Made by a program: the position numbers and the translations under genes
Source of the DNA: Glutamicibacter creatinolyticus
Lineage (GTDB): Bacteria > Actinomycetota > Actinomycetes > Actinomycetales > Micrococcaceae
Length of the DNA stretch: 64,000 nt
Direction: 5' to 3'
NCBI RefSeq assembly: GCF_006094275.1
Contig: NZ_CP034412.1
Coordinates: forward strand, 2,542,001-2,606,000
Shown: positions 1-64,000 of the stretch, piece after piece
Numbering within the stretch: the first letter of the stretch is position 1
Layout of the letters: each line of letters begins with the position of its first letter
The notes under the pieces: model-generated
Told to the model about the DNA's origin: nothing
The model's database searches: none
The model's input: the letters and a program-made list of their open reading frames with translations, nothing else

Positions 1-185
1 GATTTGCCCGCGCCGCTGGGTCCCAGCAGCAGCACCCGCTGCCCGGCCGGAACCTCCAGATCCAGGGCGTGCAGGGCCGGTTGCTGACGGTCGGCGTGCT
101 TCCAGCCGAACCCGCGCGCGCTCACGGACAGGGCACCGGATTCCAGCTGGGGCAGCGCGGCGTGGTTCGTGATGCCGGCGGTCAT
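1..185 (-). CDS. ECF transporter ATP-binding protein, N-terminal part (cut by window edge)
   Basis: The first 61 codons are visible on the minus strand and run off the left edge. They begin MTAGITNHAALPQLESG and reach a Walker A loop, LLLGPSGAGKS, at residues 51-61, which identifies an ABC ATPase. The ATG overlaps the stop of the upstream YkoE-type gene in an ATGA arrangement (182-185), so the two are translationally coupled. In YkoE/YkoD/YkoC systems this ATPase energises an energy-coupling-factor importer of thiamine or its hydroxymethylpyrimidine precursor. The transmembrane T component would be expected just outside the window. The family call rests on the Walker motif plus context; substrate specificity is inherited from the neighbours and the riboswitches. 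Confidence 0.85.
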   Translation of the reverse strand, partial: MTAGITNHAALPQLESGALSVSARGFGWKHADRQQPALHALDLEVPAGQRVLLLGPSGAGK

Positions 186-805
186 TGCTTCGCCCGCCCA
201 AAGACCGGTTCACGGTTCGCCCTGCGGCTGGGCAGCGCGGAAAGCGCCCCGGTGGCCGCCAGCGCGCGGGTGGCGAAGTAGGACAGGATGCCGGCAATCA
301 CCAGGCCGGAGAGGCTCATCGCCGCCACGTGGAAAAGCTTCATGCCCGCGGTGTATTCCGCATAGTAGGCCATCAGGTAGGCCTCGCTTAGCGCACCGAA
401 CAGTCCGGCGCCCAACCCCGCCAGCATCGCCACCCCAAGGCTCCACACCCGGTAGCGGAAGAGCGCGAACACCACCTCGGCGCCCAGCCCCTGGACAATG
501 CCGGAAACCAGCACGGTGATGCCCCACTGCGAGCCCAGCAGCGCGGAGATCACAGCGGCCAGCAGTTCACAGTACAGGGCGGCGCCGGGCTTGCGGATGA
601 TCAGGGCCCCGAGCACTGCCGGGAAGAGCCACATCCCGGCCACGAAGGCGCTAGCCGGCGGGAAGGCCACAAAGGCCAGGGAAATGAAGCCGTAACCGGC
701 GTTCCAGCCCCAGAACACCACGCCCGAAGCCACGGCGATCACCGAGGCGACGACGATGTCGGCGACCTTCCACGAGCTGCTGGCCCGCAACGGTGTTGTT
801 GTCAC
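182..805 (-). CDS. ykoE: YkoE-type ECF substrate-binding membrane protein, copy 1
   Basis: A 207-residue integral membrane protein with about five to six hydrophobic segments, resembling the YkoE family of S components that bind hydroxymethylpyrimidine or thiamine. The segment FPAVLGALIIRKPGAALY and the motif GMKLFHVAAM are shared with the paralogue at 1130-1750; the two proteins look roughly 70% identical by eye. Translation starts at a GTG (805) eight bases after a perfect AGGAGG, which is itself inside a hairpin (814-830). A TPP riboswitch lies upstream at 882-1016. The stop overlaps the ATPase start. Expression should fall when thiamine pyrophosphate is plentiful. Which of the two copies carries which substrate cannot be told from sequence. 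Confidence 0.9.
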   Translation of the reverse strand: MTTTPLRASSSWKVADIVVASVIAVASGVVFWGWNAGYGFISLAFVAFPPASAFVAGMWLFPAVLGALIIRKPGAALYCELLAAVISALLGSQWGITVLVSGIVQGLGAEVVFALFRYRVWSLGVAMLAGLGAGLFGALSEAYLMAYYAEYTAGMKLFHVAAMSLSGLVIAGILSYFATRALAATGALSALPSRRANREPVFGRAKQ

Positions 806-813
806 TTGAATAT

Positions 814-830
814 CCTCCTGAATCAGGAGG
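814..830 (-). promoter_or_regulatory. Hairpin sequestering the Shine-Dalgarno of ykoE copy 1
   Basis: CCTCCTGAATCAGGAGG is a perfect inverted repeat (8-bp arms, one-base centre) whose one arm is the AGGAGG ribosome-binding site of the GTG start at 805. It lies about 50 nt after the TPP aptamer. A second stem, CCGGGG with CCCCGG (847-852/858-863), sits between them. Together they form a plausible translational expression platform. The same layout recurs in front of copy 2 with different bases. Confidence 0.65.
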
Positions 831-881
831 GGAGCATGTATGCGAACCGGGGCGCGTCCCCGGGGGCATACCTGAGATTCT

Positions 882-1016
882 CGACTTCCTTCGCCGGTAC
901 TAGCCGGGGCAGGTTCGAGGGTCTGCGATCTATCGCACTCTCAGCGTCTTTTACCCTTACGCCTGCCGTGACGCGCCTGGCGGCACGGCAGCGGGCTGGT
1001 ATGACGCTCCCCTGTC
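882..1016 (-). ncRNA. TPP (thiamine pyrophosphate) riboswitch 1
   Basis: On the minus strand the conserved THI-box elements occur in order: GGGGAGCG (1012-1005), CTGAGAG (944-938), ACCCTCGAACCTG (922-910) and CCGGCTAGTACCGGCGAAGG, closed by CGAC/GTCG pairing of the P1 stem. A long GC-rich insertion between the first two elements makes an extended P3 arm (about 960-1000). It precedes a ykoE gene, as expected for thiamine-controlled import. Confidence 0.93.
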
Positions 1017-1108
1017 GGTTTATGTCTGCGTTGCCACCATACCCCAGGATGCCGGTCGGGCAGAACCCGCACCGGCGACCGGTTTGAGGCGGACGTCATA
1101 TTGCTCTT

Positions 1109-1140
1109 GCTCCCGCCGCCAGGCGCCGCCTAGCGGGAGC
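1109..1140 (-). terminator. Stem-loop at the end of ykoE copy 2
   Basis: GCTCCCGC (1133-1140 read on minus) pairs with GCGGGAGC (1109-1116), an 8-bp stem whose loop contains the TAG stop of copy 2. The following bases are A-rich rather than a T run, so it may be a weak terminator or a processing and stability element separating the two riboswitch-controlled units. Confidence 0.4.
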
Positions 1141-1750
1141 GGGTGAGCACCGGTTCCCGGTGGGCCCGGCGGCTGGGCAGGGAGGCCAAGGCACCGGTGT
1201 TGGCCAGCATGCGGGTGAGGAAGAACGAGCAGATCCCGGCGATCAGCAACCCGGAGACGCTCATCGCCGCCACATGAAACAGCTTCATCCCGGGGGTATA
1301 GTGCACGAAGTGGGCGGTGATGTACGCACCGTTGAGGGCGCTAAGGAAGCCGGAGCAGAAACCGGCCAGCATGGCGGCGGACAGGTTCCACACCCGGTAA
1401 CGCAAGAGCGCGAACACCAGCTCGGCGCCCAGCCCCTGCAGCAGCCCGGAGACCAGCACCGTCAGTCCCCAGTGGGTGCCCAGCAGGGCCTCGATGATGG
1501 CGGCCAGCAGTTCGCAGTACAGTGCCGCACCGGGCTTGCGAATGATCAACGCCCCGAGGACCGCGGGGAACAGCCACATGCCCGAGAGCAGCGCGCTGGC
1601 CGGCGGGAACGCGGCGAAGGCCAGCGTCACGAAACCGTAACTGGCGCTCCACGCCCAGAACACCACGCCCGAAGCCACGGCGATGACCGAGGCGATCACG
1701 ATGTCCGCGACCTTCCATGAGGTGCCGCCGGTTCGCTTGGTTGTTGCCAT
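1130..1750 (-). CDS. ykoE: YkoE-type ECF substrate-binding membrane protein, copy 2
   Basis: A 206-residue paralogue of the protein at 182-805, with the same membrane topology and the same C-terminal SLPSRRA-REPV motif. I chose the ATG at 1750 (MATTKRTGG) because a perfect AGGAGG lies ten bases upstream (1761-1766); a longer reading from 1819 would run into the riboswitch platform. The gene has its own TPP riboswitch (1830-1966). It is the first gene of the apparent operon copy2-copy1-ATPase, although the second riboswitch in between makes two regulatory units. S components share one energising module in group II ECF systems but usually not in the YkoEDC type, so two S genes with one adjacent ATPase is unusual. 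Specificity differences are unknown. Confidence 0.9.
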   Translation of the reverse strand: MATTKRTGGTSWKVADIVIASVIAVASGVVFWAWSASYGFVTLAFAAFPPASALLSGMWLFPAVLGALIIRKPGAALYCELLAAIIEALLGTHWGLTVLVSGLLQGLGAELVFALLRYRVWNLSAAMLAGFCSGFLSALNGAYITAHFVHYTPGMKLFHVAAMSVSGLLIAGICSFFLTRMLANTGALASLPSRRAHREPVLTRSR

Positions 1751-1760
1751 TTTCTTCCAT

Positions 1761-1777
1761 CCTCCTGGTTCAGGAGG
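1761..1777 (-). promoter_or_regulatory. Hairpin sequestering the Shine-Dalgarno of ykoE copy 2
   Basis: CCTCCTGGTTCAGGAGG on the plus strand has 7-bp complementary arms with a three-base loop; one arm is the ribosome-binding site of the ATG at 1750. A further perfect stem, GCAGGGA with TCCCTGC (1795-1801/1806-1812), lies between it and the aptamer, at the place of the analogous stem in copy 1. Conserved structure with changed sequence supports a functional expression platform. Confidence 0.65.
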
Positions 1778-1829
1778 GGAGCACATGCGGATGCGCAGGG
1801 AGCTGTCCCTGCCGCACATCTGAGATTCT

Positions 1830-1966
1830 CGACTTCCTTCGCCGGTACTAGCCGGAGCAGGTTCGAGGGTCTGCGATCTATCGCACTCTCAGCGTCTTCC
1901 ACCGGTCCCGGCCACCGGCGTTTGCTGCGCGGTGAGCCTCGGGGACGGTATGACGCTCCCCTGTCG
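1830..1966 (-). ncRNA. TPP (thiamine pyrophosphate) riboswitch 2
   Basis: Same conserved blocks as riboswitch 1 on the minus strand. The core from the GAGATTCTC block through the CTCTCAGCGTC block (1822-1898) matches 874-950 with only about one difference, while the P3 arm (about 1900-1945) is unrelated in sequence. P1 closes with CGAC/GTCG. It sits in front of ykoE copy 2. Confidence 0.93.
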
Positions 1967-2090
1967 TTTCTTGTCAGCAGATTGCCCCGGCGATCCGTGG
2001 ATCACCCGATGCCATGTCTGCGATGCCACCATAGCTCAGGATATGCTTTCGATAGAAAGAGAAGTCCCCATGCGAACAGGAGCGCGAAGA

Positions 2091-2342
2091 ATGAAACCAA
2101 TGATGAAGCTGCTCGCCACCGGCATTTCCCTGGGAGCCGGGTTTGTCGGCAGCAAGCTGGTGGACCGCCTGTGGAAGGGATTCACCGGCAATGATGCCCC
2201 GCGCCACGGCCAGGAAGCCGAAGCCGAAGCCTCGATGCGCCAGGCCCTGGCGTTCGCCGTCTTCTCCTCCGTGGTGGCCGCAATCATCCAGGTCCTCACC
2301 GACCGCGGCACCCGCAAGGCGTTGGCCAAGCTGAACAAGTAG
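2091..2342 (+). CDS. Small DUF4235-like membrane protein
   Basis: An 83-residue protein starting MKPMMKLLATG with two likely membrane or amphipathic helices (residues 5-20 and about 50-66) and a charged linker, ending TRKALAKLNK. This matches the actinobacterial DUF4235 layout; no function is known for that family. The start at 2091 is favoured by AGGAGC seven bases upstream; an in-frame ATG at 2070 would add seven residues. It is divergent from the riboswitch-controlled ykoE genes and ends just before a strong hairpin, so it is a stand-alone gene. Confidence 0.7.
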   Translation: MKPMMKLLATGISLGAGFVGSKLVDRLWKGFTGNDAPRHGQEAEAEASMRQALAFAVFSSVVAAIIQVLTDRGTRKALAKLNK

Positions 2343-2371
2343 TTCCCCGGCGTTTGCGCCGTGGACAGGCA

Positions 2372-2408
2372 GGGCCTCGGAGCACCGTGATGCGGTGCTC
2401 CGAGGCCC
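2372..2408 (+). terminator. Bidirectional terminator between DUF4235 and mrpG
   Basis: A 16-bp perfect stem, GGGCCTCGGAGCACCG with its complement, and a five-base loop (2388-2392), followed on the plus strand by TTGTTCG. It lies 30 nt after the DUF4235 stop and 25 nt beyond the last Mrp gene on the other strand, so it can serve both. Confidence 0.85.
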
Positions 2409-2432
2409 TTGTTCGTGGTGCCGGCAGTGGCG

Positions 2433-2792
2433 CTAGTCCTTGTTCTGGCGGCTGGCGTTCTCCACCACGGTGCGCAGTTCATCGCTGTACAGCGTTTCGC
2501 GCTTCACGTGCTTGGTGCGGTACCCGGAACGGCCAATCATGTGCGCGGAGACCGGTGCGGTTAGCAGCTGCACGCCCCAGGCCAGGGCGAGCACCGGCAC
2601 CACCTGCCAGGAGCGCAGGTGGATGGCCAGCCCGATGAACAGCAGCAGGAAGCCAAGCACCTGGGGCTTGGTGGCCGCATGCATCCGGGTGAGCAGGTCG
2701 GGGAAGGTCAACAGGCCTATGCCGGCGATCAATGACATCAGCGAGCCGACGATCATGCAGCCGGCGGCCACAATTTCCAGGAACTGATCCAT
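2433..2792 (-). CDS. mrpG: Na+/H+ antiporter subunit G
   Basis: A 119-residue protein with three membrane segments and the subunit-G signature GLLTFPDLLTRMHAATKP near residue 25-43. MrpG is a small membrane subunit of the multi-subunit cation/proton antiporter complex and is needed for assembly. Start at 2792, because its ATG shares one base with the TGA of mrpF (TGATG). The hydrophilic C-terminal tail (about 30 residues) is predicted to be cytoplasmic. It is the last gene of the operon, followed by the terminator at 2372-2408. Confidence 0.93.
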   Translation of the reverse strand: MDQFLEIVAAGCMIVGSLMSLIAGIGLLTFPDLLTRMHAATKPQVLGFLLLFIGLAIHLRSWQVVPVLALAWGVQLLTAPVSAHMIGRSGYRTKHVKRETLYSDELRTVVENASRQNKD

Positions 2793-3058
2793 CACGCATT
2801 CCTCTGGTCGGAAACGAACCGGGAGACGGTGACCGAGCTGATGAAGCCGATGGCGCAGGCGATCACCACGAACAGGATGTGGTTGGTGTGCCGGTTCAGG
2901 TACATTTCCAGGCACAGGGCGGCGGAGATGATCAGCAGCATCACATCCAGGGCCAGCACCCGGTCCAGGATGGAGGGTCCGCGGGCGACCCGGATCAGGC
3001 AGGCCACCGCACCCACCGAGAGCAGCACTCCGCTGATTCCCACGATGATATAGCTCAA
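2792..3058 (-). CDS. mrpF: Na+/H+ antiporter subunit F
   Basis: An 88-residue protein with three hydrophobic helices and the family motif RVARGPSILDRVLALD at about residues 24-39. It is a core small subunit of the Mrp complex. It overlaps mrpE by four bases (ATGA at 3055-3058) and mrpG by one base, showing tight translational coupling. Length is typical for MrpF. Confidence 0.93.
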   Translation of the reverse strand: MSYIIVGISGVLLSVGAVACLIRVARGPSILDRVLALDVMLLIISAALCLEMYLNRHTNHILFVVIACAIGFISSVTVSRFVSDQRNA

Positions 3059-3705
3059 CGCTTTGCCTCCTTGGCCTTCTGGCGGGCGCGCTGGGCGATG
3101 TCCTTGCGCACCTGCTTGACGTACTCGTACTCGTCGTGGCTGCCGATGGCCATGATCACCCGCCGTTCGATTTCATGGATCTTCGCCCGGGAGCGGGCGA
3201 CCTTGATGGCGTTGGAGGCGTTGAGGTAATGCAGGTACAGGGTGGAGCTGCGCCGGTCCACCTCCACCACGAACGATCCGGGGATCAGGGTCAGCACGTG
3301 CCCGACCGTGGTGACGATCAGGTCCGAGTCGGTGTGCAGGCGCACCGCAATGATGGAGCTGCGGGTCTTCTGGCGCCGGAAAAGCGCCAGGTAGGAAACC
3401 TCCAGGCTGGCCGCCACCACCTGCATGATGAACCAGCCCAGCAGCAGGAAGCAGTACCACGGGTTGATGCGCCCCGACAGGCGCACCGGGGGCAGCGGGA
3501 ACAAGGCGACCAGCAGCAGGGACAGCAGCGCCCCCACGATTAGGGTTCCGGGGGTGAAGTCCTGCCACAGCGCGCCCCAGACCAGGGTCATGAACAGCAG
3601 CAGCGGCCACTCCTGGCGCAGTGTGGCGCGGTTGCGCTGGCCCGAGGCCTCATCCAGCGCGTCGGCGATGCGCTGGTCGCGTGGCTCGTCAATACGTTTT
3701 GGCAT
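3055..3705 (-). CDS. mrpE: Na+/H+ antiporter subunit E
   Basis: A 216-residue subunit E. An N-terminal charged stretch of about 30 residues precedes the membrane segments WPLLLFMTLVWGALW and TLIVGALLSLLLVALF; the conserved part LTLIPGSFVVEVD lies around residue 137, with a basic, helical cytoplasmic tail ending ARQKAKEAKR. Subunit E is required for complex stability in characterised Mrp systems. It is 13 nt after mrpD and overlaps mrpF. Confidence 0.92.
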   Translation of the reverse strand: MPKRIDEPRDQRIADALDEASGQRNRATLRQEWPLLLFMTLVWGALWQDFTPGTLIVGALLSLLLVALFPLPPVRLSGRINPWYCFLLLGWFIMQVVAASLEVSYLALFRRQKTRSSIIAVRLHTDSDLIVTTVGHVLTLIPGSFVVEVDRRSSTLYLHYLNASNAIKVARSRAKIHEIERRVIMAIGSHDEYEYVKQVRKDIAQRARQKAKEAKR

Positions 3706-3718
3706 GTGTCCTTCCCCT

Positions 3719-5326
3719 TTAGCCTGGCGGCAGAACCGCGGTGATGTAGGGGGCCCGGCTCAGCAGCTCGGCGGCCACCCGCTGACAGAAGGCAAAGAGC
3801 GGTCCGGCGAACACGGTCAACGCCACCCCGGCAGCGACCAGGGCCCCGGTGGAGTAGCGCATCCCCCAGGGCAGGAACTTCGCCTCCATCTGCCGGGCGA
3901 GCCTGGCCCCCAGGATCGGCCCCTGATTGCCCGAGGACTGGATCAGTTCGGTCATCTCCTTGGACTGGTCCACCAGGGACGCCTGCGGGTCCTCCGCCTC
4001 GGCCGCCCGGCGCCAGAAGGCGCGGGCCCAGACGCGGATGATGGCCAGCAGGGTCAGCAGGCTGGTCAGCAGCCCGGCGGCGATCACCGCCCAGTTTAGT
4101 GCCCCGCCCTGTTCGGTCGCGGCGTGCAGCAGCCCGAACTTGCCCAGGAACCCTGAGAATGGCGGGATGCCGCCCAGGTTGATGGCCGGGATGAAGAACA
4201 GCACCGCCAATGCCGGGGAAAGGCGGGCCAGGGATCCCAGTTCGGTGATGTTCGCGGTGCCGGCTCGCCGTTCAATCAGCCCGGCGACCATGAACAGGGA
4301 GGTCTGCACGATGATGTGGTGGCCCACGTAGTAGATCGTGGCGGCGATCGCGGTTTCGGTGCCGACCGCGATCCCGAAGATCAGGTAGCCGATGTGGCTG
4401 GTCAGCGTGAAGGAGAGCATGCGCTTGAAGTCCGACTGGGCCAGCGCACCGAAGATGCCGATCACCATGGTCAGCGCCGAGACCACCAGCAGCACCGAGT
4501 TCACTTCCCCGCCCGGGAACAGCAGCGTCTCGGTGCGCACGATCGCGTACACGCCCACCTTGGTCAAGAGTCCGGCGAACACGGCGGTCACCGGGGCCGG
4601 GGCGGTCGGGTAGGAGTCAGGCAGCCACAGCGAGAGCGGGAACACGGCGGCCTTGATGCCAAAGGCGATCAGCAGGAAGCTGTGCAGGATCAGCTTTGTC
4701 CCCGAATCCAGGTCGGCCAGCTTCAGCGCCAGGTCCCCCATGTTCACCGTGCCGGTAGCCGCATAGATCAACGCGATCGCGGTCAGGAACAGCACCGAGG
4801 AGACCACGGAGACCACCACATAGGTGATGCCCGAGCGGATCCGTTCGGCGGTGCCGCCCAGGGTGAGCAGCACATAGCTGGCGGTGAGGAAGATTTCGAA
4901 GCCCACATAGAGGTTGAACAAGTCCGCGGCCATGAACGCGTTGGACACCCCGGCCAGCAGGATCAGGTAGGCAGGGTGGAAAATCGAGACCGGCCCGTGC
5001 TCATCCCCGTCGGCCATCCCCTGACTGGTGGCGAACAACAGCACCGCCAGGGACACCACGGTGGAGACCAGCAGCATGAACGCGCTGAATCCGTCCACCA
5101 CCAGGGCTATGCCGGTGGGGGTGTCCCACCCGGCGATGGTGATCGCGTAGGTCTGCCCGTTCCAGGTGGCCGCCAGCATCCCGACCTCCAGCAGCAGCGT
5201 GGTGCACAACACCCCGATGGTGATGATCCGCTGCCAGCGCACCTTGCGCCGGGCCAGGAAGGTCGCGCCGGCGCCGAGGATCGGCAGGATGACCGCCAGC
5301 GGGGCCAGGGACATGAGCTGCTGCAT
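3719..5326 (-). CDS. mrpD: Na+/H+ antiporter subunit D
   Basis: A 535-residue polytopic protein homologous to the NuoM/NuoN proton-pumping subunits of complex I. Recognisable features are the TM5 glutamate in NLYVGFEIFLTASY (about residue 137) and the lysine-containing helices GIKAAVFPLSLWLPDSYP and GLLTKVGVYAIVRT. MrpD is thought to carry one of the proton or cation paths. The start codon abuts the stop of mrpC (5327-5329). The C-terminal third has an acidic, less conserved linker (about residues 435-475). Confidence 0.95.
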   Translation of the reverse strand: MQQLMSLAPLAVILPILGAGATFLARRKVRWQRIITIGVLCTTLLLEVGMLAATWNGQTYAITIAGWDTPTGIALVVDGFSAFMLLVSTVVSLAVLLFATSQGMADGDEHGPVSIFHPAYLILLAGVSNAFMAADLFNLYVGFEIFLTASYVLLTLGGTAERIRSGITYVVVSVVSSVLFLTAIALIYAATGTVNMGDLALKLADLDSGTKLILHSFLLIAFGIKAAVFPLSLWLPDSYPTAPAPVTAVFAGLLTKVGVYAIVRTETLLFPGGEVNSVLLVVSALTMVIGIFGALAQSDFKRMLSFTLTSHIGYLIFGIAVGTETAIAATIYYVGHHIIVQTSLFMVAGLIERRAGTANITELGSLARLSPALAVLFFIPAINLGGIPPFSGFLGKFGLLHAATEQGGALNWAVIAAGLLTSLLTLLAIIRVWARAFWRRAAEAEDPQASLVDQSKEMTELIQSSGNQGPILGARLARQMEAKFLPWGMRYSTGALVAAGVALTVFAGPLFAFCQRVAAELLSRAPYITAVLPPG

Positions 5327-5776
5327 CTATTCCTCCCCCTCGCGGATCGGTCGGCCTTCCTCATCGACGAATTCGGTGGTGTCTTCCTCCACGGGAGCGT
5401 CCTCTTCTTCGTCGTAGGCACTGGCCTGGGAGACGCGGATATCTTCTTCATCGTCCCGCACGGTATCGGCGTTGGTCAGCGACCAGGACCGGTAGATCAG
5501 CGCGAGCAGGAACGCGGTCACCGCGAAGGTGATGACAATGGCGGTCAGGATCAGCGCCTGCGGCAGCGGATCCGAGTACTCATCGGCCGGCAGGTCGGGC
5601 TGGAACAGCGGGGCCTTGCCCATCCTCCCGCCGGCGGTGAGGATCAGCAGGTTCACCGCGTTGCCCAGCACCACGATGCCCAGCAGCACCCGGGTCAGGG
5701 TGCGTTCCAGCACCAGGTAGTAGCCCACCGCCAACAGCACGCCGGTGATGACCAGGAAGGTGATGTTCACACTCAC
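5327..5776 (-). CDS. mrpC: Na+/H+ antiporter subunit C
   Basis: A 149-residue NuoK-like subunit with three membrane helices: ITFLVITGVLLAVGYYLV, LLGIVVLGNAVNLLIL and ILTAIVITFAVTAFLLAL. An unusually long acidic C-terminal tail (about residues 110-149) follows, rich in Asp and Glu. MrpC with MrpD and MrpA makes the antiporter core. It overlaps the end of mrpA by four bases (5773-5776). The acidic tail is an actinobacterial-looking addition of unknown role. Confidence 0.94.
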   Translation of the reverse strand: MSVNITFLVITGVLLAVGYYLVLERTLTRVLLGIVVLGNAVNLLILTAGGRMGKAPLFQPDLPADEYSDPLPQALILTAIVITFAVTAFLLALIYRSWSLTNADTVRDDEEDIRVSQASAYDEEEDAPVEEDTTEFVDEEGRPIREGEE

Positions 5777-8745
5777 CGGCCCACCCCCGTCTGGTAGCTG
5801 GCCACCACATCATGGCGGGCCACCGGGGAGCGGCCCTCGGAGAGCTGGTCGATTTCGCTGCCCAGGGATCGCAGCACGTCCTGCACCAGGCCGAGCACCA
5901 CCAGATACACTCCAATGTCGAAGAAGGTTGAGGTCACGAACTTGTGTTCGCCAAATAGCGGAAGGCTGAACTGCCAGACGTAGGTGCTGAACACCGGGTC
6001 CCCCGCCAGCAGCGGAATGATGCCGGAGCAGGCCGCCACGGCCAGCCCGCCACCGATGAGGATGTTCGGGGAGACGCGCATCGATTCGGCCAGCTCCACC
6101 CGCCCGCCGGCCAGGTAGCGGATGGTCAGCGCCAGCCCGGCCAGCAGCCCGCCGGCGAAACCGCCGCCGGGGTTGTTGTGCCCGGTGATCAAGGTGAACA
6201 CGCTCAACAGCAGGATCGAATGGAAGATCAGGCGGGTGACCACTTCAAAGACGATGGAGCGGCGTTCGGCGACCAGCGTGTGCCCGGCGATCAGCCAGTC
6301 CTCATTGTCCGAGGTGGCGAACTTGCGGGCCAGATCCAGGCGGGCCTGGCCGAATTCGCCGGTGGACATGGCCTCCGAACCGTGGTCGATGGAACCGCTT
6401 TCCACCTCGCGGGCACGCAGCCGGCGACGGGAGGGCACCGCCACGAAGATCAGTGAGGCCACCCCGGTGGCCGCGGCGGCCAGCACGGTGATTTCCCCGA
6501 AGGTATCCCACACGCGCAGGTCCACCAGGGTCACGTTGACAATGTTTGAGCCATAGCCCTCGTGGTAGGCCAGGTCCGGGAAGGCCAATGAAATCGGCGC
6601 CTCCTGGCGCGCTGCCATCATTCCGATGGCAACATATACGGTCATCAGCGCCAGGGCGGTGGCCAGGACGGCCCGTCCCAGCTTGATCCGGGAGATGCCC
6701 ACCCACAGCCGCTTGGGCAGGGCGCGCAGGGCCAGCACGAACGCGACCAGCACAATGGTCTCCACCAGCAGCTGGGTCAGCGCCAGGTCCGGTGCGCCCT
6801 GCAGCGCGAAGATGGCGACCATGCCAAAACCGGTCACCGAGACCATCAGCACCGCCATGAAACGCTTCGAGGCGCGGATCGCCGCGATCGCCCCGACGAT
6901 CATGATGGCGCCGATGACGATCTGGGCGGGATGGTCGGCAATCACCCACTGATCGGGCCAGGGGGTGGGCACGGTCAGGGCGATGCTCAGCGGAACCACC
7001 ATCGCCACGGCCAGGATCACGCCCAGGTAGAAGGAGAGCGAACCACGCTGGGTCCGCCCGGTCACCCAGATCGCCAATTCGTCGGTCAGGTTCACGATGC
7101 CGCGGTAGGCTTCCTCCGCGGCCGGCAGCCGGCGGTGCAGCCGGGCCGAATAATCCGCCCGCGCCCGTCCCACGAACAGCAGCACACCGCCGAGCACGGC
7201 CAGGACGCTGAGACCCAGGGCCGGGGTGAAGCCGGCCCACAGGGCCAGGTGCACCTCGATCGGCTGCGGGTAGAGCCCGGCGGCGTGCTTCACCAGCGGC
7301 TCCACCAGGCCGGGCAGCACGCCCAGCACCACGGTTCCGGCGGTGAGCACCAGCAGCGGGGCCAGGAAGATCAGCGAGGGGCGCTTGCAGGCGGTGGGCT
7401 GCATGCCGCGCTTGCGTCCGAAGGCGCCAAGCACGAAGCGCAACGAGTAGGCCACGGTCAGGCCCGTGCCGAGCACAATGCCGGCCACCGGGAGCCAGGC
7501 CAGCGGCCCGCCCTGGTGCAGCAGCGCGTCGAACACCGATTCCTTGGCCACGAACCCGTACAACGGCGGGATTCCGGCCATGGACGCGGCGGCCAGGGTG
7601 GCCACGGTGGCCAGCACCGGCATGCTGCGTCCCAGCCCGGAAAGCTTGCGGATGTCACGGGTTCCGGTGTTGTGGTCCACGATGCCCACGGCCAGGAACA
7701 AGGTGGCCTTGAACAGCCCGTGCGCCAGGGTCAGGGCCAGGGCGGCAAAGGCGGCATCGGCGTTGCCCAGCCCGAAGATGGAAATGATGAACCCCAGCTG
7801 GGAGACGGTGCCGAAGGCCAGGATCAGTTTCAAGTCGTATTGCTTCAGCGCCCGGTAGCCGCCGATGATCATGGTCAGGATGCCGATGCCCACGGCCAGC
7901 GGCCCCCAGAACATCGTCTCGGAAAAGCCCGGGGCCAGGCGGGCCACCAGGTAGACACCGGCCTTGACCATGGCCGCAGCGTGCAGGTAGGCGGAGACCG
8001 GGGTGGGGGCGGCCATCGCGCCGGGCAGCCAGAAGTGGAAGGGCACCAGCGCCGACTTGGACAGCGCGCCGAGCAGCACCAGGGCCACGGCCACGTCGAT
8101 GTGTCCGCCCATGGCGCTCAGCTCCGGGGCCGCCGCCACAATGTCTGAAAGCCGGTAGCTGCCGGTGGAGGTCCCCAGGATCAGCAGACCGCCGAGCATG
8201 GCCAGCCCGCCGAAGGTGGTGACGATCAGGGCATTCATGGCCGAGCGGCGTGCGGTGATCAGCGCCTGGCTGAAGCCGATCAGCAGGTAGGAAAGCACCG
8301 AGGTGATTTCCCAGAAGATGAACATGATGATCACGTCATCGGCGGTGACCAGCCCGGTCATGGCCCCGGCGAAGGCGACCAGCTTGGCCGCGAACGGGCC
8401 CACGCCCATGTCGTCGTTCTTGAAGTAGCGGGCACAGTAGACCAGCACCAGGGCGCCGACCCCGAGGATCAGCAGCAACAGCACCGCGGCCAGCGTGTCC
8501 AGGCGGAAGTCCAGGTTTACCAGGAACCCGGGGATCCAGGGGATCTGGATTGACGGCGGGGCGTTCGGCAGCCCGTTGGCCAGGCTGGGATCGGAGGCCA
8601 GCACCTGCGGGAATCGGGTGAGCAGCCAGACGAATCCCATTGCGGGAACTACGGCGACAATATAGAACCCATTGCGTCGGAAAATCCGAAAAATCAAAGG
8701 GCAGAGCGCAGCAGTTGCGAAAAGCGCAATGAGAATAATAAACAC
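5773..8745 (-). CDS. mrpA: Na+/H+ antiporter subunit A fused to subunit B
   Basis: A 990-residue protein: an N-terminal NuoL-like MrpA region (about residues 1-780) and a C-terminal MnhB domain (about 830-970, with GHNNPGGGFAGGLLAG). The MrpA part shows FIFWEITSVLSYLLIGF with the TM5 glutamate and ALSKSALVPFHFWLPGAM with functional lysines. No separate mrpB exists between it and mrpC, so the fusion replaces it. The complex exchanges cytoplasmic Na+ for external H+ and supports alkali and salt tolerance. Start is a GTG at 8745 preceded by GAGGAG a few bases away. It is the promoter-proximal gene of mrpACDEFG. Confidence 0.95.
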   Translation of the reverse strand: MFIILIALFATAALCPLIFRIFRRNGFYIVAVVPAMGFVWLLTRFPQVLASDPSLANGLPNAPPSIQIPWIPGFLVNLDFRLDTLAAVLLLLILGVGALVLVYCARYFKNDDMGVGPFAAKLVAFAGAMTGLVTADDVIIMFIFWEITSVLSYLLIGFSQALITARRSAMNALIVTTFGGLAMLGGLLILGTSTGSYRLSDIVAAAPELSAMGGHIDVAVALVLLGALSKSALVPFHFWLPGAMAAPTPVSAYLHAAAMVKAGVYLVARLAPGFSETMFWGPLAVGIGILTMIIGGYRALKQYDLKLILAFGTVSQLGFIISIFGLGNADAAFAALALTLAHGLFKATLFLAVGIVDHNTGTRDIRKLSGLGRSMPVLATVATLAAASMAGIPPLYGFVAKESVFDALLHQGGPLAWLPVAGIVLGTGLTVAYSLRFVLGAFGRKRGMQPTACKRPSLIFLAPLLVLTAGTVVLGVLPGLVEPLVKHAAGLYPQPIEVHLALWAGFTPALGLSVLAVLGGVLLFVGRARADYSARLHRRLPAAEEAYRGIVNLTDELAIWVTGRTQRGSLSFYLGVILAVAMVVPLSIALTVPTPWPDQWVIADHPAQIVIGAIMIVGAIAAIRASKRFMAVLMVSVTGFGMVAIFALQGAPDLALTQLLVETIVLVAFVLALRALPKRLWVGISRIKLGRAVLATALALMTVYVAIGMMAARQEAPISLAFPDLAYHEGYGSNIVNVTLVDLRVWDTFGEITVLAAAATGVASLIFVAVPSRRRLRAREVESGSIDHGSEAMSTGEFGQARLDLARKFATSDNEDWLIAGHTLVAERRSIVFEVVTRLIFHSILLLSVFTLITGHNNPGGGFAGGLLAGLALTIRYLAGGRVELAESMRVSPNILIGGGLAVAACSGIIPLLAGDPVFSTYVWQFSLPLFGEHKFVTSTFFDIGVYLVVLGLVQDVLRSLGSEIDQLSEGRSPVARHDVVASYQTGVGR

Positions 8746-8924
8746 ACGTCTCCTCTGTCGACTTGTATGGGGCAGAGTCCGACGATTTACACGGCCGGTC
8801 TGTTCATTTTATCAGTGCAAAGGCGCTTTCTACCGTCCGGTAGATCACCTTGCTCGCTCCTGACCACAGAAAATTCGGGAGTGAACGCTTGAACCCAGAT
8901 TTTCCCCGTTGCCTCGAATTCATG

Positions 8925-8951
8925 TTCTGATCACCATTAACCGGATACGAT
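8925..8951 (+). promoter_or_regulatory. Candidate leaderless promoter of the MFS gene
   Basis: TACGAT (8946-8951) matches a -10 box and lies six bases before the ATG at 8958; TTCTGA (8925-8930) is a possible -35 with a short 15-nt spacer. No Shine-Dalgarno precedes the ATG, so the transcript probably starts at or next to the initiation codon. Confidence 0.45.
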
Positions 8952-8957
8952 GCGAGC

Positions 8958-10286
8958 ATGGAAAGCAACGTGGCGCGGGATCTTGCGCGACCAAAAAACT
9001 CGTGGCTTAATACTGCGACTCTGGCCTGGGCCAGCTGGGACTGGGGCCAGGCCGCCATCAACGCCGTGATGACCACCTTTGTCTTCACCGTCTACCTCAC
9101 CAGTGAGCTGTTCGGATCCACCGATCACGCCTCGGTGGTGCTGGGCCAGGCGCTGACCGTGGCCGGGGTGGCCATCGTCCTGCTGGTGCCGGTAACCGGG
9201 ATGCGTTCGGACGCGGCCGGGCGGCGCAAGTTGTGGCTGACGGTGAACTCGCTGGTCGTGGTGGCGCTGACCGCCGCCTGCGTGTTTGTTGCCCCGGACC
9301 CGAAGTACCTGTGGTTGGGAGCCTCGCTGATCGCCGCGGCCTCGGTGTTCTCCGAGTTCGCCTCGGTGAACTACAACGCGGTGCTCACCCAGATCTCCAC
9401 CCCGGCCACGATCGGCAAGGTCTCCGGTTTCGGCTGGGGCATGGGCTATGTGGGCGGCATCCTGGCCTTGGCCCTGGTCCTGTTCGGCTTCGTGGACCCG
9501 TTGTTCGAATGGCCCGGGGCGAACACCGAGGATTCGTGGAACCTGCGCTGGGTGGCGATCTTCAGTGCCCTGTGGTTCCTGGTCTTCGCGCTGCCGGTCT
9601 TCTTCCGCATTCCCGAGTCCCCCGCCAGCCAGTCCGCGCGCATCCCCCTGGCCAGCTCCTACAAGGTGCTCTTCGGGCGGATCGCCCAGCTGTGGCGGGA
9701 GGACCGCAACGCCGTCTTCTTCCTGGGCTCCTCGGCGATCTTCCGTGACGGGCTGGCCGCCATCTTCACCTTTGGCGGGGTGATTGCCGCCGGGACCTTC
9801 GGGTTCGCCCTGAACGAGGTGATCATCTTCGCGATTGCCGGGAACGTGGTGGCGGCCCTCGGCGCGCTGGCCGGCGGGTGGCTGGATGACGTGATTGGCC
9901 CCAAACGGGTCATCCTGGGTTCGCTGGTCGGACTGCTGGTGGCTGGGCTGGGCGTGTTCTTCTCCCCCGAGGCCAGCGGCTTCTGGTTGTTCGGGCTGCT
10001 GTTGTGCCTGTTTGTTGGTCCCGCGCAGTCCGCGTCCCGCTCACTGCTGGCGCGCATGGCCCCGGCGGGCCGCGAGGGGGAAATGTTCGGGCTCTACGCC
10101 ACCACCGGTCGGGTGGTCAGTTTCCTGGCCCCGGCCCTGTTCACCACCTCGATCGCGCTGGCCACTCCCCTGGTTGAGCCCGGTGCGGCGCAGCGCTACG
10201 GGATCCTGGGCATCCTGCTGGTGCTGCTGATCGGGTTGCTGTTGCTGCTGCCGATCAAGACCCCGCGCACCCGATTGGAAGACTAG
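8958..10286 (+). CDS. MFS transporter, UMF1/Atg22-like
   Basis: A 442-residue major facilitator superfamily permease with about twelve hydrophobic segments. The N-terminal sequence WASWDWGQAAINAVMTTFVF is characteristic of the UMF1/Atg22-like branch, which has been linked to efflux of amino acids or small metabolites. The loop MRSDAAGRRKLWL corresponds to the MFS signature between helices 2 and 3. The start has no ribosome-binding site but a -10-like TACGAT six bases upstream. It is monocistronic and convergent with dcd across a hairpin. The substrate is unknown. Confidence 0.88.
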   Translation: MESNVARDLARPKNSWLNTATLAWASWDWGQAAINAVMTTFVFTVYLTSELFGSTDHASVVLGQALTVAGVAIVLLVPVTGMRSDAAGRRKLWLTVNSLVVVALTAACVFVAPDPKYLWLGASLIAAASVFSEFASVNYNAVLTQISTPATIGKVSGFGWGMGYVGGILALALVLFGFVDPLFEWPGANTEDSWNLRWVAIFSALWFLVFALPVFFRIPESPASQSARIPLASSYKVLFGRIAQLWREDRNAVFFLGSSAIFRDGLAAIFTFGGVIAAGTFGFALNEVIIFAIAGNVVAALGALAGGWLDDVIGPKRVILGSLVGLLVAGLGVFFSPEASGFWLFGLLLCLFVGPAQSASRSLLARMAPAGREGEMFGLYATTGRVVSFLAPALFTTSIALATPLVEPGAAQRYGILGILLVLLIGLLLLLPIKTPRTRLED

Positions 10287-10318
10287 CCCGCCTCCGGGCG
10301 CACGGGCCCGGCGCGGGC
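10287..10318. terminator. Convergent hairpin between MFS gene and dcd
   Basis: GCCCGC/GCGGGC outer and CCGGGC/GCCCGG inner arms fold into a GC-rich stem immediately after the MFS stop (10284-10286) and just beyond the dcd stop on the other strand. No T run is present on either side. Confidence 0.5.
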
Positions 10319-10322
10319 AGAA

Positions 10323-10904
10323 TTAGTTTTCCAGGAGGCTGCGGTGGAAATTCAGGTGGCTGCGTGAGGCCGTTGGCCCGCGCTGCCCCTGATAGCGGTT
10401 GCCGTAGGGGCCAGAACCGTAGGGGTGTTCGGCCGGCGAGGTGAGCTGGAAGAAGCACAGCTGGCCGATCTTCGACCCGGGCCACAGCTTGATCGGCAGG
10501 GTGGCCATATTGGACAGTTCCAGGGTGACGTGGCCGGAGAAGCCGGGATCGATGAACCCGGCAGTGGAGTGGGTGAGCAGCCCCAGGCGGCCCAGTGAAC
10601 TCTTGCCCTCCAGGCGGGCGGCGATGCCGTTGCCCAGGGTGACCTTCTCGTAGGTCGCGCCCAACACAAATTCCCCCGGGTGCAGCACGAACGGCTCATC
10701 CGGGTCGACTTCCACCAGCCGGGTCAGTTCCGGCTGGTCGGTGGCCGGGTCGATGTGGGCGTACTTGTGGTTGTCGAACAACCGGAAGAAACGGTCCAGC
10801 CGCACGTCCACCGAGGCCGGTTGCACCATTTCCTCGGAGTACGGTTCCAGGGCGATCTGCCCGCTGTCTATTGACCGACGAATGTCACCATCTGAATACA
10901 ACAC
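10323..10904 (-). CDS. dcd: dCTP deaminase
   Basis: A 193-residue enzyme, close to the usual 190, that deaminates dCTP to dUTP; actinobacterial versions often also hydrolyse dUTP to dUMP. Motifs present are [37 protein letters not shown] with the catalytic glutamate region, and [15 protein letters not shown]. The start is a GTG at 10904 ([11 protein letters not shown]), which matches the family N-terminus; the reading frame stays open further upstream but that part has no homology. A TAAATT box seven bases before the GTG and no ribosome-binding site suggest a leaderless transcript. Divergent from the carboxypeptidase gene. Confidence 0.95.
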
Positions 10905-11070
10905 GCCTATAAATTTATCCTGCTGGCGCCCCCCGACGGTAACCCGCGGCCGAATGTGGCGCAAATGGGGCGATTGAATCGGCGCAATCCCACATGGCTG
11001 CGAGCCACCTTCAGGCACTATCCTTGAAGTGTTGTCGTGCCAAAACCCAAAGGATGGTGTCTTACCAACA

Positions 11071-11949
11071 ATGCGCTCCGTTACCCGGGCAGCCAGTGCC
11101 GCGCTGGTCTCACTGCTGTTGGCGGCAGGCGGCCTTTCCGCCGCGAACGCCGCCCCCGCCGATGAGGTGCCCGAGGTCAGTGCCGAGGAGCTGTCCGACA
11201 GCAGCAGCCTTTTGGCCTTGATCAACCCCAGCATCAAGCTGCCCGAGGAGGACTACCACCCCAAGGGGCTGCGCAACGTCGCCGGTTCCGGTGATCAGTT
11301 GCGCGATGAGGCGGCCGACGCGGTGGAGGATCTGGTGGCCGATGCCCGCAAGGCCGGGCACCCGCTGAAGGTCATCAGCGCCTTCCGTTCCTATGAACGC
11401 CAGCAGGTGCTGTTCAACCAGTACCAGGCGAAGTTCGGCACCGAGTATGCCGAACGGATTTCGGCCCGCCCGGGGACCAGTGAACACCAGCTGGGTCTGG
11501 CCGCGGATGTTGGCTACAGCGGCAGCAAATGCGAACTGCACGCCTGCTTTGGCCAGACTCCGGCCGGCAAGTGGATTGCCGAGCACGCCGTGGACTACGG
11601 GCTGATTGTCAGGTACCCGGAAGGCGAGGAGAAAACAACCGGCTACCGTTACGAGCCGTGGCACCTGCGCTACATCGGCACCGAGCATGCCCAGGCAATG
11701 AAGAAGCTGGACATGGACACGTTCGAAGAGTACTTCCAGCTGCTGGTGGAGAACACCGAGCAGGGCGACCAGGCCGCACAGGAGTCGGCCCCATCCTCCC
11801 CCGCCCCGAGCGACAAGGAGGATGGTGCGGCATCGCAAGAGGCCAGTGAACCGAGCCCCACGCCGACCTCCCTGCGGGAGCCCGAGGACCTGATGGTGCT
11901 GCGATTCCTGCCGCCCTTCAGGGATTGGGCATTCGGGCTAAGCCAGTAA
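11071..11949 (+). CDS. Secreted VanY-type D-alanyl-D-alanine carboxypeptidase
   Basis: A 292-residue peptidase M15B (VanY) protein. The N-terminus has a basic start, the hydrophobic stretch [19 protein letters not shown] and a likely AxA signal cleavage site. Zinc ligands are seen in [11 protein letters not shown] (about residue 137) and in EPWHLRYIG (about 198); the arginine of [10 protein letters not shown] also fits the family. It should trim the terminal D-alanine from peptidoglycan stem peptides outside the membrane. A Ser/Pro-rich linker (about 230-270) precedes a short tail [10 protein letters not shown]. That tail is repeated, in frame with its stop, at 12761-12792. Start at 11071 gives the best signal peptide; AAGGA is 16 nt upstream. 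Confidence 0.88.
11918..11949 (+). repeat. Direct repeat, copy 1 (3' end of the vanY-like gene)
   Basis: The last 32 bases of the carboxypeptidase gene, encoding RDWAFGLSQ and the stop. Bases 11918-11939 are identical to 12761-12782; after two mismatches GCCAGTA is again shared. The two copies bracket an 0.8-kb low-GC segment with one lipoprotein gene. Confidence 0.9.
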
Positions 11950-12097
11950 GAACACGAACTGGTGGGTTGCGTTCCTGATCCTGTGTCCGGACGTACCTCC
12001 ACCTCACAAAACACAGGTGTTTATTTCATTTTACGCTTCGAAGATGGATTACCGCGCATGTCCAATGCAATGATTCAAAGTAACGAGTCTATAGTCG

Positions 12098-12103
12098 TAA
12101 ACT
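12098..12103 (+). promoter_or_regulatory. Candidate -10 box, leaderless lipoprotein transcript
   Basis: TAAACT fits a -10 box and is separated by six bases from the GTG start at 12110, which has no Shine-Dalgarno. An AT-rich TTCAAA stretch lies in the -35 region. Leaderless initiation is inferred. Confidence 0.4.
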
Positions 12104-12109
12104 TCTTTT

Positions 12110-12748
12110 GTGAAAAGAAATTCAACACTCGCATCACTTTGCATCGCTCTCCTAACCGTCTCAGGTTGCGCTTCTTCGTCTGAGTCTTCCACACCTTCCG
12201 AAACCCCAGTCGATTTTGAGCTCAACAAGTCTTCTGAGGAATCACGCGCCACCCCAACACCCTCCCCTTCCCCTTCAAAAAATATCAGGGGAAATCTCGA
12301 GAAAGACCTCGGTGAAACCGCTGGATTCCTAAGTTATAGCGGCGATACAACTGCTGTTTTTCAGATCAAGGACTTCGTACGCAACGTCAAATGCACCGAA
12401 CCATACTCAGAGAAACCCGAGAACGGCGAACTGGTCGCTTTGAAGATTTCGGCCAAGACCGAACCCTCGTTGGCTGAGGACATAAATGGTTCAATAACTT
12501 TTGACCCCATTATGTGGAAATACATCGATAGCGACGGAAAAACTTTCAACGGTGATCTTGGCACAATCAGTACCTACAGTTGCTGGGCAGAGAAGAAAAT
12601 AATCTCCAATCAGATCGGCCCAGGCGAAAAGGTTGAAGGATGGGTGCTGCTCGACGTTCCTGCTTCCGACGGTCTCCTCGTTTACACGCTCGACACCGTC
12701 TCCGGCTGGGAGTATGACCTGAGTAAATTCCCGGACAAGGCAAAATAG
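12110..12748 (+). CDS. Lipoprotein of unknown function in a low-GC insert
   Basis: A 212-residue protein with a lipoprotein signal: MKRNSTLASLCIALL followed by the lipobox TVSGCA with the acylated Cys near residue 20. A Ser/Thr/Pro/Glu-rich linker (about 22-62) leads to a globular part (about 70-205) that looks like a DUF4352-type beta-sandwich found in actinobacterial secreted proteins; that assignment is tentative. GC content and codon use are visibly lower than in all neighbours. The segment is bounded by a direct repeat of the vanY 3' end, so the gene was probably acquired by insertion there. The exported location is well supported; the function is not. Confidence 0.75.
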   Translation: MKRNSTLASLCIALLTVSGCASSSESSTPSETPVDFELNKSSEESRATPTPSPSPSKNIRGNLEKDLGETAGFLSYSGDTTAVFQIKDFVRNVKCTEPYSEKPENGELVALKISAKTEPSLAEDINGSITFDPIMWKYIDSDGKTFNGDLGTISTYSCWAEKKIISNQIGPGEKVEGWVLLDVPASDGLLVYTLDTVSGWEYDLSKFPDKAK

Positions 12749-12760
12749 CGAAATCGGCTA

Positions 12761-12792
12761 TCAGGGATTGGGCATTCGGGCTGGGCCAGTAG
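12761..12792 (+). repeat. Direct repeat, copy 2 (vestigial vanY 3' end)
   Basis: Second copy of the 32-bp repeat. Read in the same frame it encodes IRDWAFGLGQ and a stop, with no start or body, so it is a leftover gene tail displaced downstream by the inserted segment. It precedes the terminator at 12821-12849. Confidence 0.88.
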
Positions 12793-12820
12793 CTCCTGCC
12801 GGCCCTCCCTCAGAACTGCG

Positions 12821-12849
12821 CGAAGGCCGCCCCACTGGGGCGGCCTTCG
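12821..12849 (+). terminator. Strong terminator after vanY/lipoprotein segment
   Basis: A 13-bp perfect stem, CGAAGGCCGCCCC with GGGGCGGCCTTCG, a three-base loop and TTGTTGG on the plus side. It probably ended the original vanY transcript before the insertion; it also lies about 30 nt past the fumarase stop on the minus strand. Confidence 0.88.
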
Positions 12850-12880
12850 TTGTTGGTGCCGGTAGGCGGTGCGACGTCGG

Positions 12881-14587
12881 CTAGTTCGCGCGCACGGGGA
12901 TGCCGGTGAAGGTCGGCTTGGAGGTGGCTTCGAAGAAGTCGTTGCCCTTGTCATCCACGACGATGAATGCCGGGAAATCCTCCACCTCGATCTTCCACAC
13001 TGCCTCCATGCCCAGCTCCTCGTATTCCAAGACCTCGACGTTCTTAATGCAGTCCTGGGCCAGGCGGGCAGCCGGACCTCCGATGGAACCCAGGTAGAAG
13101 CCGCCGTGGGTGCTGCACGCGTCGGTGACCTGCTTGGAGCGGTTGCCCTTGGCCAGCATCACCTTCGAGCCGCCAGCCGCCTGGAACTGCTCCACATAGG
13201 AGTCCATGCGCCCTGCGGTGGTCGGTCCGAATGACCCGGACGCCATGCCGTCCGGGGTCTTGGCCGGGCCAGCGTAGTAGACCGGGTGGTCCTTGAGGTA
13301 CTGCGGCATCTTCTCGCCGGCGTCCAGCCGTTCCTTGATCTTGGCGTGGGCGATATCGCGGGCCACGACCAGCGGACCGGTCAGCGAGAGCCGGGTCTTG
13401 ACCGGGAACTTGCTCAGCCCGGCCAGGATCTCATCCATCGGCTTGTTCAGGTCGACCTTTACCACGGAGCTGCCGCCGGTGCCGGTCACCCCGTCGGTGG
13501 CCTCCCCGTGTTCGGCCACGGCCGGGTGGGACTCGTCGGGCATGAAGCGGGCCGGGTCGGTTTCCAGCTGTTCAACGAAGACGCCTTCTTCGGTGATCTT
13601 CGCCAGCATCTGCCGGTCGGCGGAGCAGGAGACCGCGATGGCCACCGGCATCGAGGCGCCGTGGCGCGGCAGGCGCACCACGCGCACGTCATGGCAGAAG
13701 TACTTCCCGCCGAACTGGGCGCCGATGCCGAAGTTGCGGGTCAGTTCCAGCACCTTCTCTTCCAGGTCGGTGTCACGGAACCCACGCCCGGTCATGGCGC
13801 CCTCGGTGGGCAGCGTGTCCAGGTACTTCGCCGAGCCGTACTTCGCGGTCTTCAAGGCCATCTCGGCGCTGGTGCCGCCGATGACGATGGACAGGTGGTA
13901 GGGCGGGCAGGCGGCGGTGCCCAGGGAGCGCAGCTTCTCATCGAGGAAGCGCAGCATCGAGTTCTCGTTCAGGATCGCCTTGGTCTCCTGGTAGAGGAAG
14001 GACTTGTTGGCGCTGCCGCCGCCCTTGGCCATGAACAGGAACTTGTATTCGGTATCCGCCCCGGGCTTCGTGTTGGCGTACAGGTCGATCTGCGCCGGCA
14101 GGTTGTTGCCGGTCTGCTTTTCTTCCCAGGTGGTCAACGGAGCCAGCTGCGAGTAGCGCAGGTTCAGCTTGGTGTAGGCGTTGTAGATGCCGCGTGAAAG
14201 CGAAATTTCGTCCTGCTCCTCGGAGAGCACCCGCTGTCCGCGCTTGCCCATCACAATCGCGGTGCCGGTGTCCTGGCACATCGGCAGGATGCCGCCGGCG
14301 GCGATGTTCGCGTTCTTCAGCAGGTCCAGGGCCACGAACTTGTCGTTCGGGCTGGCTTCCTCATCGTCGAGGATGTTGCGCAGCTGCTGCAGGTGGGCCG
14401 GACGCAGGTAGTGGGAGATGTCGCGCAGGGCGGTTTCGGCCAGCAATTCCAGGGCCTGCGGGGAAACCTGCAGGAACTTCTTGCCATCTGGACCGGTGGC
14501 GACATTGACACCGTCCGAGGAAATCTTGCGGTAGGGGGTGTTGTCCTCGCCGATGGGCAGAAGATCTTCATAACGGAATTCAGGCAT
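12881..14587 (-). CDS. Class I fumarate hydratase (iron-sulphur)
   Basis: A 568-residue class I fumarase, which interconverts fumarate and malate in the citric acid cycle and needs an oxygen-sensitive [4Fe-4S] cluster. The three expected cluster cysteines are at about 104 ([10 protein letters not shown]), 227 (TAACPPYHL) and 321 (VSCSADRQ); the 94-residue spacing of the last two equals that in characterised single-chain enzymes. The C-terminal domain has the family motif [18 protein letters not shown] at 14587 is preceded by AAGGA at six bases; the frame stays open upstream without homology. Many actinobacteria rely on class II FumC, so it is worth asking whether both occur here. Confidence 0.95.
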
Positions 14588-14686
14588 GCTCAGTCCTTGC
14601 ATCTTTTGTGGGTTGCTCGAGAGCCATTTTAGGCTCTCGGCCGCAAAATGCGGATTTGGTGTTTGCGCGGGTGGGCCAAGGGCGAC

Positions 14687-15184
14687 ATGCTTGAGGGCAT
14701 GAGCAACGAAAACCCAGAGGCAACCTCCCAGTCCGGGCAGCCCGAACAGCTGCCGGACATGATCATCGAAACCCCGATAGACCAGGAGCGGGCCCGGCCC
14801 AAAACCCACTTCGAGAACATGATCGCCGCGGGCCTGAACAAGCCCGAGCTCTCCGGCTCAGTGGTGGGCGCCTTCATGGCCGCCGAGGTGTATTTCCTTT
14901 CTCGCGAGGAAGTCACCGGCGAAAACCCCAACGCGCAGCCCATGTTGCTGACCAATCCCGCCGGGGCGCCGATGGTTGCGGTGTTCAGTTCACTGGAGCG
15001 CATCCCGGGCACCTACATTGACCAGGCACCCTACGGTGTGAAGGTGCAGGGGGCCACCATTGTGCGCGCCCTGGAGGGCACCGGGATTGTCATCAATCCC
15101 GGTGACGATCTCAGTTTTGAGATTCCGGCCGAGGGTGTGGCGGTGTTGCGTCAGGAACTGGGCAAGGGCCGAGGCAGCCACTAG
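14687..15184 (+). CDS. SseB-domain protein
   Basis: A 165-residue soluble protein. After an acidic, probably disordered N-terminus (about 1-35) comes an SseB N-terminal-type domain (about 45-155) with [17 protein letters not shown] and a conserved FSSLERIPG segment. Such proteins are common single-domain or paired proteins in actinobacteria; no biochemical role is settled. I chose the ATG at 14687, preceded by AAGGG four bases away; the ATG at 14699 is the alternative and would drop four residues. It is transcribed divergently from fumarase across about 100 bases. Confidence 0.75.
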
Positions 15185-15395
15185 CCGTCGGCGCGCCGCG
15201 GGCACCCGCGCGGGAATGTAATCATGGTCACACCCCGGACAAGCGGTTGGCCGCGGATTTCCGCGGTTCGAGCGCCGCACCTGTGGCCATTGGCGCATGC
15301 CACAGGTCATCTTGGCGTCATTGGCTTGAAAACCAGGGCGCTGATTGCGCTATGCTGGGATACGCCCGGGCCGCCAATAGGCCGCTCGGAGCTTT

Positions 15396-15466
15396 GCGGG
15401 CGTAGCTCAATGGTAGAGCGCTAGCTTCCCAAGCTCGATACGCGGGTTCGATTCCCGTCGCCCGCT
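15396..15466 (+). tRNA. tRNA-Gly, anticodon CCC
   Basis: A 71-nt cloverleaf with acceptor stem GCGGGCG/CGCCCGC, D stem GCTC/GAGC, anticodon loop TTCCCAA (anticodon CCC, reading GGG codons) and T arm GCGGGTTCGATTCCCGT. The 3' CCA is not encoded. The anticodon stem CTAGC/GCTCG has one mismatch (position 28 with 42), where a T-A pair would be expected. A strong terminator follows. Confidence 0.96.
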
Positions 15467-15473
15467 CGCAAGA

Positions 15474-15509
15474 CCAAACGCCGGGACCCAGCAGGGTCCC
15501 GGCGTTTGG
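15474..15509 (+). terminator. Terminator of tRNA-Gly
   Basis: A 16-bp perfect stem, CCAAACGCCGGGACCC with its complement, with a four-base AGCA loop. The distal arm ends in GTTTGG; no longer T run follows. It starts eight bases after the tRNA. Confidence 0.85.
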
Positions 15510-15617
15510 CGTCTGGGCACCCATCAGGGAGCCGGGCCCCGCTGGCGCGGGATCGACTCCCAGCCGCCGTCCCAGCCGGTGCCCCATCCGAGCAGCACAA
15601 TGATCCAGGAGGCCGTC

Positions 15618-16547
15618 ATGACCGGAGTGCTGTCCGGCTTCTCCATCATCTGGGTGGTCATCCTGGTCGGCTACGCGGTCGGACGCACCGGGGTGCTGGG
15701 CGACCAAGGCCGGTGGGTGCTGAACCGGTTGACCTTCTTCGTGGCCAGCCCCGCCCTGCTGTTTCTGGCCATCGCCGATTCCGAACCGACCCAGGTGCTC
15801 GGACCACTGCTGTGGATCGCCACTATTTCGGCGTTCCTCACCGCCGGGATCTATCACCTGGCCACCTTCAAGTGGCTGCAGCGCCCGGCCGCCGAACGCA
15901 TCGTCGCGGCCATGAGCGCCTCCACCGTGAACTCAGCGAACCTGGGCCTGCCGATCGCCCTGTACGTGCTGGGCGACATGGCCCACGCCGCCCCGGTGAT
16001 CCTCTTCCAGCTGGCGTTGTACCAGCCGGTGAACCTGGCCATGCTGGATGCAACCACCATCAAGCACCGCACCACCTTCTGGGCGTTGGCCTCGGCCACC
16101 GCGAAGAACCCCATGATCATCGGCTCCCTGGCGGGCCTGGTGGTCGCACTGACCGGCGTGCAGCTGCCCGAACTGGTGCTGGCGCCCATTGAACTGATTT
16201 CCGGGGCCTCGATCCCGGCGATGCTGCTGGCCTTCGGAATCTCGCTGGTCGGTTCCAAGCCCCTGGACCCGGGCACCGGGCGACGGGCGGACGTGCTGAT
16301 TGGTTCGCTGGCCAAACTGGTCATCCATCCGCTGATCGCCTGGCTGCTGGCGGCCTTCGTGTTCCGCCTGCCCACGGAAATGATCGTGGCGGCGGTCATC
16401 ATGGCCGGGCTGCCCACCGCGCAGAACATCTTCGTCACCGCCTCGCGCTATGAACGGGGCGTGGTGATCGCCAAGGACACCGTGCTGATCACCACCATCT
16501 GCGCCATCCCGATCATGATGCTGCTGGCGCTGCTGCTGGGCGTGTAG
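15618..16547 (+). CDS. AEC-family (auxin efflux carrier-like) permease
   Basis: A 309-residue membrane protein with about ten hydrophobic helices, two five-helix halves, and a short hydrophilic middle loop around KPLDPGTGRR. NSANLGLPIALYVLGD and GLPTAQNIFVTASRY are typical of the AEC family, whose bacterial members move malate, malonate or other carboxylates. ATG at 15618 has a perfect AGGAGG five bases upstream. It stands alone after the tRNA. Substrate is unknown; the family assignment is firm. Confidence 0.87.
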   Translation: MTGVLSGFSIIWVVILVGYAVGRTGVLGDQGRWVLNRLTFFVASPALLFLAIADSEPTQVLGPLLWIATISAFLTAGIYHLATFKWLQRPAAERIVAAMSASTVNSANLGLPIALYVLGDMAHAAPVILFQLALYQPVNLAMLDATTIKHRTTFWALASATAKNPMIIGSLAGLVVALTGVQLPELVLAPIELISGASIPAMLLAFGISLVGSKPLDPGTGRRADVLIGSLAKLVIHPLIAWLLAAFVFRLPTEMIVAAVIMAGLPTAQNIFVTASRYERGVVIAKDTVLITTICAIPIMMLLALLLGV

Positions 16548-16623
16548 CCCCCTGCCTGATCACGGCGGTCATCTCGCGCTGCGCCCGCCCTATGCCGCCG
16601 GTCGGCCCGGCGCGGTGTGGGCT

Positions 16624-16685
16624 GTGTCAAGAGTGTGAATTTTTGTGACACCCCCGCCCCGGAAACTCCCCGCCGGCCGGCGGGG
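16624..16685 (+). promoter_or_regulatory. Inverted repeats upstream of the amino acid ABC operon
   Basis: GTGTCA (16624-16629) and TGACAC (16646-16651) form a widely spaced inverted repeat in an AT-richer patch; next comes a perfect 18-bp palindrome CCCCGCCGGCCGGCGGGG (16668-16685). The first could be an operator, the second a terminator or attenuator for the preceding gene. No convincing -10/-35 pair is visible. Confidence 0.35.
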
Positions 16686-16761
16686 CAGGGAATACTCGGA
16701 TATGACCGGGACGTTGTGACGTTCAGGCCATCACCCGCCGCAACCAAACCGAGGGGTTCTC

Positions 16762-17562
16762 ATGAAACGGATTTTCACCGCACTGTCCACCGCAACCGTT
16801 CTGGCCTTGTCGCTCAGCGCCTGCGGCTCCTCGAACGATTCGGGCGGCGACGAGGCCAGCGGCTCCACCTACCAGCAGGTGCAGGAATCCGGGACCCTGA
16901 CCGTGGGCACCGAAGGCACCTACCGCCCCTTCTCCTACCATGAGGGCAACGAGCTGACCGGCTACGACGTCGAGGTGATCGAGGCCGTCGGCGAGAAGCT
17001 GGGGGTCGAGGTCGAATTCGAGGAAACCCAGTGGGATGGCATCTTCGCGGGCCTGGATGCCAAGCGCTTTGACGTCATCGCCAATCAGGTGAGCGTGAAC
17101 GAGCAGCGCGAAGAGAAGTACCTGCTGTCCACCCCCTACATCGTCTCCAACGGGGTCATCGTGACCAAGTCGGACAACACCGAGATCACCTCCTTCGAAT
17201 CCCTCAAGGGCAAGAGCACCGCCCAGTCACTGACCAGCAACTGGTATGAGACCGCCAAGGACGCCGGCGCGAACGTACAGGCCGTGGAGGGCTGGGCGCA
17301 GGCCGTCACCCTGCTGAAGCAGGGCCGGGTGGACGCCACGATCAACGACAAGCTCACCTACCTGGATTCGCAGAAGAACCAGCCGGATGACGCGATCAAG
17401 ATCGCAGCTGAATCCGATGACAAGTCCGAGGTTGCCGTGGCGATGCGCAAGGACGACACCGAGCTGCATGAGGCGATCAACAAGGCGCTCGATGAGCTGC
17501 GCCAGGACGGAACCCTGGCTGAACTGTCCGACAAGTACTTCGGCAGCGACGTCACCAAGTAG
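16762..17562 (+). CDS. Polar amino acid ABC transporter substrate-binding lipoprotein
   Basis: A 266-residue family 3 extracellular solute-binding protein. The lipobox LSLSACGS places the acylated Cys near residue 21. The binding domain begins with GTLTVGTEGTYRPFSYHE and contains LTGYDVEVIEAVGEKLGVE, the hallmark of polar amino acid receptors; NQVSVNEQREEKY resembles cystine-binding TcyA/TcyJ proteins, so L-cystine is a reasonable but unproven ligand. It captures the ligand outside the cell and delivers it to the permease encoded next. Two strong hairpins follow before the permease gene, which may let the receptor be made in excess. Confidence 0.92.
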   Translation: MKRIFTALSTATVLALSLSACGSSNDSGGDEASGSTYQQVQESGTLTVGTEGTYRPFSYHEGNELTGYDVEVIEAVGEKLGVEVEFEETQWDGIFAGLDAKRFDVIANQVSVNEQREEKYLLSTPYIVSNGVIVTKSDNTEITSFESLKGKSTAQSLTSNWYETAKDAGANVQAVEGWAQAVTLLKQGRVDATINDKLTYLDSQKNQPDDAIKIAAESDDKSEVAVAMRKDDTELHEAINKALDELRQDGTLAELSDKYFGSDVTK

Positions 17563-17569
17563 CCTTTTG

Positions 17570-17596
17570 CCGTGTGCGGGCCCGGCCCGCACACGG
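17570..17596 (+). terminator. Intercistronic hairpin 1 after the binding-protein gene
   Basis: CCGTGTGCGGGC pairs perfectly with GCCCGCACACGG (12 bp, three-base loop), beginning eight bases after the stop. It is likely to protect or partly terminate the upstream message. Confidence 0.6.
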
Positions 17597-17655
17597 CCCG
17601 TGCACTGAACGAATGGCGAGGCATCCCCCACCGTGGGGTTCGGCCTATGCGTACA

Positions 17656-17685
17656 CTTGCCCCAAGGAGATTTCCTCGGGGCAAG
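17656..17685 (+). promoter_or_regulatory. Intercistronic hairpin 2 before the permease gene
   Basis: CTTGCCCC pairs with GGGGCAAG; inside it AGGA pairs with TCCT, giving about 12 bp with a small loop. It lies 32 bases before the permease start and probably tunes readthrough or translation of the membrane components. Confidence 0.5.
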
Positions 17686-17716
17686 TTGGCTTAAACCGCA
17701 AGGAGAAAGAGGACCG

Positions 17717-18379
17717 ATGGACCAGACATGGCAACTGGTTTTGGATTCACTGTGGCCCCTGGCCAAGGGGGCACTGACCGGAACCATTCCCCTGTCGCTG
17801 GCCAGCTTCGCACTAGGACTGATTCTGGCGCTGGTGATCGCGTTAATGCGCATCAGCGCGAACCGCTTCGTCTCTGCGATTGCCCGGATCTACATATCGG
17901 TGATCCGCGGCACCCCGCTGCTGGTGCAGCTGTTCGTGATCTTCTTCGGCATGCCCTCGGTGGGAATCACCATTGACCCGTGGCCCAGCGCGATCATCGC
18001 GTTCACGCTGAACGTGGCCGGCTATGCCGCGGAGATCATCCGCGCCGCGATCCTCTCGGTCCCCTCCGGGCAGTGGGAAGCCGGCTACACGATCGGCATG
18101 TCCCGCACCCGCACTCTTTACCGGCTGATCCTGCCCCAGGCGACCCGGGTGGCGGTCCCGCCGCTGTCCAACACATTCATCTCCCTGGTCAAGGACTCCT
18201 CGCTGGCCTCGCTGATCCTGGTCACCGAAATGTTCCGCCGGGCCCAGGAAATCGCCGCGAGCAGCCTTGAATTCATGACCCTGTACCTGACCGCGGCCGC
18301 CCTGTACTGGGTGATCTGCCTGGTTCTCTCCACCCTGCAAACCCGCCTGGAAGGAAGGCTTGAAAAATATGTTGCCTAA
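17717..18379 (+). CDS. Polar amino acid ABC transporter permease
   Basis: A 220-residue HisM/GlnP-type permease with about five helices. RGTPLLVQLFVIFFGMP and the EAA loop, SGQWEAGYTIGMSRTRTLYR leading into LPQATRVAVPPL, are diagnostic. ATG at 17717 is chosen for MDQTWQLVLDSLW, which fits the family; GAGGA is three bases upstream and AGGAGA eleven. It forms the membrane channel, probably as a homodimer because only one permease gene is present. It overlaps the ATPase gene by 11 bases. Confidence 0.92.
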   Translation: MDQTWQLVLDSLWPLAKGALTGTIPLSLASFALGLILALVIALMRISANRFVSAIARIYISVIRGTPLLVQLFVIFFGMPSVGITIDPWPSAIIAFTLNVAGYAAEIIRAAILSVPSGQWEAGYTIGMSRTRTLYRLILPQATRVAVPPLSNTFISLVKDSSLASLILVTEMFRRAQEIAASSLEFMTLYLTAAALYWVICLVLSTLQTRLEGRLEKYVA

Positions 18380-19139
18380 CACCGCAGCCCCGCTGCTCAC
18401 GGTTACCGGGTTGCACAAGGCCTTCGGCGACAACCAGGTGCTGCGCGGCATCGACTTCACGGTGCACGAGGGTGAAGTGCTGGCACTGATTGGCCCATCG
18501 GGCTCCGGCAAGACCACGGCGCTGCGCTGCCTGAACGGGCTGGAGGCCGCCGATTCGGGGACCGTCGCCTTCGCGGGCGGCCCTCAGGTCACCTTTACCC
18601 CGCAGCTGCGCAAGAAGCAGGCCTCGGTGCTGCGGGACCGCTCGGCGATGGTGTTCCAGGGCCACCACCTCTTCCCGCACCTGACGGTGCTGCAGAATGT
18701 CACCGTGGGGCCCCTGGAGGTGCAGCGCCGACCCAAGGCCGAAGTGCTGGAGCAGGCCAACGCGCTGCTGCAGCGGGTGGGGCTGGCCGCCAAGGCCAGC
18801 GCCTATCCCTCATCGCTTTCCGGCGGCCAGCAGCAGCGGGTGGGGATCGTGCGCGCCTTGATGCTGCAGCCGGACCTGCTGCTCTTCGATGAGCCGACCA
18901 GCGCCCTGGATCCGGAACTGGTCGGGGACGTGCTCGCGGTCATCAAGGAGCTGGCAGCCGAGGGCTGGTCCATGGTGCTGGTCACCCATGAACTCGCCTT
19001 CGCCCGGGACGTGGCCGACACGGTGGTGTTCATGGACGAGGGGCACGTCATCGAACGCGGCCCCGCCGCGCAGGTGCTGCGTGAGCCGTCCCAGGAACGC
19101 ACCAAGGCGTTCGTGCACCGGCTGCTGAACCCCTTCTAA
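18369..19139 (+). CDS. Polar amino acid ABC transporter ATP-binding protein
   Basis: A 256-residue GlnQ-type ATPase: Walker [10 protein letters not shown] (about residues 43-51), Q-loop [12 protein letters not shown], signature LSGGQQQR, Walker [14 protein letters not shown] and switch histidine VTHE. The start at 18369 has GGAAGG ten bases upstream and lies inside the end of the permease gene; a TTG at 18360 is an alternative. It powers import of the ligand bound by the lipoprotein at 16762-17562. Confidence 0.94.
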
Positions 19140-19259
19140 GCGCTGGTGCGCGAACCGGAACACCTGGCGGCGAGAGGTGCTGGCGGTACCCTGGAGGGCA
19201 ACGCCGTACGGCGCGGTAATTTAAGAACTCACCAGCGCAGCCGATACCCTTATGGGGAG

Positions 19260-20270
19260 ATGAACGCACCTAATCCTGTGACCCGAGTCGCTCTGCGCTG
19301 GGCCCTCGTAGTACTTGCCCTTGTGCTCCTGTTCGCCGCGGCGATCATAGTTTGCAATCGAACGATCTGTTCCCCGGCAGCACAGGTCAAGCACCTGCAT
19401 CAGCTGTTGGAGGAAGGCAAGGGCGCCGAGGCGCTGGGTCTGCTGGGGGCCAAGGTGCCCCAGGGGGACGCGGTGGCCCTGGATGGCGAGGTGCTTTCCC
19501 GCACCCAGTCCGGCATCACCGAATTCGAGGCGGATACGGCCCAGCAGGATCAGGATGTACCCGGCAGGGTGACGGTCACCGCCCACTACAAGGCCCACGG
19601 GGTGCCCAGCGAATCGACCTATGCGCTGCACCATGACGGGAAGTCCTGGATGTTCTTCGACACCTGGAAGTTCGAGGAAGTCACCCTGCCCACCGTGCAG
19701 ATCAAGGCGAACACCGTCAACGAGATCGAGGTCAACGACCAGAAGATCCCGCTGCAAAAGGGCCGCACCGAGCTTCCGGTGTTCTTCCCCGCCGTGCTGG
19801 ACGCCGGGTTTGAAACCAAGAACTTCAAGGCCGACACCCGCGGCAAGCTGATCACCTCCCCGGTGCAGAAGCCGGTGGAGATCGCCCTGCGCACCGAACC
19901 GACCAGCCATTTCACCCAGAACATCAGCAAGCAGCTGAAGAAGTACCTGGATGGGTGCGCCACCCAGAAGGTGCTGATGCCCACGAACTGCCCATTCGCG
20001 TATCACACGACCGCGCGGGTGGATGCCAAGACCATCAAATGGCAGATCACCGACTACCCCAAGCCGAAGGTTTCCTACTATGACGGGGCCTGGGTGTTGG
20101 GACCGCTGACGGTGAAGACCGAGCTGCAGCTGACCGAACAGGATCTGCGCACCGGTGAACTGAAGCCGAAGGTGGTCAAGGACGCGTTCGGGTTCAACGC
20201 GAACCTGGACACCAGCACCACCGATGTCAATGTGCGCCCGGTGGCCGCCGTGGAACAGCCGGCCCACTAG
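19260..20270 (+). CDS. Membrane-anchored extracellular protein, possibly TcaA-like
   Basis: A 336-residue protein with one N-terminal membrane anchor (WALVVLALVLLFAAAIIV, about residues 14-31) followed by an extracytoplasmic region of roughly 300 residues. The first domain, with HQLLEEGKGAEAL and a TVTAHYKAHG strand, resembles the NTF2-like part of MecA/TcaA proteins; two beta-rich segments follow. I do not recognise it confidently. The ATG at 19260 has GGGGAG immediately before it, too close for a good ribosome site; TACCCT at 19245-19250 suggests a very short or absent leader. It could act in envelope sensing or cell-wall stress, but that is only family analogy. Confidence 0.65.
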   Translation: MNAPNPVTRVALRWALVVLALVLLFAAAIIVCNRTICSPAAQVKHLHQLLEEGKGAEALGLLGAKVPQGDAVALDGEVLSRTQSGITEFEADTAQQDQDVPGRVTVTAHYKAHGVPSESTYALHHDGKSWMFFDTWKFEEVTLPTVQIKANTVNEIEVNDQKIPLQKGRTELPVFFPAVLDAGFETKNFKADTRGKLITSPVQKPVEIALRTEPTSHFTQNISKQLKKYLDGCATQKVLMPTNCPFAYHTTARVDAKTIKWQITDYPKPKVSYYDGAWVLGPLTVKTELQLTEQDLRTGELKPKVVKDAFGFNANLDTSTTDVNVRPVAAVEQPAH

Positions 20271-20294
20271 CCGGTCGCAGCCAGGCTGCCGGCT

Positions 20295-21581
20295 CTAGCC
20301 CTCGCCCTCACGTCCCGTGGGTTCTTCCTGGTGGCGCAGCCGCAGCAGCTGCACCTGCCGGCGCAGCGGGATCGCATCGGCACGGAACTTCTGCCACAGG
20401 ATCAGGGCAATGATCCCGGAGACCAGGGAGGCGCCCGCGCCCAGCCCGACCGCCATGCGCGGCCCGAACAGGGTGGCCAGCCAACCGACCAACGGCGCCC
20501 CAATCGGGGTGCCGCCCTGGACCACCATCAGGTACAGCGCCAGGACCCGGGCCCGGTATTGGCCCGGAACCGAGGTCTGCACCATCGTGTTGCAGCTGTT
20601 CAGGAACGTGAGTGCAAACAAGCCGATGGGGACCAGGGAGAGCGCAAAGAGCGTGTAGGTCGGCATCAGCGCGGACAGCAGTGCGCTCGCCCCGAAGAAC
20701 GTGGCGCCCAGGATGATGTAGCGCCACCGCGGCCGGGAGCGCCGGGCCGCCAGCAGGGCTCCGGCGAAGGTGCCCACGGCCATAATGGTTCCCAGCATGC
20801 CGTACTCCCCCGCCCCGACCCCGAACACCTGGGCCGCCATCATGGCGTTGGTCAGTTGGAAGTTCAGCCCAAAGGTGCCCACCACGAACGCCAACCCAAA
20901 GATCAGCAGCAGGTCCCGGCGTCCACGCACATAGGCGAACCCCTCCTTCACCTGGCCCTTGGCCCGCACCACCCGCTTCGCCGCGTGGATTTGGCTGCGG
21001 TCCAGGTTCGTCAGCGAGAACAGCACCGCAATGAACGAGAACCCGTTGATCAAAAACGCCGGGCCGGTGCCGAACGCGGCGATTACCAGGCCGGCCACAC
21101 CGGGGCCGGCCAGCCGGGCCAGGTTGAAGTTCGCACTGTTCAGCGCCACCGCGTTGGTCAGGTGGGTACCTGGCACGATCTCCGAGACGAACGCCTGGCG
21201 GGCCGGGGCGTCAAATGCGGAGCCGACGCCCAGCGCGGTCGCCAGCACGTACACGTGCCACAGCTGGGCCACATCGAGCAGCACCAGGGTGCCCAGCACC
21301 AGGGCGCACAATCCCATGAAGCTTTGGGTGCACAGCAGCACCTTGCGTTTTTCGTAGCGGTCGGCGATCAGTCCGGCGTAGGGGGCCAGCAGCAGCACCG
21401 GCAGGAACTGCAGGCCGGTGACGATGCCGGTGGCCGTGCCGTCGTTGTCCGTCAGCTCGGTGAGCACCAGCCAGTCCTGTGCGACCCGCTGCATCCACGT
21501 GCCAATGTTCGATACCAGCGCGCCAATCACCCACAGCCGGTAGTTGCGGATCGACAGTGCCCGGAACATCTTCGTAGCCAC
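20295..21581 (-). CDS. MFS exporter, EntS-like
   Basis: A 428-residue permease with twelve predicted helices. The start MFRALSIRNYRLWVIGALVSN and the loop LIADRYEKRKVLL belong to the MFS_3/EntS-like branch, whose members export siderophores or drugs. The GTG at 21581 gives MATKMFRAL; the internal ATG at codon 5 is also possible, since GAGAA is the only ribosome-site-like sequence. It is a single gene, convergent with 19260-20270 (24 bases apart) and divergent from the OmdA-like gene. Substrate unknown. Confidence 0.85.
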   Translation of the reverse strand: MATKMFRALSIRNYRLWVIGALVSNIGTWMQRVAQDWLVLTELTDNDGTATGIVTGLQFLPVLLLAPYAGLIADRYEKRKVLLCTQSFMGLCALVLGTLVLLDVAQLWHVYVLATALGVGSAFDAPARQAFVSEIVPGTHLTNAVALNSANFNLARLAGPGVAGLVIAAFGTGPAFLINGFSFIAVLFSLTNLDRSQIHAAKRVVRAKGQVKEGFAYVRGRRDLLLIFGLAFVVGTFGLNFQLTNAMMAAQVFGVGAGEYGMLGTIMAVGTFAGALLAARRSRPRWRYIILGATFFGASALLSALMPTYTLFALSLVPIGLFALTFLNSCNTMVQTSVPGQYRARVLALYLMVVQGGTPIGAPLVGWLATLFGPRMAVGLGAGASLVSGIIALILWQKFRADAIPLRRQVQLLRLRHQEEPTGREGEG

Positions 21582-21774
21582 GTGTTCTCATAGCCGGCCC
21601 AGTCGGGTGCCGGCGTTCCTCCTCACCCTTTGTAGTCTAGCCACGTTGCCGGGACCCGAAACGGTGCGGTCATGAAACTTTCACCCCGCCTCCTTCCCGC
21701 TGCGCCTGGGCTTCACACCCCGGGGGCTTCAGTGCCTAGAATTAACCCACGCACACACCGGAAGGAACATGGCA

Positions 21775-22314
21775 ATGGCCAGCGCAGAAGAAACCCTGGA
21801 ACTCAGCGGCACCACGCGCCTGATTGGCGAGCGGCTGATCCTTGAATTTGATGCCGACTCCAGCGGGCTGCTGCCCAGCCGCGGCCAGGTTGCCGTGCGC
21901 CTGCAGTCCGCGGACAGCACCCCCACGGTGGTGTTGGAACCCGATGGCCGGCGCGGGCACTGGCTGGCGCTGGACCAGGACGCCACCGCGGCATTGGCCA
22001 GCGGCCCGGGCGAGCAGCTGACGCTGCGGGCCACCCTGGCCGAGCAGTGGCCCGAGACCAGCGTGCCGCAGGACCTGGCCGAGGCGCTGGAGGAGGCCCA
22101 GGACCTGGAGGGGACCTGGGAGAGCCTGACCCCGATGGCCCGCTGGGAATGGGTGCGCTGGGTGGGGGCCACCAAGAACCCGTCAACCCGCCAGCGCCGC
22201 GTGGAAGTGAGCATCTCCAAGCTGCGGGACGGCAAGCGCCGCCCCTGCTGCTTCGACCTGTCCTCCTGCACCGACCCGGAGGTCGCCAAGAGCGGCAAGC
22301 TCATCGAGGCGTAG
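21775..22314 (+). CDS. YdeI/OmpD-associated (OmdA-like) protein
   Basis: A 179-residue protein. A beta-rich N-terminal half (about 1-90, DUF1905-like) is followed by a bacteriocin-protection YdeI/OmpD-associated domain with SLTPMARWEWVRWVGATKNP and RRVEVSISKLRDGKRR, ending in a conserved CCFDLSSCTDPEVAKSGKL. Three cysteines in that motif are notable for a cytoplasmic protein. ATG at 21775 is preferred because AAGGAA lies seven bases upstream; the ATG at 21769 would be too close. Function in actinobacteria is not established. Confidence 0.82.
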   Translation: MASAEETLELSGTTRLIGERLILEFDADSSGLLPSRGQVAVRLQSADSTPTVVLEPDGRRGHWLALDQDATAALASGPGEQLTLRATLAEQWPETSVPQDLAEALEEAQDLEGTWESLTPMARWEWVRWVGATKNPSTRQRRVEVSISKLRDGKRRPCCFDLSSCTDPEVAKSGKLIEA

Positions 22315-22331
22315 TCGGCCATCGAAGCAAA

Positions 22332-22376
22332 GCAGCGGGCCGCCCACCGGATCCTCTCCGGCGGGCGGCCCGCTGC
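22332..22376. terminator. Convergent terminator
   Basis: GCAGCGGGCCGCCC pairs with GGGCGGCCCGCTGC over 14 bp, with a further CCGG/CCGG inner stem. It is between the OmdA-like gene on plus and the thioredoxin/NHL gene on minus, and can serve both. Confidence 0.85.
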
Positions 22377-22409
22377 CTTGCTCTTCGTACGGCGCTTCCC
22401 GTACGCGGG

Positions 22410-24326
22410 TTAGTTCACCCCGCGCAGGTCCAGCTCCAGCTGCTGGTCCCCTTCGGCATCCAGCAGCACCGGGATGCCCCAATCCTGCTGGTACAGGTGG
22501 CAGGCGGCGTGGTCCGGAATTTCCCCACCCGGCTCCCCGTCACAGGCGGCGGCGCGGGCGGTGATGTGCAGGACCCCCTCGGGCACGTCCGGGTTCAGGC
22601 TCAGGGTACGTTCCAGGCCCACCGAGGTGCCGGCCCCCTCCAACAGCAGCTCCTCCGGGCTGGCGGAGATCTTCAGCTGGGTCGGGTCCCCCCAACGGTC
22701 ATCGAGCTTCTGCCCGCTCGGGGCGGCGAAGCGCACGGTGATCCGGTGCTGCCCGGAACGCACCTTGGTACGCGGACGCTGGGTCTGGCTGGCGCCCTTG
22801 TCCACGGACAGGGCCTCTGCCGGGACCGGGATGCGCACCAGCTGGTGAGCGTTGGTTTCCACGATCAGCAGCACCGGGTCCCCGTCCACCGAGTCATCCA
22901 GCAGCACGTCCGCCGGTTCCTTCAGCCCCTTGGCCAGGGTGGAGACGGTTTGGGTCACCGGATCGTAGCGGCGCACCGCCCCGTTGTAGGAGTCGGCCAC
23001 CGCCACCGAACCATCGGGCAGGTTCGCCACGCCCAGCGGGTGCTGCAGGCGGGCTTGTTCGGCCGGCCCGTCACGGAACCCGAAGTCGAACAGGCCGGTG
23101 CCGATGGCGGTGGAAACCTGAAGGGCCTGGCCACGCTCATCGGTGGTGATGCTGCGCAGCGCACTGGTTTCGGAGTCCGCCACCCACACGGTGCCCTGCG
23201 CGTCGATGCTCAGCCCGGAGGACTGGGCGAACCAGGACTCATGGGCCGCACCGTCGGCCAGCCCCTCCAGGCCGGTGCCGGCAAAGACGCTGACCGCGCT
23301 GGTGCGCGGGTCGAAGGAGAAGATCTGATGGGTGCCGGCCATCGCCACGATTACCTTGCCCGCCGGGTGGTAGACCACGTCCCATGGCGAGGAGAGGGAA
23401 ATGTTCAATGCATCCGTGCCCAGTTCGGTGGGCTGTTCGGTGCTCCGGGCCGTTTCGGCATCCAGCAGGCGCTGCACGCCGTTGCCGGCCAGGGTGCCGA
23501 CCTTGCCGGTGCCCAGGTTGACCGAGCGCAGCCGGTGGTTCACGGTGTCCGCCACGACCACGTCGTAGCCGACCTCCTCGGCCAGTTCGGCCGGCAGCAG
23601 GCTCAACCCCTGCAGTTCGTTGAACTGGGCGCTGTCCGCGTCCCCGTCCGCGTAGCCGCGCACCCCGGAGCCGATGGTGCGCACCACGCTGGACAGGTCC
23701 GGCCCCAGCTCCACCAGGCGGTGGTGGCCGGAGTCGCCGACCAGGAAGTTCCCGTTGGGCAGCGGCATGACCTTGCCCGGGAAGCGCAGATCCCCCTCGC
23801 GGGCCGGCGGGGCCACGTACGGCCCGTCCCCACGGTGCAAGGTGCCCTTCGCCTCGTGCTCGGCAACCAGTTCGGCGACCAGGGAGCGCAGCCCGGCCGC
23901 GTGCCCCTCCCCGGAGAGGTGGGCGACGATGTAGCCCTCGGGATCCAGCACCACCAGGGTGGGCCAGGCGCGGGCCGCGTAGGCCTGCCAGGTCTGCAGT
24001 TCCGGGTCATCGAGCACCGGGTGCTCAATCTCGTAGCGTTCCACGGCGGCGGCCAGCGCGTCCGGGTCCGCCTCGTGTTCAAACTTTGGCGAATGCACGC
24101 CCACGGTCACCAGCACGTCCCGGTACTCTTCCTCCAGCGGGCGCAGCTCGTCGAGCACGTGCAGGCAGTTGATGCAGCAGAAGGTCCAGAAATCAAGCAG
24201 GACAATCTTGCCGCGCAGGGCCTCCAGGTCCAGCTGCCGCCCGCCGGTGTTCAACCAGTTGCGGCCCACCAGTTCGGAGCCGCGGACCTTGTAGGCGGTG
24301 CGGACGGAAGAAGTATCAGGGCTCAT
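22410..24326 (-). CDS. Thioredoxin-like / NHL-repeat protein
   Basis: A 638-residue protein resembling NHLRC2. Residues about 30-160 form a thioredoxin-like domain with WTFCCINCLHVLDEL, where the active-site pair is CINC; WPTLVVLDPEGY supplies the cis-proline region. Residues about 180-520 contain NHL beta-propeller repeats (GDSGHHRLVEL, VADTVNHRLRSV, VADSETSALRSI, VADSYNGAVRRYD). A C-terminal beta domain (about 530-638) follows. No signal peptide is visible, so it should be cytoplasmic. AAGGAG eight bases before the ATG fixes the start. It lies beside a copper cluster, which suggests, but does not prove, a link to thiol homeostasis under metal stress. Confidence 0.88.
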   Translation of the reverse strand: MSPDTSSVRTAYKVRGSELVGRNWLNTGGRQLDLEALRGKIVLLDFWTFCCINCLHVLDELRPLEEEYRDVLVTVGVHSPKFEHEADPDALAAAVERYEIEHPVLDDPELQTWQAYAARAWPTLVVLDPEGYIVAHLSGEGHAAGLRSLVAELVAEHEAKGTLHRGDGPYVAPPAREGDLRFPGKVMPLPNGNFLVGDSGHHRLVELGPDLSSVVRTIGSGVRGYADGDADSAQFNELQGLSLLPAELAEEVGYDVVVADTVNHRLRSVNLGTGKVGTLAGNGVQRLLDAETARSTEQPTELGTDALNISLSSPWDVVYHPAGKVIVAMAGTHQIFSFDPRTSAVSVFAGTGLEGLADGAAHESWFAQSSGLSIDAQGTVWVADSETSALRSITTDERGQALQVSTAIGTGLFDFGFRDGPAEQARLQHPLGVANLPDGSVAVADSYNGAVRRYDPVTQTVSTLAKGLKEPADVLLDDSVDGDPVLLIVETNAHQLVRIPVPAEALSVDKGASQTQRPRTKVRSGQHRITVRFAAPSGQKLDDRWGDPTQLKISASPEELLLEGAGTSVGLERTLSLNPDVPEGVLHITARAAACDGEPGGEIPDHAACHLYQQDWGIPVLLDAEGDQQLELDLRGVN

Positions 24327-24453
24327 GCCAAGGGCTCCTTAGGTTGGGGACACCGGTGGCCGATGGCCGACCGGGATACGTCCATGGTAGTCGTGGCCCG
24401 CCCCGGCGGCGGTGCGCATGACGCTGTGCGAAGCCGGGGCCGGCCCGGCGGTG

Positions 24454-25233
24454 TTACAGCTGGCCCAGCACGCTGTCCATGATCTGCTTGGCGACCTGGC
24501 CGAACTGTTCATCGGCCAGCGATTGGCCGGAGATGAAGGAGACCATGGCCACGTACTGGCCTTTGGTCTGCACCAGCACCAGGGTGTCCTGGGCGGTGTC
24601 CGCGTTGCCGCGCCGGGTGTAGGCCAGCTGGGACTCCACCTCGCCGACCTGCGGGTTGCTGAACTTCAGCGTCTCGGTGTACTCGCTGCGGTTCAGCTTC
24701 ACGCTGGAGCAGTCGGTGCGCATGGTCAGCACGGTCTTGAAGTGCTCCTCCACCGGGGCCCGGTCCGCGACCTTGGCCACCTCCACCGAGCCGGCGATGT
24801 TCCCGGCCTGGTTGGTGAAGTCGGTGCGCGCCACCTCGGTGCCCAACTGCGCCGGGGACCAGTTCAGCGCCTCCAGCGGCTGCTCGCACTGGGAGGGCAG
24901 CACCACCACATCCTTCAGGGTGTCGGTGGGCGGGGTGGCCAGTTCCTTCAGCTGCTCCTGGCCGATCCGCTGGGACTGGTCAAAACCCAGTTGGGCGGCG
25001 AAGACGGCACCGACCTGGGTGGCCAGCTCCACGGTGGAGGCCTGCCCGGTTTGCTCGCTGCTGCCCGGTTCGGGGCTGGGCAGCGGCTTGCCGCTGGGCT
25101 TCGGGTTGGCGGTGGCGGAGACATGGATGTCATCCTGCGGCATCTGCTCGGCCTGTGGTTCTGCCGAGCAGCCCGCCAGCAGCAGCCCGGCCACCAGCAG
25201 TCCAGCGCCGGCCCTGAATCGTTTAGCTGCCAC
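24454..25233 (-). CDS. Lipoprotein of unknown function next to copD
   Basis: A 259-residue lipoprotein: a basic N-terminus, the hydrophobic GAGLLVAGLLLAGCSA lipobox (Cys near residue 22), a low-complexity Ser/Pro/Gln linker (about 25-70) and a globular domain to the end with two cysteines (CEQPLEAL and TDCSSVKL). I do not recognise the domain; it is distantly reminiscent of mycobacterial LpqN/PknH-sensor-like exported domains, at low confidence. The GTG at 25233 has AGGGAG four bases upstream and overlaps the copD-ctaG stop by 11 bases, so it is co-translated with that gene. Its role may be connected to copper handling. Confidence 0.7.
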   Translation of the reverse strand: MAAKRFRAGAGLLVAGLLLAGCSAEPQAEQMPQDDIHVSATANPKPSGKPLPSPEPGSSEQTGQASTVELATQVGAVFAAQLGFDQSQRIGQEQLKELATPPTDTLKDVVVLPSQCEQPLEALNWSPAQLGTEVARTDFTNQAGNIAGSVEVAKVADRAPVEEHFKTVLTMRTDCSSVKLNRSEYTETLKFSNPQVGEVESQLAYTRRGNADTAQDTLVLVQTKGQYVAMVSFISGQSLADEQFGQVAKQIMDSVLGQL

Positions 25234-27358
25234 GGTGCTCCCTGTGCTCAACTTGCTGCTCCATTTTCTTGTCCATCTGCTTCAGCCGGGCGAACATTTC
25301 GTTGTAGGCGGCCAGGTCCGCGTCCCCGTCACGGTCCGCCTGGCGGTCCACGCGCTTCTTCTCCCGGTCATCGCTGCGCGCCCAGGTGATCATCACGGCG
25401 ATGGCGATCACCAAGGTCGGCACCTCGCCGATCGCCCACATCGCCCCGGCACCGACCACCTGGTCCTCCAGGGCGCTGCCGCCCCAGGTGCGGCCCATGT
25501 TGCCGAACCAGTCGGCGGCCAGCAGCGTGTCGGTGCTCATCAGCGCCACGGCGAAGAACGCGTGGAAGGCCACGGTGGCCAGCAGCAGCAGCAGGCGGAA
25601 CGGGTAGTTGAAGCGGAACGGGATCGGGTCGGCCTCAATGTGGCTGAGCACGAACAGGTAGCCGGTGAGCAGGAAGTGCACGTTCATCAGCTCATGCCCG
25701 GCGTGGTAGCGCATGGCCGGTTCCAGGATCGGGGTGAAGTAGAAGATCACGATGGACCCGGCGAAGTTCACGGCGGCGAAGATCGGGTGGGTGATGACCT
25801 TCGAATACGGTGAATGCACCAGCCACAGGATCCATTCGCGGGCCCCGCGGGTCCCGTCGGTGCGGGTGGGCAGCACCTTCAGCGCCAGGGTGACCGGGGC
25901 GCCGAGCACCAGGAAGATCGGCACGATCATGGTCAATGACATGTGATCGATCATGTGCACCGAGAACTGGATTTTGCCGTAGACGGTCAGGGCGCCGCTG
26001 GTGACATAGAACAGGGCCACCAGGCCCACAATCCAGCTGATCAGGCGCAGCACGCTCGGCTTGTCCCCGCGCCGGCGCAGGGTGATGAACGCCCACAGGT
26101 AGAACACCAGCAGGAACACGCACACCGCCACCCACAGCCAGTCCGGGCGCCACACGGTGAACCAGCTGGAGGTCTGCAGCGGTTCGGGCAGCTCATAGCC
26201 GGTCAGCAGCCGGGCCGGGGTAGGCTCGGTCGGCGGGTCATCCGGGGTGGGCGGTGCGGTGCGGGAGAGCACGGTGGCCACCGACATGGTGGCGCCCATC
26301 AGCGCCACCTCCACGGCGATTACCCGCCAGGCCGCGGCCACGGCACTGACCTTCCCGGCCAGCAGCCGGGGAATGTTCCAGTTGCGGTGCGCCAGGCCCA
26401 GCGCCCCCAGGATGAGGGTCAGCACGATCTTGGTGATCACCAGGGTGCCGTAGGGGCTCAGCCACTGGTCCCAGTCGGTGATGCGGATCAGGGCGGAGAC
26501 CAGCCCGGAACCGGCCATCAGCACGATCGCGCCGGCGGCCAGGGTCGAGTAGCGGCGCAGCACCACGCCCAGCAGCAGCGGCCGGTCCTGGTAGCGTCCC
26601 GGGGCCGGGCCGGTCAGGGTGGGGGTCAGCAGCCCAAGCACCACCAGCCCGCCGAACCACAGCACCACGGCCAGCAGGTGCAGCCCGATGCCGTTGACCG
26701 CGGCGTAGTGGTCATCCCCGCCGGCGGCGTGGCCGATGAAGGCCAGCGGCACGATTCCCAGCAGGGAAAACCCGGCCACCAGACCCACCCCCACCTGGGA
26801 ACGCACGGCCAGGGCCAGGGAGGTGACGATCGCGGAGATCACGATCATCCACGCCCAGGCCCGCCCGGTGGCGATCTGCAGGATGTAGTCCAGGATCGCG
26901 GCGGTGTAGTTCGGTTCAAAGTTGATCGGCACCCCGGCCAGGTCCCAGAAGGTCAGGATCAGCACGCTGCCGGCGGCCAGCGTCCACACCACCCCGGCCC
27001 CTGCGGCCAGGTTCATGGCGCGGGTGAAGGAGGGGTGCTCCGTGCCGGCGTCGGTCACCGGGTTCTCCGCGGTGGGCCGGCGCGACTTGGTGCTGCGCGG
27101 GATGATGCAGGAGGCGAAGATCAGTGCCGCGATGGCCACGGACATCGCGGTGTGGTGGATGATCCGGCTGATCGGCAGCGCCCAGCGCACGAACCCGCCC
27201 GGATCAGCCAGCAGCCGGGGGGCGGTGATGCCGCCGACCAGCACGGCCAGCAGGAAAGCCACCACCATGCCCAGCACACCGGGGATGATGAAACGGGTCA
27301 GTTTCGGGACAGGCATGCCCAGCTCAGCCTGCCGGGGTTCGCGTGATTGTGTCGCCAT
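25223..27358 (-). CDS. CopD-CtaG fusion membrane protein
   Basis: A 711-residue fusion. Residues about 15-350 are a CopD-type copper resistance domain with eight or so helices (including HTAMSVAIAALIFASCIIP, GLHLLAVVLWFGGLVVLGLL). Residues about 385-660 form a caa3-type CtaG domain with GKIQFSVHMIDHMSLTM, and histidine-rich helices (HAGHELMNVHFLLTGY). CopD imports copper and CtaG-type proteins are associated with cytochrome oxidase assembly, so the fusion probably moves copper across the membrane for cuproenzymes. A charged, Met- and His-containing cytoplasmic tail ends it. Fusions of this kind are known in actinobacteria. It shares the strand with Dyp, PCuAC and CopC genes upstream. Confidence 0.92.
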   Translation of the reverse strand: MATQSREPRQAELGMPVPKLTRFIIPGVLGMVVAFLLAVLVGGITAPRLLADPGGFVRWALPISRIIHHTAMSVAIAALIFASCIIPRSTKSRRPTAENPVTDAGTEHPSFTRAMNLAAGAGVVWTLAAGSVLILTFWDLAGVPINFEPNYTAAILDYILQIATGRAWAWMIVISAIVTSLALAVRSQVGVGLVAGFSLLGIVPLAFIGHAAGGDDHYAAVNGIGLHLLAVVLWFGGLVVLGLLTPTLTGPAPGRYQDRPLLLGVVLRRYSTLAAGAIVLMAGSGLVSALIRITDWDQWLSPYGTLVITKIVLTLILGALGLAHRNWNIPRLLAGKVSAVAAAWRVIAVEVALMGATMSVATVLSRTAPPTPDDPPTEPTPARLLTGYELPEPLQTSSWFTVWRPDWLWVAVCVFLLVFYLWAFITLRRRGDKPSVLRLISWIVGLVALFYVTSGALTVYGKIQFSVHMIDHMSLTMIVPIFLVLGAPVTLALKVLPTRTDGTRGAREWILWLVHSPYSKVITHPIFAAVNFAGSIVIFYFTPILEPAMRYHAGHELMNVHFLLTGYLFVLSHIEADPIPFRFNYPFRLLLLLATVAFHAFFAVALMSTDTLLAADWFGNMGRTWGGSALEDQVVGAGAMWAIGEVPTLVIAIAVMITWARSDDREKKRVDRQADRDGDADLAAYNEMFARLKQMDKKMEQQVEHREHRGS

Positions 27359-27430
27359 AGCCTCTCCATCATCTCATTGCGTACCAACCGCCGTTAAGCT
27401 TCCGGCGGCTGGTTGGCGCATCTCACATGT

Positions 27431-27479
27431 GCGCCTCCGAAGGGGCCTGGCCCGACGCCCGGGCCCCTTCGGACGGCGC
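27431..27479 (-). terminator. Stem-loop after the Dyp peroxidase gene
   Basis: TCCGAAGGGGCC (27437-27448) pairs with GGCCCCTTCGGA (27462-27473) with an extra GCGCC/GGCGC lower stem. It lies directly after the Dyp stop on the minus strand and separates that unit from copD-ctaG. No T run follows. Confidence 0.7.
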
Positions 27480-28717
27480 TAGTGCCCTGCGGCCTGGAAC
27501 AGCTGCTGGCCCAGGTACATGCCCTGGCTGATGCCCGGCAGCACCCCGTACACGGCCGAGCCGATGGGGCTGGTCCATTCGTTCAGGGCATCCAGTTCGG
27601 CCAGCCGGATTTGGACCGGGATGAAGCTGCGGGCCACATCCACCTGGTAGCTGGCGAACAGCAGGCCGGCACTCCCGCCCTCCTGGTAGCTGTAGCCGCG
27701 GCGCCACAGCACCTCATCCCCGCTGGCGGGCATCGCCCGGGCCACATGGGCGTGCCCGGCGATCGCCGGCAGCCCCAGTTCGGTGACCGCCTGCAGGTCC
27801 ACCGGGTCCTGCGGGTGCTGCCCGGACAGCGGGGCGCCGTCGCTCTGCCGGCGCCCGAGCGCGAAGTCCCGGGCGGGGCGGTCCACCTCATCCCAGGTGT
27901 CCAGATCCATCTGGATCCGGCGCAGCACCAGGGTGGTGGCATCCGGGAACCAGGCGTCGGACGGCTCATGGCCGAACACCGCCAGCCGGCGGGTGTCATC
28001 CTTCGGGTTCGCGATCCCGTCCACCTGCCCAAACAGGTTGCGGAACGGTGAACCGGCCGGTTGGGAGCTGGCGGCATGGGTGAACCCGTGCTGCTCGTAT
28101 TTCACCCGGGTGATCGAGCGCAGGTTCTTGCGCACCGAACGCACCGCGTGCGCCAGCACCGTGGGGTCCTCCGCGCACAGCTGGATCACCAGGTCCGACT
28201 GGCCGTACTCTTCACGCAGCCGGTCGATCTTGAACTTGGGCAGCGGTCCCAGGCTGGCGGGGGCTAGGTCGGGGCCGATCAGCCCAATCGCGGCACGGCT
28301 CAGGCCCACGGTCAGGCTCAGGTTCGCCGGCAGCTGCGCCATCTCCGGTTCAGTGTCGGCCAGCACCCCCTGGCCGGCCATGAGCCGAACCACGTCATCG
28401 GTGATCATCCGCAGAATCGAGCGCAGCCGTTCGCGCTTCGCGGCGGGCTCCAACCCCTCCAGCACCATGTCGATACCCAGGAACACGGCGTGGGCCTGCG
28501 GATTTTCCAGGATCCCGGGCTGGTGGCGCCCGTACGGGGAAAGGTATCGGGCCAGTGCCGGTTCGGGCCCCGCCGGGCTGGCGGCGGCCTGCTCGGCGGT
28601 GAGCTGGCCAACCCCGAACCCACTGACCAGCCCGCCCAGCGCCGCCACGGCGGAGCCGGTCAGCAAGGTGCGCCGCGAAGGTTCAGCACGGCGGGTCGAT
28701 GCCGGAACTCCGCTCAT
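27479..28717 (-). CDS. Dyp-type haem peroxidase, Tat-exported (EfeB-like)
   Basis: A 412-residue dye-decolourising peroxidase. The twin-arginine signal is clear: SRRTLLTGSAVAALGGLVSG. The family motif GxxDG occurs in FGQVDGIANP (about residue 215), with the catalytic Asp; the proximal haem histidine is likely in GHAHVARAMP (about 310). EfeB-type enzymes work outside the membrane with haem or iron uptake. Here no EfeU/EfeO gene is adjacent; instead it is directly downstream of PCuAC (stop and start abut, TAAATG), giving a CopC/PCuAC/Dyp grouping. Its substrate and electron donor are unknown. Confidence 0.92.
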   Translation of the reverse strand: MSGVPASTRRAEPSRRTLLTGSAVAALGGLVSGFGVGQLTAEQAAASPAGPEPALARYLSPYGRHQPGILENPQAHAVFLGIDMVLEGLEPAAKRERLRSILRMITDDVVRLMAGQGVLADTEPEMAQLPANLSLTVGLSRAAIGLIGPDLAPASLGPLPKFKIDRLREEYGQSDLVIQLCAEDPTVLAHAVRSVRKNLRSITRVKYEQHGFTHAASSQPAGSPFRNLFGQVDGIANPKDDTRRLAVFGHEPSDAWFPDATTLVLRRIQMDLDTWDEVDRPARDFALGRRQSDGAPLSGQHPQDPVDLQAVTELGLPAIAGHAHVARAMPASGDEVLWRRGYSYQEGGSAGLLFASYQVDVARSFIPVQIRLAELDALNEWTSPIGSAVYGVLPGISQGMYLGQQLFQAAGH

Positions 28718-29308
28718 TTAGTGCCCTCCCCCGTGCTCCTCGTGGGTGCCCTCGGTGTCCTGGGAGTGCTGCGAGTGGTAGCTTTCGTTCGCGCCGTCGT
28801 AGTTGCGGATGGGGAACTGCACGTCCTTGCTGGAGCCGTCGGCGAATTCCAGGCGCAGGGTGGCCACCTCGGCGGGCACCAACGGCTGCTTCAGGTCCAT
28901 GAACATGATGTGGTTGCCGCCCGGGGCCAGTTCCACGCTCTGTCCGGCAGGAATCTGCAGCGCCCCCTCGATCTGCTGCATGACGGCATCGGTGCCCTGG
29001 CCGGCCATTTCATGGATCTGCAGGGTGTTGCCGTGTTCCTGGTCCACCACTGCCTCCAGCTCCACCGGCTGGTCGGAGTCATTGCGCAGGGTGCCGAACG
29101 CGGCGCTCATTCCCTTTTCGGCGGCCTTCGCCCACGGGTCGGTGACGGTCAATGCGTCGGCCTGCCGGCTGGCGTGCTGTTCGTGGTGGCTGTTCTGGGC
29201 CGTTGGCTCCTGTGTGGTGCCGTCGGCTGGGGCGCAGCCGGTGAGCAGCAGGGCCGCCCCCAGGCCGAGGGCGGCAAGGGACTTGGTCGAGATCTTCTCT
29301 GACATCAT
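28718..29308 (-). CDS. PCuAC-type periplasmic copper chaperone lipoprotein
   Basis: A 196-residue lipoprotein with lipobox LLLTGCAP (Cys near residue 25). The PCu(A)C copper-binding pattern is complete: HEM (about residue 99), a methionine about ten residues on, then NHIMFM with the final His-x-Met. Both N-terminal (HHEQH) and C-terminal (YHSQHSQ, EEHGGGH) His-rich extensions add possible metal sites. PCuAC proteins hand Cu(I) to the CuA centre of cytochrome oxidase. The ATG at 29308 gives a normal signal; the frame stays open upstream without homology. It probably works with CopC and CopD-CtaG. Confidence 0.92.
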   Translation of the reverse strand: MMSEKISTKSLAALGLGAALLLTGCAPADGTTQEPTAQNSHHEQHASRQADALTVTDPWAKAAEKGMSAAFGTLRNDSDQPVELEAVVDQEHGNTLQIHEMAGQGTDAVMQQIEGALQIPAGQSVELAPGGNHIMFMDLKQPLVPAEVATLRLEFADGSSKDVQFPIRNYDGANESYHSQHSQDTEGTHEEHGGGH

Positions 29309-29532
29309 GATTTGTTCGCTTTCTTGCCCGCCGCGCGTGCTCACCAGGGGTGCGCAGGGTAGGGCTGGGCGCGCCTCGCAGGTGGACCGGGAGGGCGCGC
29401 CGGATGGGCGCGTCAACCCGGAGAAATGCGTTGGGGTGCGCGGCAGCGGCGCGCGGCAACTGCTGGGCTGCGGCGGCGTGGCGGTAGGTTCGGGAGGTGG
29501 CGCGATTCCGCGCCGGAAATTTGGTGGAGGGG
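29309..29532 (-). other. Intergenic region copC to PCuAC
   Basis: 224 bases without a credible gene. A small stem (GGCGCG/CGCGCC at about 29496-29511) just after the copC stop may be a weak terminator. The rest is GC-rich with no clear promoter motif. Confidence 0.4.
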
Positions 29533-30168
29533 CTACTTCATGTTGTTGCGGCGGGCGAAGTTCACCAGCACCGCCACGGCGACACCGAAAATCGCTACGC
29601 CGACGATGATCCACACGATCGGGCTGATACCGGCGGCGGCCTCCTGCGGCGCGGTGGCCGGTTCCTCCGGTGACTGGGTGGCAGCATCCTGGGCGCCGGG
29701 TTCGTCGCTGGCCTCGGTGCTCGGGGCCGCTGCGGTTTCGGTCGCGTCGCTGCCGGCCGCCTGGCCTTCGAGGGTGAAGCCCACGGTTCCGTCGATGGGG
29801 TGACCGTCGGAGGAAACCACGCGGTAGGTCACGGTGTATTCACCGTTGGGCAGCGGCTGGTTCGGGGTGGCGATGACATCCCGGCCCTTGACCTGCAATT
29901 CGTTGTCGAACTTTTGGCCCTCGGCGTTCGAGATGACCACCACGGTCATGTCTGCGCCCTCCACGTGCTGCAGTTCGCCGGAGAAGTTAAGCTTGATCTG
30001 TTCTGGCGATTCACTGATCGTCGATTCGTTCTTCGGGGTGGAGCCGGTCAGCTGATCGTGGGCGTTGGCCGCGGTGCCGGCGGTGAAGATCGCCAGCACG
30101 GCGATCAGCAGGGCCGCGAAGAGGCGTGCGGCGTAGGTCGTCTGGCGGGAGATGGCCAGGGTTTTCAT
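29533..30168 (-). CDS. CopC-type copper-binding protein
   Basis: A 211-residue exported protein: signal peptide with FAALLIAVLAIFTAGTAANA, then mature HDQLTGSTPKNES, where the N-terminal histidine after cleavage is the classical Cu(II) ligand of CopC/Pco proteins. The beta-sandwich (about 40-135) contains YRVVSSDGHPIDGTVGFTL with the second conserved His. A Thr/Glu/Ala-rich linker and a C-terminal membrane anchor (IVWIIVGVAIFGVAVAVLV) fix it to the cell surface, as in YobA/CopC proteins of Gram-positives. ATG at 30168 follows AAGGA at about eight bases. It likely passes copper to CopD. Confidence 0.93.
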   Translation of the reverse strand: MKTLAISRQTTYAARLFAALLIAVLAIFTAGTAANAHDQLTGSTPKNESTISESPEQIKLNFSGELQHVEGADMTVVVISNAEGQKFDNELQVKGRDVIATPNQPLPNGEYTVTYRVVSSDGHPIDGTVGFTLEGQAAGSDATETAAAPSTEASDEPGAQDAATQSPEEPATAPQEAAAGISPIVWIIVGVAIFGVAVAVLVNFARRNNMK

Positions 30169-30233
30169 GGGTTTTCCTTCCATCCCTGTCCGCAGGTGTT
30201 CCCCTGGGACAAGGCAGGTATTGAGTTCGGGGT

Positions 30234-30839
30234 TCAGGCGAAGGTCAATACGGCGGAAGGCGGTCCGCGCAGCAGCGGCAGCCGGTGGTCGTGCCGGCCG
30301 GAGAGCACCGGCACTTCACGAGTGTTCGTGGTGACGCGGGGCCAGGGAGCCGGGGCGGTGCGCAACAGCAGCAGCAGTCGGCGCACGAAGGAAAGGCTCA
30401 ATATCTCCAGCACGGCCCGGGCCAGTCGTTCGCCCTGGCGCAGGGTGAAGATGGTCAGCACGGCGGCGCCCATGTGGGCGGCGAGCATGTCCAGCGACTC
30501 GGCCTGGACAGCTTGCGGGTTCACGCCCAGCGACATGACGTGGTTGGCGTGCACGCCGGTGCCGGTGGCGGCAACCAGGCTGGAGCCGTGGTGCGTCATG
30601 ACCGACAGTGCCAGGTGGTAGAGTCCCTGGCTTCCGAAGACGAGCAGGCTCAAACTCAACAGGCTGTTCTTGCGCCCCAGCATCGCCATGGCCACCACCG
30701 CGGAGACGCAGGTGATCAGGACCATGACCACCAGGGATGCGACGGTGGGGACGGCGTGGGCGTGGGCGGCAAACGCCATCCAGGTGCACACAGCGGCAGC
30801 AAGCCATCCGCGCATGACGCGTGGTGCTGCTGTGCTCAT
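30234..30839 (-). CDS. Membrane protein of unknown function in the copper cluster
   Basis: A 201-residue protein with four to five hydrophobic segments (residues about 10-30, 33-55, 60-80, 115-135, 150-160) and numerous histidines near membrane ends (AHAHAVP, MTHHGSS, VHANHVMS, AAHMGA). It is the first gene of the copper cluster, 65 bases before copC. Similar small His-containing membrane proteins occur in actinobacterial copC loci, but I do not know a named family. Copper transport or sensing is inferred from position and histidines only. Confidence 0.65.
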   Translation of the reverse strand: MSTAAPRVMRGWLAAAVCTWMAFAAHAHAVPTVASLVVMVLITCVSAVVAMAMLGRKNSLLSLSLLVFGSQGLYHLALSVMTHHGSSLVAATGTGVHANHVMSLGVNPQAVQAESLDMLAAHMGAAVLTIFTLRQGERLARAVLEILSLSFVRRLLLLLRTAPAPWPRVTTNTREVPVLSGRHDHRLPLLRGPPSAVLTFA

Positions 30840-30887
30840 GACTGTGCTACCCCTACCGGTTCGAGCTGGACGTGCCCATTGTGGGTA

Positions 30888-30917
30888 ATTCTACGTCAGG
30901 TAGAAGCAGGGATCGAA
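30888..30917 (-). promoter_or_regulatory. Candidate promoter/operator of the copper cluster
   Basis: On the minus strand TTCGAT (30917-30912) and TAGAAT (30893-30888) are spaced by 18 bases. The -10 lies in a small inverted repeat TTCTAC/GTAGAA (30889-30894/30900-30905). No classical CsoR operator was recognised. Confidence 0.4.
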
Positions 30918-30937
30918 TCGGCCCCTGCACCATGCAG

Positions 30938-30972
30938 CAGAGGCCGGAATCCATGATGGATTCCGGCCTCTG
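30938..30972 (-). terminator. Terminator of the HU gene
   Basis: CAGAGGCCGGAATCCA pairs perfectly with TGGATTCCGGCCTCTG (16 bp, three-base loop TGA), about 50 bases past the HU stop. It also insulates the copper-cluster promoter. Confidence 0.85.
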
Positions 30973-31023
30973 GCAACAGTTCGCCCGGGTGAGCCCGGAC
31001 ACCGTTGAAAGTCTGAAAGAAGA

Positions 31024-31308
31024 CTACTTCTTGGCTACGGCGGCCTTCAGCTTCGAACCAGCGGTCAGCTTCACCGAGTGGCCGGCCGGGATCTGGATGG
31101 CTTCGCCGGTCTGCGGGTTGCGGCCGGTGCGGGCGGCGCGGTCGGTGCGCTCAACGGCCAGCCAGCCCGGGATCGATACCTTCTCGCCCTTGGAGATCTG
31201 CTCGACGAAGACGTCGAACACGGCATCCAGCACACCGTTGACGGCAACCTGGGAGTTATCGGTCTTTGCTGCAACAGCAGCAACAAGTTCGCTACGGTTC
31301 ATAGCCAA
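31024..31308 (-). CDS. DNA-binding protein HU
   Basis: A 94-residue HU/IHF-family nucleoid protein: MAMNRSELVAAVAAK, then GVLDAVFDVFVEQISKGEKV and the DNA-binding arm with RTDRAARTGRNPQTGE, ending KLKAAVAKK. It bends and compacts DNA. I chose a TTG start at 31308 because a perfect AGGAGG is eight bases upstream, whereas the ATG at 31302 would have a poor spacing of 14; the resulting MAMNRSEL fits actinobacterial HU better. It lacks the long Lys/Ala-rich tail of mycobacterial HupB. Single gene with its own terminator. Confidence 0.94.
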   Translation of the reverse strand: MAMNRSELVAAVAAKTDNSQVAVNGVLDAVFDVFVEQISKGEKVSIPGWLAVERTDRAARTGRNPQTGEAIQIPAGHSVKLTAGSKLKAAVAKK

Positions 31309-31540
31309 TGTATGGTCCTCCTGGACTAGTCTTCCTTGGCCCAACGAGCCTTGGACGCCACGCGGTCGCGCGGTCTTCTAGAAACAGAACCTATCAAATG
31401 ATTATGGGCGAAACGCCCGAAATCACCGGAAATCTGCGGATTTTTTTGGAGATTGGCGGAATTTCACGCTCGGCTTGACTAGTTCACCACATTTTGAGGT
31501 GCGCCGATCCGGCTCTGAGTGAAGACTGGGCCATCTGTTG
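31309..31540. other. AT-richer intergenic region upstream of HU
   Basis: 232 bases between the SDR stop and HU. On the minus strand it holds a GGGCGTTTCGCCC mini-hairpin, CATAAT as a possible -10, and a run of seven A. It probably contains the HU promoter, but the exact boxes are not certain. Confidence 0.4.
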
Positions 31541-32536
31541 CTAGAGGCCGAAGGGATCGGCCCCGTCATTGGCTCGCCGATAAAGCTCCCACACCGGATC
31601 CAGGAGTTTCTTGCTGCGGGTCAACCGGGACGGTTTGACCATGCGCACCCGCCCCTTGGAGAGCAGTGCCGGGCCAAAATACGCCCCGCGTTCGGTGGCG
31701 GCGATCCCCGGGTTCAGGGCTGCCTCGATGATCGGCACCGCCCCCTGGTGCTTGCCCTGGGCAAAGCCCGACTGCAGCTGATCGCGCCAGCGCCGGGCCG
31801 GGGTCGGTTCGTTGATCCCCGGCACCGCGATGCTCAGACCGGATATGGAGTATCCCGGGTGCACGGCCAACGACCGGGCCGGCCAGGACAGTTGCTTCAG
31901 GCGGTGGTCCAGGGCCATGGTGAAGCACTGCAGGGCCGCCTTGGACTGGGTATAGGCGCGGTAGGCGCTGTACCTGTGGTGCAGTTCCAGGTTCTGCGGG
32001 TCGGCCGGCAACATCCGGGTGGACATGGATCCCAGGCCAATTAGTCGCAGCTGCCGCTGGCGGAACTGCTCCGCCAGGGAGCCGATGAGCCGGGCATGGC
32101 CCAGGAAGTTGGTGGCCAGGGTCAGTTCGTGCCCGTCGACGCCCACCTGGCGTTGCCGTGGGGTGTGGATCAGGCCGGCGTTGGCGACGATGATGTCAAG
32201 TTCCTCCGAGGCCAGGTCGCGGCCAAGCCGGTCAACGGAGGCGTAGCTGCTGGTGTCCAGTTCATGCTGCCGTATCCGGCTGCCCGGGACGAGCTGTTCA
32301 ATCAGCTCCCGGGCCAAGCGACTGCGCTGCATCGAGCGGCTGGCGATGATGACCTGTGCCCCGCTGGCCGCCAGACCCAGTGCGGTGAAGAAGCCAAGCC
32401 CGGCGTTGCCGCCGGTTACCAGGGCAGTCTTGCCCTGCCCCCAGCCGTTCCAGCGTTCCCGGTTGGCATGGACGGTATCCGCTGGTTCCCCGTGCCCCAG
32501 CAGGCCTACCGCTCCGTGTCGATACTTTCTGGTCAT
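31541..32536 (-). CDS. Short-chain dehydrogenase/reductase
   Basis: A 331-residue NAD(P)-dependent SDR resembling retinol dehydrogenase/WW-domain oxidoreductase-like proteins. The cofactor motif TGGNAGLGF is at about residues 39-47, NAG at about 117, and the catalytic pair in YRAYTQSK (about 187-194). The ATG at 32536 lies seven bases after TAGCCT, a possible leaderless promoter; an ATG at 32560 would add eight residues and has no better ribosome site. It is monocistronic. The substrate is unknown, probably a hydrophobic alcohol or aldehyde. Confidence 0.85.
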   Translation of the reverse strand: MTRKYRHGAVGLLGHGEPADTVHANRERWNGWGQGKTALVTGGNAGLGFFTALGLAASGAQVIIASRSMQRSRLARELIEQLVPGSRIRQHELDTSSYASVDRLGRDLASEELDIIVANAGLIHTPRQRQVGVDGHELTLATNFLGHARLIGSLAEQFRQRQLRLIGLGSMSTRMLPADPQNLELHHRYSAYRAYTQSKAALQCFTMALDHRLKQLSWPARSLAVHPGYSISGLSIAVPGINEPTPARRWRDQLQSGFAQGKHQGAVPIIEAALNPGIAATERGAYFGPALLSKGRVRMVKPSRLTRSKKLLDPVWELYRRANDGADPFGL

Positions 32537-32590
32537 GGCTTTCAGGCTACTACGGGCCATGGCACGACACTGGGAGGCGGACGGCGACTA

Positions 32591-32620
32591 TTGCCGCAGC
32601 GACCGGCACGGTGACACGAT
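32591..32620 (+). promoter_or_regulatory. Candidate leaderless promoter of the DUF1992 gene
   Basis: TTGCCG (32591-32596), an 18-base spacer and CACGAT (32615-32620) end six bases before the ATG at 32627, which lacks a Shine-Dalgarno. Confidence 0.45.
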
Positions 32621-32626
32621 GGATTC

Positions 32627-33253
32627 ATGAGCAACGAGTCCAAACGCCCCGGCGAAGACGCGTCGCTAAATGCCGCCCGCTATCAGATGCAGCGCTCCAG
32701 CGAGGAGGCGTTGCCCGAGGACGAATATGCCCGGCGGGCAGGACGCAGCGACCCGCAGGCCAAGCCCCGCACTCCCCTGCAGTATCACGCCGAGGATGAG
32801 GCGTGGCAGGTGGCCAATTCGGCGATCGAGGAAGCCATGTCTCGCGGGGAATTCGACAACCTGGCGCTGGCAGGTCAAAGGATTGACCATGTCACCGGCG
32901 ACAGCGACCCGGACTGGTGGCTCAAGGGCCTGATGAAGCGCGAACAGATCAGCGGACTGGGTCCTCCGGCCCTGACGTTGCGGGTTGAGGATCAGCACCT
33001 GGAGCAGGTACTGGACCAGCTGCCCGGCGAGGCCGGAGTGCGGGAGCATCTGAAGGATTTCAACCGCCGCGTTATTGAGGCCCGCCGTCAGCTGCAGGGT
33101 GGTCCGCCGGTGATTACGGCGTTGCGCGACGTGGAGGAAGAAGTGGCCCGGTGGCGGGATCGTCGTGCCGCCCGCAAGCCACAGCAGCCCTCGAACGAGC
33201 CCGCGGCCCGCCGGCGCTGGTGGCAGCGGCGCACCGACCAGCCACGGCCGTGA
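32627..33253 (+). CDS. DnaJ-related DUF1992-domain protein
   Basis: A 208-residue hydrophilic protein. The central domain (about 58-140), with AIEEAMSRGEFDNLALAGQ and DPDWWLKGLMKREQI, matches DUF1992, found in bacterial DnaJ-related proteins and in eukaryotic DNAJC28. A helical region with HLKDFNRRVIEARRQLQ and a basic, Trp/Arg-rich C-terminal tail follow. There is no J domain. Function is unknown. It is convergent with the ribosomal protein operon across a hairpin. Confidence 0.85.
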   Translation: MSNESKRPGEDASLNAARYQMQRSSEEALPEDEYARRAGRSDPQAKPRTPLQYHAEDEAWQVANSAIEEAMSRGEFDNLALAGQRIDHVTGDSDPDWWLKGLMKREQISGLGPPALTLRVEDQHLEQVLDQLPGEAGVREHLKDFNRRVIEARRQLQGGPPVITALRDVEEEVARWRDRRAARKPQQPSNEPAARRRWWQRRTDQPRP

Positions 33254-33276
33254 TGATCCAGTTCGGCCGTTAACGG

Positions 33277-33314
33277 CAGCATGCCGCCGCGCCATTCGGC
33301 GCAGCGGCATGCTG
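33277..33314. terminator. Convergent terminator before rpsN end
   Basis: CAGCATGCCGC pairs with GCGGCATGCTG (11 bp), with a further GCGCC/GGCGC inner pairing. It sits between the DUF1992 gene and the end of the ribosomal operon. Confidence 0.75.
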
Positions 33315-33342
33315 CTGGGGACGAATCCCTAAACTTTGGTGC

Positions 33343-33648
33343 TTACCAGGAGGACTTGGTAATGCCCGGCAGCTCACCGCGGTGAGCCATGTCGCGGAAG
33401 CGAACACGGGAGATACCAAACTTCTGGAAGGTACCGCGCGGGCGACCGTCGATGGAGTCGCGGTTGCGCACGCGCACCGGCGAAGCGTCACGAGGAAGCT
33501 TCTGCAGGCCCACGCGGGCTGCTTCGCGAGCCTCGTCGGAAGCGTTCGGATCCACAAGGGTCTTCTTCAGTTCGAGACGCTTTTCGGCGTAACGCTCGAC
33601 GATGACCTTGCGCTGTTCGTTCTTGGCGATCTTTGACTTCTTGGCCAT
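33343..33648 (-). CDS. rpsN: 30S ribosomal protein S14
   Basis: A 101-residue S14 of the long type that lacks the CxxC...CxxC zinc ribbon: [20 protein letters not shown] at the start and the conserved [20 protein letters not shown] region near the end. Zinc-free S14 is either the housekeeping form or a Zur-controlled alternative in actinobacteria; the window alone cannot tell which. It is the last gene of rpmB-rpmG-rpsN, three bases after rpmG. Confidence 0.97.
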
Positions 33649-33651
33649 GTC

Positions 33652-33822
33652 TTAGCGCTCCTCTCGGAATTCAACGTGCTTACGGACAACCGGGTCGTAC
33701 TTCTTCAGAACCATGCGGTCCGGGTTGTTACGACGGTTCTTGCGGGTCACGTAAGTGAATCCGGTACCGGCGGTCGACTTCAGCTTGATGATCGGACGTA
33801 CGTCCTTATCCTTCTTTGCCAT
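33652..33822 (-). CDS. rpmG: 50S ribosomal protein L33
   Basis: A 56-residue L33: [34 protein letters not shown] and ending KHVEFREER. It has no cysteines, so it is the zinc-independent form. The start is two bases after the rpmB stop and the stop three bases before rpsN. Length is normal. Confidence 0.97.
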
Positions 33823-33824
33823 GT

Positions 33825-34061
33825 TTAGAGCTTCACACCCTTCGCAAGCAGTTCGGAAACAACGGCGTCGATACCGCGCACGTCGATCAGCTTCATACCG
33901 CGAACGGAAACGTTCAGGGTCACCTTACGACGCAGGGAAGGAACCCAGTAGGTCTTCTTCTGGATGTTCGGGTCGAAACGACGCTTGGTGCGACGATGCG
34001 AGTGGGAGATGCTGTGTCCGAAGTTCGGAACTGCACCGGTCACCTGGCATACAGCTGCCAT
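33825..34061 (-). CDS. rpmB: 50S ribosomal protein L28
   Basis: A 78-residue L28: [35 protein letters not shown] and [16 protein letters not shown]. Only one cysteine is present, so a complete zinc site is absent. ATG at 34061 has GAGGAG five bases upstream; the other ATG six bases earlier lies inside the ribosome-site spacing. It is the promoter-proximal gene of the operon behind a long leader. Confidence 0.97.
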
Positions 34062-34361
34062 GATCACTCCTCAGTTAGTAGTAGTAAAATTTGACGGTAC
34101 TCGCGCGTGACAAGGGCCAACGAGCCCATACCACTCAGGCGTTATGAGTCCCGCCAACCAGTGAAACACCGTTAATACTGCACACTATGAAGGTAACCAG
34201 GCTGGGTGAGAACCAACCGAAGCGCCTTGAAGCATGTAAGACGGTGAACTTCGTGACCGGTAGAGCATTTTCCCCGTACTCAGGTGGTCGCGATATTCGG
34301 TATTACGGGCTACGCACGCCCACCATGCCACCGCAATGGCGGCACAACGAAGCGCGCGATT
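34062..34361 (-). promoter_or_regulatory. About 300-nt 5' leader of rpmB-rpmG-rpsN
   Basis: If transcription starts just after the -10 at 34368-34373, the mRNA carries about 300 bases before rpmB with no credible ORF. Several self-complementary stretches exist (for example GGCCCTTGTC context, GGGCTC...GAGCCC-like pairings around 34110-34130), and it is less GC-rich than coding sequence. It does not match riboswitch families I recognise. A ribosomal-protein autoregulatory leader is one possibility. Confidence 0.4.
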
Positions 34362-34367
34362 AACGCC

Positions 34368-34397
34368 ATATTAGGATAGCCAATAAATCGGCGGCAA
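34368..34397 (-). promoter_or_regulatory. Promoter of the rpmB-rpmG-rpsN operon
   Basis: On the minus strand TTGCCG (34397-34392), an 18-base spacer and TAATAT (34373-34368) make a good sigma-70-type promoter, immediately after the marR stop codon. Confidence 0.6.
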
Positions 34398-34408
34398 TCC
34401 AAATCGGC

Positions 34409-34891
34409 TCAGGAGCGCTCCAGGATCCAGTGTTCGGGGTCCAGACGCTGCACAATTTTTCGCGCAATCCGCCTCAGATCCTTAACGTCCTTGTCATCGA
34501 GGGATTCGAAAACCAGTTGGCGTACCGTGGCCACATGATGCGGGGCCATCTGCACCAGCATGTCCCATCCCTTGGTGGTCAATGAGGCGATCTTCACACG
34601 CGCGTCCCCCTTGGACTGCAGGCGCACCACCCAGCCGCGGGCCTCAAGCTTCTTCACCACGTGGGACAGCCGGGAGAGCGAGGCGCTGCTGCGCGAGGCC
34701 AGCTCGGTCATGGTCAGGTTGCGTTCCGGGGCCTCGGAGAGCATCGCGAGCATGTGGTAGTCGAACAGGGTGATGCCCTGCAGGTTCTGCAGCTCGGTAT
34801 CCAGTGCTCCGGGCAGCAGGGTGATCACGCTGTTCAGGGCCAGCCAGGCCTCGCGTTGTTCCTCGCTGAGCCAGACTTGCTGATCTTCCAT
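34409..34891 (-). CDS. MarR-family transcriptional regulator
   Basis: A 160-residue MarR protein with the winged helix at about residues 50-110: LTMTELASRSSASLSRLSHVVKKLEARGWV (shown here as the recognition region, positions 64-93) and wing DARVKIASLTTKG. It binds DNA as a dimer and is usually relieved by a small ligand. The start at 34891 (MEDQQVWLSEEQ) fits the family; the ribosome site GGGGCACG is weak and an upstream GTG is possible. It follows the pot operon on the same strand beyond a terminator, so it is probably separately transcribed. Target unknown. Confidence 0.87.
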   Translation of the reverse strand: MEDQQVWLSEEQREAWLALNSVITLLPGALDTELQNLQGITLFDYHMLAMLSEAPERNLTMTELASRSSASLSRLSHVVKKLEARGWVVRLQSKGDARVKIASLTTKGWDMLVQMAPHHVATVRQLVFESLDDKDVKDLRRIARKIVQRLDPEHWILERS

Positions 34892-34989
34892 CGTGCCCCG
34901 TACCCCGTTCACTGTCGTTCCACCGCCTGGGTTGCGCCCCGGGAACCAAGTGTAGGCCACCGTGGCCGGCGCTCCCCGCCCGGCAGCCG

Positions 34990-35033
34990 CCACCGGCCGC
35001 AGCGCAGCACGGGTGCTGTCCTGCGGCCGGTGG
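34990..35033 (-). terminator. Terminator of the polyamine transporter operon
   Basis: CCACCGGCCGCAG pairs with CTGCGGCCGGTGG (13 bp); an inner CAGCAC/GTGCTG stem extends it. It is located 15 bases after the potC stop on the minus strand. Confidence 0.85.
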
Positions 35034-35047
35034 TCTCACGCGGCGGC

Positions 35048-35848
35048 TTACTGCGCTTTTTCCAGGGCGCGGCGTTTGCGGTAGCTGAGCACCTGCCCGA
35101 TGACCACGACCAGCAAGGCCAGGATGAACATGGCCGAGCCGATGACATTGGCCTGGGCCGGGATGCCGCGCGTGGCGGCCACGTAGATGAACTTCGGGAA
35201 GGTCTCATAGTTGCCCGAGTTGAAGTTCGTGATGATGAAGTCATCAAAGCTCATCGCGAAGCTCAGCAGGGCGGCGGCGATGATGCCGGGCAGCAGCAGC
35301 GGGAAGGTGACCTTCCAGAATGTGGTGCGCGGGTTGGCGTACAGGTCCGCTGCGGCCTCCTCCAGTGTGGGATCCAGGGCCGAGACCCGGGCCCGCACCG
35401 TGACAATCACAAAGGCCATGCAGAACACCACGTGGGAAATCACGATCGTGGTGAATCCCAGTTCCCATCCCAGGTTCAAGAACTGCGCCAGCAGCGCAGC
35501 ACCGAGCACCACTTCCGGCGTGGCCAGGGGAAGGATGATCAGCAGGTCACTGACGTTGCGGAACCTGAACTTGTAGCGCACCAGCCCCAGGGCGACGCAG
35601 GTTCCCAGCGCGGTGGCAATCACGGTGGCGACCACCCCGATCTGCAGCGAATTGCCCAGTGCCTGGCATACGGCCGGGGCGCCGCATGGGTTCAGCCAGT
35701 TCCCCCAGGTGAAGCCGCGCCACTCCAGGTTGGTGCGGCCGGCGTCATTGAAGGAGTAGATAAATATGTACGCGATCGGCACCAGCAGGTAGATAAAGGC
35801 CAGCCCGCCGATGGCCGGGATGATCCAACGTCCAATCTTGTGTCGCAT
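35048..35848 (-). CDS. potC: Spermidine/putrescine-type ABC permease PotC
   Basis: A 266-residue inner membrane permease with six predicted helices. The PotC hallmarks are IYSFNDAGRTNLEWRGFTW near the start and the EAA loop LEEAAADLYANPRTTFWKVT (about 180-199). It pairs with PotB to form the translocation path. The second of two adjacent ATG codons (35848) has AGGAG six bases upstream; the ribosome site overlaps the potB stop. It is the last gene of potD2-potD1-potA-potB-potC. Confidence 0.94.
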   Translation of the reverse strand: MRHKIGRWIIPAIGGLAFIYLLVPIAYIFIYSFNDAGRTNLEWRGFTWGNWLNPCGAPAVCQALGNSLQIGVVATVIATALGTCVALGLVRYKFRFRNVSDLLIILPLATPEVVLGAALLAQFLNLGWELGFTTIVISHVVFCMAFVIVTVRARVSALDPTLEEAAADLYANPRTTFWKVTFPLLLPGIIAAALLSFAMSFDDFIITNFNSGNYETFPKFIYVAATRGIPAQANVIGSAMFILALLVVVIGQVLSYRKRRALEKAQ

Positions 35849-35857
35849 CATGTGCTC

Positions 35858-36786
35858 CTACATCAATTCCTTGGTGCCAAAACGTCGGATATAGATAATG
35901 ACCAGGATCAGGATGGAGAGCATCAGCACGAAGCTGAGTGCCGCCGCCCCCGGATAGTCAATGACCCGGAAGAACCGGGAGTCGATGACCTGGCCGATCA
36001 TCGTGGTGTTGCGGTTGTTGCCCAGCAGTGCGGCGTTGATGTAGTCGCCAGCCGCCGGGATGAACGTCAGCAGGGTTCCGGCGAACACCCCGGGCGCCGA
36101 CAACGGCAGGGTGACCTTGCGGAAGGTGGTCGCCGGGCTGGCGTACAGGTCCCCGGAGGCCTCCAGCAGCCGGGTGTCCAGGCGGTCCAGGTTGGCATAG
36201 ATCGGCAGCACCATGAACGGCAGGAAGTTGTAGGTCAGCCCCGCCACGACGGCGAAGGGTGTCGCGGTCAGGTGCCCGTCGGGCGGCAGCAGCGCCAGCG
36301 CCTTCAGGCTCTGGGCGACGAATCCCTCATCGGCCAGGATCTGTTTCCAGGCCTGGGTGCGCAGGATGAAGCTGGAGAAGAAGGGGGCGATCAGCAGCAC
36401 CAGCAGGATGCCCTTGAGCAGCCCGTGGTTGCGCAGGCGCACCGCCACCAGGTACGCCATCGGGTAGCCGATCAGCAGTGCCAGCACCGTGGCGATCAGC
36501 GCGAACCAGAAGGAGCGCAGCAGCTCGGGCCAGTACGCCGACAGCACCGTGGCGTAGTTGCTGATCTGGAAGGAGGGGACGAATTCCCCTATTTCCGCGC
36601 CCGGTGGGCGGGTGTACAGCGACATGGACAGCAGCACCAGCACCGGCAGCGCGAAGAACAGCAGCAGCCCGATGATGCCGGGCAGCACCAGGTACAGGCC
36701 GGTGCGCCCCTTCTTGCGTTCGGCCTTGATCTCCTCCTTGCTGCGCAGGTCCGCGATCTTTCCGCGCTTGGTCATCACCGGGGTGC

Positions 36787-36790
<4 letters not shown>
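35858..36790 (-). CDS. potB: Spermidine/putrescine-type ABC permease PotB
   Basis: A 310-residue permease. A cytoplasmic basic N-terminus (KEEIKAERKKGRTG) precedes the first helix; six helices follow, with LLEASGDLYASPATTFRKVT as the EAA motif (about 213-232). The start overlaps the potA stop in ATGA (36787-36790). The N-terminal extension of about 25 charged residues is longer than in E. coli PotB. Confidence 0.93.
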
Positions 36791-37947
<1,157 letters not shown>

Positions 37948-37953
37948 TTCGTC

Positions 37954-39174
37954 CTATACCCCAATGACTGCTTGGAATTGGTTCTGCAGGTCGGTTTCTT
38001 CCTCAACCGACAGTTCACGTTCGGTGGTGGCCTTGGCCAGGAACTCCTGATCCGGGAAGATCAGCGGGTCCTCGACCAGCTCCGGGTCGATCTTGGCCAT
38101 TTCCTGCTGGGCGCCGACCACCGGACAGAGGTAGTTCACGTATGCGGCCACCTCCGCGGCGACGACCGGGTCGTAGTAGAAGTCCATGAGCTTCTCGGCG
38201 TTGGCCTTGTGCCGGGCCCCGATGGGCACCATGAAGTTGTCGGACCAGATCAGCCCCCGCCGCTCGGGCATGATGAACTCCCACTGGTCCCCCTCCTCGA
38301 AGTTCAGCTGGGTGATGTCCCCGGAATACACGATCCCGGCCAGGGCGTCCCCGGAGACGAAGTCCTGTTTGTACGAGTTGCCCTTGACCTGCCGGATCTG
38401 TCCGTTGGCGATGTTGCGTTCGAGCACTTCCAGGGCCGAGGAGTATTCGTCCTGACCCCAGTTGCCGGCGATGTCCACGCCCTGGTCCAGCAGCAGCATG
38501 GGCATGGTGTCGCGCATTTCGTCCAGCACCGTCACCCGTCCCTTGAGCGCCGGATCCCACAAGTCCTCAACGTTGCGCAGCCCCTTGGGGAAGGCCTTCT
38601 TGTTCCAGGCCAGGCCCGTGTAGCCGGATTGCCAGGTCAGTGAGAATTTCCGTCCCGGGTCAAAGCGCACGTCCTTCAAATCCGGCAGCAGGTTGGCCAG
38701 GTTGGGGATGTTGGCGTGGTCCAGCGCCTGGGCGTACCCCATGCGGATCAGCCGTTCGCTCATCCAGTCGGTGAGAGTGATCAGGTCCTGTCCGATGTCC
38801 TGCCCGGCCGCCAGCTGTCCCTGGATTTTCCCGTAATACGAGTCATTGGAGTCGATGTCCTCGGAGTACTGCACATCGATCCCGGACTGCTTGATGAATT
38901 TCTCCAGTGTCGGGTACGTCTTGGACTGGTCGTCGTAGTCCAGGTACAGCGTCCAGTTCGCCCATCCCAGCCGTTGCTCCGCGTCGGAGAGGTCGGCGGC
39001 GGCGGTGGGAGCGGTGGTGGTCTTGCCCGTTCCCCCGGTGCCGCAGGCCGCCAGCAGCCCGGCCAGGGCCAGGCCCGCCGCACCGCCCAGCACCCCGCGC
39101 CGGGTCATCTGTGCTTCGGCAATCGCCCGGGAAAGCGCGCGCCGCTGCCCTGCCTGGTGTTGTGCACGAGACAT
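37954..39174 (-). CDS. potD: PotD-type polyamine-binding lipoprotein, copy 1
   Basis: A 406-residue family 1 extracellular solute-binding protein. The N-terminus combines a Tat-like MTRRGVLGG with a lipobox LLAACGT (Cys near residue 44), so it is probably exported folded and then lipidated. The mature protein has NWTLYLDYDDQSKTYPTLE, YSEDIDSNDSYYGKIQGQL and LTLTDWMSERLIRMG, typical of PotD/PotF-like receptors. It is about 60% identical by eye to the copy encoded immediately upstream. GGGGAG lies ten bases before the ATG. Ligand could be putrescine, spermidine or a related amine. Confidence 0.93.
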   Translation of the reverse strand: MSRAQHQAGQRRALSRAIAEAQMTRRGVLGGAAGLALAGLLAACGTGGTGKTTTAPTAAADLSDAEQRLGWANWTLYLDYDDQSKTYPTLEKFIKQSGIDVQYSEDIDSNDSYYGKIQGQLAAGQDIGQDLITLTDWMSERLIRMGYAQALDHANIPNLANLLPDLKDVRFDPGRKFSLTWQSGYTGLAWNKKAFPKGLRNVEDLWDPALKGRVTVLDEMRDTMPMLLLDQGVDIAGNWGQDEYSSALEVLERNIANGQIRQVKGNSYKQDFVSGDALAGIVYSGDITQLNFEEGDQWEFIMPERRGLIWSDNFMVPIGARHKANAEKLMDFYYDPVVAAEVAAYVNYLCPVVGAQQEMAKIDPELVEDPLIFPDQEFLAKATTERELSVEEETDLQNQFQAVIGV

Positions 39175-39198
39175 TACGAATCTGCTCCCCTCGGCTTC

Positions 39199-40431
39199 TT
39201 AAGCCCCGATGGCACTTTGGAATTCGGAACTGAAGCTGGTTTCCTCCTCCGGCTCCAGGGACCGGAAGGCGAAGGCACGGTTGAGGTCTTCCTCAGTGGG
39301 GAAGATCAGCGGGTTGTCCACCAATTCCGGGTCAATGGACTGCATGGCTTCGCGGGCCCCCACGACCGGGGAAATGAAGTTCACGTACGCCGCAACCTCG
39401 GCGGCCACCTGCGGCTCGTAGTAGAAGTTCATCAGCTTCTCGGCGTTGGCCTTGTGGGGTGCGGCAATGGGCACCATCATGTTGTCGCTCCACAGGGTGC
39501 CGCCGGTTTCGGGCAGCACGAACTCCCACTGGTCGTCGTTCTCGAAGTTCATCTGCACGATGTCCCCGGACCACACGATCCCGGCAATCGCATCCCCGGA
39601 GATGAAGTCCTCCTTGTACGCGTTGCCCTTGACCTGGCGGATCTGGCCGTTGGAAATGTTCTGGCGCAGGGTATCCAGGGCGGTACCGAACTCCGATTCG
39701 CCCCACTGCCCCGAGATGTCCACGCCGTTGTCGAGCATCAGCAGTCCCATGGTGTCGCGCATTTCATCCAACACGGTGATCCGGCCCTTCAGCTCCGGCT
39801 GCCACAGGTCGGCAACGGTTTTCAGGCCCTTGGGGAAACGCTTCTTGTTCCAGGCGATGCCGGCGTAGCCGGACTGCCAGGTCAGTGAGTGCTTGCGTCC
39901 GGGGTCAAAGTCCACCTCCTGCAGGTTGGGCAGCAGGTTGGAGATGTTAGGGATGTTGCCGTGATCCAGTTCCTGGGTGTAGCCCTGGCGGATCAGCCGG
40001 GCGCTCATCCAGTCGGTGAGGGTGAAGATGTCCTGGCCAATGTCCTGGCCCGCGGCCAGCTGGCCCTGCACCTTGCCGTAGTAGGTGTCGTTGCCGTCGA
40101 TGTCCTCGGAGTAGTTCACCTTGATGCCGGTGTCCTTGGTGAACTGCTGCAGGGTGGGATACTTCTTGGTCTTGTCGTCGTAGTCCAGGTACAGCGTCCA
40201 GTTGGCCCAGTTCACGACCTTTTCGGAGTCGGACAGATCGGTGACGTCCACCGGCGCCGCCGAGGTTCCCCCTCCGGTGCCGCTGGTGCCGCAGGCTGCC
40301 AGCAGACCGGTGAGTCCCAACGCGCCGGCGGCCCCCAGCACCGAACGGCGGGACATGGAGCGGGCGGCCAGGGCCTGGGCCAGCGCCCTGATCTGTGGAT
40401 CTTCAGGCAGTCGTCTTTGCGAGTGAGACAT
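39199..40431 (-). CDS. potD: PotD-type polyamine-binding lipoprotein, copy 2
   Basis: A 410-residue paralogue of copy 1 and the first gene of the operon. It also carries a Tat-like SMSRRSVLGAAG followed by the lipobox LLAACGT (Cys near 47). Conserved segments include NWTLYLDYDDKTKKYPTLQ, YSEDIDGNDTYYGKVQ and LWSDNMMVPIAAPHKANAEK. ATG at 40431 follows AAGGGAAG. Two receptors feeding one permease usually broaden the substrate range; the divergent Lrp-type gene and aminotransferase point to putrescine or a similar diamine. Confidence 0.93.
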   Translation of the reverse strand: MSHSQRRLPEDPQIRALAQALAARSMSRRSVLGAAGALGLTGLLAACGTSGTGGGTSAAPVDVTDLSDSEKVVNWANWTLYLDYDDKTKKYPTLQQFTKDTGIKVNYSEDIDGNDTYYGKVQGQLAAGQDIGQDIFTLTDWMSARLIRQGYTQELDHGNIPNISNLLPNLQEVDFDPGRKHSLTWQSGYAGIAWNKKRFPKGLKTVADLWQPELKGRITVLDEMRDTMGLLMLDNGVDISGQWGESEFGTALDTLRQNISNGQIRQVKGNAYKEDFISGDAIAGIVWSGDIVQMNFENDDQWEFVLPETGGTLWSDNMMVPIAAPHKANAEKLMNFYYEPQVAAEVAAYVNFISPVVGAREAMQSIDPELVDNPLIFPTEEDLNRAFAFRSLEPEEETSFSSEFQSAIGA

Positions 40432-40463
40432 GGGCTTCCCTTCATCAGCAAGGTCCACGGGAA

Positions 40464-40483
40464 ACTGTGGCGTGCACCACAGT
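40464..40483. promoter_or_regulatory. Inverted repeat in the potD2-lrp divergent region
   Basis: ACTGTGG and CCACAGT flank a six-base centre CGTGCA. It lies 33 bases before the potD2 start on the minus strand and is a plausible binding site for the adjacent Lrp-type regulator or a 5' UTR hairpin. Confidence 0.4.
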
Positions 40484-40591
40484 CGTTGGTGCCGCTTATC
40501 CTTTCAGCATTTCCGGCGCGAAACAAGAGCCAAACGAAAGAATCCTTTACTCGCCCGAAAGGGTGCAACGAAATCATTTTCTCCATAGCCC

Positions 40592-40620
40592 TTCCGCAAC
40601 TGATTTAGTCGCTGTATGGT
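40592..40620 (+). promoter_or_regulatory. Candidate promoter of lrp-aminotransferase
   Basis: TTCCGC (40592-40597), a 17-base spacer and TATGGT (40615-40620) are correctly spaced, giving a transcript of about 65 bases before the lrp ATG at 40693. GGGAGG occurs about 10 bases before that ATG. Confidence 0.45.
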
Positions 40621-40692
40621 CGGGATTACACCTCAGTGCCGCGGCCGGGTGGCAACGGCGCTTCCAGCAATGACCGGGGAGGTCGATATTTA

Positions 40693-41166
40693 ATGACGGT
40701 GCCGCACAACGGAAGTACCCCCCACGCAATTGACGAAATCTCCAAGGAGATCATCGAGCAGCTGCAGGAGGACGGGCGTCGCTCCTATGCGGCTATCGGC
40801 AAGGCCGTGGGCCTGAGTGAAGCCGCTGTCCGGCAGCGGGTACAAAAACTGGTCGAAAGCCGCGTGATGCAGATCGTGGCGGTCACCGACCCGCTGGAAC
40901 TGGGCTTCACCCGCCAGGCCATGATCGGCATCGTCGCCTCCCAAGACATCAACACCACAGCGGATCGCATCGCGGCCCTGCCCGAGGTCGACTACTGCGT
41001 GGTCACCGCCGGTCCATCGGACATCCTGGCGGAAGTCATCTGCGCCAACGACGAGGACCTGCTTCGCGTCGTCGCCAACATCAGGGGCATCGAAGGGGTC
41101 AAAAGCACCACCACCTTCATGTACCTCTCACTAAAGAAACAGGAATACAACTGGGGAACGAGATGA
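40693..41166 (+). CDS. Lrp/AsnC-family regulator
   Basis: A 157-residue protein: N-terminal helix-turn-helix (about 18-65; EDGRRSYAAIGKAVGLSEAA, RQRVQKLVES) and a C-terminal ligand-binding AsnC/RAM domain (about 75-150; IAALPEVDYCVVTAGPSDIL). Such proteins sense amino acids or related amines. The stop overlaps the aminotransferase start (ATGA), and the gene is divergent from the polyamine importer, so it probably controls import and transamination together. Homologues beside SpuC-like aminotransferases respond to polyamines or GABA, but the ligand here is inferred. Confidence 0.92.
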   Translation: MTVPHNGSTPHAIDEISKEIIEQLQEDGRRSYAAIGKAVGLSEAAVRQRVQKLVESRVMQIVAVTDPLELGFTRQAMIGIVASQDINTTADRIAALPEVDYCVVTAGPSDILAEVICANDEDLLRVVANIRGIEGVKSTTTFMYLSLKKQEYNWGTR

Positions 41167-42545
41167 GCACAACTCCACGCGGCACAGACCGCCAACAAGC
41201 CGCCCGCGACCACCTGTGGATGCACATGGCCCGCCATTCACACCTGGCCTCCGGGGGCACCGTCCCGGTCATTACCCGGGGCGAAGGCCACAACATCTAC
41301 GACGATGCGGGCAAGGAATACTTTGACGGGCTCTCGGGCCTGTTCGTGGTCAACGCCGGACACGGCCGCACGGAACTGGCCGAGGTCATGGCCAAGCAGG
41401 CCGAAAAGCTGGCCTTCATGCCGCTGTGGTCCTACGCCCACGAACCAGCCATTGACCTGGCCGAGCGCCTGGCCGGCTACGCTCCGGGCGACCTGAACCG
41501 CGTCTTCTTCACCACCGGCGGCGGTGAAGCGGTCGAATCCGCGTTCAAGCTGGCCAAACAGCACTTCAAGATGAAGGGCAAGCCGGGCAAGACAAAGGTG
41601 ATTTCCCGTGCCCTGGCCTACCACGGCACCCCGCAGGGGGCGCTGGCCATCACCTCGCTGCCGGACATGAAGACCCCGTTCGAGCCGCTGGTGCCCGGCA
41701 CCTTCCGGGTACCGAACACGAACTTCTACCGCGCCCCGGAAATGTTTGCCGACAATGAAAAGGACTTCGGGTTGTGGGCCGCCGAACGGATCCGCGAGGC
41801 CATCGAGTTCGAAGGCCCGGATTCGGTTGCCGCCGTGTTCCTGGAGCCGGTGCAGAACTCCGGGGGCTGCTTCCCGCCTCCCCCGGGCTACTTCGAACGC
41901 GTGCGTGAAATCTGCGACGAGTACGACGTGCTGCTGGTCTCGGATGAAACCATCTGCGCCTTCGGCCGCATCGGCTCCATGTTCGCGTGCAACGATTTTG
42001 GCTACGTCCCGGACATCATCACCAGCGCCAAGGCGCTGACCAGCGGCTACGTCCCGCTGGGCGTCATGATCGCCTCGGATCGGTTGTTCGAGCCATTCAC
42101 CAAGGGCGACACCACCTTCTACCACGGCTACACCTTCGGCGGTCACCCGGTGGCGGCCGCGGTGGCGATGGCGAACCTGGACATCTTTGAACGCGAATCG
42201 CTGAACGAGAACGTGAAGAACAACGCGGAGAAGTTCAAGGAAACCCTCTCCAAGCTCACCGATCTTGACATCGTCGGCGACGTGCGCGGGGCCGGTTACT
42301 TCTACGGGATCGAGCTGGTCAAGGACAAGAGCACCAAGGAGACCTTCAACGACGAGGAATCCGAGCGGCTGCTGCGCCAGTACCTGACCCCGGCCCTGTG
42401 GGAGGCCGGCCTGTACTGCCGCGCCGATGACCGCGGCGACCCGGTGATCCAGCTGGCCCCGCCGATCACCATCGGCCAAAGCGAATTCGACTACATCGAA
42501 TCCACGCTGCGTTCGGTCCTGGCCGAGGCCTCCAGCAAGATCTAG
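41163..42545 (+). CDS. Class III aminotransferase, putrescine/diamine-pyruvate type
   Basis: A 460-residue PLP-dependent omega-aminotransferase. The PLP lysine lies in IITSAKALTSGYVPLG (about residue 292), the cofactor aspartate in VLLVSDETICAFGR, and the family motif FFTTGGGEAVESAFKLA near 115. The sequence resembles SpuC-type enzymes, which transfer the terminal amino group of putrescine or other amines to pyruvate to give 4-aminobutyraldehyde and alanine. Coupled to lrp and opposite the polyamine importer, this fits the first step of putrescine breakdown. A long terminator follows. Confidence 0.9.
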   Translation: MSTTPRGTDRQQAARDHLWMHMARHSHLASGGTVPVITRGEGHNIYDDAGKEYFDGLSGLFVVNAGHGRTELAEVMAKQAEKLAFMPLWSYAHEPAIDLAERLAGYAPGDLNRVFFTTGGGEAVESAFKLAKQHFKMKGKPGKTKVISRALAYHGTPQGALAITSLPDMKTPFEPLVPGTFRVPNTNFYRAPEMFADNEKDFGLWAAERIREAIEFEGPDSVAAVFLEPVQNSGGCFPPPPGYFERVREICDEYDVLLVSDETICAFGRIGSMFACNDFGYVPDIITSAKALTSGYVPLGVMIASDRLFEPFTKGDTTFYHGYTFGGHPVAAAVAMANLDIFERESLNENVKNNAEKFKETLSKLTDLDIVGDVRGAGYFYGIELVKDKSTKETFNDEESERLLRQYLTPALWEAGLYCRADDRGDPVIQLAPPITIGQSEFDYIESTLRSVLAEASSKI

Positions 42546-42560
42546 GATCCTGGACCCCAA

Positions 42561-42600
42561 CCCCGGCGGGCCGCTCCACTGCTGGAGCGGCCCGCCGGGG
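42561..42600 (+). terminator. Strong terminator after the aminotransferase
   Basis: An 18-bp perfect stem, CCCCGGCGGGCCGCTCCA with its complement, and a four-base loop CTGC. It starts 16 bases after the stop codon. No T run follows, as often in high-GC actinobacteria. Confidence 0.88.
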
Positions 42601-42739
42601 TGCATCCGGCCTTGGGTTGTTGGGTCCCGGGTCGGCGCCTACCCCTACCCCAGGGGCCGGTTCGGCGCTAGGCTTGGGGCACCTCATCGGTCTGGCAGTC
42701 TGCCGCCGGCAGATTGCGCGCTGGTACTAAGGATCTGCC

Positions 42740-44725
42740 ATGAACCAACAAGCCGGATTGAACCACGTCGACGCGGCCCGCTCCCGGGAAGTCGCCGAAG
42801 CCTCCCGTGAACAGGACTGGCAGCGGCCCAGTTTCGCCAAGGGCCTGTACATGGGGGATGCCGATTTCTCCCTCATCGACCCGTTCCCGCAACCCGACCC
42901 GGACGCCGCCGCACGCGGCGCCCACTTCCTCTCCCGGCTCGATGCCCTGGTGCAGAACATCGATGCGGCCCGCATCGAGGCCGAGGCCCGCATCCCGGAT
43001 GAAACCATCGCCGGGCTGCGCGGCATCGGAGCGTTCGGGATGAAGATCCCCACCGAATACGGCGGACTGGGCCTGAGCCTGCTGGACTACGGCCGGGCGC
43101 TGATGCGCATCGGCTCGGTCTCCCCCGCTATCGGGGCGCTGCTCTCGGCCCACCAGTCCATCGGGGTGCCCGAACCGGTCAAGAGCTTTGGCACCGAGCA
43201 GCAGAAGCGCACCTACCTGCCGCGTTGCGCCGCCGGGGCGATCAGCGCCTTTCTGCTGACCGAGAATGACGTCGGCTCCGACCCGGCCCGCCTGGGCACC
43301 AAGGCCCGGCTCAGCGAGGACGGGGAGCACTACATCCTGGACGGCGCGAAGCTGTGGACCACCAACGGGGTGGTGGCCGAGCTGCTGGTGGTCATGGCCG
43401 CCGTCGCCCCGCATGAGGCCACCGGCTCCCAGCCGGCTGGCCGCGGCGGGATCACCGCGTTCGTGGTGGAGGCGGACAGCGCCGGAATCACCGTGGAGAA
43501 CCGCAACGCCTTCATGGGCCTACGCGGAATTGAGAACGGGGTCACCCGATTCCACGGGGTCAAGGTGCCGGTGGCCAACCGGTTGGGCAAGGAGGGCAGC
43601 GGGCTGAAGATCGCGTTGAGCACGCTGAACACCGGCCGGCTTTCCATTCCGGCCATGTGCGCCGGGGCCGGAAAGTGGGCAACCAAGATTGCCCGGGAGT
43701 GGTCCGCGGCACGCGTGCAGTGGGGCCACCCGATCGGCCGGCACCAGGCGGTGGCCTCCAAGCTGTCCTACATCGCCGCCAGCACCTACGCCCTGGAGTC
43801 GGTCTTTGAACTTTCCGCCTCACTGGCCGATGCCGGGATGAAGGACGTGCGCATCGAGGCGGCACTGGCCAAGCTCTACAGTTCGGAGGTTTCCTGCAAG
43901 ATTGCCGACGAGCTGCTGCAGATCCGCGGCGGACGCGGTTACGAGACGGCCGCATCCCTGGCCGAGCGCGGCGAGCGCGCGGTGCCGGTGGAACAGCTGG
44001 TGCGGGACCTGCGAATCAACCGGATCTTCGAGGGCTCCACCGAAATCATGCACCTGCTCATTGCCCGTGAGGCGGTGGACGCGCACCTGCAGGCCGCCGG
44101 GGACCTGGCCCGGTCGGATTCGAGCATGGAGCAGAAGGCGAAGGCCGCGCTGGGGGCCTCGGGGTTCTACGCCAAATGGCTGCCCCAGCTGGCGCTGGGC
44201 TCCGGGAACCTGCCCACCGCCTATTCGGGACACGGTCCGCTGGCCCGGCACCTGCGCTATGTGGAACGCGCCTCGCGGCGCATTGCCCGCCAAACGTTTG
44301 CGGGCATGGCCCGCTGGCAGGCGGCCATGGAACGCCAGCAGAACTTCCTGGGGCACATCGTGGACATTGGCGCCGAACTGTTCGCCATGGCGGCGGTAAT
44401 CTCCAAGACCCACGCCCTGCAGGAGGCCCAGGACGGCCGGCACGATGCGGCGCTGGCCCTGGCGGAGGCATTCTGCGAGCAGGCGACGCTGCGCTGCGAG
44501 GAGCATTTCGAGCGCCTGTGGCGGAACACGACGCAAACCGATGACAAGCTGGCCCAGCGGCTGCTGGACGGTGACTTCAGCTGGCTGGAGGAGGGCGTGC
44601 ATGACGTCTCCGCGGGCACCGGGCCATGGATCGCGGACTGGTCCCAGCAGCAGCGGCCCGATGCCCGACGGCTCTACGGGCCCGGTGCGGGCCAGGCGGA
44701 ACCCACCGCCGACGCCAACGGCTAG
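42740..44725 (+). CDS. Acyl-CoA dehydrogenase, long form
   Basis: A 661-residue flavoenzyme. Residues about 50-440 form the acyl-CoA dehydrogenase core (FLLTENDVGSDPARLGTKA, LWTTNGVVAE, and the catalytic glutamate in INRIFEGSTEIMHLL near 440). A C-terminal extension of about 200 helical residues resembles that of very-long-chain enzymes and ACAD9. It would oxidise an acyl-CoA to the enoyl-CoA with FAD. No electron-transfer or hydratase genes are adjacent. Its place between two amine-degrading clusters is unexplained; it may process a CoA ester formed from amine-derived acids or be unrelated. Confidence 0.9.
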   Translation: MNQQAGLNHVDAARSREVAEASREQDWQRPSFAKGLYMGDADFSLIDPFPQPDPDAAARGAHFLSRLDALVQNIDAARIEAEARIPDETIAGLRGIGAFGMKIPTEYGGLGLSLLDYGRALMRIGSVSPAIGALLSAHQSIGVPEPVKSFGTEQQKRTYLPRCAAGAISAFLLTENDVGSDPARLGTKARLSEDGEHYILDGAKLWTTNGVVAELLVVMAAVAPHEATGSQPAGRGGITAFVVEADSAGITVENRNAFMGLRGIENGVTRFHGVKVPVANRLGKEGSGLKIALSTLNTGRLSIPAMCAGAGKWATKIAREWSAARVQWGHPIGRHQAVASKLSYIAASTYALESVFELSASLADAGMKDVRIEAALAKLYSSEVSCKIADELLQIRGGRGYETAASLAERGERAVPVEQLVRDLRINRIFEGSTEIMHLLIAREAVDAHLQAAGDLARSDSSMEQKAKAALGASGFYAKWLPQLALGSGNLPTAYSGHGPLARHLRYVERASRRIARQTFAGMARWQAAMERQQNFLGHIVDIGAELFAMAAVISKTHALQEAQDGRHDAALALAEAFCEQATLRCEEHFERLWRNTTQTDDKLAQRLLDGDFSWLEEGVHDVSAGTGPWIADWSQQQRPDARRLYGPGAGQAEPTADANG

Positions 44726-44744
44726 GACCAGGCGGCGCCGGGAG

Positions 44745-46343
44745 CTAGCCGTGCAGCCGGTACCACATCAGTGCCACCTGCAGGCTGGCCCGGGATTCGG
44801 CGCTTTCCAGCGATAGCCCCAGCTTGTCCTCCAGCTTGGCCAGCCGGGCGTAGAGGGTGGGGCGTGAGAGGTACCCGGCCTTGGCCAGCGCGGACTTGTT
44901 CCCGCCGTGGCGCAGGTAGAGCTCGAGCAGTTCCAGCCCCTCCACGTCCAGGGGCTGCAGCACCCCGGAAAGCTCGGTGTGGGCGAAGCTGCGCATCCTG
45001 GCGTCCTGGCCCATGGCCGCCAGCACCCCGCGCAGGCGCAGGTCCGCGAACCGGTAGTAGGGCTGGGCGCGGGTGGGCAGGTTCGGCACGATCTCGGCCA
45101 CCTGCGCGGCATCCTCCAGATTCTTGGCGCACTGGGAAATCCCGGTCGCCTCGGCCCCCACGCCCACCGCCACCGTCAGGCTCAGGCTTTCGCCCAGCTC
45201 CCGGGAGAAACGCTGCAAGGTTCCCTCGACCAGTTCCCGGGCCGCCACCGGCAGCACCGCCCCGAGCACCCCGGAACGCAGGGAGCCGGCCAGCACGCCC
45301 AGGCGCATGGTCTCGGCCACCTGGTCCATGACCTCCAGCACCTCGCGTTCGCGCAGCTGCATGCTCGTGGGGCTCTGCCCGGCCGGCAGCATCAGCCCGA
45401 CGGCGACCGGCACGTAGTGCGCGGCCGCGTCCAACCCCAGCGCCTCGGCGCGCACCTGCACCTCCCCGGCGGAGAGCGAATGGTGCTGCAGCAGTTCGTG
45501 CAGCAGTGAGGTGCGCGCCTGGTAGAGCAGTTCGCGCTGGTCGCGCCCGGAGAGCCGGGCAATGGTCAGCGTCTGCCCGGCGCGTTCGAGCACCAGGGCG
45601 GCATTGGCTTCATCCTCCAGCCGGGCCGGCACCACCAGCCGGCCCCAACGGCTCTTGACCGCACCGACCGGGGTCTGCAGCCAGTCCTCGGCCCCGTGGC
45701 TGCGCCCGGTGGATTCGGCGTAGGCCACGAACCGCGAGCGGCTGATCCAGTGCTCCAGCACCGAGGCGGCCCCCTGCCCTGCCCCGGCGTGCGCGAGCAC
45801 CCGGTGGCGGACGTCTTCGAGCACCACCGGGGCCTGCAGCAGTTCGGCGGTGCGCTCCACGATCATGTGTTCATCGGCTTCGCTCAGCGAGAGCTCGGTG
45901 AAGATCTCATGCACGTGCCGGGAGAACTCGACCACGCGCAACTGCTCGGCCACAAGCAGCTTGTGGATCACCTCGGTGATCTGCACGAACCGCACCCGCC
46001 GGCGCAGCCAGATCACCGGCAGCCGGTGTCCGGCCGTGGCCTGTTCAAACAACCCCTGGCACACCTCCGGCTCGGCCGAGTAGTACTCGATCAGCACCCC
46101 GGCCGCCCCGGCCCGCTGCAGCTCGTCGAGGAATTCACGCAGCCGCCGTGGGCTGGGTTCCACGTTGCGCAGCGTGCTGAGCACCAGTTCCCCGCCTTCG
46201 AGCAGCCCGGCGTTGTCCGGGGACTCGGTGACGTGCACCCAGCGCACCGGACGGTGCAGATCCTGGCTGCTCCCGTAGACCACCGGCTCCGCGGCGCGCA
46301 CCACCTCCAGGTCCAGTACCTGCGCCATTGTCAGTTCACCCAC
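44745..46343 (-). CDS. PucR-family transcriptional regulator
   Basis: A 532-residue regulator with an N-terminal PucR (purine catabolism-like) domain (about 5-130; TESPDNAGLLEGGELVLST), a GGDEF-like central region (about 270-400) and a C-terminal PucR helix-turn-helix (about 470-520; GNKSALAKAGYLSRPTLYARL). Family members regulate use of purines, pyrimidines, GABA or other amines. A GTG at 46343 with AAAGG six bases upstream is the best start; TTG 46349 and ATG 46328 are alternatives. It is divergent from mmsA and so probably controls the mmsA-aminotransferase pair. Confidence 0.88.
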   Translation of the reverse strand: MGELTMAQVLDLEVVRAAEPVVYGSSQDLHRPVRWVHVTESPDNAGLLEGGELVLSTLRNVEPSPRRLREFLDELQRAGAAGVLIEYYSAEPEVCQGLFEQATAGHRLPVIWLRRRVRFVQITEVIHKLLVAEQLRVVEFSRHVHEIFTELSLSEADEHMIVERTAELLQAPVVLEDVRHRVLAHAGAGQGAASVLEHWISRSRFVAYAESTGRSHGAEDWLQTPVGAVKSRWGRLVVPARLEDEANAALVLERAGQTLTIARLSGRDQRELLYQARTSLLHELLQHHSLSAGEVQVRAEALGLDAAAHYVPVAVGLMLPAGQSPTSMQLREREVLEVMDQVAETMRLGVLAGSLRSGVLGAVLPVAARELVEGTLQRFSRELGESLSLTVAVGVGAEATGISQCAKNLEDAAQVAEIVPNLPTRAQPYYRFADLRLRGVLAAMGQDARMRSFAHTELSGVLQPLDVEGLELLELYLRHGGNKSALAKAGYLSRPTLYARLAKLEDKLGLSLESAESRASLQVALMWYRLHG

Positions 46344-46467
46344 GGCCAACCTTTACAGTTCGATAACTCCTTCAGGTAAATCATGACACGTTGCCTGTGT
46401 GGTTCGTCATATTTTTGGCCCATGATGTTTTCAAGAGCACCCGAACGTCCCGGAAAGGACCACCTCG
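46344..46467. promoter_or_regulatory. Divergent pucR-mmsA control region
   Basis: 124 bases with two AT-richer inverted repeats: TTTAC...GTAAA (46350-46378) and ATGAC...GTCAT (46382-46410). These are likely regulator-binding or promoter elements for the divergent pair; I could not assign -35/-10 boxes with confidence. Confidence 0.4.
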
Positions 46468-47976
46468 ATGACCACCACCATGACCGAAACCCTGCAGCAC
46501 TGGGTCAACAACGCCGCCTTCTCCGGTGAGGGCCAGAGCCGCACCGGCAAGGTCTACAACCCGGCCACCGGCGAGGTCGCCCGCGAGGTCGCCCTGGCCT
46601 CGAAGGCCACCACCGAGGCCGCCATCGCCGCCGCGGCCACCGCCTTCCCGAAGTGGCGCGACACCTCCCTGGCCCGCCGCACCGCCATCATGTTCCGTTT
46701 CCGCGAGCTGCTGGCCGAGCGCAAGGGCGAACTGGCCGCCATCATCACCGCCGAGCACGGCAAGGTGCTGGATGACGCACTGGGCGAAGTGGCCCGCGGC
46801 ATGGAGGTGGTCGAGCTGGCCTGCAACGCCCCCTACCTGCTCAAGGGCGAATACTCGGAAAACGCCTCCACCGGGGTGGACGTGCAGTCGCTGCGCCAGC
46901 CCGTGGGCGTCTCGGCGATCATCTCCCCGTTCAACTTCCCGGCCATGGTGCCGCTGTGGTTCTTCCCGGTGGCCATCGCCGCCGGCAACGCCGTGGTCCT
47001 CAAGCCCTCCGAGAAGGACCCGACCGCGGCGAACTGGCTGGCCGAGCTGTTCGCCGAGGCCGGGCTGCCCGAAGGCGTGCTGAACGTGGTGCACGGGGAC
47101 AAGGAGGCGGTGGATACCCTGCTCACCGACGAGCGCATCGCCTCGGTCTCCTTCGTTGGCTCCACCCCGATCGCCCAGTACGTCTACTCGACCGGCACCG
47201 CCCACGGCAAGCGGGTCCAGGCCTTCGGCGGGGCGAAGAACCACATGCTGGTGCTGCCCGACGCCGACCTGGACCTGGCGGCCGACATGGCCGTGAACGC
47301 CGGCTATGGCGCCGCCGGCGAGCGCTGCATGGCCATCTCCGTGGTCGTGGCCCTGGAGCCGATCGCCGATGAGCTGGTGGCCAAGATCGCCGAACGCTCC
47401 AAGAAGCTGCGCGTGGGTGACGGCACCCGCGGCTGCGACATGGGCCCGCTGATCACCGGGGAACACCGCGACAAGGTCGCCGGGTACATCGATGCCGGCG
47501 TGGCCGCCGGGGCAGAGCTGGTCCTGGACGGGCGAGAGGGTTCCACCGACGCGGACGGTGAGGGCTTCTTCCTGCACCCGACCCTGTTCGACAAGGTCGG
47601 CACCGACATGTCCATCTACACCGATGAGATCTTCGGCCCGGTGCTCTCGGTGGTGCGCGTGGAGAGCTTCAACGAGGGCATCGAGCTGATCAACGCCTCG
47701 AAGTACGGCAACGGCACCGCGATCTTCACCAACGACGGCGGCGCGGCCCGCCGCTTTGAAAACCAGATCCAGGTGGGCATGGTCGGGGTCAACGTCCCGA
47801 TCCCGGTGCCGGTGGGCTACCACTCCTTCGGCGGCTGGAAGGCCTCCCTGTTTGGTGACCAGCACGCCTACGGTCCGGAGGGCTTCAAGTTCTTCACCCG
47901 CAACAAGGTCGTGACCAAGCGCTGGCTGGATCCCAGCCACGGCGGCATCAACCTCGGCTTCCCGCAGAACGACTAG
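46468..47976 (+). CDS. mmsA: CoA-acylating methylmalonate/malonate-semialdehyde dehydrogenase
   Basis: A 502-residue aldehyde dehydrogenase of the MmsA type. The catalytic cysteine is in GAAGERCMAISVVVAL (about residue 287), and the coenzyme region has SPFNFPAMVPLWFFPVAIAA. The general-base glutamate of hydrolytic ALDHs is absent from the AFGGAKNHMLVLPDAD segment, as expected for the CoA-acylating branch. It converts malonate semialdehyde to acetyl-CoA (or methylmalonate semialdehyde to propionyl-CoA). With the aminotransferase 56 bases downstream it gives a complete beta-alanine to acetyl-CoA route. Confidence 0.94.
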   Translation: MTTTMTETLQHWVNNAAFSGEGQSRTGKVYNPATGEVAREVALASKATTEAAIAAAATAFPKWRDTSLARRTAIMFRFRELLAERKGELAAIITAEHGKVLDDALGEVARGMEVVELACNAPYLLKGEYSENASTGVDVQSLRQPVGVSAIISPFNFPAMVPLWFFPVAIAAGNAVVLKPSEKDPTAANWLAELFAEAGLPEGVLNVVHGDKEAVDTLLTDERIASVSFVGSTPIAQYVYSTGTAHGKRVQAFGGAKNHMLVLPDADLDLAADMAVNAGYGAAGERCMAISVVVALEPIADELVAKIAERSKKLRVGDGTRGCDMGPLITGEHRDKVAGYIDAGVAAGAELVLDGREGSTDADGEGFFLHPTLFDKVGTDMSIYTDEIFGPVLSVVRVESFNEGIELINASKYGNGTAIFTNDGGAARRFENQIQVGMVGVNVPIPVPVGYHSFGGWKASLFGDQHAYGPEGFKFFTRNKVVTKRWLDPSHGGINLGFPQND

Positions 47977-48032
47977 CGCCGCGCCCCGGCGCACGTCACC
48001 CAATGCGTTTCGTTGAGTAAAGGAAAGAACTC

Positions 48033-49403
48033 ATGACCGAACAACTGACCAGCGATCTCTCCGCCGAGCAGATCACCGCGGGCCGGCGCGCCTACGAGCT
48101 GGACAAGGCGCACGTCTTCCACTCCTGGCAGGCCCAGGGCCCGTTCAGCCCGATGACGATCCTGAAAACCGAGGGCTCCCACGTCTGGGACGGCGAGGGG
48201 CGCAAGCTCATCGACATCTCCAGCCAGCTGGTGAACACCAACATCGGTCACCAGCACCCCAAGGTCATCGCCGCCATCCAGGAGCAGGCCGCCAAGATCG
48301 CCACGATCGCCCCGCAGCACGTCAGCGACGTGCGCTCCGAGGCGGCCCGGCTGATCGCCGAACGCACCCCCGGGGATCTGAACAAGATCTTCTTCACCAA
48401 TGGCGGGGCGGACGCGGTGGAGCACGCGGTGCGCATGGCGCGGCTGCACACCGGGCGGAACAAGGTGCTTTCGGCCTACCGCTCCTACCACGGCGGCACC
48501 CACATGGCGGTGAACATCACCGGGGATCCGCGGCGCTTCGCCTCGGACAAGGCCACCGACGGGGTGGTGCACTTCTTCCCGGCCTACCCGTACCGTTCCT
48601 ACTTCAACTCCACCACCGAGGCGGAGGAAACCGAGCGGGCGCTGAAGCATCTGGAGGACACGATCATCCTGGAGGGCCCGGGCACCATTGCCGCGCTGAT
48701 CCTGGAAACGATCCCCGGCACCGCGGGCATCTACCTGCCGCCGCCCGGCTACCTGCAGGGGGTGCGCGAACTGACCCGCAAATACGGGATCGTGTACATC
48801 GCCGACGAGGTCATGGCCGGCTTCGGGCGCTCGGGTGAATGGTTCGCGGTGGACCACTGGAACGTCACCCCGGATCTGCTCACCTTCGCCAAGGGCGTGA
48901 ACTCCGGCTACGTGCCGCTGGGCGGGGTGGCGATCAGCGAACCGATCTTCGAGACCTTCCGCGAGCAGGTCTACCCCGGCGGGCTGACCTACTCGGGGCA
49001 CCCGCTGGCCTGCGCCGCGGCGGTGGCTACGATCAACGCCATGGAGGACGAGGGCATGATCGCCAACGCCAAGCGGTTGGGCGATGAGATCATCGGGCCG
49101 CGGCTGCGCCAGTTCGCCACCGAGCACGCGGCGGTGGGCGAGGTGCGCGGCACCGGGGTGTTCTGGGCGATCGAGCTGGTCAAGAACCGGGCCACCCGAG
49201 AACCGCTGGCCCCCTACGGGGGCAGTTCGCCGCAGATGAACGAGGTGGTGGCCGCGGCGAAGTCCGCCGGCCTGCTGCCCATGGCCAACTTCAACCGGCT
49301 GCACGTCGTGCCGGCGATGAACATCCCCGACGAGGTGCTCATCGAGGCACTGGACCGGCTGGAACAGGCCCTCATCGTGGCCGACCGCTTCGTCGAGGAA
49401 TAG
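48033..49403 (+). CDS. Class III omega-aminotransferase, beta-alanine type
   Basis: A 456-residue PLP enzyme: PLP lysine in LLTFAKGVNSGYVPLG (about 287), cofactor aspartate in IVYIADEVMAGFGR, and AYRSYHGGTH (about 149-158). It resembles beta-alanine/taurine-pyruvate aminotransferases. In the pair with mmsA it would make malonate semialdehyde from beta-alanine, itself a product of pyrimidine or spermidine/1,3-diaminopropane breakdown. GGAAAG precedes the ATG by about eight bases. A terminator follows. Other omega-amino acids such as GABA or 2-aminoisobutyrate cannot be excluded. Confidence 0.9.
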   Translation: MTEQLTSDLSAEQITAGRRAYELDKAHVFHSWQAQGPFSPMTILKTEGSHVWDGEGRKLIDISSQLVNTNIGHQHPKVIAAIQEQAAKIATIAPQHVSDVRSEAARLIAERTPGDLNKIFFTNGGADAVEHAVRMARLHTGRNKVLSAYRSYHGGTHMAVNITGDPRRFASDKATDGVVHFFPAYPYRSYFNSTTEAEETERALKHLEDTIILEGPGTIAALILETIPGTAGIYLPPPGYLQGVRELTRKYGIVYIADEVMAGFGRSGEWFAVDHWNVTPDLLTFAKGVNSGYVPLGGVAISEPIFETFREQVYPGGLTYSGHPLACAAAVATINAMEDEGMIANAKRLGDEIIGPRLRQFATEHAAVGEVRGTGVFWAIELVKNRATREPLAPYGGSSPQMNEVVAAAKSAGLLPMANFNRLHVVPAMNIPDEVLIEALDRLEQALIVADRFVEE

Positions 49404-49431
49404 ACGCAAAATCCGGCACAGCCCGGAAAAA

Positions 49432-49478
49432 CACCGCGGTCCGATCCCTGGCACGGGCCAGGGACCTGGACCGCGGTG
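49432..49478 (+). terminator. Terminator after mmsA-aminotransferase
   Basis: CACCGCGGTCC pairs with GGACCGCGGTG; after a small internal loop TCCCTGGC pairs with GCCAGGGA. It is followed by CTGTTCCC. It begins 29 bases after the aminotransferase stop. Confidence 0.8.
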
Positions 49479-49502
49479 CTGTTCCCGGCATGGAGGCAAC
49501 CC

Positions 49503-49530
49503 TTGACAGGGTGATCCGCTGCACTAGATT
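49503..49530 (+). promoter_or_regulatory. Leaderless promoter of the 151-residue membrane protein
   Basis: A consensus TTGACA (49503-49508), a 16-base spacer and TAGATT (49525-49530), six bases before the ATG at 49537, with no Shine-Dalgarno. This is the clearest leaderless promoter in the window. Confidence 0.7.
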
Positions 49531-49536
49531 TGGATC

Positions 49537-49992
49537 ATGGATGCCCGGACATACGCTGAGGTGGACTACCTCACCCCGATGATGCATCTGGGGATCGCGG
49601 GCATCCTGGTGGTCTTTGGCATTCCGCTGCTGCTGCACGGGCTGTTCCGCCGACGCCGGTTCAGCCGGTTGCGCGACGGGGAACAGACGTGGAAGGCCCG
49701 CTCCTCCATCCGTATCGAGCTGCTCACCGGCGGTGTGGCGCTGCTGATCGCGGCCGTCTTTGGCGCCCTGTCGTGGAACGGCTACGAGCGCTCAACTCGC
49801 CACCTTGAGGCGAACATCGTCCAGCGCTACCACCCCAGCAGCTTCGAACTGGGCTACTGGAACGGCTCCTGGGCCACCATCGACATCACCTTGCCCGACG
49901 GCACCCGTTTCCCGGACAGCATCGTGATGCTGCGCGCCGGCAGCGAACCGTTCATTGAGGACATCTGGTACCACCACAACCCCAAGCCCTGA
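49537..49992 (+). CDS. Small membrane protein of unknown function
   Basis: A 151-residue protein with two membrane helices (about 17-35, HLGIAGILVVFGIPLLLHG, and 61-79, ELLTGGVALLIAAVFGALSW), a basic cytoplasmic loop between them (FRRRRFSRLRDGEQ) and an extracytoplasmic beta-rich C-terminal domain of about 70 residues (FELGYWNGSWATIDITLPDG). The layout recalls DUF3592-type proteins, without a firm match. Its promoter is leaderless with near-consensus boxes. It sits alone inside the amine island and may be unrelated to it. Confidence 0.7.
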   Translation: MDARTYAEVDYLTPMMHLGIAGILVVFGIPLLLHGLFRRRRFSRLRDGEQTWKARSSIRIELLTGGVALLIAAVFGALSWNGYERSTRHLEANIVQRYHPSSFELGYWNGSWATIDITLPDGTRFPDSIVMLRAGSEPFIEDIWYHHNPKP

Positions 49993-50039
49993 ACCTGGCC
50001 CCACCCCGGTTTCGGCCCCGCCGCACCCCACGTTAACGG

Positions 50040-50081
50040 CCACCGGCGCCGGACACGGTTTCCCGTGACCGGCGCCGGTGG
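50040..50081. terminator. Convergent terminator
   Basis: CCACCGGCGCCGG pairs with CCGGCGCCGGTGG (13 bp) with an inner CACGG/CCGTG stem. It lies between the small membrane protein gene and the aldehyde dehydrogenase gene on the other strand. Confidence 0.82.
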
Positions 50082-50094
50082 GTGCAGCCTGGCG

Positions 50095-51528
50095 CTAGCT
50101 CTTGATGATCTGCGGCTGGGCCAGGGACTTCAACCCGTCCAGGCCGAACTCCAGCCCGTAGCCGGACTGCTTGGCCCCGCCGAACGGCACCCGCGGGTCA
50201 ATGGTGCCGTGCGAGTTGATCCACACGGTGCCGGCCTGCAGCTGCGCGGCGACCTCCTGGGCCTTGGCCTTGTCGGCGGACCAGACCGAGGCGCCCAGGC
50301 CCACCTCCAGCGAGTTCGCCAGCTCGATCGCCTCCTGCACGTCCTTGACCTTCACGATCGGCAGGGCCGGGCCGAACTGCTCCTCGGTGACCAGGCGGTT
50401 CTGCGGGTCGATGTCCGCCACCAGGGTGGTGGGGTAGAAGTAGCCGGTCGCCTGCCCATCCGGGTTGGCGCCCAGCAGCACCCGCGCCCCGGAGTCCACC
50501 GCGTCCTGCACCAGGTCCGCGACGATGTCGTACTGGGCCTTGTTCTGCAGCGGGCCGAGCACGTTCTGCTCCTCCAGGCCCACCCCCATCGGCATCTTCC
50601 CGGCGACCTCAACCAGCGCGTCGCACACCTGATCGTAGATCGCCTCGGGCACGTAGAGGCGCTTCAGGGCCGCGCAGGTCTGCCCGGTGTTGATGAAGGC
50701 TCCCCAGAACAGGTCCTCGGCCACCGCTGCCGGGTCCACGTCCGGCAGCACCACGCCGGCGTCGTTGCCGCCCAGTTCCAGGGTCAGGCGCTTGACCGTG
50801 TCCGCGGAGGAGCGGATGATCGCCTTGCCGGTGCGGGTGGAGCCGGTGAACATGATCTTGGCGATCTGCGGATGGCTGGAGAGCTTCTCCCCCACCTCAC
50901 GCCCGCCGGGCACCACGTGCAGCACGCCCTGGGGCAGCACCTGGTTGATCACGTGCACCAGGGCCACCACCGACAGCGGGGTGTACTCGCTGGGCTTCAT
51001 CACCACGGTGTTGCCCATGCGCAGGCTCGGGGCCAGCTGCCAGATTGAAATCATCATCGGCCAGTTCCACGGGCCGATCGCGCCCACCACGCCCAGCGCC
51101 CGGTAGTGCTTGACGGCCAGGGTCTGCCCGTCATCGACCACGACCTCCGGCTCCACCTCATAGGCGGTGGCGGCGCGCAGCCAGCCCACCGCCCCGCCGA
51201 CCTCGAAGCGGGCGTTCGGCCCGTTCAGCGGCTTGCCCTGCTCCCGGGAGAGCAGTTCGGCCAGCGCCTCGGCGTTGGCTTCGATGGCGTCGGCGGCAGC
51301 GTTCAGCAGGCGCTTGCGCTCCTCATGGCCCAGGGCGTCCCAGCCGGGCTGGGCGGCCCGGGCGGACTCGACGGCGGCGTCCAGGTCAGCGGCGGTGCCT
51401 TCGGCCACGCGGCCCACCAGCTCCCCGGTGGCCGGGTCGTGGACCTCGGTGCCCCCGGAGGCCGGCTGGATCGCGGCCAGCAGCTGCTCGGCGTTCGCGT
51501 ACTGTACTTCGGTGTTGGCGGTAGTCAT
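50095..51528 (-). CDS. NAD(P)-dependent aldehyde dehydrogenase
   Basis: A 477-residue hydrolytic aldehyde dehydrogenase. The catalytic cysteine is in NTGQTCAALKRLYV (about 283) and the general-base glutamate in TLELGGNDAGVV (about 250); cofactor-binding GSTRTGKAI is present. It oxidises an aldehyde to the acid. Together with the downstream-encoded permease and AraC regulator on the same strand it resembles an aromatic or aliphatic amine module in which the permease takes up the amine and this enzyme removes the aldehyde produced by an oxidase. Exact substrate unknown. Confidence 0.9.
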   Translation of the reverse strand: MTTANTEVQYANAEQLLAAIQPASGGTEVHDPATGELVGRVAEGTAADLDAAVESARAAQPGWDALGHEERKRLLNAAADAIEANAEALAELLSREQGKPLNGPNARFEVGGAVGWLRAATAYEVEPEVVVDDGQTLAVKHYRALGVVGAIGPWNWPMMISIWQLAPSLRMGNTVVMKPSEYTPLSVVALVHVINQVLPQGVLHVVPGGREVGEKLSSHPQIAKIMFTGSTRTGKAIIRSSADTVKRLTLELGGNDAGVVLPDVDPAAVAEDLFWGAFINTGQTCAALKRLYVPEAIYDQVCDALVEVAGKMPMGVGLEEQNVLGPLQNKAQYDIVADLVQDAVDSGARVLLGANPDGQATGYFYPTTLVADIDPQNRLVTEEQFGPALPIVKVKDVQEAIELANSLEVGLGASVWSADKAKAQEVAAQLQAGTVWINSHGTIDPRVPFGGAKQSGYGLEFGLDGLKSLAQPQIIKS

Positions 51529-51679
51529 TGCTAACTCCTTCGACTCGGTCTGTTGCGGGCCCTAAATCGGGTGATCCCGCAGGTGGGTCTTGGTTCAATC
51601 ATGCCAGCGGCGCACCGGGAGGACAGGGACCCGGTGCGGGCGGTGCCGGCGGTACGAGGTGGTGGCGGCCGGCCGGGGC

Positions 51680-53119
51680 CTAGCCGCGGTGGGCCGGCAC
51701 CTCATCGCGGGCCGGGTCGTGCTGGTCCTGCCGGGAACGGCGGGCGATCAGGGCGATCAGGAAGCCGAGCACCCCGGGCAGCAGCACCACGGCCTGCAGC
51801 ACGTACTGCAGCGGCCCGGCCTCCTCCATCCCGATCAGCACATCGAAGTTCACCACGATCTGGGTGAACACATAGCTCAAGGCGATCCCCGCGGCGATCG
51901 GGGCGATCACCCTGGTCAGCAGCGAGGCCTCAATGCGCCGGCGGGCGAAGTAACCGACCACCGCGAAGGAGGTCAGCGCCATCAGCAGCACCAGCCCGTA
52001 GGCCCCGGAATTGGTCATCCAGGTGAACATGGTCAGCACGATGAACATCGGATCCTTGCCGGTGGAGATCACGGCGAACACCGCGATCACCAGCAGCGCC
52101 AGCACCGACTGGGCCAGCGAGCCGGCCAGCGGGGCCTGGGTGCGGGCCGAGGTGCGGGCCAGGACCCGGGGCAGCGCGCCGCCGCGGCCCATCGCGTAGA
52201 AGTATCGGGCCACCACGTTGTGGAAGGCCAGCAGCGCGGCGAACAGGCTGGTGATGAACAGCAGGTTGGCCAGGTCGATGAACCAGCCCGGCGCATGGCT
52301 GGCCAGGAACACGAAGATCAGATCCGGGCCGTGCTCCTGGGAGGCGCCCACCACCTGGTCCGGCCCCAGGGCCACCAGCACCGCCCAGGAGGACAGGGCG
52401 TAGAAGCAGGCGATGATGCTCACCGCGATGATGGTGGCCAGCTGCGCGGTGCGCTTGGGGTCCTTGACCTCCTGGTTGTAGATCGTGCCGGACTCAAAGC
52501 CCATGAACGCGGCAATCGAGAACGCGAGCACCGCGCCGATGCCGGGCATGAACAGGTCCCCGGTGGCAAAGCCGGTGCTGCTGACCCCCTGCGGGGACTG
52601 GGCCACGGCCACCACGTCGAAGATGATCACCACCAGGAACTCCAGGCCCACCACGATGCCCAGCACCTTGGCGGAGAAGTCCACCCGGTTCACCCCCAGC
52701 ATGGCCACCAGCGCCCAGGCGACCAGGGCGCACACCCACCACGGGATCGCGGTGCCCAGCACCGCGTTGACGAAGGAGGCCGCGGCGAAGCCGAACAGCC
52801 CGTAGATGCCGATCTGCATCAGGTTGTAGCTGACCACCGCCACCATCGCCGCACCCACCCCGGCCGGCTTGCCCAGCCCCTGGGCGATGTAGGCGTAGAA
52901 GGCGCCGGCGTTGCTCACGTGCCGGCTCATGGCGGTGTAGCCGATGGCGAACACCAGCAGGATCGCCCCGAGCACGACGAAGGACAGGGGCACCCCCAGC
53001 AGCCCGGTGACGGCGAAGTTGGTGCTCACCCCGCCGGCGACCACCGTCAGCGGCGCGCTGGCCGCGATGATCATGACAACGAGGGCCGGCACGGTCAAGG
53101 TGCGCTGTTCGATACCCAT
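51680..53119 (-). CDS. APC-family amino acid/amine permease
   Basis: A 479-residue amino acid/polyamine/organocation transporter with about twelve helices. Typical parts are APLTVVAGGVSTNFAVTG near the start, FYAYIAQGLGKPAGV, and GFESGTIYNQEVKDPKRTA (about 220). ATG at 53119 (MGIEQRTLT) follows GGGGA by seven bases; the frame extends upstream without homology. It stands between the aldehyde dehydrogenase and AraC genes on one strand, so it probably imports the amine used by this module. Confidence 0.9.
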   Translation of the reverse strand: MGIEQRTLTVPALVVMIIAASAPLTVVAGGVSTNFAVTGLLGVPLSFVVLGAILLVFAIGYTAMSRHVSNAGAFYAYIAQGLGKPAGVGAAMVAVVSYNLMQIGIYGLFGFAAASFVNAVLGTAIPWWVCALVAWALVAMLGVNRVDFSAKVLGIVVGLEFLVVIIFDVVAVAQSPQGVSSTGFATGDLFMPGIGAVLAFSIAAFMGFESGTIYNQEVKDPKRTAQLATIIAVSIIACFYALSSWAVLVALGPDQVVGASQEHGPDLIFVFLASHAPGWFIDLANLLFITSLFAALLAFHNVVARYFYAMGRGGALPRVLARTSARTQAPLAGSLAQSVLALLVIAVFAVISTGKDPMFIVLTMFTWMTNSGAYGLVLLMALTSFAVVGYFARRRIEASLLTRVIAPIAAGIALSYVFTQIVVNFDVLIGMEEAGPLQYVLQAVVLLPGVLGFLIALIARRSRQDQHDPARDEVPAHRG

Positions 53120-53261
53120 TGGTTTTCCCCATTCCAAACGATGACCATCCCAGCATCTGTGATGGGCGCCGCAGGTGTCTTGGCATTGCGCGCACACCAC
53201 TTGGCATCGGGTGCAGACCTGGCCTGTGGGCGGTGAAAATCCGGGAGCGGCGCGGCGGGCC

Positions 53262-54191
53262 CTAGCCGGCGAGCTGCTGCCGGTAGCGGCTGGGACTCAC
53301 CCCGTGGTGGGCGGCAAAGGCCCGGGCGAAGCCGGCCGCATCGGGCAGGCCCACCCGCGCGCCGATCGCCTGGATCGGCACCTGGACCAGCATTGGGTCC
53401 GTCAGCAGTTCGGCGGCCAGTTCCATGCGCTGGTGGCGGATCAGGGCGCCGACCGGCCGGGGCTCGGCGGCGAACAAGGCGTGCAGGCTGCGCACCGAAA
53501 GGTAGTGCGCGGCGGCGATGCTGCCCGGGCACAGCGCCGGATCGGCCAGCCGGGTTCGGATGTACTCCTGGATGCGCTGGCGTTGGCGCTGCTTGTCCCC
53601 GGCGGGGCTGGCCGGGGTCAGCACCCCGCCCAGCGCCGTGGCCAGCAGGTCCGAGGCGTTGCGCGCCAGCGGCGCGCCGCCGTGTTCATCCCACTGGTCC
53701 AGGTGCTCGCCCAGGTGGTGCAGCAGCGGGGTGACGGTGCCGGCCAGCGGATGGCGTCCGTCCAGCTTCACGGCGGTGATCTGGTGGACCTGCTCCTGGG
53801 GCAGGCGGAACTGCTCGTGCGGGATCATGACCACCATGGTGGTCGCCTCGCGTTCGAAGGCCAGCGAATAGGGCCGCTGGGTGTCGTAGATGGCCAGTTC
53901 CCCGGGGGCCAGCAGCACCTGGCGCCCGTCCTGGACCAGCAGCCCATGCCCGGTCAGCTGCAGTGAAACCTTGAAGTACTTCCCGTCCCCGGCCGCCGCC
54001 AGCGGTTCGGTGCGCTGCACGGCGTGGGGCTTGGCACTGATGCGCATCATCCCGATCCCGCCAAGCATGTTCGTGGCCAGGCTGGCGCGGAACCGGCCGG
54101 AGGACACCGCTTCGCTGCGCAGCGGGACGAAGGACTGGGAGACCAGGTCCGACCAGGCGGTGTGCGAATCCACGTGCTGAAACTGGTACAT
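53262..54191 (-). CDS. AraC-family regulator (FeaR-like layout)
   Basis: A 309-residue regulator. The N-terminal AraC-binding-like domain (about 20-170) contains KYFKVSLQLTGHGLLVQDGR and APGELAIYDTQRPYSLAFE, and the C-terminal AraC helix-turn-helix (about 205-305) contains YLSVRSLHALFAAE and GLPDAAGFARAFAAHHGVSP. This layout is that of FeaR and related activators; FeaR switches on tyramine oxidase and phenylacetaldehyde dehydrogenase in E. coli. GGAGG six bases upstream fixes the ATG at 54191. Likely targets are the permease and aldehyde dehydrogenase genes, or the amine oxidase. Confidence 0.9.
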   Translation of the reverse strand: MYQFQHVDSHTAWSDLVSQSFVPLRSEAVSSGRFRASLATNMLGGIGMMRISAKPHAVQRTEPLAAAGDGKYFKVSLQLTGHGLLVQDGRQVLLAPGELAIYDTQRPYSLAFEREATTMVVMIPHEQFRLPQEQVHQITAVKLDGRHPLAGTVTPLLHHLGEHLDQWDEHGGAPLARNASDLLATALGGVLTPASPAGDKQRQRQRIQEYIRTRLADPALCPGSIAAAHYLSVRSLHALFAAEPRPVGALIRHQRMELAAELLTDPMLVQVPIQAIGARVGLPDAAGFARAFAAHHGVSPSRYRQQLAG

Positions 54192-54291
54192 CCCTCTCCT
54201 CCCGGCGCCGGCACCGCCCCTGTAGTGCGCGTCACGTTGAATGTACGGCAGATTTTCGTCGCTGTCACCTGCTCCCGCTGCGCCAGGGGGG

Positions 54292-54867
54292 CTAATGCAG
54301 GGATTCGAGGAGGTAGTCCAGCTGCGCCAGCAGCTGCTGGCGCGAGTTGCCCGCATGGTCCAGCACGGCGGTGATCTGCGCCCCGAGCAGGAAGGTCATC
54401 AGCGCATTGCGCGCCACCTCCACGCGCTGCGGGTCCAGGCCCGGCACCTGGTGCAGCCAGCCATCGAGCTGGCGGCGCCAGTCATCCATGGAGTTTGCGT
54501 TCAGCTGCGCCATCTTCTCATCCTGCAGGGCCACGTGCCAGAAGTGGATGACCACCCGGGACTCGTCGCGGCGCTCCTCATCCAGCGGCAGCACCTCGGC
54601 GGCGAAGGCGCGGATGGCAGCCATTCCCGCCAGGCCGCGGGTGGTGCGGGCGATGCGCCGCCCGGTGGAGTTGAACACGAAGTTGAACGTGGCCGAGAGC
54701 AGCGAGTTGCGGGTGGGGAAGTACGGTTTGAGCCCCCCGTTGGCGTAACCGGCCGCGGCGGCCAAATCACGCAGGTTCAGCTTGTCGAAGCCCTGCTGGG
54801 CAATGAAGCGCCAGGTGACTTCGATGATTTCGCGGCGGCGCTGCTCATGGTCAACGATCTTGGGCAT
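54292..54867 (-). CDS. TetR-family regulator (BetI-like)
   Basis: A 191-residue repressor with the helix-turn-helix at about residues 28-52 ([19 protein letters not shown], then [11 protein letters not shown]) and a helical ligand-binding domain resembling BetI ([18 protein letters not shown]). It is divergent from the copper amine oxidase gene with 126 bases between, and a 20-bp palindrome (54933-54952) overlaps the putative oxidase -10 box. It is therefore the likely repressor of the oxidase, released by an amine or aldehyde. Confidence 0.9.
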
Positions 54868-54908
54868 GTCACCAGTCTAGGGCCGGGGCAGAAATATCCC
54901 GTGACCCC

Positions 54909-54937
54909 TTGTGAAGCACTCCACAAATCCGTATTCT
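54909..54937 (+). promoter_or_regulatory. Promoter of the copper amine oxidase gene
   Basis: TTGTGA (54909-54914), a 17-base spacer and TATTCT (54932-54937). Transcription should begin near 54944, giving a 50-base leader with GGAAGG nine bases before the ATG. Confidence 0.6.
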
Positions 54938-54952
54938 CTACACGTAGAGAAT
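54933..54952. promoter_or_regulatory. Palindromic operator overlapping the oxidase -10 box
   Basis: ATTCTCTAC and GTAGAGAAT are perfect 9-bp arms around a two-base centre, in a locally AT-rich stretch. It covers the -10 box and start site and is well placed for repression by the divergent TetR protein. Confidence 0.65.
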
Positions 54953-54993
54953 TAAAAGTGTTTCGCTTCACACCCCCTGGAAGGTTGCATCAC

Positions 54994-56904
54994 ATGAAGA
55001 CTCGCACCGTGGACTACACCCTGCTGGGCGCCGAGGAAATCGCCGCCGCCCGCCGGCTGCTGCAGGAGAACAACCTGTTCACCGCCTCCACCCGCATCGC
55101 CTACCTGGGCCTGGAGGACCCGAACCCGCAGGCCCCGGCCCGCCGGGTGCGAGTCATGCTCATGGATTCGGCGCTGAATGAGCCCAAGGACGTGGTGCTG
55201 GACCTGACCCGCAACGAGATCGAGCAGGTCACCGAGATCGACGCGGCGGCCGTGGGGCAGCTGCCGGTGCTGGAGGAGGAGTTCGAAAAGGTCGAGGCCA
55301 TCGTGGCCGCGGACGAAGGCTGGATCCAGGCGCTGGCCAAGCGCAACCTCACCGTCGAGCAGGTGCGCGTCGCGCCGCTGTCCGCCGGCGTCTTTGAGTA
55401 CCCGGAGGAATCCGGGCGGCGCATCCTGCGCGGGCTGGCCTTCCGCCAGGACTTCGCAGAGGACTCGGCTTGGGCCCACCCGGTGGACGGGCTGGTCGTC
55501 TACATCGACACCGTCGCCGGCAAGGTGGACCAGATCCTGGACTTTGGACCGGTGGACATCCCGGCCGACCACGGCAACTACACCGACCCCGAGCTCACCG
55601 GCCCGATCCGCGACACCCAGAAGCCGCTGCTGATCACCCAGCCGGAGGGCCCCAGCTTCACCGTCACCGACGGCAACCACGTCGAGTGGGAGAAGTGGAG
55701 CCTGGATGTGGGCTTCGACATGCGCGAGGGCCTGGTGCTGTACAACATCGCCTTCGACGACAAGGGCCAGCGCCGACGCATCCTGGACCGCGCCTCGATC
55801 GCCGAGATGGTCGTGCCCTACGGCGACCCCTCCCCGGTGCGCAGCTGGCAGAACTACTTCGACACCGGCGAATACCTGATCGGACGCATGGCCAACTCCC
55901 TGGAACTGGGCTGCGACTGCCTGGGCGAAATCCACTACATCTCCCCGGTGGTGGCCACCGCCGACGGCGAGGCCCGCACCATCCACAACGGCATCTGCAT
56001 GCACGAGGAGGACTCCTCGATCCTCTCCAAGCACTCCGATGACTGGTCGGGGGTGAAGTACACCCGACGCAACCGCCGCCTGGTGATCAGCTTCTTCACC
56101 ACCGTGGGCAACTACGACTACGGCTTCTACTGGTACCTGTACCTGGATGGCACCATCGAATTCGAGGCCAAGGCCACCGGCATCGTGTTCACCTCCGCGA
56201 TGCGCGACGAGCGCTTTGCCTCGGAGATGGCCCCGGGCCTGGGGGCCCCGTTCCACCAGCACATCTTCGGCGCCCGGCTGGACTTCGCGCTGGATGGCGG
56301 GCCGAGCCAGGTCATCGAGGAGGAGGCGGTGCGCCTGCCGATCAGCAAGGAGAACCCGCGCGGCAACGCGTTCAGCCGCAGCCACACGGTGCTGTCCACC
56401 GCCAAGCAGGCGGTGCGCGATGCGAACATGCCCGCCGGGCGCTCCTGGGTGGTCACCAACCCGGAATCGAAGAACTACCTGGGCAAGCCGGTGGGCTTCA
56501 AGCTGCACCCGCAGGGCCTGCCCACCCTGCTGGCCGCCGAGGGCTCCTCGATCCACAAGCGCGCCACCTTTGCCTCCAAGGCGCTGTGGGTCACCAAGCG
56601 CGAGGCCGGGCACCGCTACCCCACCGGCGACTTCGTGAACCAGAACCCGGGCGTGGAGGGGATCAACGACTGGATCGCCGATGACCACAGCGTGGACACC
56701 CAGGACATCAGCCTGTGGCACACCTTTGCGCTGACCCACTTCCCGCGCACCGAGGACTGGCCGATCATGCCGGTGGACTCGGTCGGGTTCAAGATCCGCC
56801 CCGAGGGCTTCTTTGACCGCTCCCCGGTGCTGGATGTGCCCGAGCCGGTCAAGCACGGCTGCTGCTCCTGCGGTGAGACCGAGTGCTGTGGCGGCGGAAA
56901 CTAG
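54994..56904 (+). CDS. Copper-containing primary amine oxidase
   Basis: A 636-residue quinoprotein oxidase that converts a primary amine, O2 and water to aldehyde, ammonia and H2O2. The TPQ precursor is Tyr374 in VGNYDYGF; the catalytic base is Asp290 in [10 protein letters not shown]; copper ligands are His421 and His423 (HQHIFG) and His582 ([10 protein letters not shown]). Spacings fit the Arthrobacter phenylethylamine and histamine oxidases. ATG at 54994 has GGAAGG nine bases upstream. No signal peptide, so probably cytoplasmic. The C-terminus ends [16 protein letters not shown], with five cysteines, a likely metal-binding tail. Substrate (tyramine, phenylethylamine, histamine) is not decided. 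Confidence 0.96.
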
Positions 56905-57391
56905 GCGCACCGCGGGCACCTGGGTGCTGGCCGGCGGCGCCGCGGCGCTGGCGGCCGCCCACGTGCTGATGCTGCTGGCCCTGCCCCACTCTCCAGGCTG
57001 GGTCATCGCCCTGGGCGTGATGACCCTCTGGTGCCTGAAGTGTTCGGTGGACGCCCTGCGCACCGGGCAGCTGCTGGGGCTGCTGCTGATGAGCGCGGCC
57101 ATGGGCATTGCGCACGTCGTGATGGTGCTGGGCCTGCCGCTGGGGCACGCCGGACACGCGGCGCATGCCGCGGCTTCCGGCGGCCATGCGGACGGGCACC
57201 TGTGGATGCTGGTGATCGCGCTGGCCGAATTCACCCTGATGTTCGGCTGCGCCCTGGGGATCAGCGCCGGGCGCCGGGTCCGCGGTTCCACCGCGGCCCG
57301 CAACGCCGCCGGGTGCGCCGTGGCGCACCGCAGCACCCGGAGCGCGCGCGCCGTCCCGGCGGCCGCGCCCCTGGTGCCCTCCGGGTCTTGA
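56888..57391 (+). CDS. His-rich four-helix membrane protein overlapping the amine oxidase gene
   Basis: A 167-residue membrane protein in the reading frame +1 to the oxidase, starting at a GTG (56888) inside the last codons of the oxidase gene (17-bp overlap). Four hydrophobic helices are predicted (about 10-33, 36-55, 61-80, 103-122). The loop after helix 3 is strikingly His-rich, [19 protein letters not shown], and helix 2 contains a CLKC motif; a Cys is also in helix 4. The tail is Arg/Ala-rich. I know no named family. Coupling to a copper enzyme suggests copper delivery or membrane attachment of the oxidase; this is inference. The next gene has its own control region. Confidence 0.7.
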
Positions 57392-57417
57392 CAGTCTGCC
57401 GGCCACCGCGGTTGAAT
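57388..57417 (+). promoter_or_regulatory. Candidate promoter of the flavin oxidase-ALDH transcript
   Basis: TTGACA (57388-57393), which overlaps the stop codon of the preceding gene, an 18-base spacer and TTGAAT (57412-57417). The -10 lies in the large palindrome at 57409-57451. The leader would be about 190 bases. Confidence 0.5.
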
Positions 57418-57451
57418 GTGTAATGAATCACATTCATTACACATTCAACCG
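57409..57451. promoter_or_regulatory. 43-bp perfect palindrome upstream of the flavin amine oxidase gene
   Basis: CGGTTGAATGTGTAATGAAT is followed after the three bases CAC by its exact reverse complement: 20-bp arms without a mismatch, AT-rich in a GC-rich setting. It covers the putative -10 and start site. It is most likely an operator for a dimeric or double-dimeric repressor; its AT-rich stem and lack of a T run make it a poor terminator. Confidence 0.8.
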
Positions 57452-57616
57452 TGATCCTTGTGGGGAAGAGGGATAAGCGTGGCCAGCCTCCGGCTCCCAC
57501 TGAGCACCCCTCCCCCGCTGCGACCACACTGGTCATCCCACCACTTCCAACGCTGGCGATGAACGGGCCCGCCTTCGCCCACCCGTTCACCGACCTCGAC
57601 AAGGGATGACCTGCCC

Positions 57617-59083
57617 GTGACCGCCACCCCCTCCACCCCCGCCACCGGCCCGCTGAGCTTTGATCGGCATGAGGCCGAAATCGACCCCGAATGCATCCGC
57701 CGGTCCCTGGCCGGGGCCCGGCACACGTCCTATTGGCTCGACACCCCGCTGCGCCCGGACCCGCACCCGGCCCTGGACGGCTCCGCCTCCTGCGACCTGC
57801 TGGTCATCGGCGGAGGCTACACCGGGTTGTGGACCGCCCTGCAGGCCAAGGAGCGCGACCCGCAGCGCAGCGTCATCCTGCTGGAGGCCGAACGCATCGG
57901 CTGGGCCGCATCGGGACGCAACGGCGGGTTCTGCGAGTCCTCCCTGGTGCACGGCGAATCCAACGGCGAACAGCACCTGCCCCGGGAGAACGCCCGGCTC
58001 ACCGAGCTCGGTGAGGAAAACCTGCTGGAGCTGCTGGAGACCATCTCCCGCTACAACATGGACGTGGAGCTGATCAAGGACGGCATCCTCACCGTGGCCA
58101 CCGAGGACCACCAGGTCCCGTGGCTGCGCGAGGAGCACGCGGCACACCCCGACACGCTCTACCTGGGCCCCGATCAGGTGCGCGGCTGGATCAACTCCCC
58201 GGACTTCAAGGCCGGACTGTACAGCGAAACCGACGGGGTGCTCGTGCACCCTGCCAAGCTGGCCTGGGAGCTGGCCCGGGTGTGCGACGAGATGGGGGTG
58301 CAGATCCACGAGCACACCCGCGCCGAAGCGCTGGCCCCGGTGGAGGGCGGCCTGCGCGTGCTGACCCCCAGCGGACAGGTGCAGGCCGAACGCGTCGCCC
58401 TGGCCACCAACGCCTTCCCCTCGCTGCTGGCCCGGCACCGGCTGCACACCATCCCGGTCTACGACTACGCGCTGATGACCGAACCGCTCAGCCCCGGGCA
58501 GCGGGCGGCGCTGGGCTGGGAGAAGCTGGTGGGCCTGTCCGACATGAACAACCGCTTCCACTACGTGCGCCCCACCATTGACGCCGAGGGCGGTTTCCGG
58601 CTGCTCTACGGCGGCTACGACGCGCTCTACCATTTCGGCGGGCGGATCCGCTCCAGCTACGACCGCTCCGAGGCGACCTTCGAAAAGCTGGCCGCCCACT
58701 TCCTGGGCAGCTTCCCGCAGCTGGGCCAGGTGCGCTTCTCCCACGCCTGGGGCGGGGCGATCGACACCTGTTCACGCTTCTTCGCATTCTTCGACAGCGC
58801 CTACGGCGGGAAGGTGGCCTACTCGGCCGGCTACACCGGCCTGGGGGTGGGGGCCACGCGCTTTGGGGCGAAGGTGATGCTGGACCTGCTTTCGGGGAAG
58901 CCGACCGAGCTGACCGGACTTGAGATGGTGCGCCGCAAGCCGATCCCGTTCCCGCCCGAACCGGCCGCCTGGCTCGGGGTGAAGCTGATGACCGGCCAGC
59001 TGGCCCGCGCCGACCGCAACCAGGGCCAACGCTCCCTGTTCCTGAAGGCCATGGACAAGCTCGGCATGGGTTTCGACTCCTAG
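57617..59083 (+). CDS. FAD-dependent amine oxidoreductase (PuuB/DadA-like)
   Basis: A 488-residue DAO-family flavoprotein. The Rossmann FAD motif LLVIGGGYTGLWTALQA is at about residues 62-78 with VILLEAERIG as the ribose-binding acidic end of strand 2, and GWAASGRNGGFCE (about 95-107) typical of gamma-glutamylputrescine oxidase (PuuB) and related enzymes. The C-terminal AYSAGYTGLGVGATRFGAKV closes the FAD site. It should oxidise a secondary or primary amine to an imine/aldehyde with H2O2. GTG at 57617 follows AGGGA by about ten bases. The aldehyde dehydrogenase gene 66 bases downstream would remove the product. Confidence 0.9.
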   Translation: MTATPSTPATGPLSFDRHEAEIDPECIRRSLAGARHTSYWLDTPLRPDPHPALDGSASCDLLVIGGGYTGLWTALQAKERDPQRSVILLEAERIGWAASGRNGGFCESSLVHGESNGEQHLPRENARLTELGEENLLELLETISRYNMDVELIKDGILTVATEDHQVPWLREEHAAHPDTLYLGPDQVRGWINSPDFKAGLYSETDGVLVHPAKLAWELARVCDEMGVQIHEHTRAEALAPVEGGLRVLTPSGQVQAERVALATNAFPSLLARHRLHTIPVYDYALMTEPLSPGQRAALGWEKLVGLSDMNNRFHYVRPTIDAEGGFRLLYGGYDALYHFGGRIRSSYDRSEATFEKLAAHFLGSFPQLGQVRFSHAWGGAIDTCSRFFAFFDSAYGGKVAYSAGYTGLGVGATRFGAKVMLDLLSGKPTELTGLEMVRRKPIPFPPEPAAWLGVKLMTGQLARADRNQGQRSLFLKAMDKLGMGFDS

Positions 59084-59149
59084 AACTTCGCGCCGACACC
59101 GGCCCGCGGCCGGACCCATTAACAACCACCCCCAGGAAAGGGACCCCAG

Positions 59150-60640
59150 ATGCACAGCTACGACTTCCCCCACGGCCACCAGTTCATCAACGGCGCCTGG
59201 CGCCGCGGCGGCGGCCAGCGGGTGGAGCGGATCAATCCCGCCACCGGCACCGTCCTGGAAACCATCGACTACGCCAGCGCCGAGGACGTGGAGGATGCGG
59301 TGCGCGCGGCCCACACCGCCTTCGGGTCCTGGTCGCGGCTGACCCCCGCCGAACGCTCCGGGCACCTGCTGGCGCTGGCGCGCGAACTGGAATCCCGGGC
59401 CGAACTGCTGGCCGCGGTGGAAACCGCGCAGACCGGCAAGAGCATCCGCATGTCCACCGAGTTCGACGTGCCCGGCTCCATCGACAACGTGAACTTCTTC
59501 GCCGGGGCGGCGCGCCACCTGCAGGGCCTGGCGGCCGGGGACTACGCCGGAAACTCCACCTCAATGGTGCGCCGCGAGCCGGTCGGGGTCATCGGTTCGA
59601 TCTGCCCCTGGAACTACCCGCTGCAAATGGCCGCGTGGAAGATCCTGCCGGCGATCGCCGCCGGGAACACCATCGTGCTCAAGCCCAGTGAGCTCACCCC
59701 CGGCACCACGCTGCTCTTCGCCGAGGCCGCCCACGCCGCCGGGCTGCCGGCCGGGGTGATCAACGTGGTGGTCGGTCCGGGGCCGAGCGTGGGTGAACAA
59801 CTCGTGGGCCACCGGTTGGTGCGGATGAGCTCCTTCACCGGTTCCACCGCGGTGGGCCGGCGCATCATGGCCCTGGCCGCGGAAACCGGCAAGCGGGTGC
59901 ACCTGGAACTGGGCGGCAAGGCCCCGTTCGTGGTGTTCGACGACGCGGACCTGGAGGCCGCGGCACACGGCGCGGTGGCCGCCTGCACCATCAACGCCGG
60001 GCAGGACTGCACGGCCGCCACCCGCGCCTACGTGCACAGCTCGGTCTTCGAGGCGTTCACCGCCCGGGTCACCGAGCTGATGGAAACCATGGTGGTGGGA
60101 GATCCCACGGACCCGGACACGGACATGGGGTCCCTGATCAGCGACACCCACCTGCGCCGGGTCGCCGCCATGGTGGACCAGGCGCTCGCCCAGGGCGCCA
60201 CGGTGCGCACCGGCGGAACCCGGCTGCCGCGCCCTGGCTCATTCTTCCGTCCCACGCTGATCACCGGGGCCCGGCAGGATTCGGCGATCGTGCAGCAGGA
60301 GGTGTTCGGCCCGGTGCTGGTCGCCCTGCCTTTTGACACGGACAATGAGGCGATCACCCTGGCGAACGACACCCCCTATGGCCTGGCGGCCAGCGCCTGG
60401 ACGCGGGATGTGAACCGGGCCCTGCGCGCCGCGGCGGAGATCGAGGCAGGCTGTGTGTGGATCAACGAGCACATCCCGATCATCTCCGAGATGCCGCACG
60501 GCGGCTACAAGGCCTCGGGGCAGGGCAAGGACATGAGCCAGTACTCCTTCGACGAGTACACGAACATCAAGCACGTGCTGCTCTCCCACGAACGGGCCGC
60601 GCACCGCCCGTGGCAGGACACGGTGTTCCGCCAGCGCTAG
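59150..60640 (+). CDS. Aldehyde dehydrogenase (aminobutyraldehyde/betaine-aldehyde type)
   Basis: A 496-residue aldehyde dehydrogenase: catalytic Cys in NAGQDCTAATRAYV (about 287), general-base Glu in VHLELGGKAPFVVF (about 253), cofactor motif GSTAVGRRI, and SICPWNYPLQMAAWKILPA. The sequence resembles gamma-aminobutyraldehyde and betaine-aldehyde dehydrogenases (FDEYTNIKHVLLS near the end). GGAAAGGGA precedes the ATG. It probably oxidises the aldehyde formed by the flavin oxidase upstream. Its stop shares the sequence CTAG (60637-60640) with the stop of the convergent gene. Confidence 0.93.
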   Translation: MHSYDFPHGHQFINGAWRRGGGQRVERINPATGTVLETIDYASAEDVEDAVRAAHTAFGSWSRLTPAERSGHLLALARELESRAELLAAVETAQTGKSIRMSTEFDVPGSIDNVNFFAGAARHLQGLAAGDYAGNSTSMVRREPVGVIGSICPWNYPLQMAAWKILPAIAAGNTIVLKPSELTPGTTLLFAEAAHAAGLPAGVINVVVGPGPSVGEQLVGHRLVRMSSFTGSTAVGRRIMALAAETGKRVHLELGGKAPFVVFDDADLEAAAHGAVAACTINAGQDCTAATRAYVHSSVFEAFTARVTELMETMVVGDPTDPDTDMGSLISDTHLRRVAAMVDQALAQGATVRTGGTRLPRPGSFFRPTLITGARQDSAIVQQEVFGPVLVALPFDTDNEAITLANDTPYGLAASAWTRDVNRALRAAAEIEAGCVWINEHIPIISEMPHGGYKASGQGKDMSQYSFDEYTNIKHVLLSHERAAHRPWQDTVFRQR

Positions 60641-61761
60641 GAGCCGCAGACCAGCCGGCGCAGCAGCTCGGTGGCCTGCCCCGGGGTGGTGGTGGCGAAG
60701 AAGTAGCTGGCCAGCTCCTGCTGCCCGGCACTGCCGGCCCGGCCCAGTTCCAGGACCCGCTCGGCCAGGTCCTGGCCCGCCGCCGCGGAGCCCAGCAGCT
60801 GGTCGGCCGGCAGCCGGCGGGTCAATTCGCAGTCCTGGCTGCCAACCGCCAGCAGCGGCACATTCAGCGCGATCGCGTCATAGGCCATCGCCGAGATGTC
60901 GCAGATCGCCACGTCGCTTTCGGCCAGGGACTGGCCGGGGTCGGCGACTGGGTCCAGGTGCGCAGCGTACTCCCGGCGCAGCCCGGCCAGCAGCTTGCCC
61001 ACCTGCGCCGAGGTGTCCCCGGTCTTCGGGTGCGGCCTGAAGCGCAGCTCAATGCGCTCGTCCCCGGCCAACGCCTCCAGCAGCTGGACGCCATGGGTTT
61101 CCAGCGAGGAGTAGCCCATCGCCTTCGAATCGCCCTCCCAGGTGGGGGCGTAGAGCACCCGCAGCCGGCGCAGCCCGGTGGTGCGGGTAATCCCATCCAG
61201 CTGTGGGCGCCCGATCGGCACCAGCGCGGCCGGGTCAAAGCGCGGGATGTGCGCCCTGATGCGCTCGATGGCCGCCGGCCCGGCCACCGCCACCCGGTCG
61301 TAGGCCTTGAGCTGGTTGGAGACCATGGAGATCTTCTCGCTCTCCCCATGGTTCAGGTGCACGTGCAGCGGGCCGTTCATCCGCAGCATCGTGAAGTTGC
61401 CCTGTGCGTTGTTCACGTAGCAGATGGTCCTGGTCCCGGCCTTGGCCAGGCGCTGCTCGACCTGTTCCATGGAGCGGGAGAAGAACACCGGCAGCCCGGT
61501 CATCTGAAGCAGCTGGCGGGCGGTGAGCGCGTTCATCACCACGATTCCGATCCGCGCCCCGGATTCGGCCAGGGCCTCGAAGGGACGCAGCCACACCTGC
61601 AGCTGGTAGATCTGGCTGGGCGGTTCGGAGAAGAACAGGACCGTGTGCGTCTGGCGCAGTTCCCGGTGCTGGGCGTTGATGCTGCGGCGCACCGCCGGTT
61701 CGGCGGCCAGGGCTCGGGCCCGGCCCACGGCCAGGCGCAGTTGTCGGGTGATCAGGGACAT
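60637..61761 (-). CDS. CDP-glycerol glycerophosphotransferase-like protein
   Basis: A 374-residue protein of the TagB/TagF-like CDP-glycerol glycerophosphotransferase superfamily. Features are the nucleotide-binding half with RVLYAPTWEGDSKAMGYSS (about 198-216), RFRPHPKTG and the late ESDVAICDISAMAYDAIALN, all typical of teichoic acid polymerases. Family enzymes extend poly-glycerol or ribitol phosphate chains on the inner membrane face. No other wall-polymer genes are adjacent, and the N-terminal amphipathic region is short. It is convergent with the aldehyde dehydrogenase with no intergenic space. Confidence 0.82.
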   Translation of the reverse strand: MSLITRQLRLAVGRARALAAEPAVRRSINAQHRELRQTHTVLFFSEPPSQIYQLQVWLRPFEALAESGARIGIVVMNALTARQLLQMTGLPVFFSRSMEQVEQRLAKAGTRTICYVNNAQGNFTMLRMNGPLHVHLNHGESEKISMVSNQLKAYDRVAVAGPAAIERIRAHIPRFDPAALVPIGRPQLDGITRTTGLRRLRVLYAPTWEGDSKAMGYSSLETHGVQLLEALAGDERIELRFRPHPKTGDTSAQVGKLLAGLRREYAAHLDPVADPGQSLAESDVAICDISAMAYDAIALNVPLLAVGSQDCELTRRLPADQLLGSAAAGQDLAERVLELGRAGSAGQQELASYFFATTTPGQATELLRRLVCGS

Positions 61762-61856
61762 GGCTTAAGTCTACGGAACCACCGCGCCCGCCCTGCCCGG
61801 CGCGCCACGGGCCGGCTTGGCCGCCGGCTCGACCGCCGGTTCGGCGGGCTCCTGCG

Positions 61857-62846
61857 CTATTTGCCTGCCGCGGCGGCCAGGTCATCGACCTGGGCGCCCA
61901 TCCAGCCGACGTAGTCCTCATCCGGGCCCATGGTCTCGGCGAAGTCGACCACCGGCACCGAATGGGCCTCGGCGGTGGAGCGGATCGCGACGCTGTCGTG
62001 CCCCTCGGTCTGGATGTTGTAGGCCAACAGGTCAATCTGTCCGTCGGCGAGCGCATCGTTCATCTTCTTCAGGGTCTGCGGCGGGATGTCGCCGCCGGCC
62101 TCGACCGCTTCGCTCAGCCCCTGCGGGGTGGCGTCGTGCATCCCGGCGTCCTTCAGCAGGTAGAAGGGCACCGGCTCGGTCATCGCAAAGCTCTTGCCGT
62201 CCAGCCCGGCGGCCGCCGCCCGGTCCTTCAGTTCCTGCAGCTCGGTGCTGAACTGCTCGGCGTTGGACTGGAACTGCTCGGCGTGCTGCGGGTCGAGTTT
62301 GCCGAACTCGCTGGCCAACCGCTCCCCCAGGGCCTGCATCGAGTCCAGGTCGAACCAGACGTGCTCGTTGTACCCGGCATGCTGGTGGCCCTCATGCCCG
62401 CCATGCTCGTGCTCGTGCTCTCCTTGTTCATCGTGCCCGGCCTCGGCGCTCGCTTCGACGGCCTCGGGCGAGGTGTCCACGGCGTGGATCTGCTGGGCCA
62501 CCTGTTCGGAGGGCATTGAGGAGATCAGCTGGTCCATGAAGGCGTCGTAGCCGCCGCCGTTGGCCAGCACCACCTCGGCCTTGGAAATGGTCAGCTTGTC
62601 CCGTGCGGTGGGCTCGTAGGAGTGCGGGTCCTGGGCCGGGGAGGAGATGATCTCGGTGGCCTGCACGCGGTCGGCGCCAATGCGCTGGGCAATGTCACGG
62701 TAGACGTTGGTGGTGGCGACCACCTCAATGGCATCGGGGTTCTGTTGCTCCTGCGGGGACTGGGCGCTGCCCTGGGCGCACCCGGCCAGGATCAGTGCGC
62801 CCACCGGCAGCAGCAGAAGCGTCGGGGTCAGGTGGCGTGCGGTCAC
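61857..62846 (-). CDS. Zinc ABC transporter substrate-binding lipoprotein, ZnuA/AztC type
   Basis: A 329-residue cluster A-I metal-binding protein. The lipobox GALILAGCAQ places the Cys near residue 22. The conserved motifs are VVATTNVYRDIAQRIGADRV, DPHSYEPTARD with the first metal His, a His/Glu-rich loop of about 25 residues (about 140-165; HEHEHGGHEGHQH) typical of zinc receptors, YNEHVWFD with the second His, and MTEPVPFYLL. The last usual Asp/Glu ligand may be in NIQTEGHDS. GTG at 62846 follows GGAG by eight bases; an ATG at 62858 is possible. ATPase and permease genes would be expected downstream but none is seen to 61.8 kb; here the next gene is unrelated. Confidence 0.9.
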   Translation of the reverse strand: MTARHLTPTLLLLPVGALILAGCAQGSAQSPQEQQNPDAIEVVATTNVYRDIAQRIGADRVQATEIISSPAQDPHSYEPTARDKLTISKAEVVLANGGGYDAFMDQLISSMPSEQVAQQIHAVDTSPEAVEASAEAGHDEQGEHEHEHGGHEGHQHAGYNEHVWFDLDSMQALGERLASEFGKLDPQHAEQFQSNAEQFSTELQELKDRAAAAGLDGKSFAMTEPVPFYLLKDAGMHDATPQGLSEAVEAGGDIPPQTLKKMNDALADGQIDLLAYNIQTEGHDSVAIRSTAEAHSVPVVDFAETMGPDEDYVGWMGAQVDDLAAAAGK

Positions 62847-62874
62847 GGGCGGCTCCATTCCAAAGAATCACTAA

Positions 62875-62911
62875 TGAGAACTATTCTACATTAATGTGAG
62901 AATGGTTCGCA
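62875..62911. promoter_or_regulatory. Two Zur-like 7-1-7 sites
   Basis: TGAGAACTATTCTAC (62875-62889) and TGAGAATGGTTCGCA (62897-62911) approximate the TGAnAAT-n-ATTnTCA pattern of zinc uptake regulators. They lie at the start region of the zinc receptor gene and overlap the last codons of the upstream YibE/F gene. Each has two to three mismatches. Confidence 0.5.
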
Positions 62912-64000
62912 CCAGCGGTTTCGGCGCCGGCTCGCCGGGCCCGCGGCAGGGTCCCATGGGCTCCCCCGGTTCCGGTGGCCTTGACCACCAGCACGGCGAT
63001 CAGCGTGGTCACCGGGATCGCCAGCACCAGCCCGATCGAGCCAATCAGGATGCGGATGACCTCCTCGGCCATCGACCCGGTGCTCAGCGTGCTGCCCACC
63101 CCCTGGTTGCTCAGCGCCGCGATCGCCAGGATCGGCAGCGCCGCCCCGGCGTAGGCGAAGGCGATCGTGTACACGGTGGAGGCGATGTGGTCCCGCCCGA
63201 TGCGCATCCCCTTGGCGAACAGTTCGCCGGCCGTGGCCCGCGGCGCGGCCTCGGCCAGCTCCCAGACGGTGGCGGACTGGGTGATGGTCACGTCGTTGAG
63301 CACCCCCAGCCCGCCGATCAGCAGCCCGCAAATCAGCAGCCCCGTTAACGACACCTGCGGCGCCACCGTGGACAGGGTCAACGCGTGCTCATCGGTGGCC
63401 CCGGTCAACGCCGCCGCATCGGTCAGCCACACGGCCAGCCAGGCGGTGACGCCCAGCCCGAAGAGGGTGCCCAGCAGCGCCGTGGAGGTCTTCGCGTTCA
63501 GGCCGTGGGCAAAATACAGCGCCCCGAACATGATCACCGTGGAACCCACCAGCGCCACCAGCACCGGGTTCTGCCCCTCCAGCAGGGCCGGGACCATGAA
63601 CATCATCATGAACGCCACCCCGCCCAGCAGCCCGATCAGTGCCCGCCCGCCACGCCACCCGGCGACCAGCACCACCACCAGCGCGTAGGCCAGGGCCAGC
63701 AGCACCATCGGGGTGGTGCGCACGAAATCGACGAAGACATAGGGCACCGCCTCGGTGCTGGCCCCCGCCAAATCCAGGTAGCGCACCCGATCCCCGGAAC
63801 CCACATCCCGGGAGCTGAGCGTTTCGGGCGGCACCTCCAGCTGGATCTCCGCCCCGCCGCCGTCGGGCATCACGTAGGTGACCGGGCACTGCAGCTCCTT
63901 GCCGCCCACCTCGTCCAGCCCCTGGCTGGAGGGGCAGATCTGCGACTCGGTGCGGGTGACCGTGCCGGTGGACATCTGCACCGACCCGCTGGTGTCCATC
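62881..64000 (-). CDS. YibE/F-family membrane protein (5' end outside window)
   Basis: At least 372 residues of a YibE/YibF-like multi-pass protein; the frame reaches the right edge, so the N-terminus may be missing. An extracytoplasmic N-terminal part (about 1-85 as visible) contains two cysteines (QICPSSQ, LQCPVTY); seven or eight helices follow, with LGVLNDVTITQSATVWEL and GRDHIASTVYTIAFAYAG, the most conserved YibE/F segments. The C-terminus ends HSHINVE. Function is unsettled; family members have been tied to transport. Same strand as the zinc receptor, whose Zur-like sites overlap its end. Confidence 0.88.
   Translation of the reverse strand, partial: MDTSGSVQMSTGTVTRTESQICPSSQGLDEVGGKELQCPVTYVMPDGGGAEIQLEVPPETLSSRDVGSGDRVRYLDLAGASTEAVPYVFVDFVRTTPMVLLALAYALVVVLVAGWRGGRALIGLLGGVAFMMMFMVPALLEGQNPVLVALVGSTVIMFGALYFAHGLNAKTSTALLGTLFGLGVTAWLAVWLTDAAALTGATDEHALTLSTVAPQVSLTGLLICGLLIGGLGVLNDVTITQSATVWELAEAAPRATAGELFAKGMRIGRDHIASTVYTIAFAYAGAALPILAIAALSNQGVGSTLSTGSMAEEVIRILIGSIGLVLAIPVTTLIAVLVVKATGTGGAHGTLPRARRAGAETAGANHSHINVE

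Follow-up and report, generated by a model that had tools for sequence, protein, structure and literature searches.

The window (the whole stretch of DNA that was analysed, 64,000 nucleotides) lies in a 3.31-Mb Glutamicibacter genome. It contains a copper amine oxidase (CuAO) gene, a divergently transcribed regulator gene and, overlapping the 3' end of the CuAO gene, a short gene for a membrane protein that we call the partner (Table 1). The CuAO belongs to the same family as AGAO and AGHO of Arthrobacter globiformis. It matches the Pfam families PF01179 (1.8e-146), PF21994 (AGAO-like N2; 5.5e-17) and PF02728 (N3; 1.5e-7), scores 795 bits against NCBIfam NF008559, for which the cut-off is 651, and reaches approximately 920 bits in sequence comparison with the AGAO structures 1av4 and 1rjo. 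All of the active-site motifs of the AGAO type are present, namely the TPQ motif TxxNYD/E, the three histidine copper ligands and the catalytic aspartate. No N-terminal signal peptide is visible in the 636-residue sequence. A similar BetI-type TetR regulator adjoins the CuAO genes of many relatives.

Table 1. Features of the CuAO-partner locus, with positions in the window
Feature	Position	Strand	Basis
BetI-type TetR regulator, divergent from CuAO	54292-54867	-	Pfam PF13977/PF00440
CuAO, AGAO/PEAO type (primary-amine/phenylethylamine oxidase)	54994-56904	+	636 aa; Pfam, NCBIfam, AGAO alignment
CuAO catalytic Asp in YGDPS	55819-55833	+	Motif; aligned to AGAO 1av4
CuAO TPQ site, GNYDYG	56107-56124	+	Motif; aligned to AGAO 1av4
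CuAO copper ligands, HQH	56254-56262	+	Motif; aligned to AGAO 1av4
CuAO third copper-ligand His, in LTHFPR	56731-56748	+	Motif; aligned to AGAO 1av4
CuAO Cys-rich C-terminal tail, 14 residues, 5 Cys	56860-56901	+	Sequence, tail comparison
Overlap of partner start and CuAO end, 17 bp	56888-56904	+	ORF coordinates
Partner gene, 167-aa four-helix membrane protein with His/Cys/Met signature	56888-57391	+	ORF, homologues, AlphaFold2, alignment
Partner H25, TM1, invariant	56960-56962	+	45-homologue alignment
Partner TM2 MxxxCxxC: M45 (94%), C49 and C52 invariant	57020-57043	+	Alignment; predicted towards cytoplasmic end
Partner TM3 MxxxMxxxH: M68 (89%), M72 (95%), H76 invariant	57089-57115	+	Alignment
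Partner His loop, predicted extracellular: H87, H90 (invariant), H93 (98%), H100, H104	57146-57199	+	Alignment
Partner M107, after His loop	57206-57208	+	Alignment
Partner E114, TM4, acidic, 85% conserved	57227-57229	+	Alignment

The partner reading frame begins with GTG, and AlphaFold2 (mean pLDDT of 82) places the four main helices of its product at residues 9-31, 36-59, 63-81 and 101-152. The ORF coordinates and this model agree with the first-pass annotation of the locus, which had described a 167-residue four-helix protein that overlaps the oxidase gene by 17 bp. Its reading of the composition of the two proteins also holds: the five histidines (87, 90, 93, 100 and 104) fall within one loop of 18 residues, the CLKC motif of the membrane protein corresponds to C49-C52, and five cysteines occur in the last 14 residues of the oxidase. 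Longer antisense ORFs overlap the partner ORF and represent the usual chance artefact of high-GC DNA. We regard the partner ORF as a real gene because it is conserved in 15 other Glutamicibacter genomes (36-56% identity), each time immediately 3' of CuAO; the only two congeners that lack the partner also lack CuAO. The 17-bp overlap points to probable translational coupling of CuAO and the partner, and in several congeners the partner likewise starts, with GTG or ATG, at the corresponding position of the CuAO tail. As a general feature of the pair, the overlap was rejected: outside Glutamicibacter, the two genes usually do not overlap, and across all downstream cases the distance between the end of the CuAO match and the start of the partner profile match has a median of +58 nt (range -31 to +273).

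To which family does the partner belong? The first-pass annotation knew of no named family for it, and our searches gave none: neither Pfam nor NCBIfam has a family that covers the partner alone or its 15 homologues (E of 1), and none in Pfam covers a set of 45 homologues (E of 0.1). Weak matches of single members, to DUF350, DUF5935, claudin and others, were inconsistent between homologues and were taken as chance. The best PDB sequence match of the partner profile has an E of 0.076, and Foldseek with the partner model returned no match below E of 0.001. The matches obtained with VIA-align are generic helical bundles, including the copper storage proteins Csp3 and Ccsp (Z of 9.2-9.8). These proteins are likewise four-helix bundles lined with metal-binding residues, but they are soluble, contain many cysteines and have no sequence relation to the partner. 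Such Z scores are common for helical bundles, and the match to Csp3 and Ccsp, which does not rise above those to other bundles, was set aside as evidence.

The partner is closely tied to CuAO across the Micrococcaceae. When 345 genomes of this family were searched with a 28-sequence partner profile and, separately, with CuAO, the partner was found in 143, CuAO in 172 and both in 141. The partner is missing from 171 of the 173 CuAO-less genomes (Fisher p = 1e-62, uncorrected for phylogeny), and one (G618) of the two genomes that have the partner and no CuAO at threshold retains a CuAO fragment. Among the 150 CuAO genes listed, the partner lies directly downstream on the same strand in 100, divergently and no more than 400 bp upstream in 12, and up to 15 kb away in 14, with none nearby in the remaining 24. 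CuAOs with a divergent partner represent a second subtype; the divergent-type partners form one clade, and the divergent-type CuAOs form a matching clade. Where a genome has two CuAOs, each is often accompanied by a partner of its own (e.g. in G005, G007, G024, G576 and G630). A mirror-tree comparison of 45 partners with the CuAOs of the same loci gave r = 0.70, and none of 2000 permutations was as high. The first-pass annotation had suggested scoring how often homologues adjoin amine oxidase genes and had named a lack of such conservation as refuting its reading. The outcome favours that reading, being a very strong association that extends over several gene arrangements and is accompanied by agreeing trees. 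An ancient functional pairing of the partner and CuAO would be the simplest account of this pattern, and the partner is very probably dedicated to CuAO.

Two observations concern the margins of this distribution. In one genus (g7; L126-L137), the partner is located 2.7-14.5 kb upstream of CuAO and does not adjoin it. A phylum-wide search returned one match outside the Micrococcaceae, with no CuAO in the fetched flank. This distant member of the partner family (L163:1450-1872, + strand) is a 141-aa frame with an H/CxxC/MxxxH/HHHG signature. Its genome belongs to another family of the same class, outside the order of the Micrococcaceae, and contains CuAOs elsewhere; the neighbours of the gene are epoxide-hydrolase-like and flavin-monooxygenase-like genes.

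The residues that the partner family conserves are almost exclusively potential metal ligands. In the alignment of 45 homologues (126 columns), histidine, cysteine or methionine occupies nine of the ten columns that rank highest in conservation (p = 3e-8 versus the column make-up); L108 is the only non-ligand among the ten, and M68 comes next. H25, C49, C52, H76 and H90 are invariant, and H93, M72, M45, M107 and M68 are conserved at 89-98%. M45-C49-C52 and M68-M72-H76 are each spaced by three or four residues, which would place them along one helix face. Positive-inside counts (K+R per sequence) amount to 0.04 in loop 1, 2.22 in loop 2, 0.33 in loop 3 and 2.36 at the C-terminus. Because of these counts, the His loop is predicted to be outside and the CxxC inside, together with both termini and the TM2-TM3 turn. 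With this topology, the ligands would span the membrane, with the His loop and M107 on the outer side, H25/H76 followed by M72/M45 in between, and M68 together with C49/C52 on the inner side.

What is the significance of the cysteine-rich CuAO tail? The first-pass annotation had counted it among the features that point to copper handling. Comparison shows that it is not special to the pairing: 115 of 116 distinct actinobacterial CuAO C-termini from the fetched loci contain cysteine, including those from partner-less genomes. Over these 116 tails, cysteine makes up 11.6% and histidine 11.2% of the residues, in comparison with 0.7% and 3.0% of the CuAO body, and 52 of the tails have a single cysteine. 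Comparable Cys/His tails are found on CuAOs of only 39-49% identity from outside the Micrococcaceae, which have no partner gene in their vicinity, and the idea of the tail and partner as an exclusive co-evolved pair was rejected. Judged from these distant CuAOs, which share the tail without the partner, the Cys/His tail is an old property of actinobacterial CuAOs and the two CC pairs are a Glutamicibacter elaboration. AGAO itself ends in a Cys/His tail (full-length A. globiformis AGAO terminates in SGSHCHG), whereas the Glutamicibacter tail has two CC pairs and the overlap with the partner gene. In a near relative with an AGAO-type tail, the partner gene follows CuAO directly (L027/L162). The chains of many solved AGAO structures end at DVPA, ahead of the tail. 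The tail is dispensable for folding and catalysis in vitro and fits a role in metal acquisition. The DNA for the Glutamicibacter tail doubles as the start of the partner gene, and this may constrain the tail sequence.

TPQ formation is a self-processing reaction for which copper and O2 suffice, and apo-AGAO needs nothing beyond Cu(II) and O2 to mature in vitro (PMC3382800). Thus, the partner is hardly a TPQ-forming enzyme, and a role in copper supply or metal fidelity is likelier. Zinc inactivates apo-AGAO and resists displacement by copper (PMC3382800). Given that zinc blocks apo-CuAO and that TPQ needs copper, a cytosolic CuAO needs to receive copper before zinc. A precedent exists in CcoA, a copper importer dedicated to one cuproenzyme, the cbb3 oxidase (PMC7558416, PMC5829832), and this precedent, together with the need for copper before zinc, favours a dedicated Cu(I) conduit. 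The first-pass annotation had read the locus as copper handling coupled to TPQ enzyme maturation. The copper-handling part is supported by the His/Cys/Met conservation, and the reading is corrected in two points: the tail is not specific to the pair, and TPQ formation is self-processing.

Because the partner adjoins CuAO in most CuAO-bearing soil Micrococcaceae and nearly all of its conserved residues are of copper-binding kinds, it probably brings copper to CuAO inside the cell. We propose, with middling confidence, that the partner is a copper conduit dedicated to the AGAO-type cytosolic CuAO and the founding example of an unnamed Micrococcaceae family. The elements of this proposal differ in strength, in that the partner is likely to bind copper, it may or may not move copper inward with about equal plausibility, and its direct handover of copper to the CuAO tail is somewhat doubtful. 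In the proposed conduit, the extracellular His loop would collect copper, and Cu(I) would move along a His/Met ladder in the four-helix bundle (H25, H76, M72, M45 and M68) until it reaches C49/C52, the CxxC pair at the inner end of TM2. The CxxC would then pass copper to the flexible Cys/His tail of newly made CuAO; the tail would load the three-His site of the enzyme, which would subsequently generate TPQ by itself. The synthesis of both proteins would be coupled in Glutamicibacter by the partner start codon within the CuAO tail. The advantage of such a route would be that copper instead of zinc enters the apo-enzyme in a cytosol with very low free copper. In a further-reaching version, which is rather improbable, the partner would be a minimal, self-sufficient four-helix Cu(I) channel whose transmembrane CxxC delivers copper and not zinc directly to the Cys/His tail of its client during synthesis, with no separate chaperone involved. 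Evidence against a conduit comes from maturation in vitro, which proceeds without the partner, from CuAO-bearing genomes without a detectable partner, from CuAO tails that exist without it, and from relatives in which the partner is kilobases from CuAO or, outside the order, not beside one. Neither an energy source nor an oligomeric pore is evident for the partner.

How does the partner compare with known copper importers? For bacteria, very few are named in reviews of the subject (PMC2147054, PMC7558416). Copper uptake by CcoA needs intramembrane MxxxM and HxxxM motifs (PMC7558416, PMC5829832), to which the MxxxMxxxH and MxxxCxxC of the partner are similar. However, CcoA/CalT proteins are 12-helix MFS transporters, whereas the partner has 167 residues, four helices, no Pfam match, no CalT-like MFS profile match and, as its proposed client, a cytosolic amine oxidase. 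CopD, YcnJ and PcoD are bacterial inner-membrane permeases that have been proposed to import copper (PMC7558416). They contain eight helices and a PF05425 domain; the partner has neither, and PF05425 matched none of its homologues. The sole CopD match of the genome lies in the window at 26267-26563 (- strand), within an ORF of approximately 711 aa (25223-27358) about 28 kb from CuAO, and this CopD-domain protein is a candidate general copper importer. CTR1/COPT proteins are small and combine a His/Met-rich outer part, an MxxxM in a helix and cytosolic Cys/His residues for Cu(I) handover. The partner is also a small membrane protein with predicted outer histidines, a helix MxxxM and predicted inner cysteines, but CTR1/COPT protomers have three helices, form a trimeric pore and carry a ligand-rich N-terminus, whereas both the AlphaFold2 model and the alignment of the partner show four helices, and its ligand-rich segment is the TM3-TM4 loop. 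No Ctr family match was obtained in Pfam for the partner (E of 1) or for the 45 homologues (E of 0.1). If our reading is right, the partner would resemble copper importers in its working without belonging to any of these families.

A minor but appreciable possibility is that the partner transports nothing and acts as a membrane copper chaperone or docking site, which would receive Cu(I) from another importer (e.g. of the CopD type) or from CopZ and load the tail of a membrane-held CuAO through its CxxC. Such a role shares the genetic and ligand evidence that speaks for a conduit; moreover, the CopD-domain protein and the HMA domains of the genome could supply the copper, and four helices in 167 residues are small for a solitary permease. 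However, the ligands cross the predicted membrane from H90/H93 and M107 to C49/C52, which is more than cytoplasmic docking needs, and the extracellular His loop would be left without a role.

It is unlikely that the partner handles a metal other than copper or meets another need of amine catabolism (heme, zinc or manganese, ammonia, aldehyde), with the linkage reflecting an amine operon. Histidines in transmembrane helices can bind heme, a ZnuA-type binding protein is encoded nearby, and the L163 relative adjoins other enzymes, but the linkage follows CuAO itself, in both of its subtypes and in several gene arrangements, and the combination of conserved Cys, Met and His is one typical of Cu(I). 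The ZnuA-type gene (PF01297; 61857-62858, - strand), at a distance of 4.5 kb from CuAO and the partner, is a possible zinc or manganese uptake locus. CuAOs make H2O2, and His/Cys/Met-rich membrane proteins are also known in metal resistance. A protective partner that would sense or remove copper, or a different metal, set free near the H2O2-producing CuAO is nevertheless very unlikely, given that 141 of the 143 genomes with the partner also have CuAO and that no homologue has an ATPase or antiporter signature. Least likely is a DsbB/VKOR-type redox protein that would maintain the tail in its reduced state or convert Cu(II) into Cu(I): an invariant CxxC in a four-helix membrane protein beside a Cys-rich tail would suit it, but the CxxC is predicted in a helix near the cytoplasmic end of TM2 and not in an extracytoplasmic loop, the partner has no second conserved Cys pair and no DsbB/VKOR profile match, its conserved Met and His would be unexplained, and 52 of 116 CuAO tails have only one cysteine.

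We know of no bacterial protein named for bringing copper to a cytosolic amine oxidase. A review of AGAO biogenesis mentions no chaperone, the papers found contain no description of a partner of AGAO or AGHO, and the open-access literature yielded no description of the partner protein or the CuAO tail. The partner bears on the question of how bacteria metallate a copper enzyme in the cytosol, where free copper is scarce and competition by zinc does damage. AGAO is a model enzyme for TPQ biogenesis, with many solved structures, and the partner is a concrete candidate for copper delivery to such an enzyme in vivo. The channel version of the conduit, if true, would represent enzyme-specific metal import and insertion without a separate chaperone, and the near-ligand-only conservation of the partner makes the copper hypothesis testable by single mutations. 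The partner family also hints at what the Cys/His tail of CuAO, a segment missing from many crystal constructs, may be for.

The pairing has exceptions. In 31 CuAO-positive genomes, no partner is detectable, a result that stood when all candidates were scored with a 45-sequence profile and that indicates that the partner is not obligatory for CuAO or for its tail. Two genomes without the partner (G598 and G543) carry CuAO genes with in-frame stop codons (L105 and L106), which are probable pseudogenes. One related genus (g10) has two genomes in which the gene directly 3' of a partner-less CuAO encodes a four-helix membrane protein of another kind (L107:4934-5446, + strand; L110:2416-2967, - strand). 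These proteins, which are 71% identical to each other and contain MLACC, Met-rich helices and an HAH motif, were considered as undetected partner homologues beside Arthrobacter-like CuAOs and rejected, as hhalign found no relation with the partner family. They are possibly an independent replacement for the partner.
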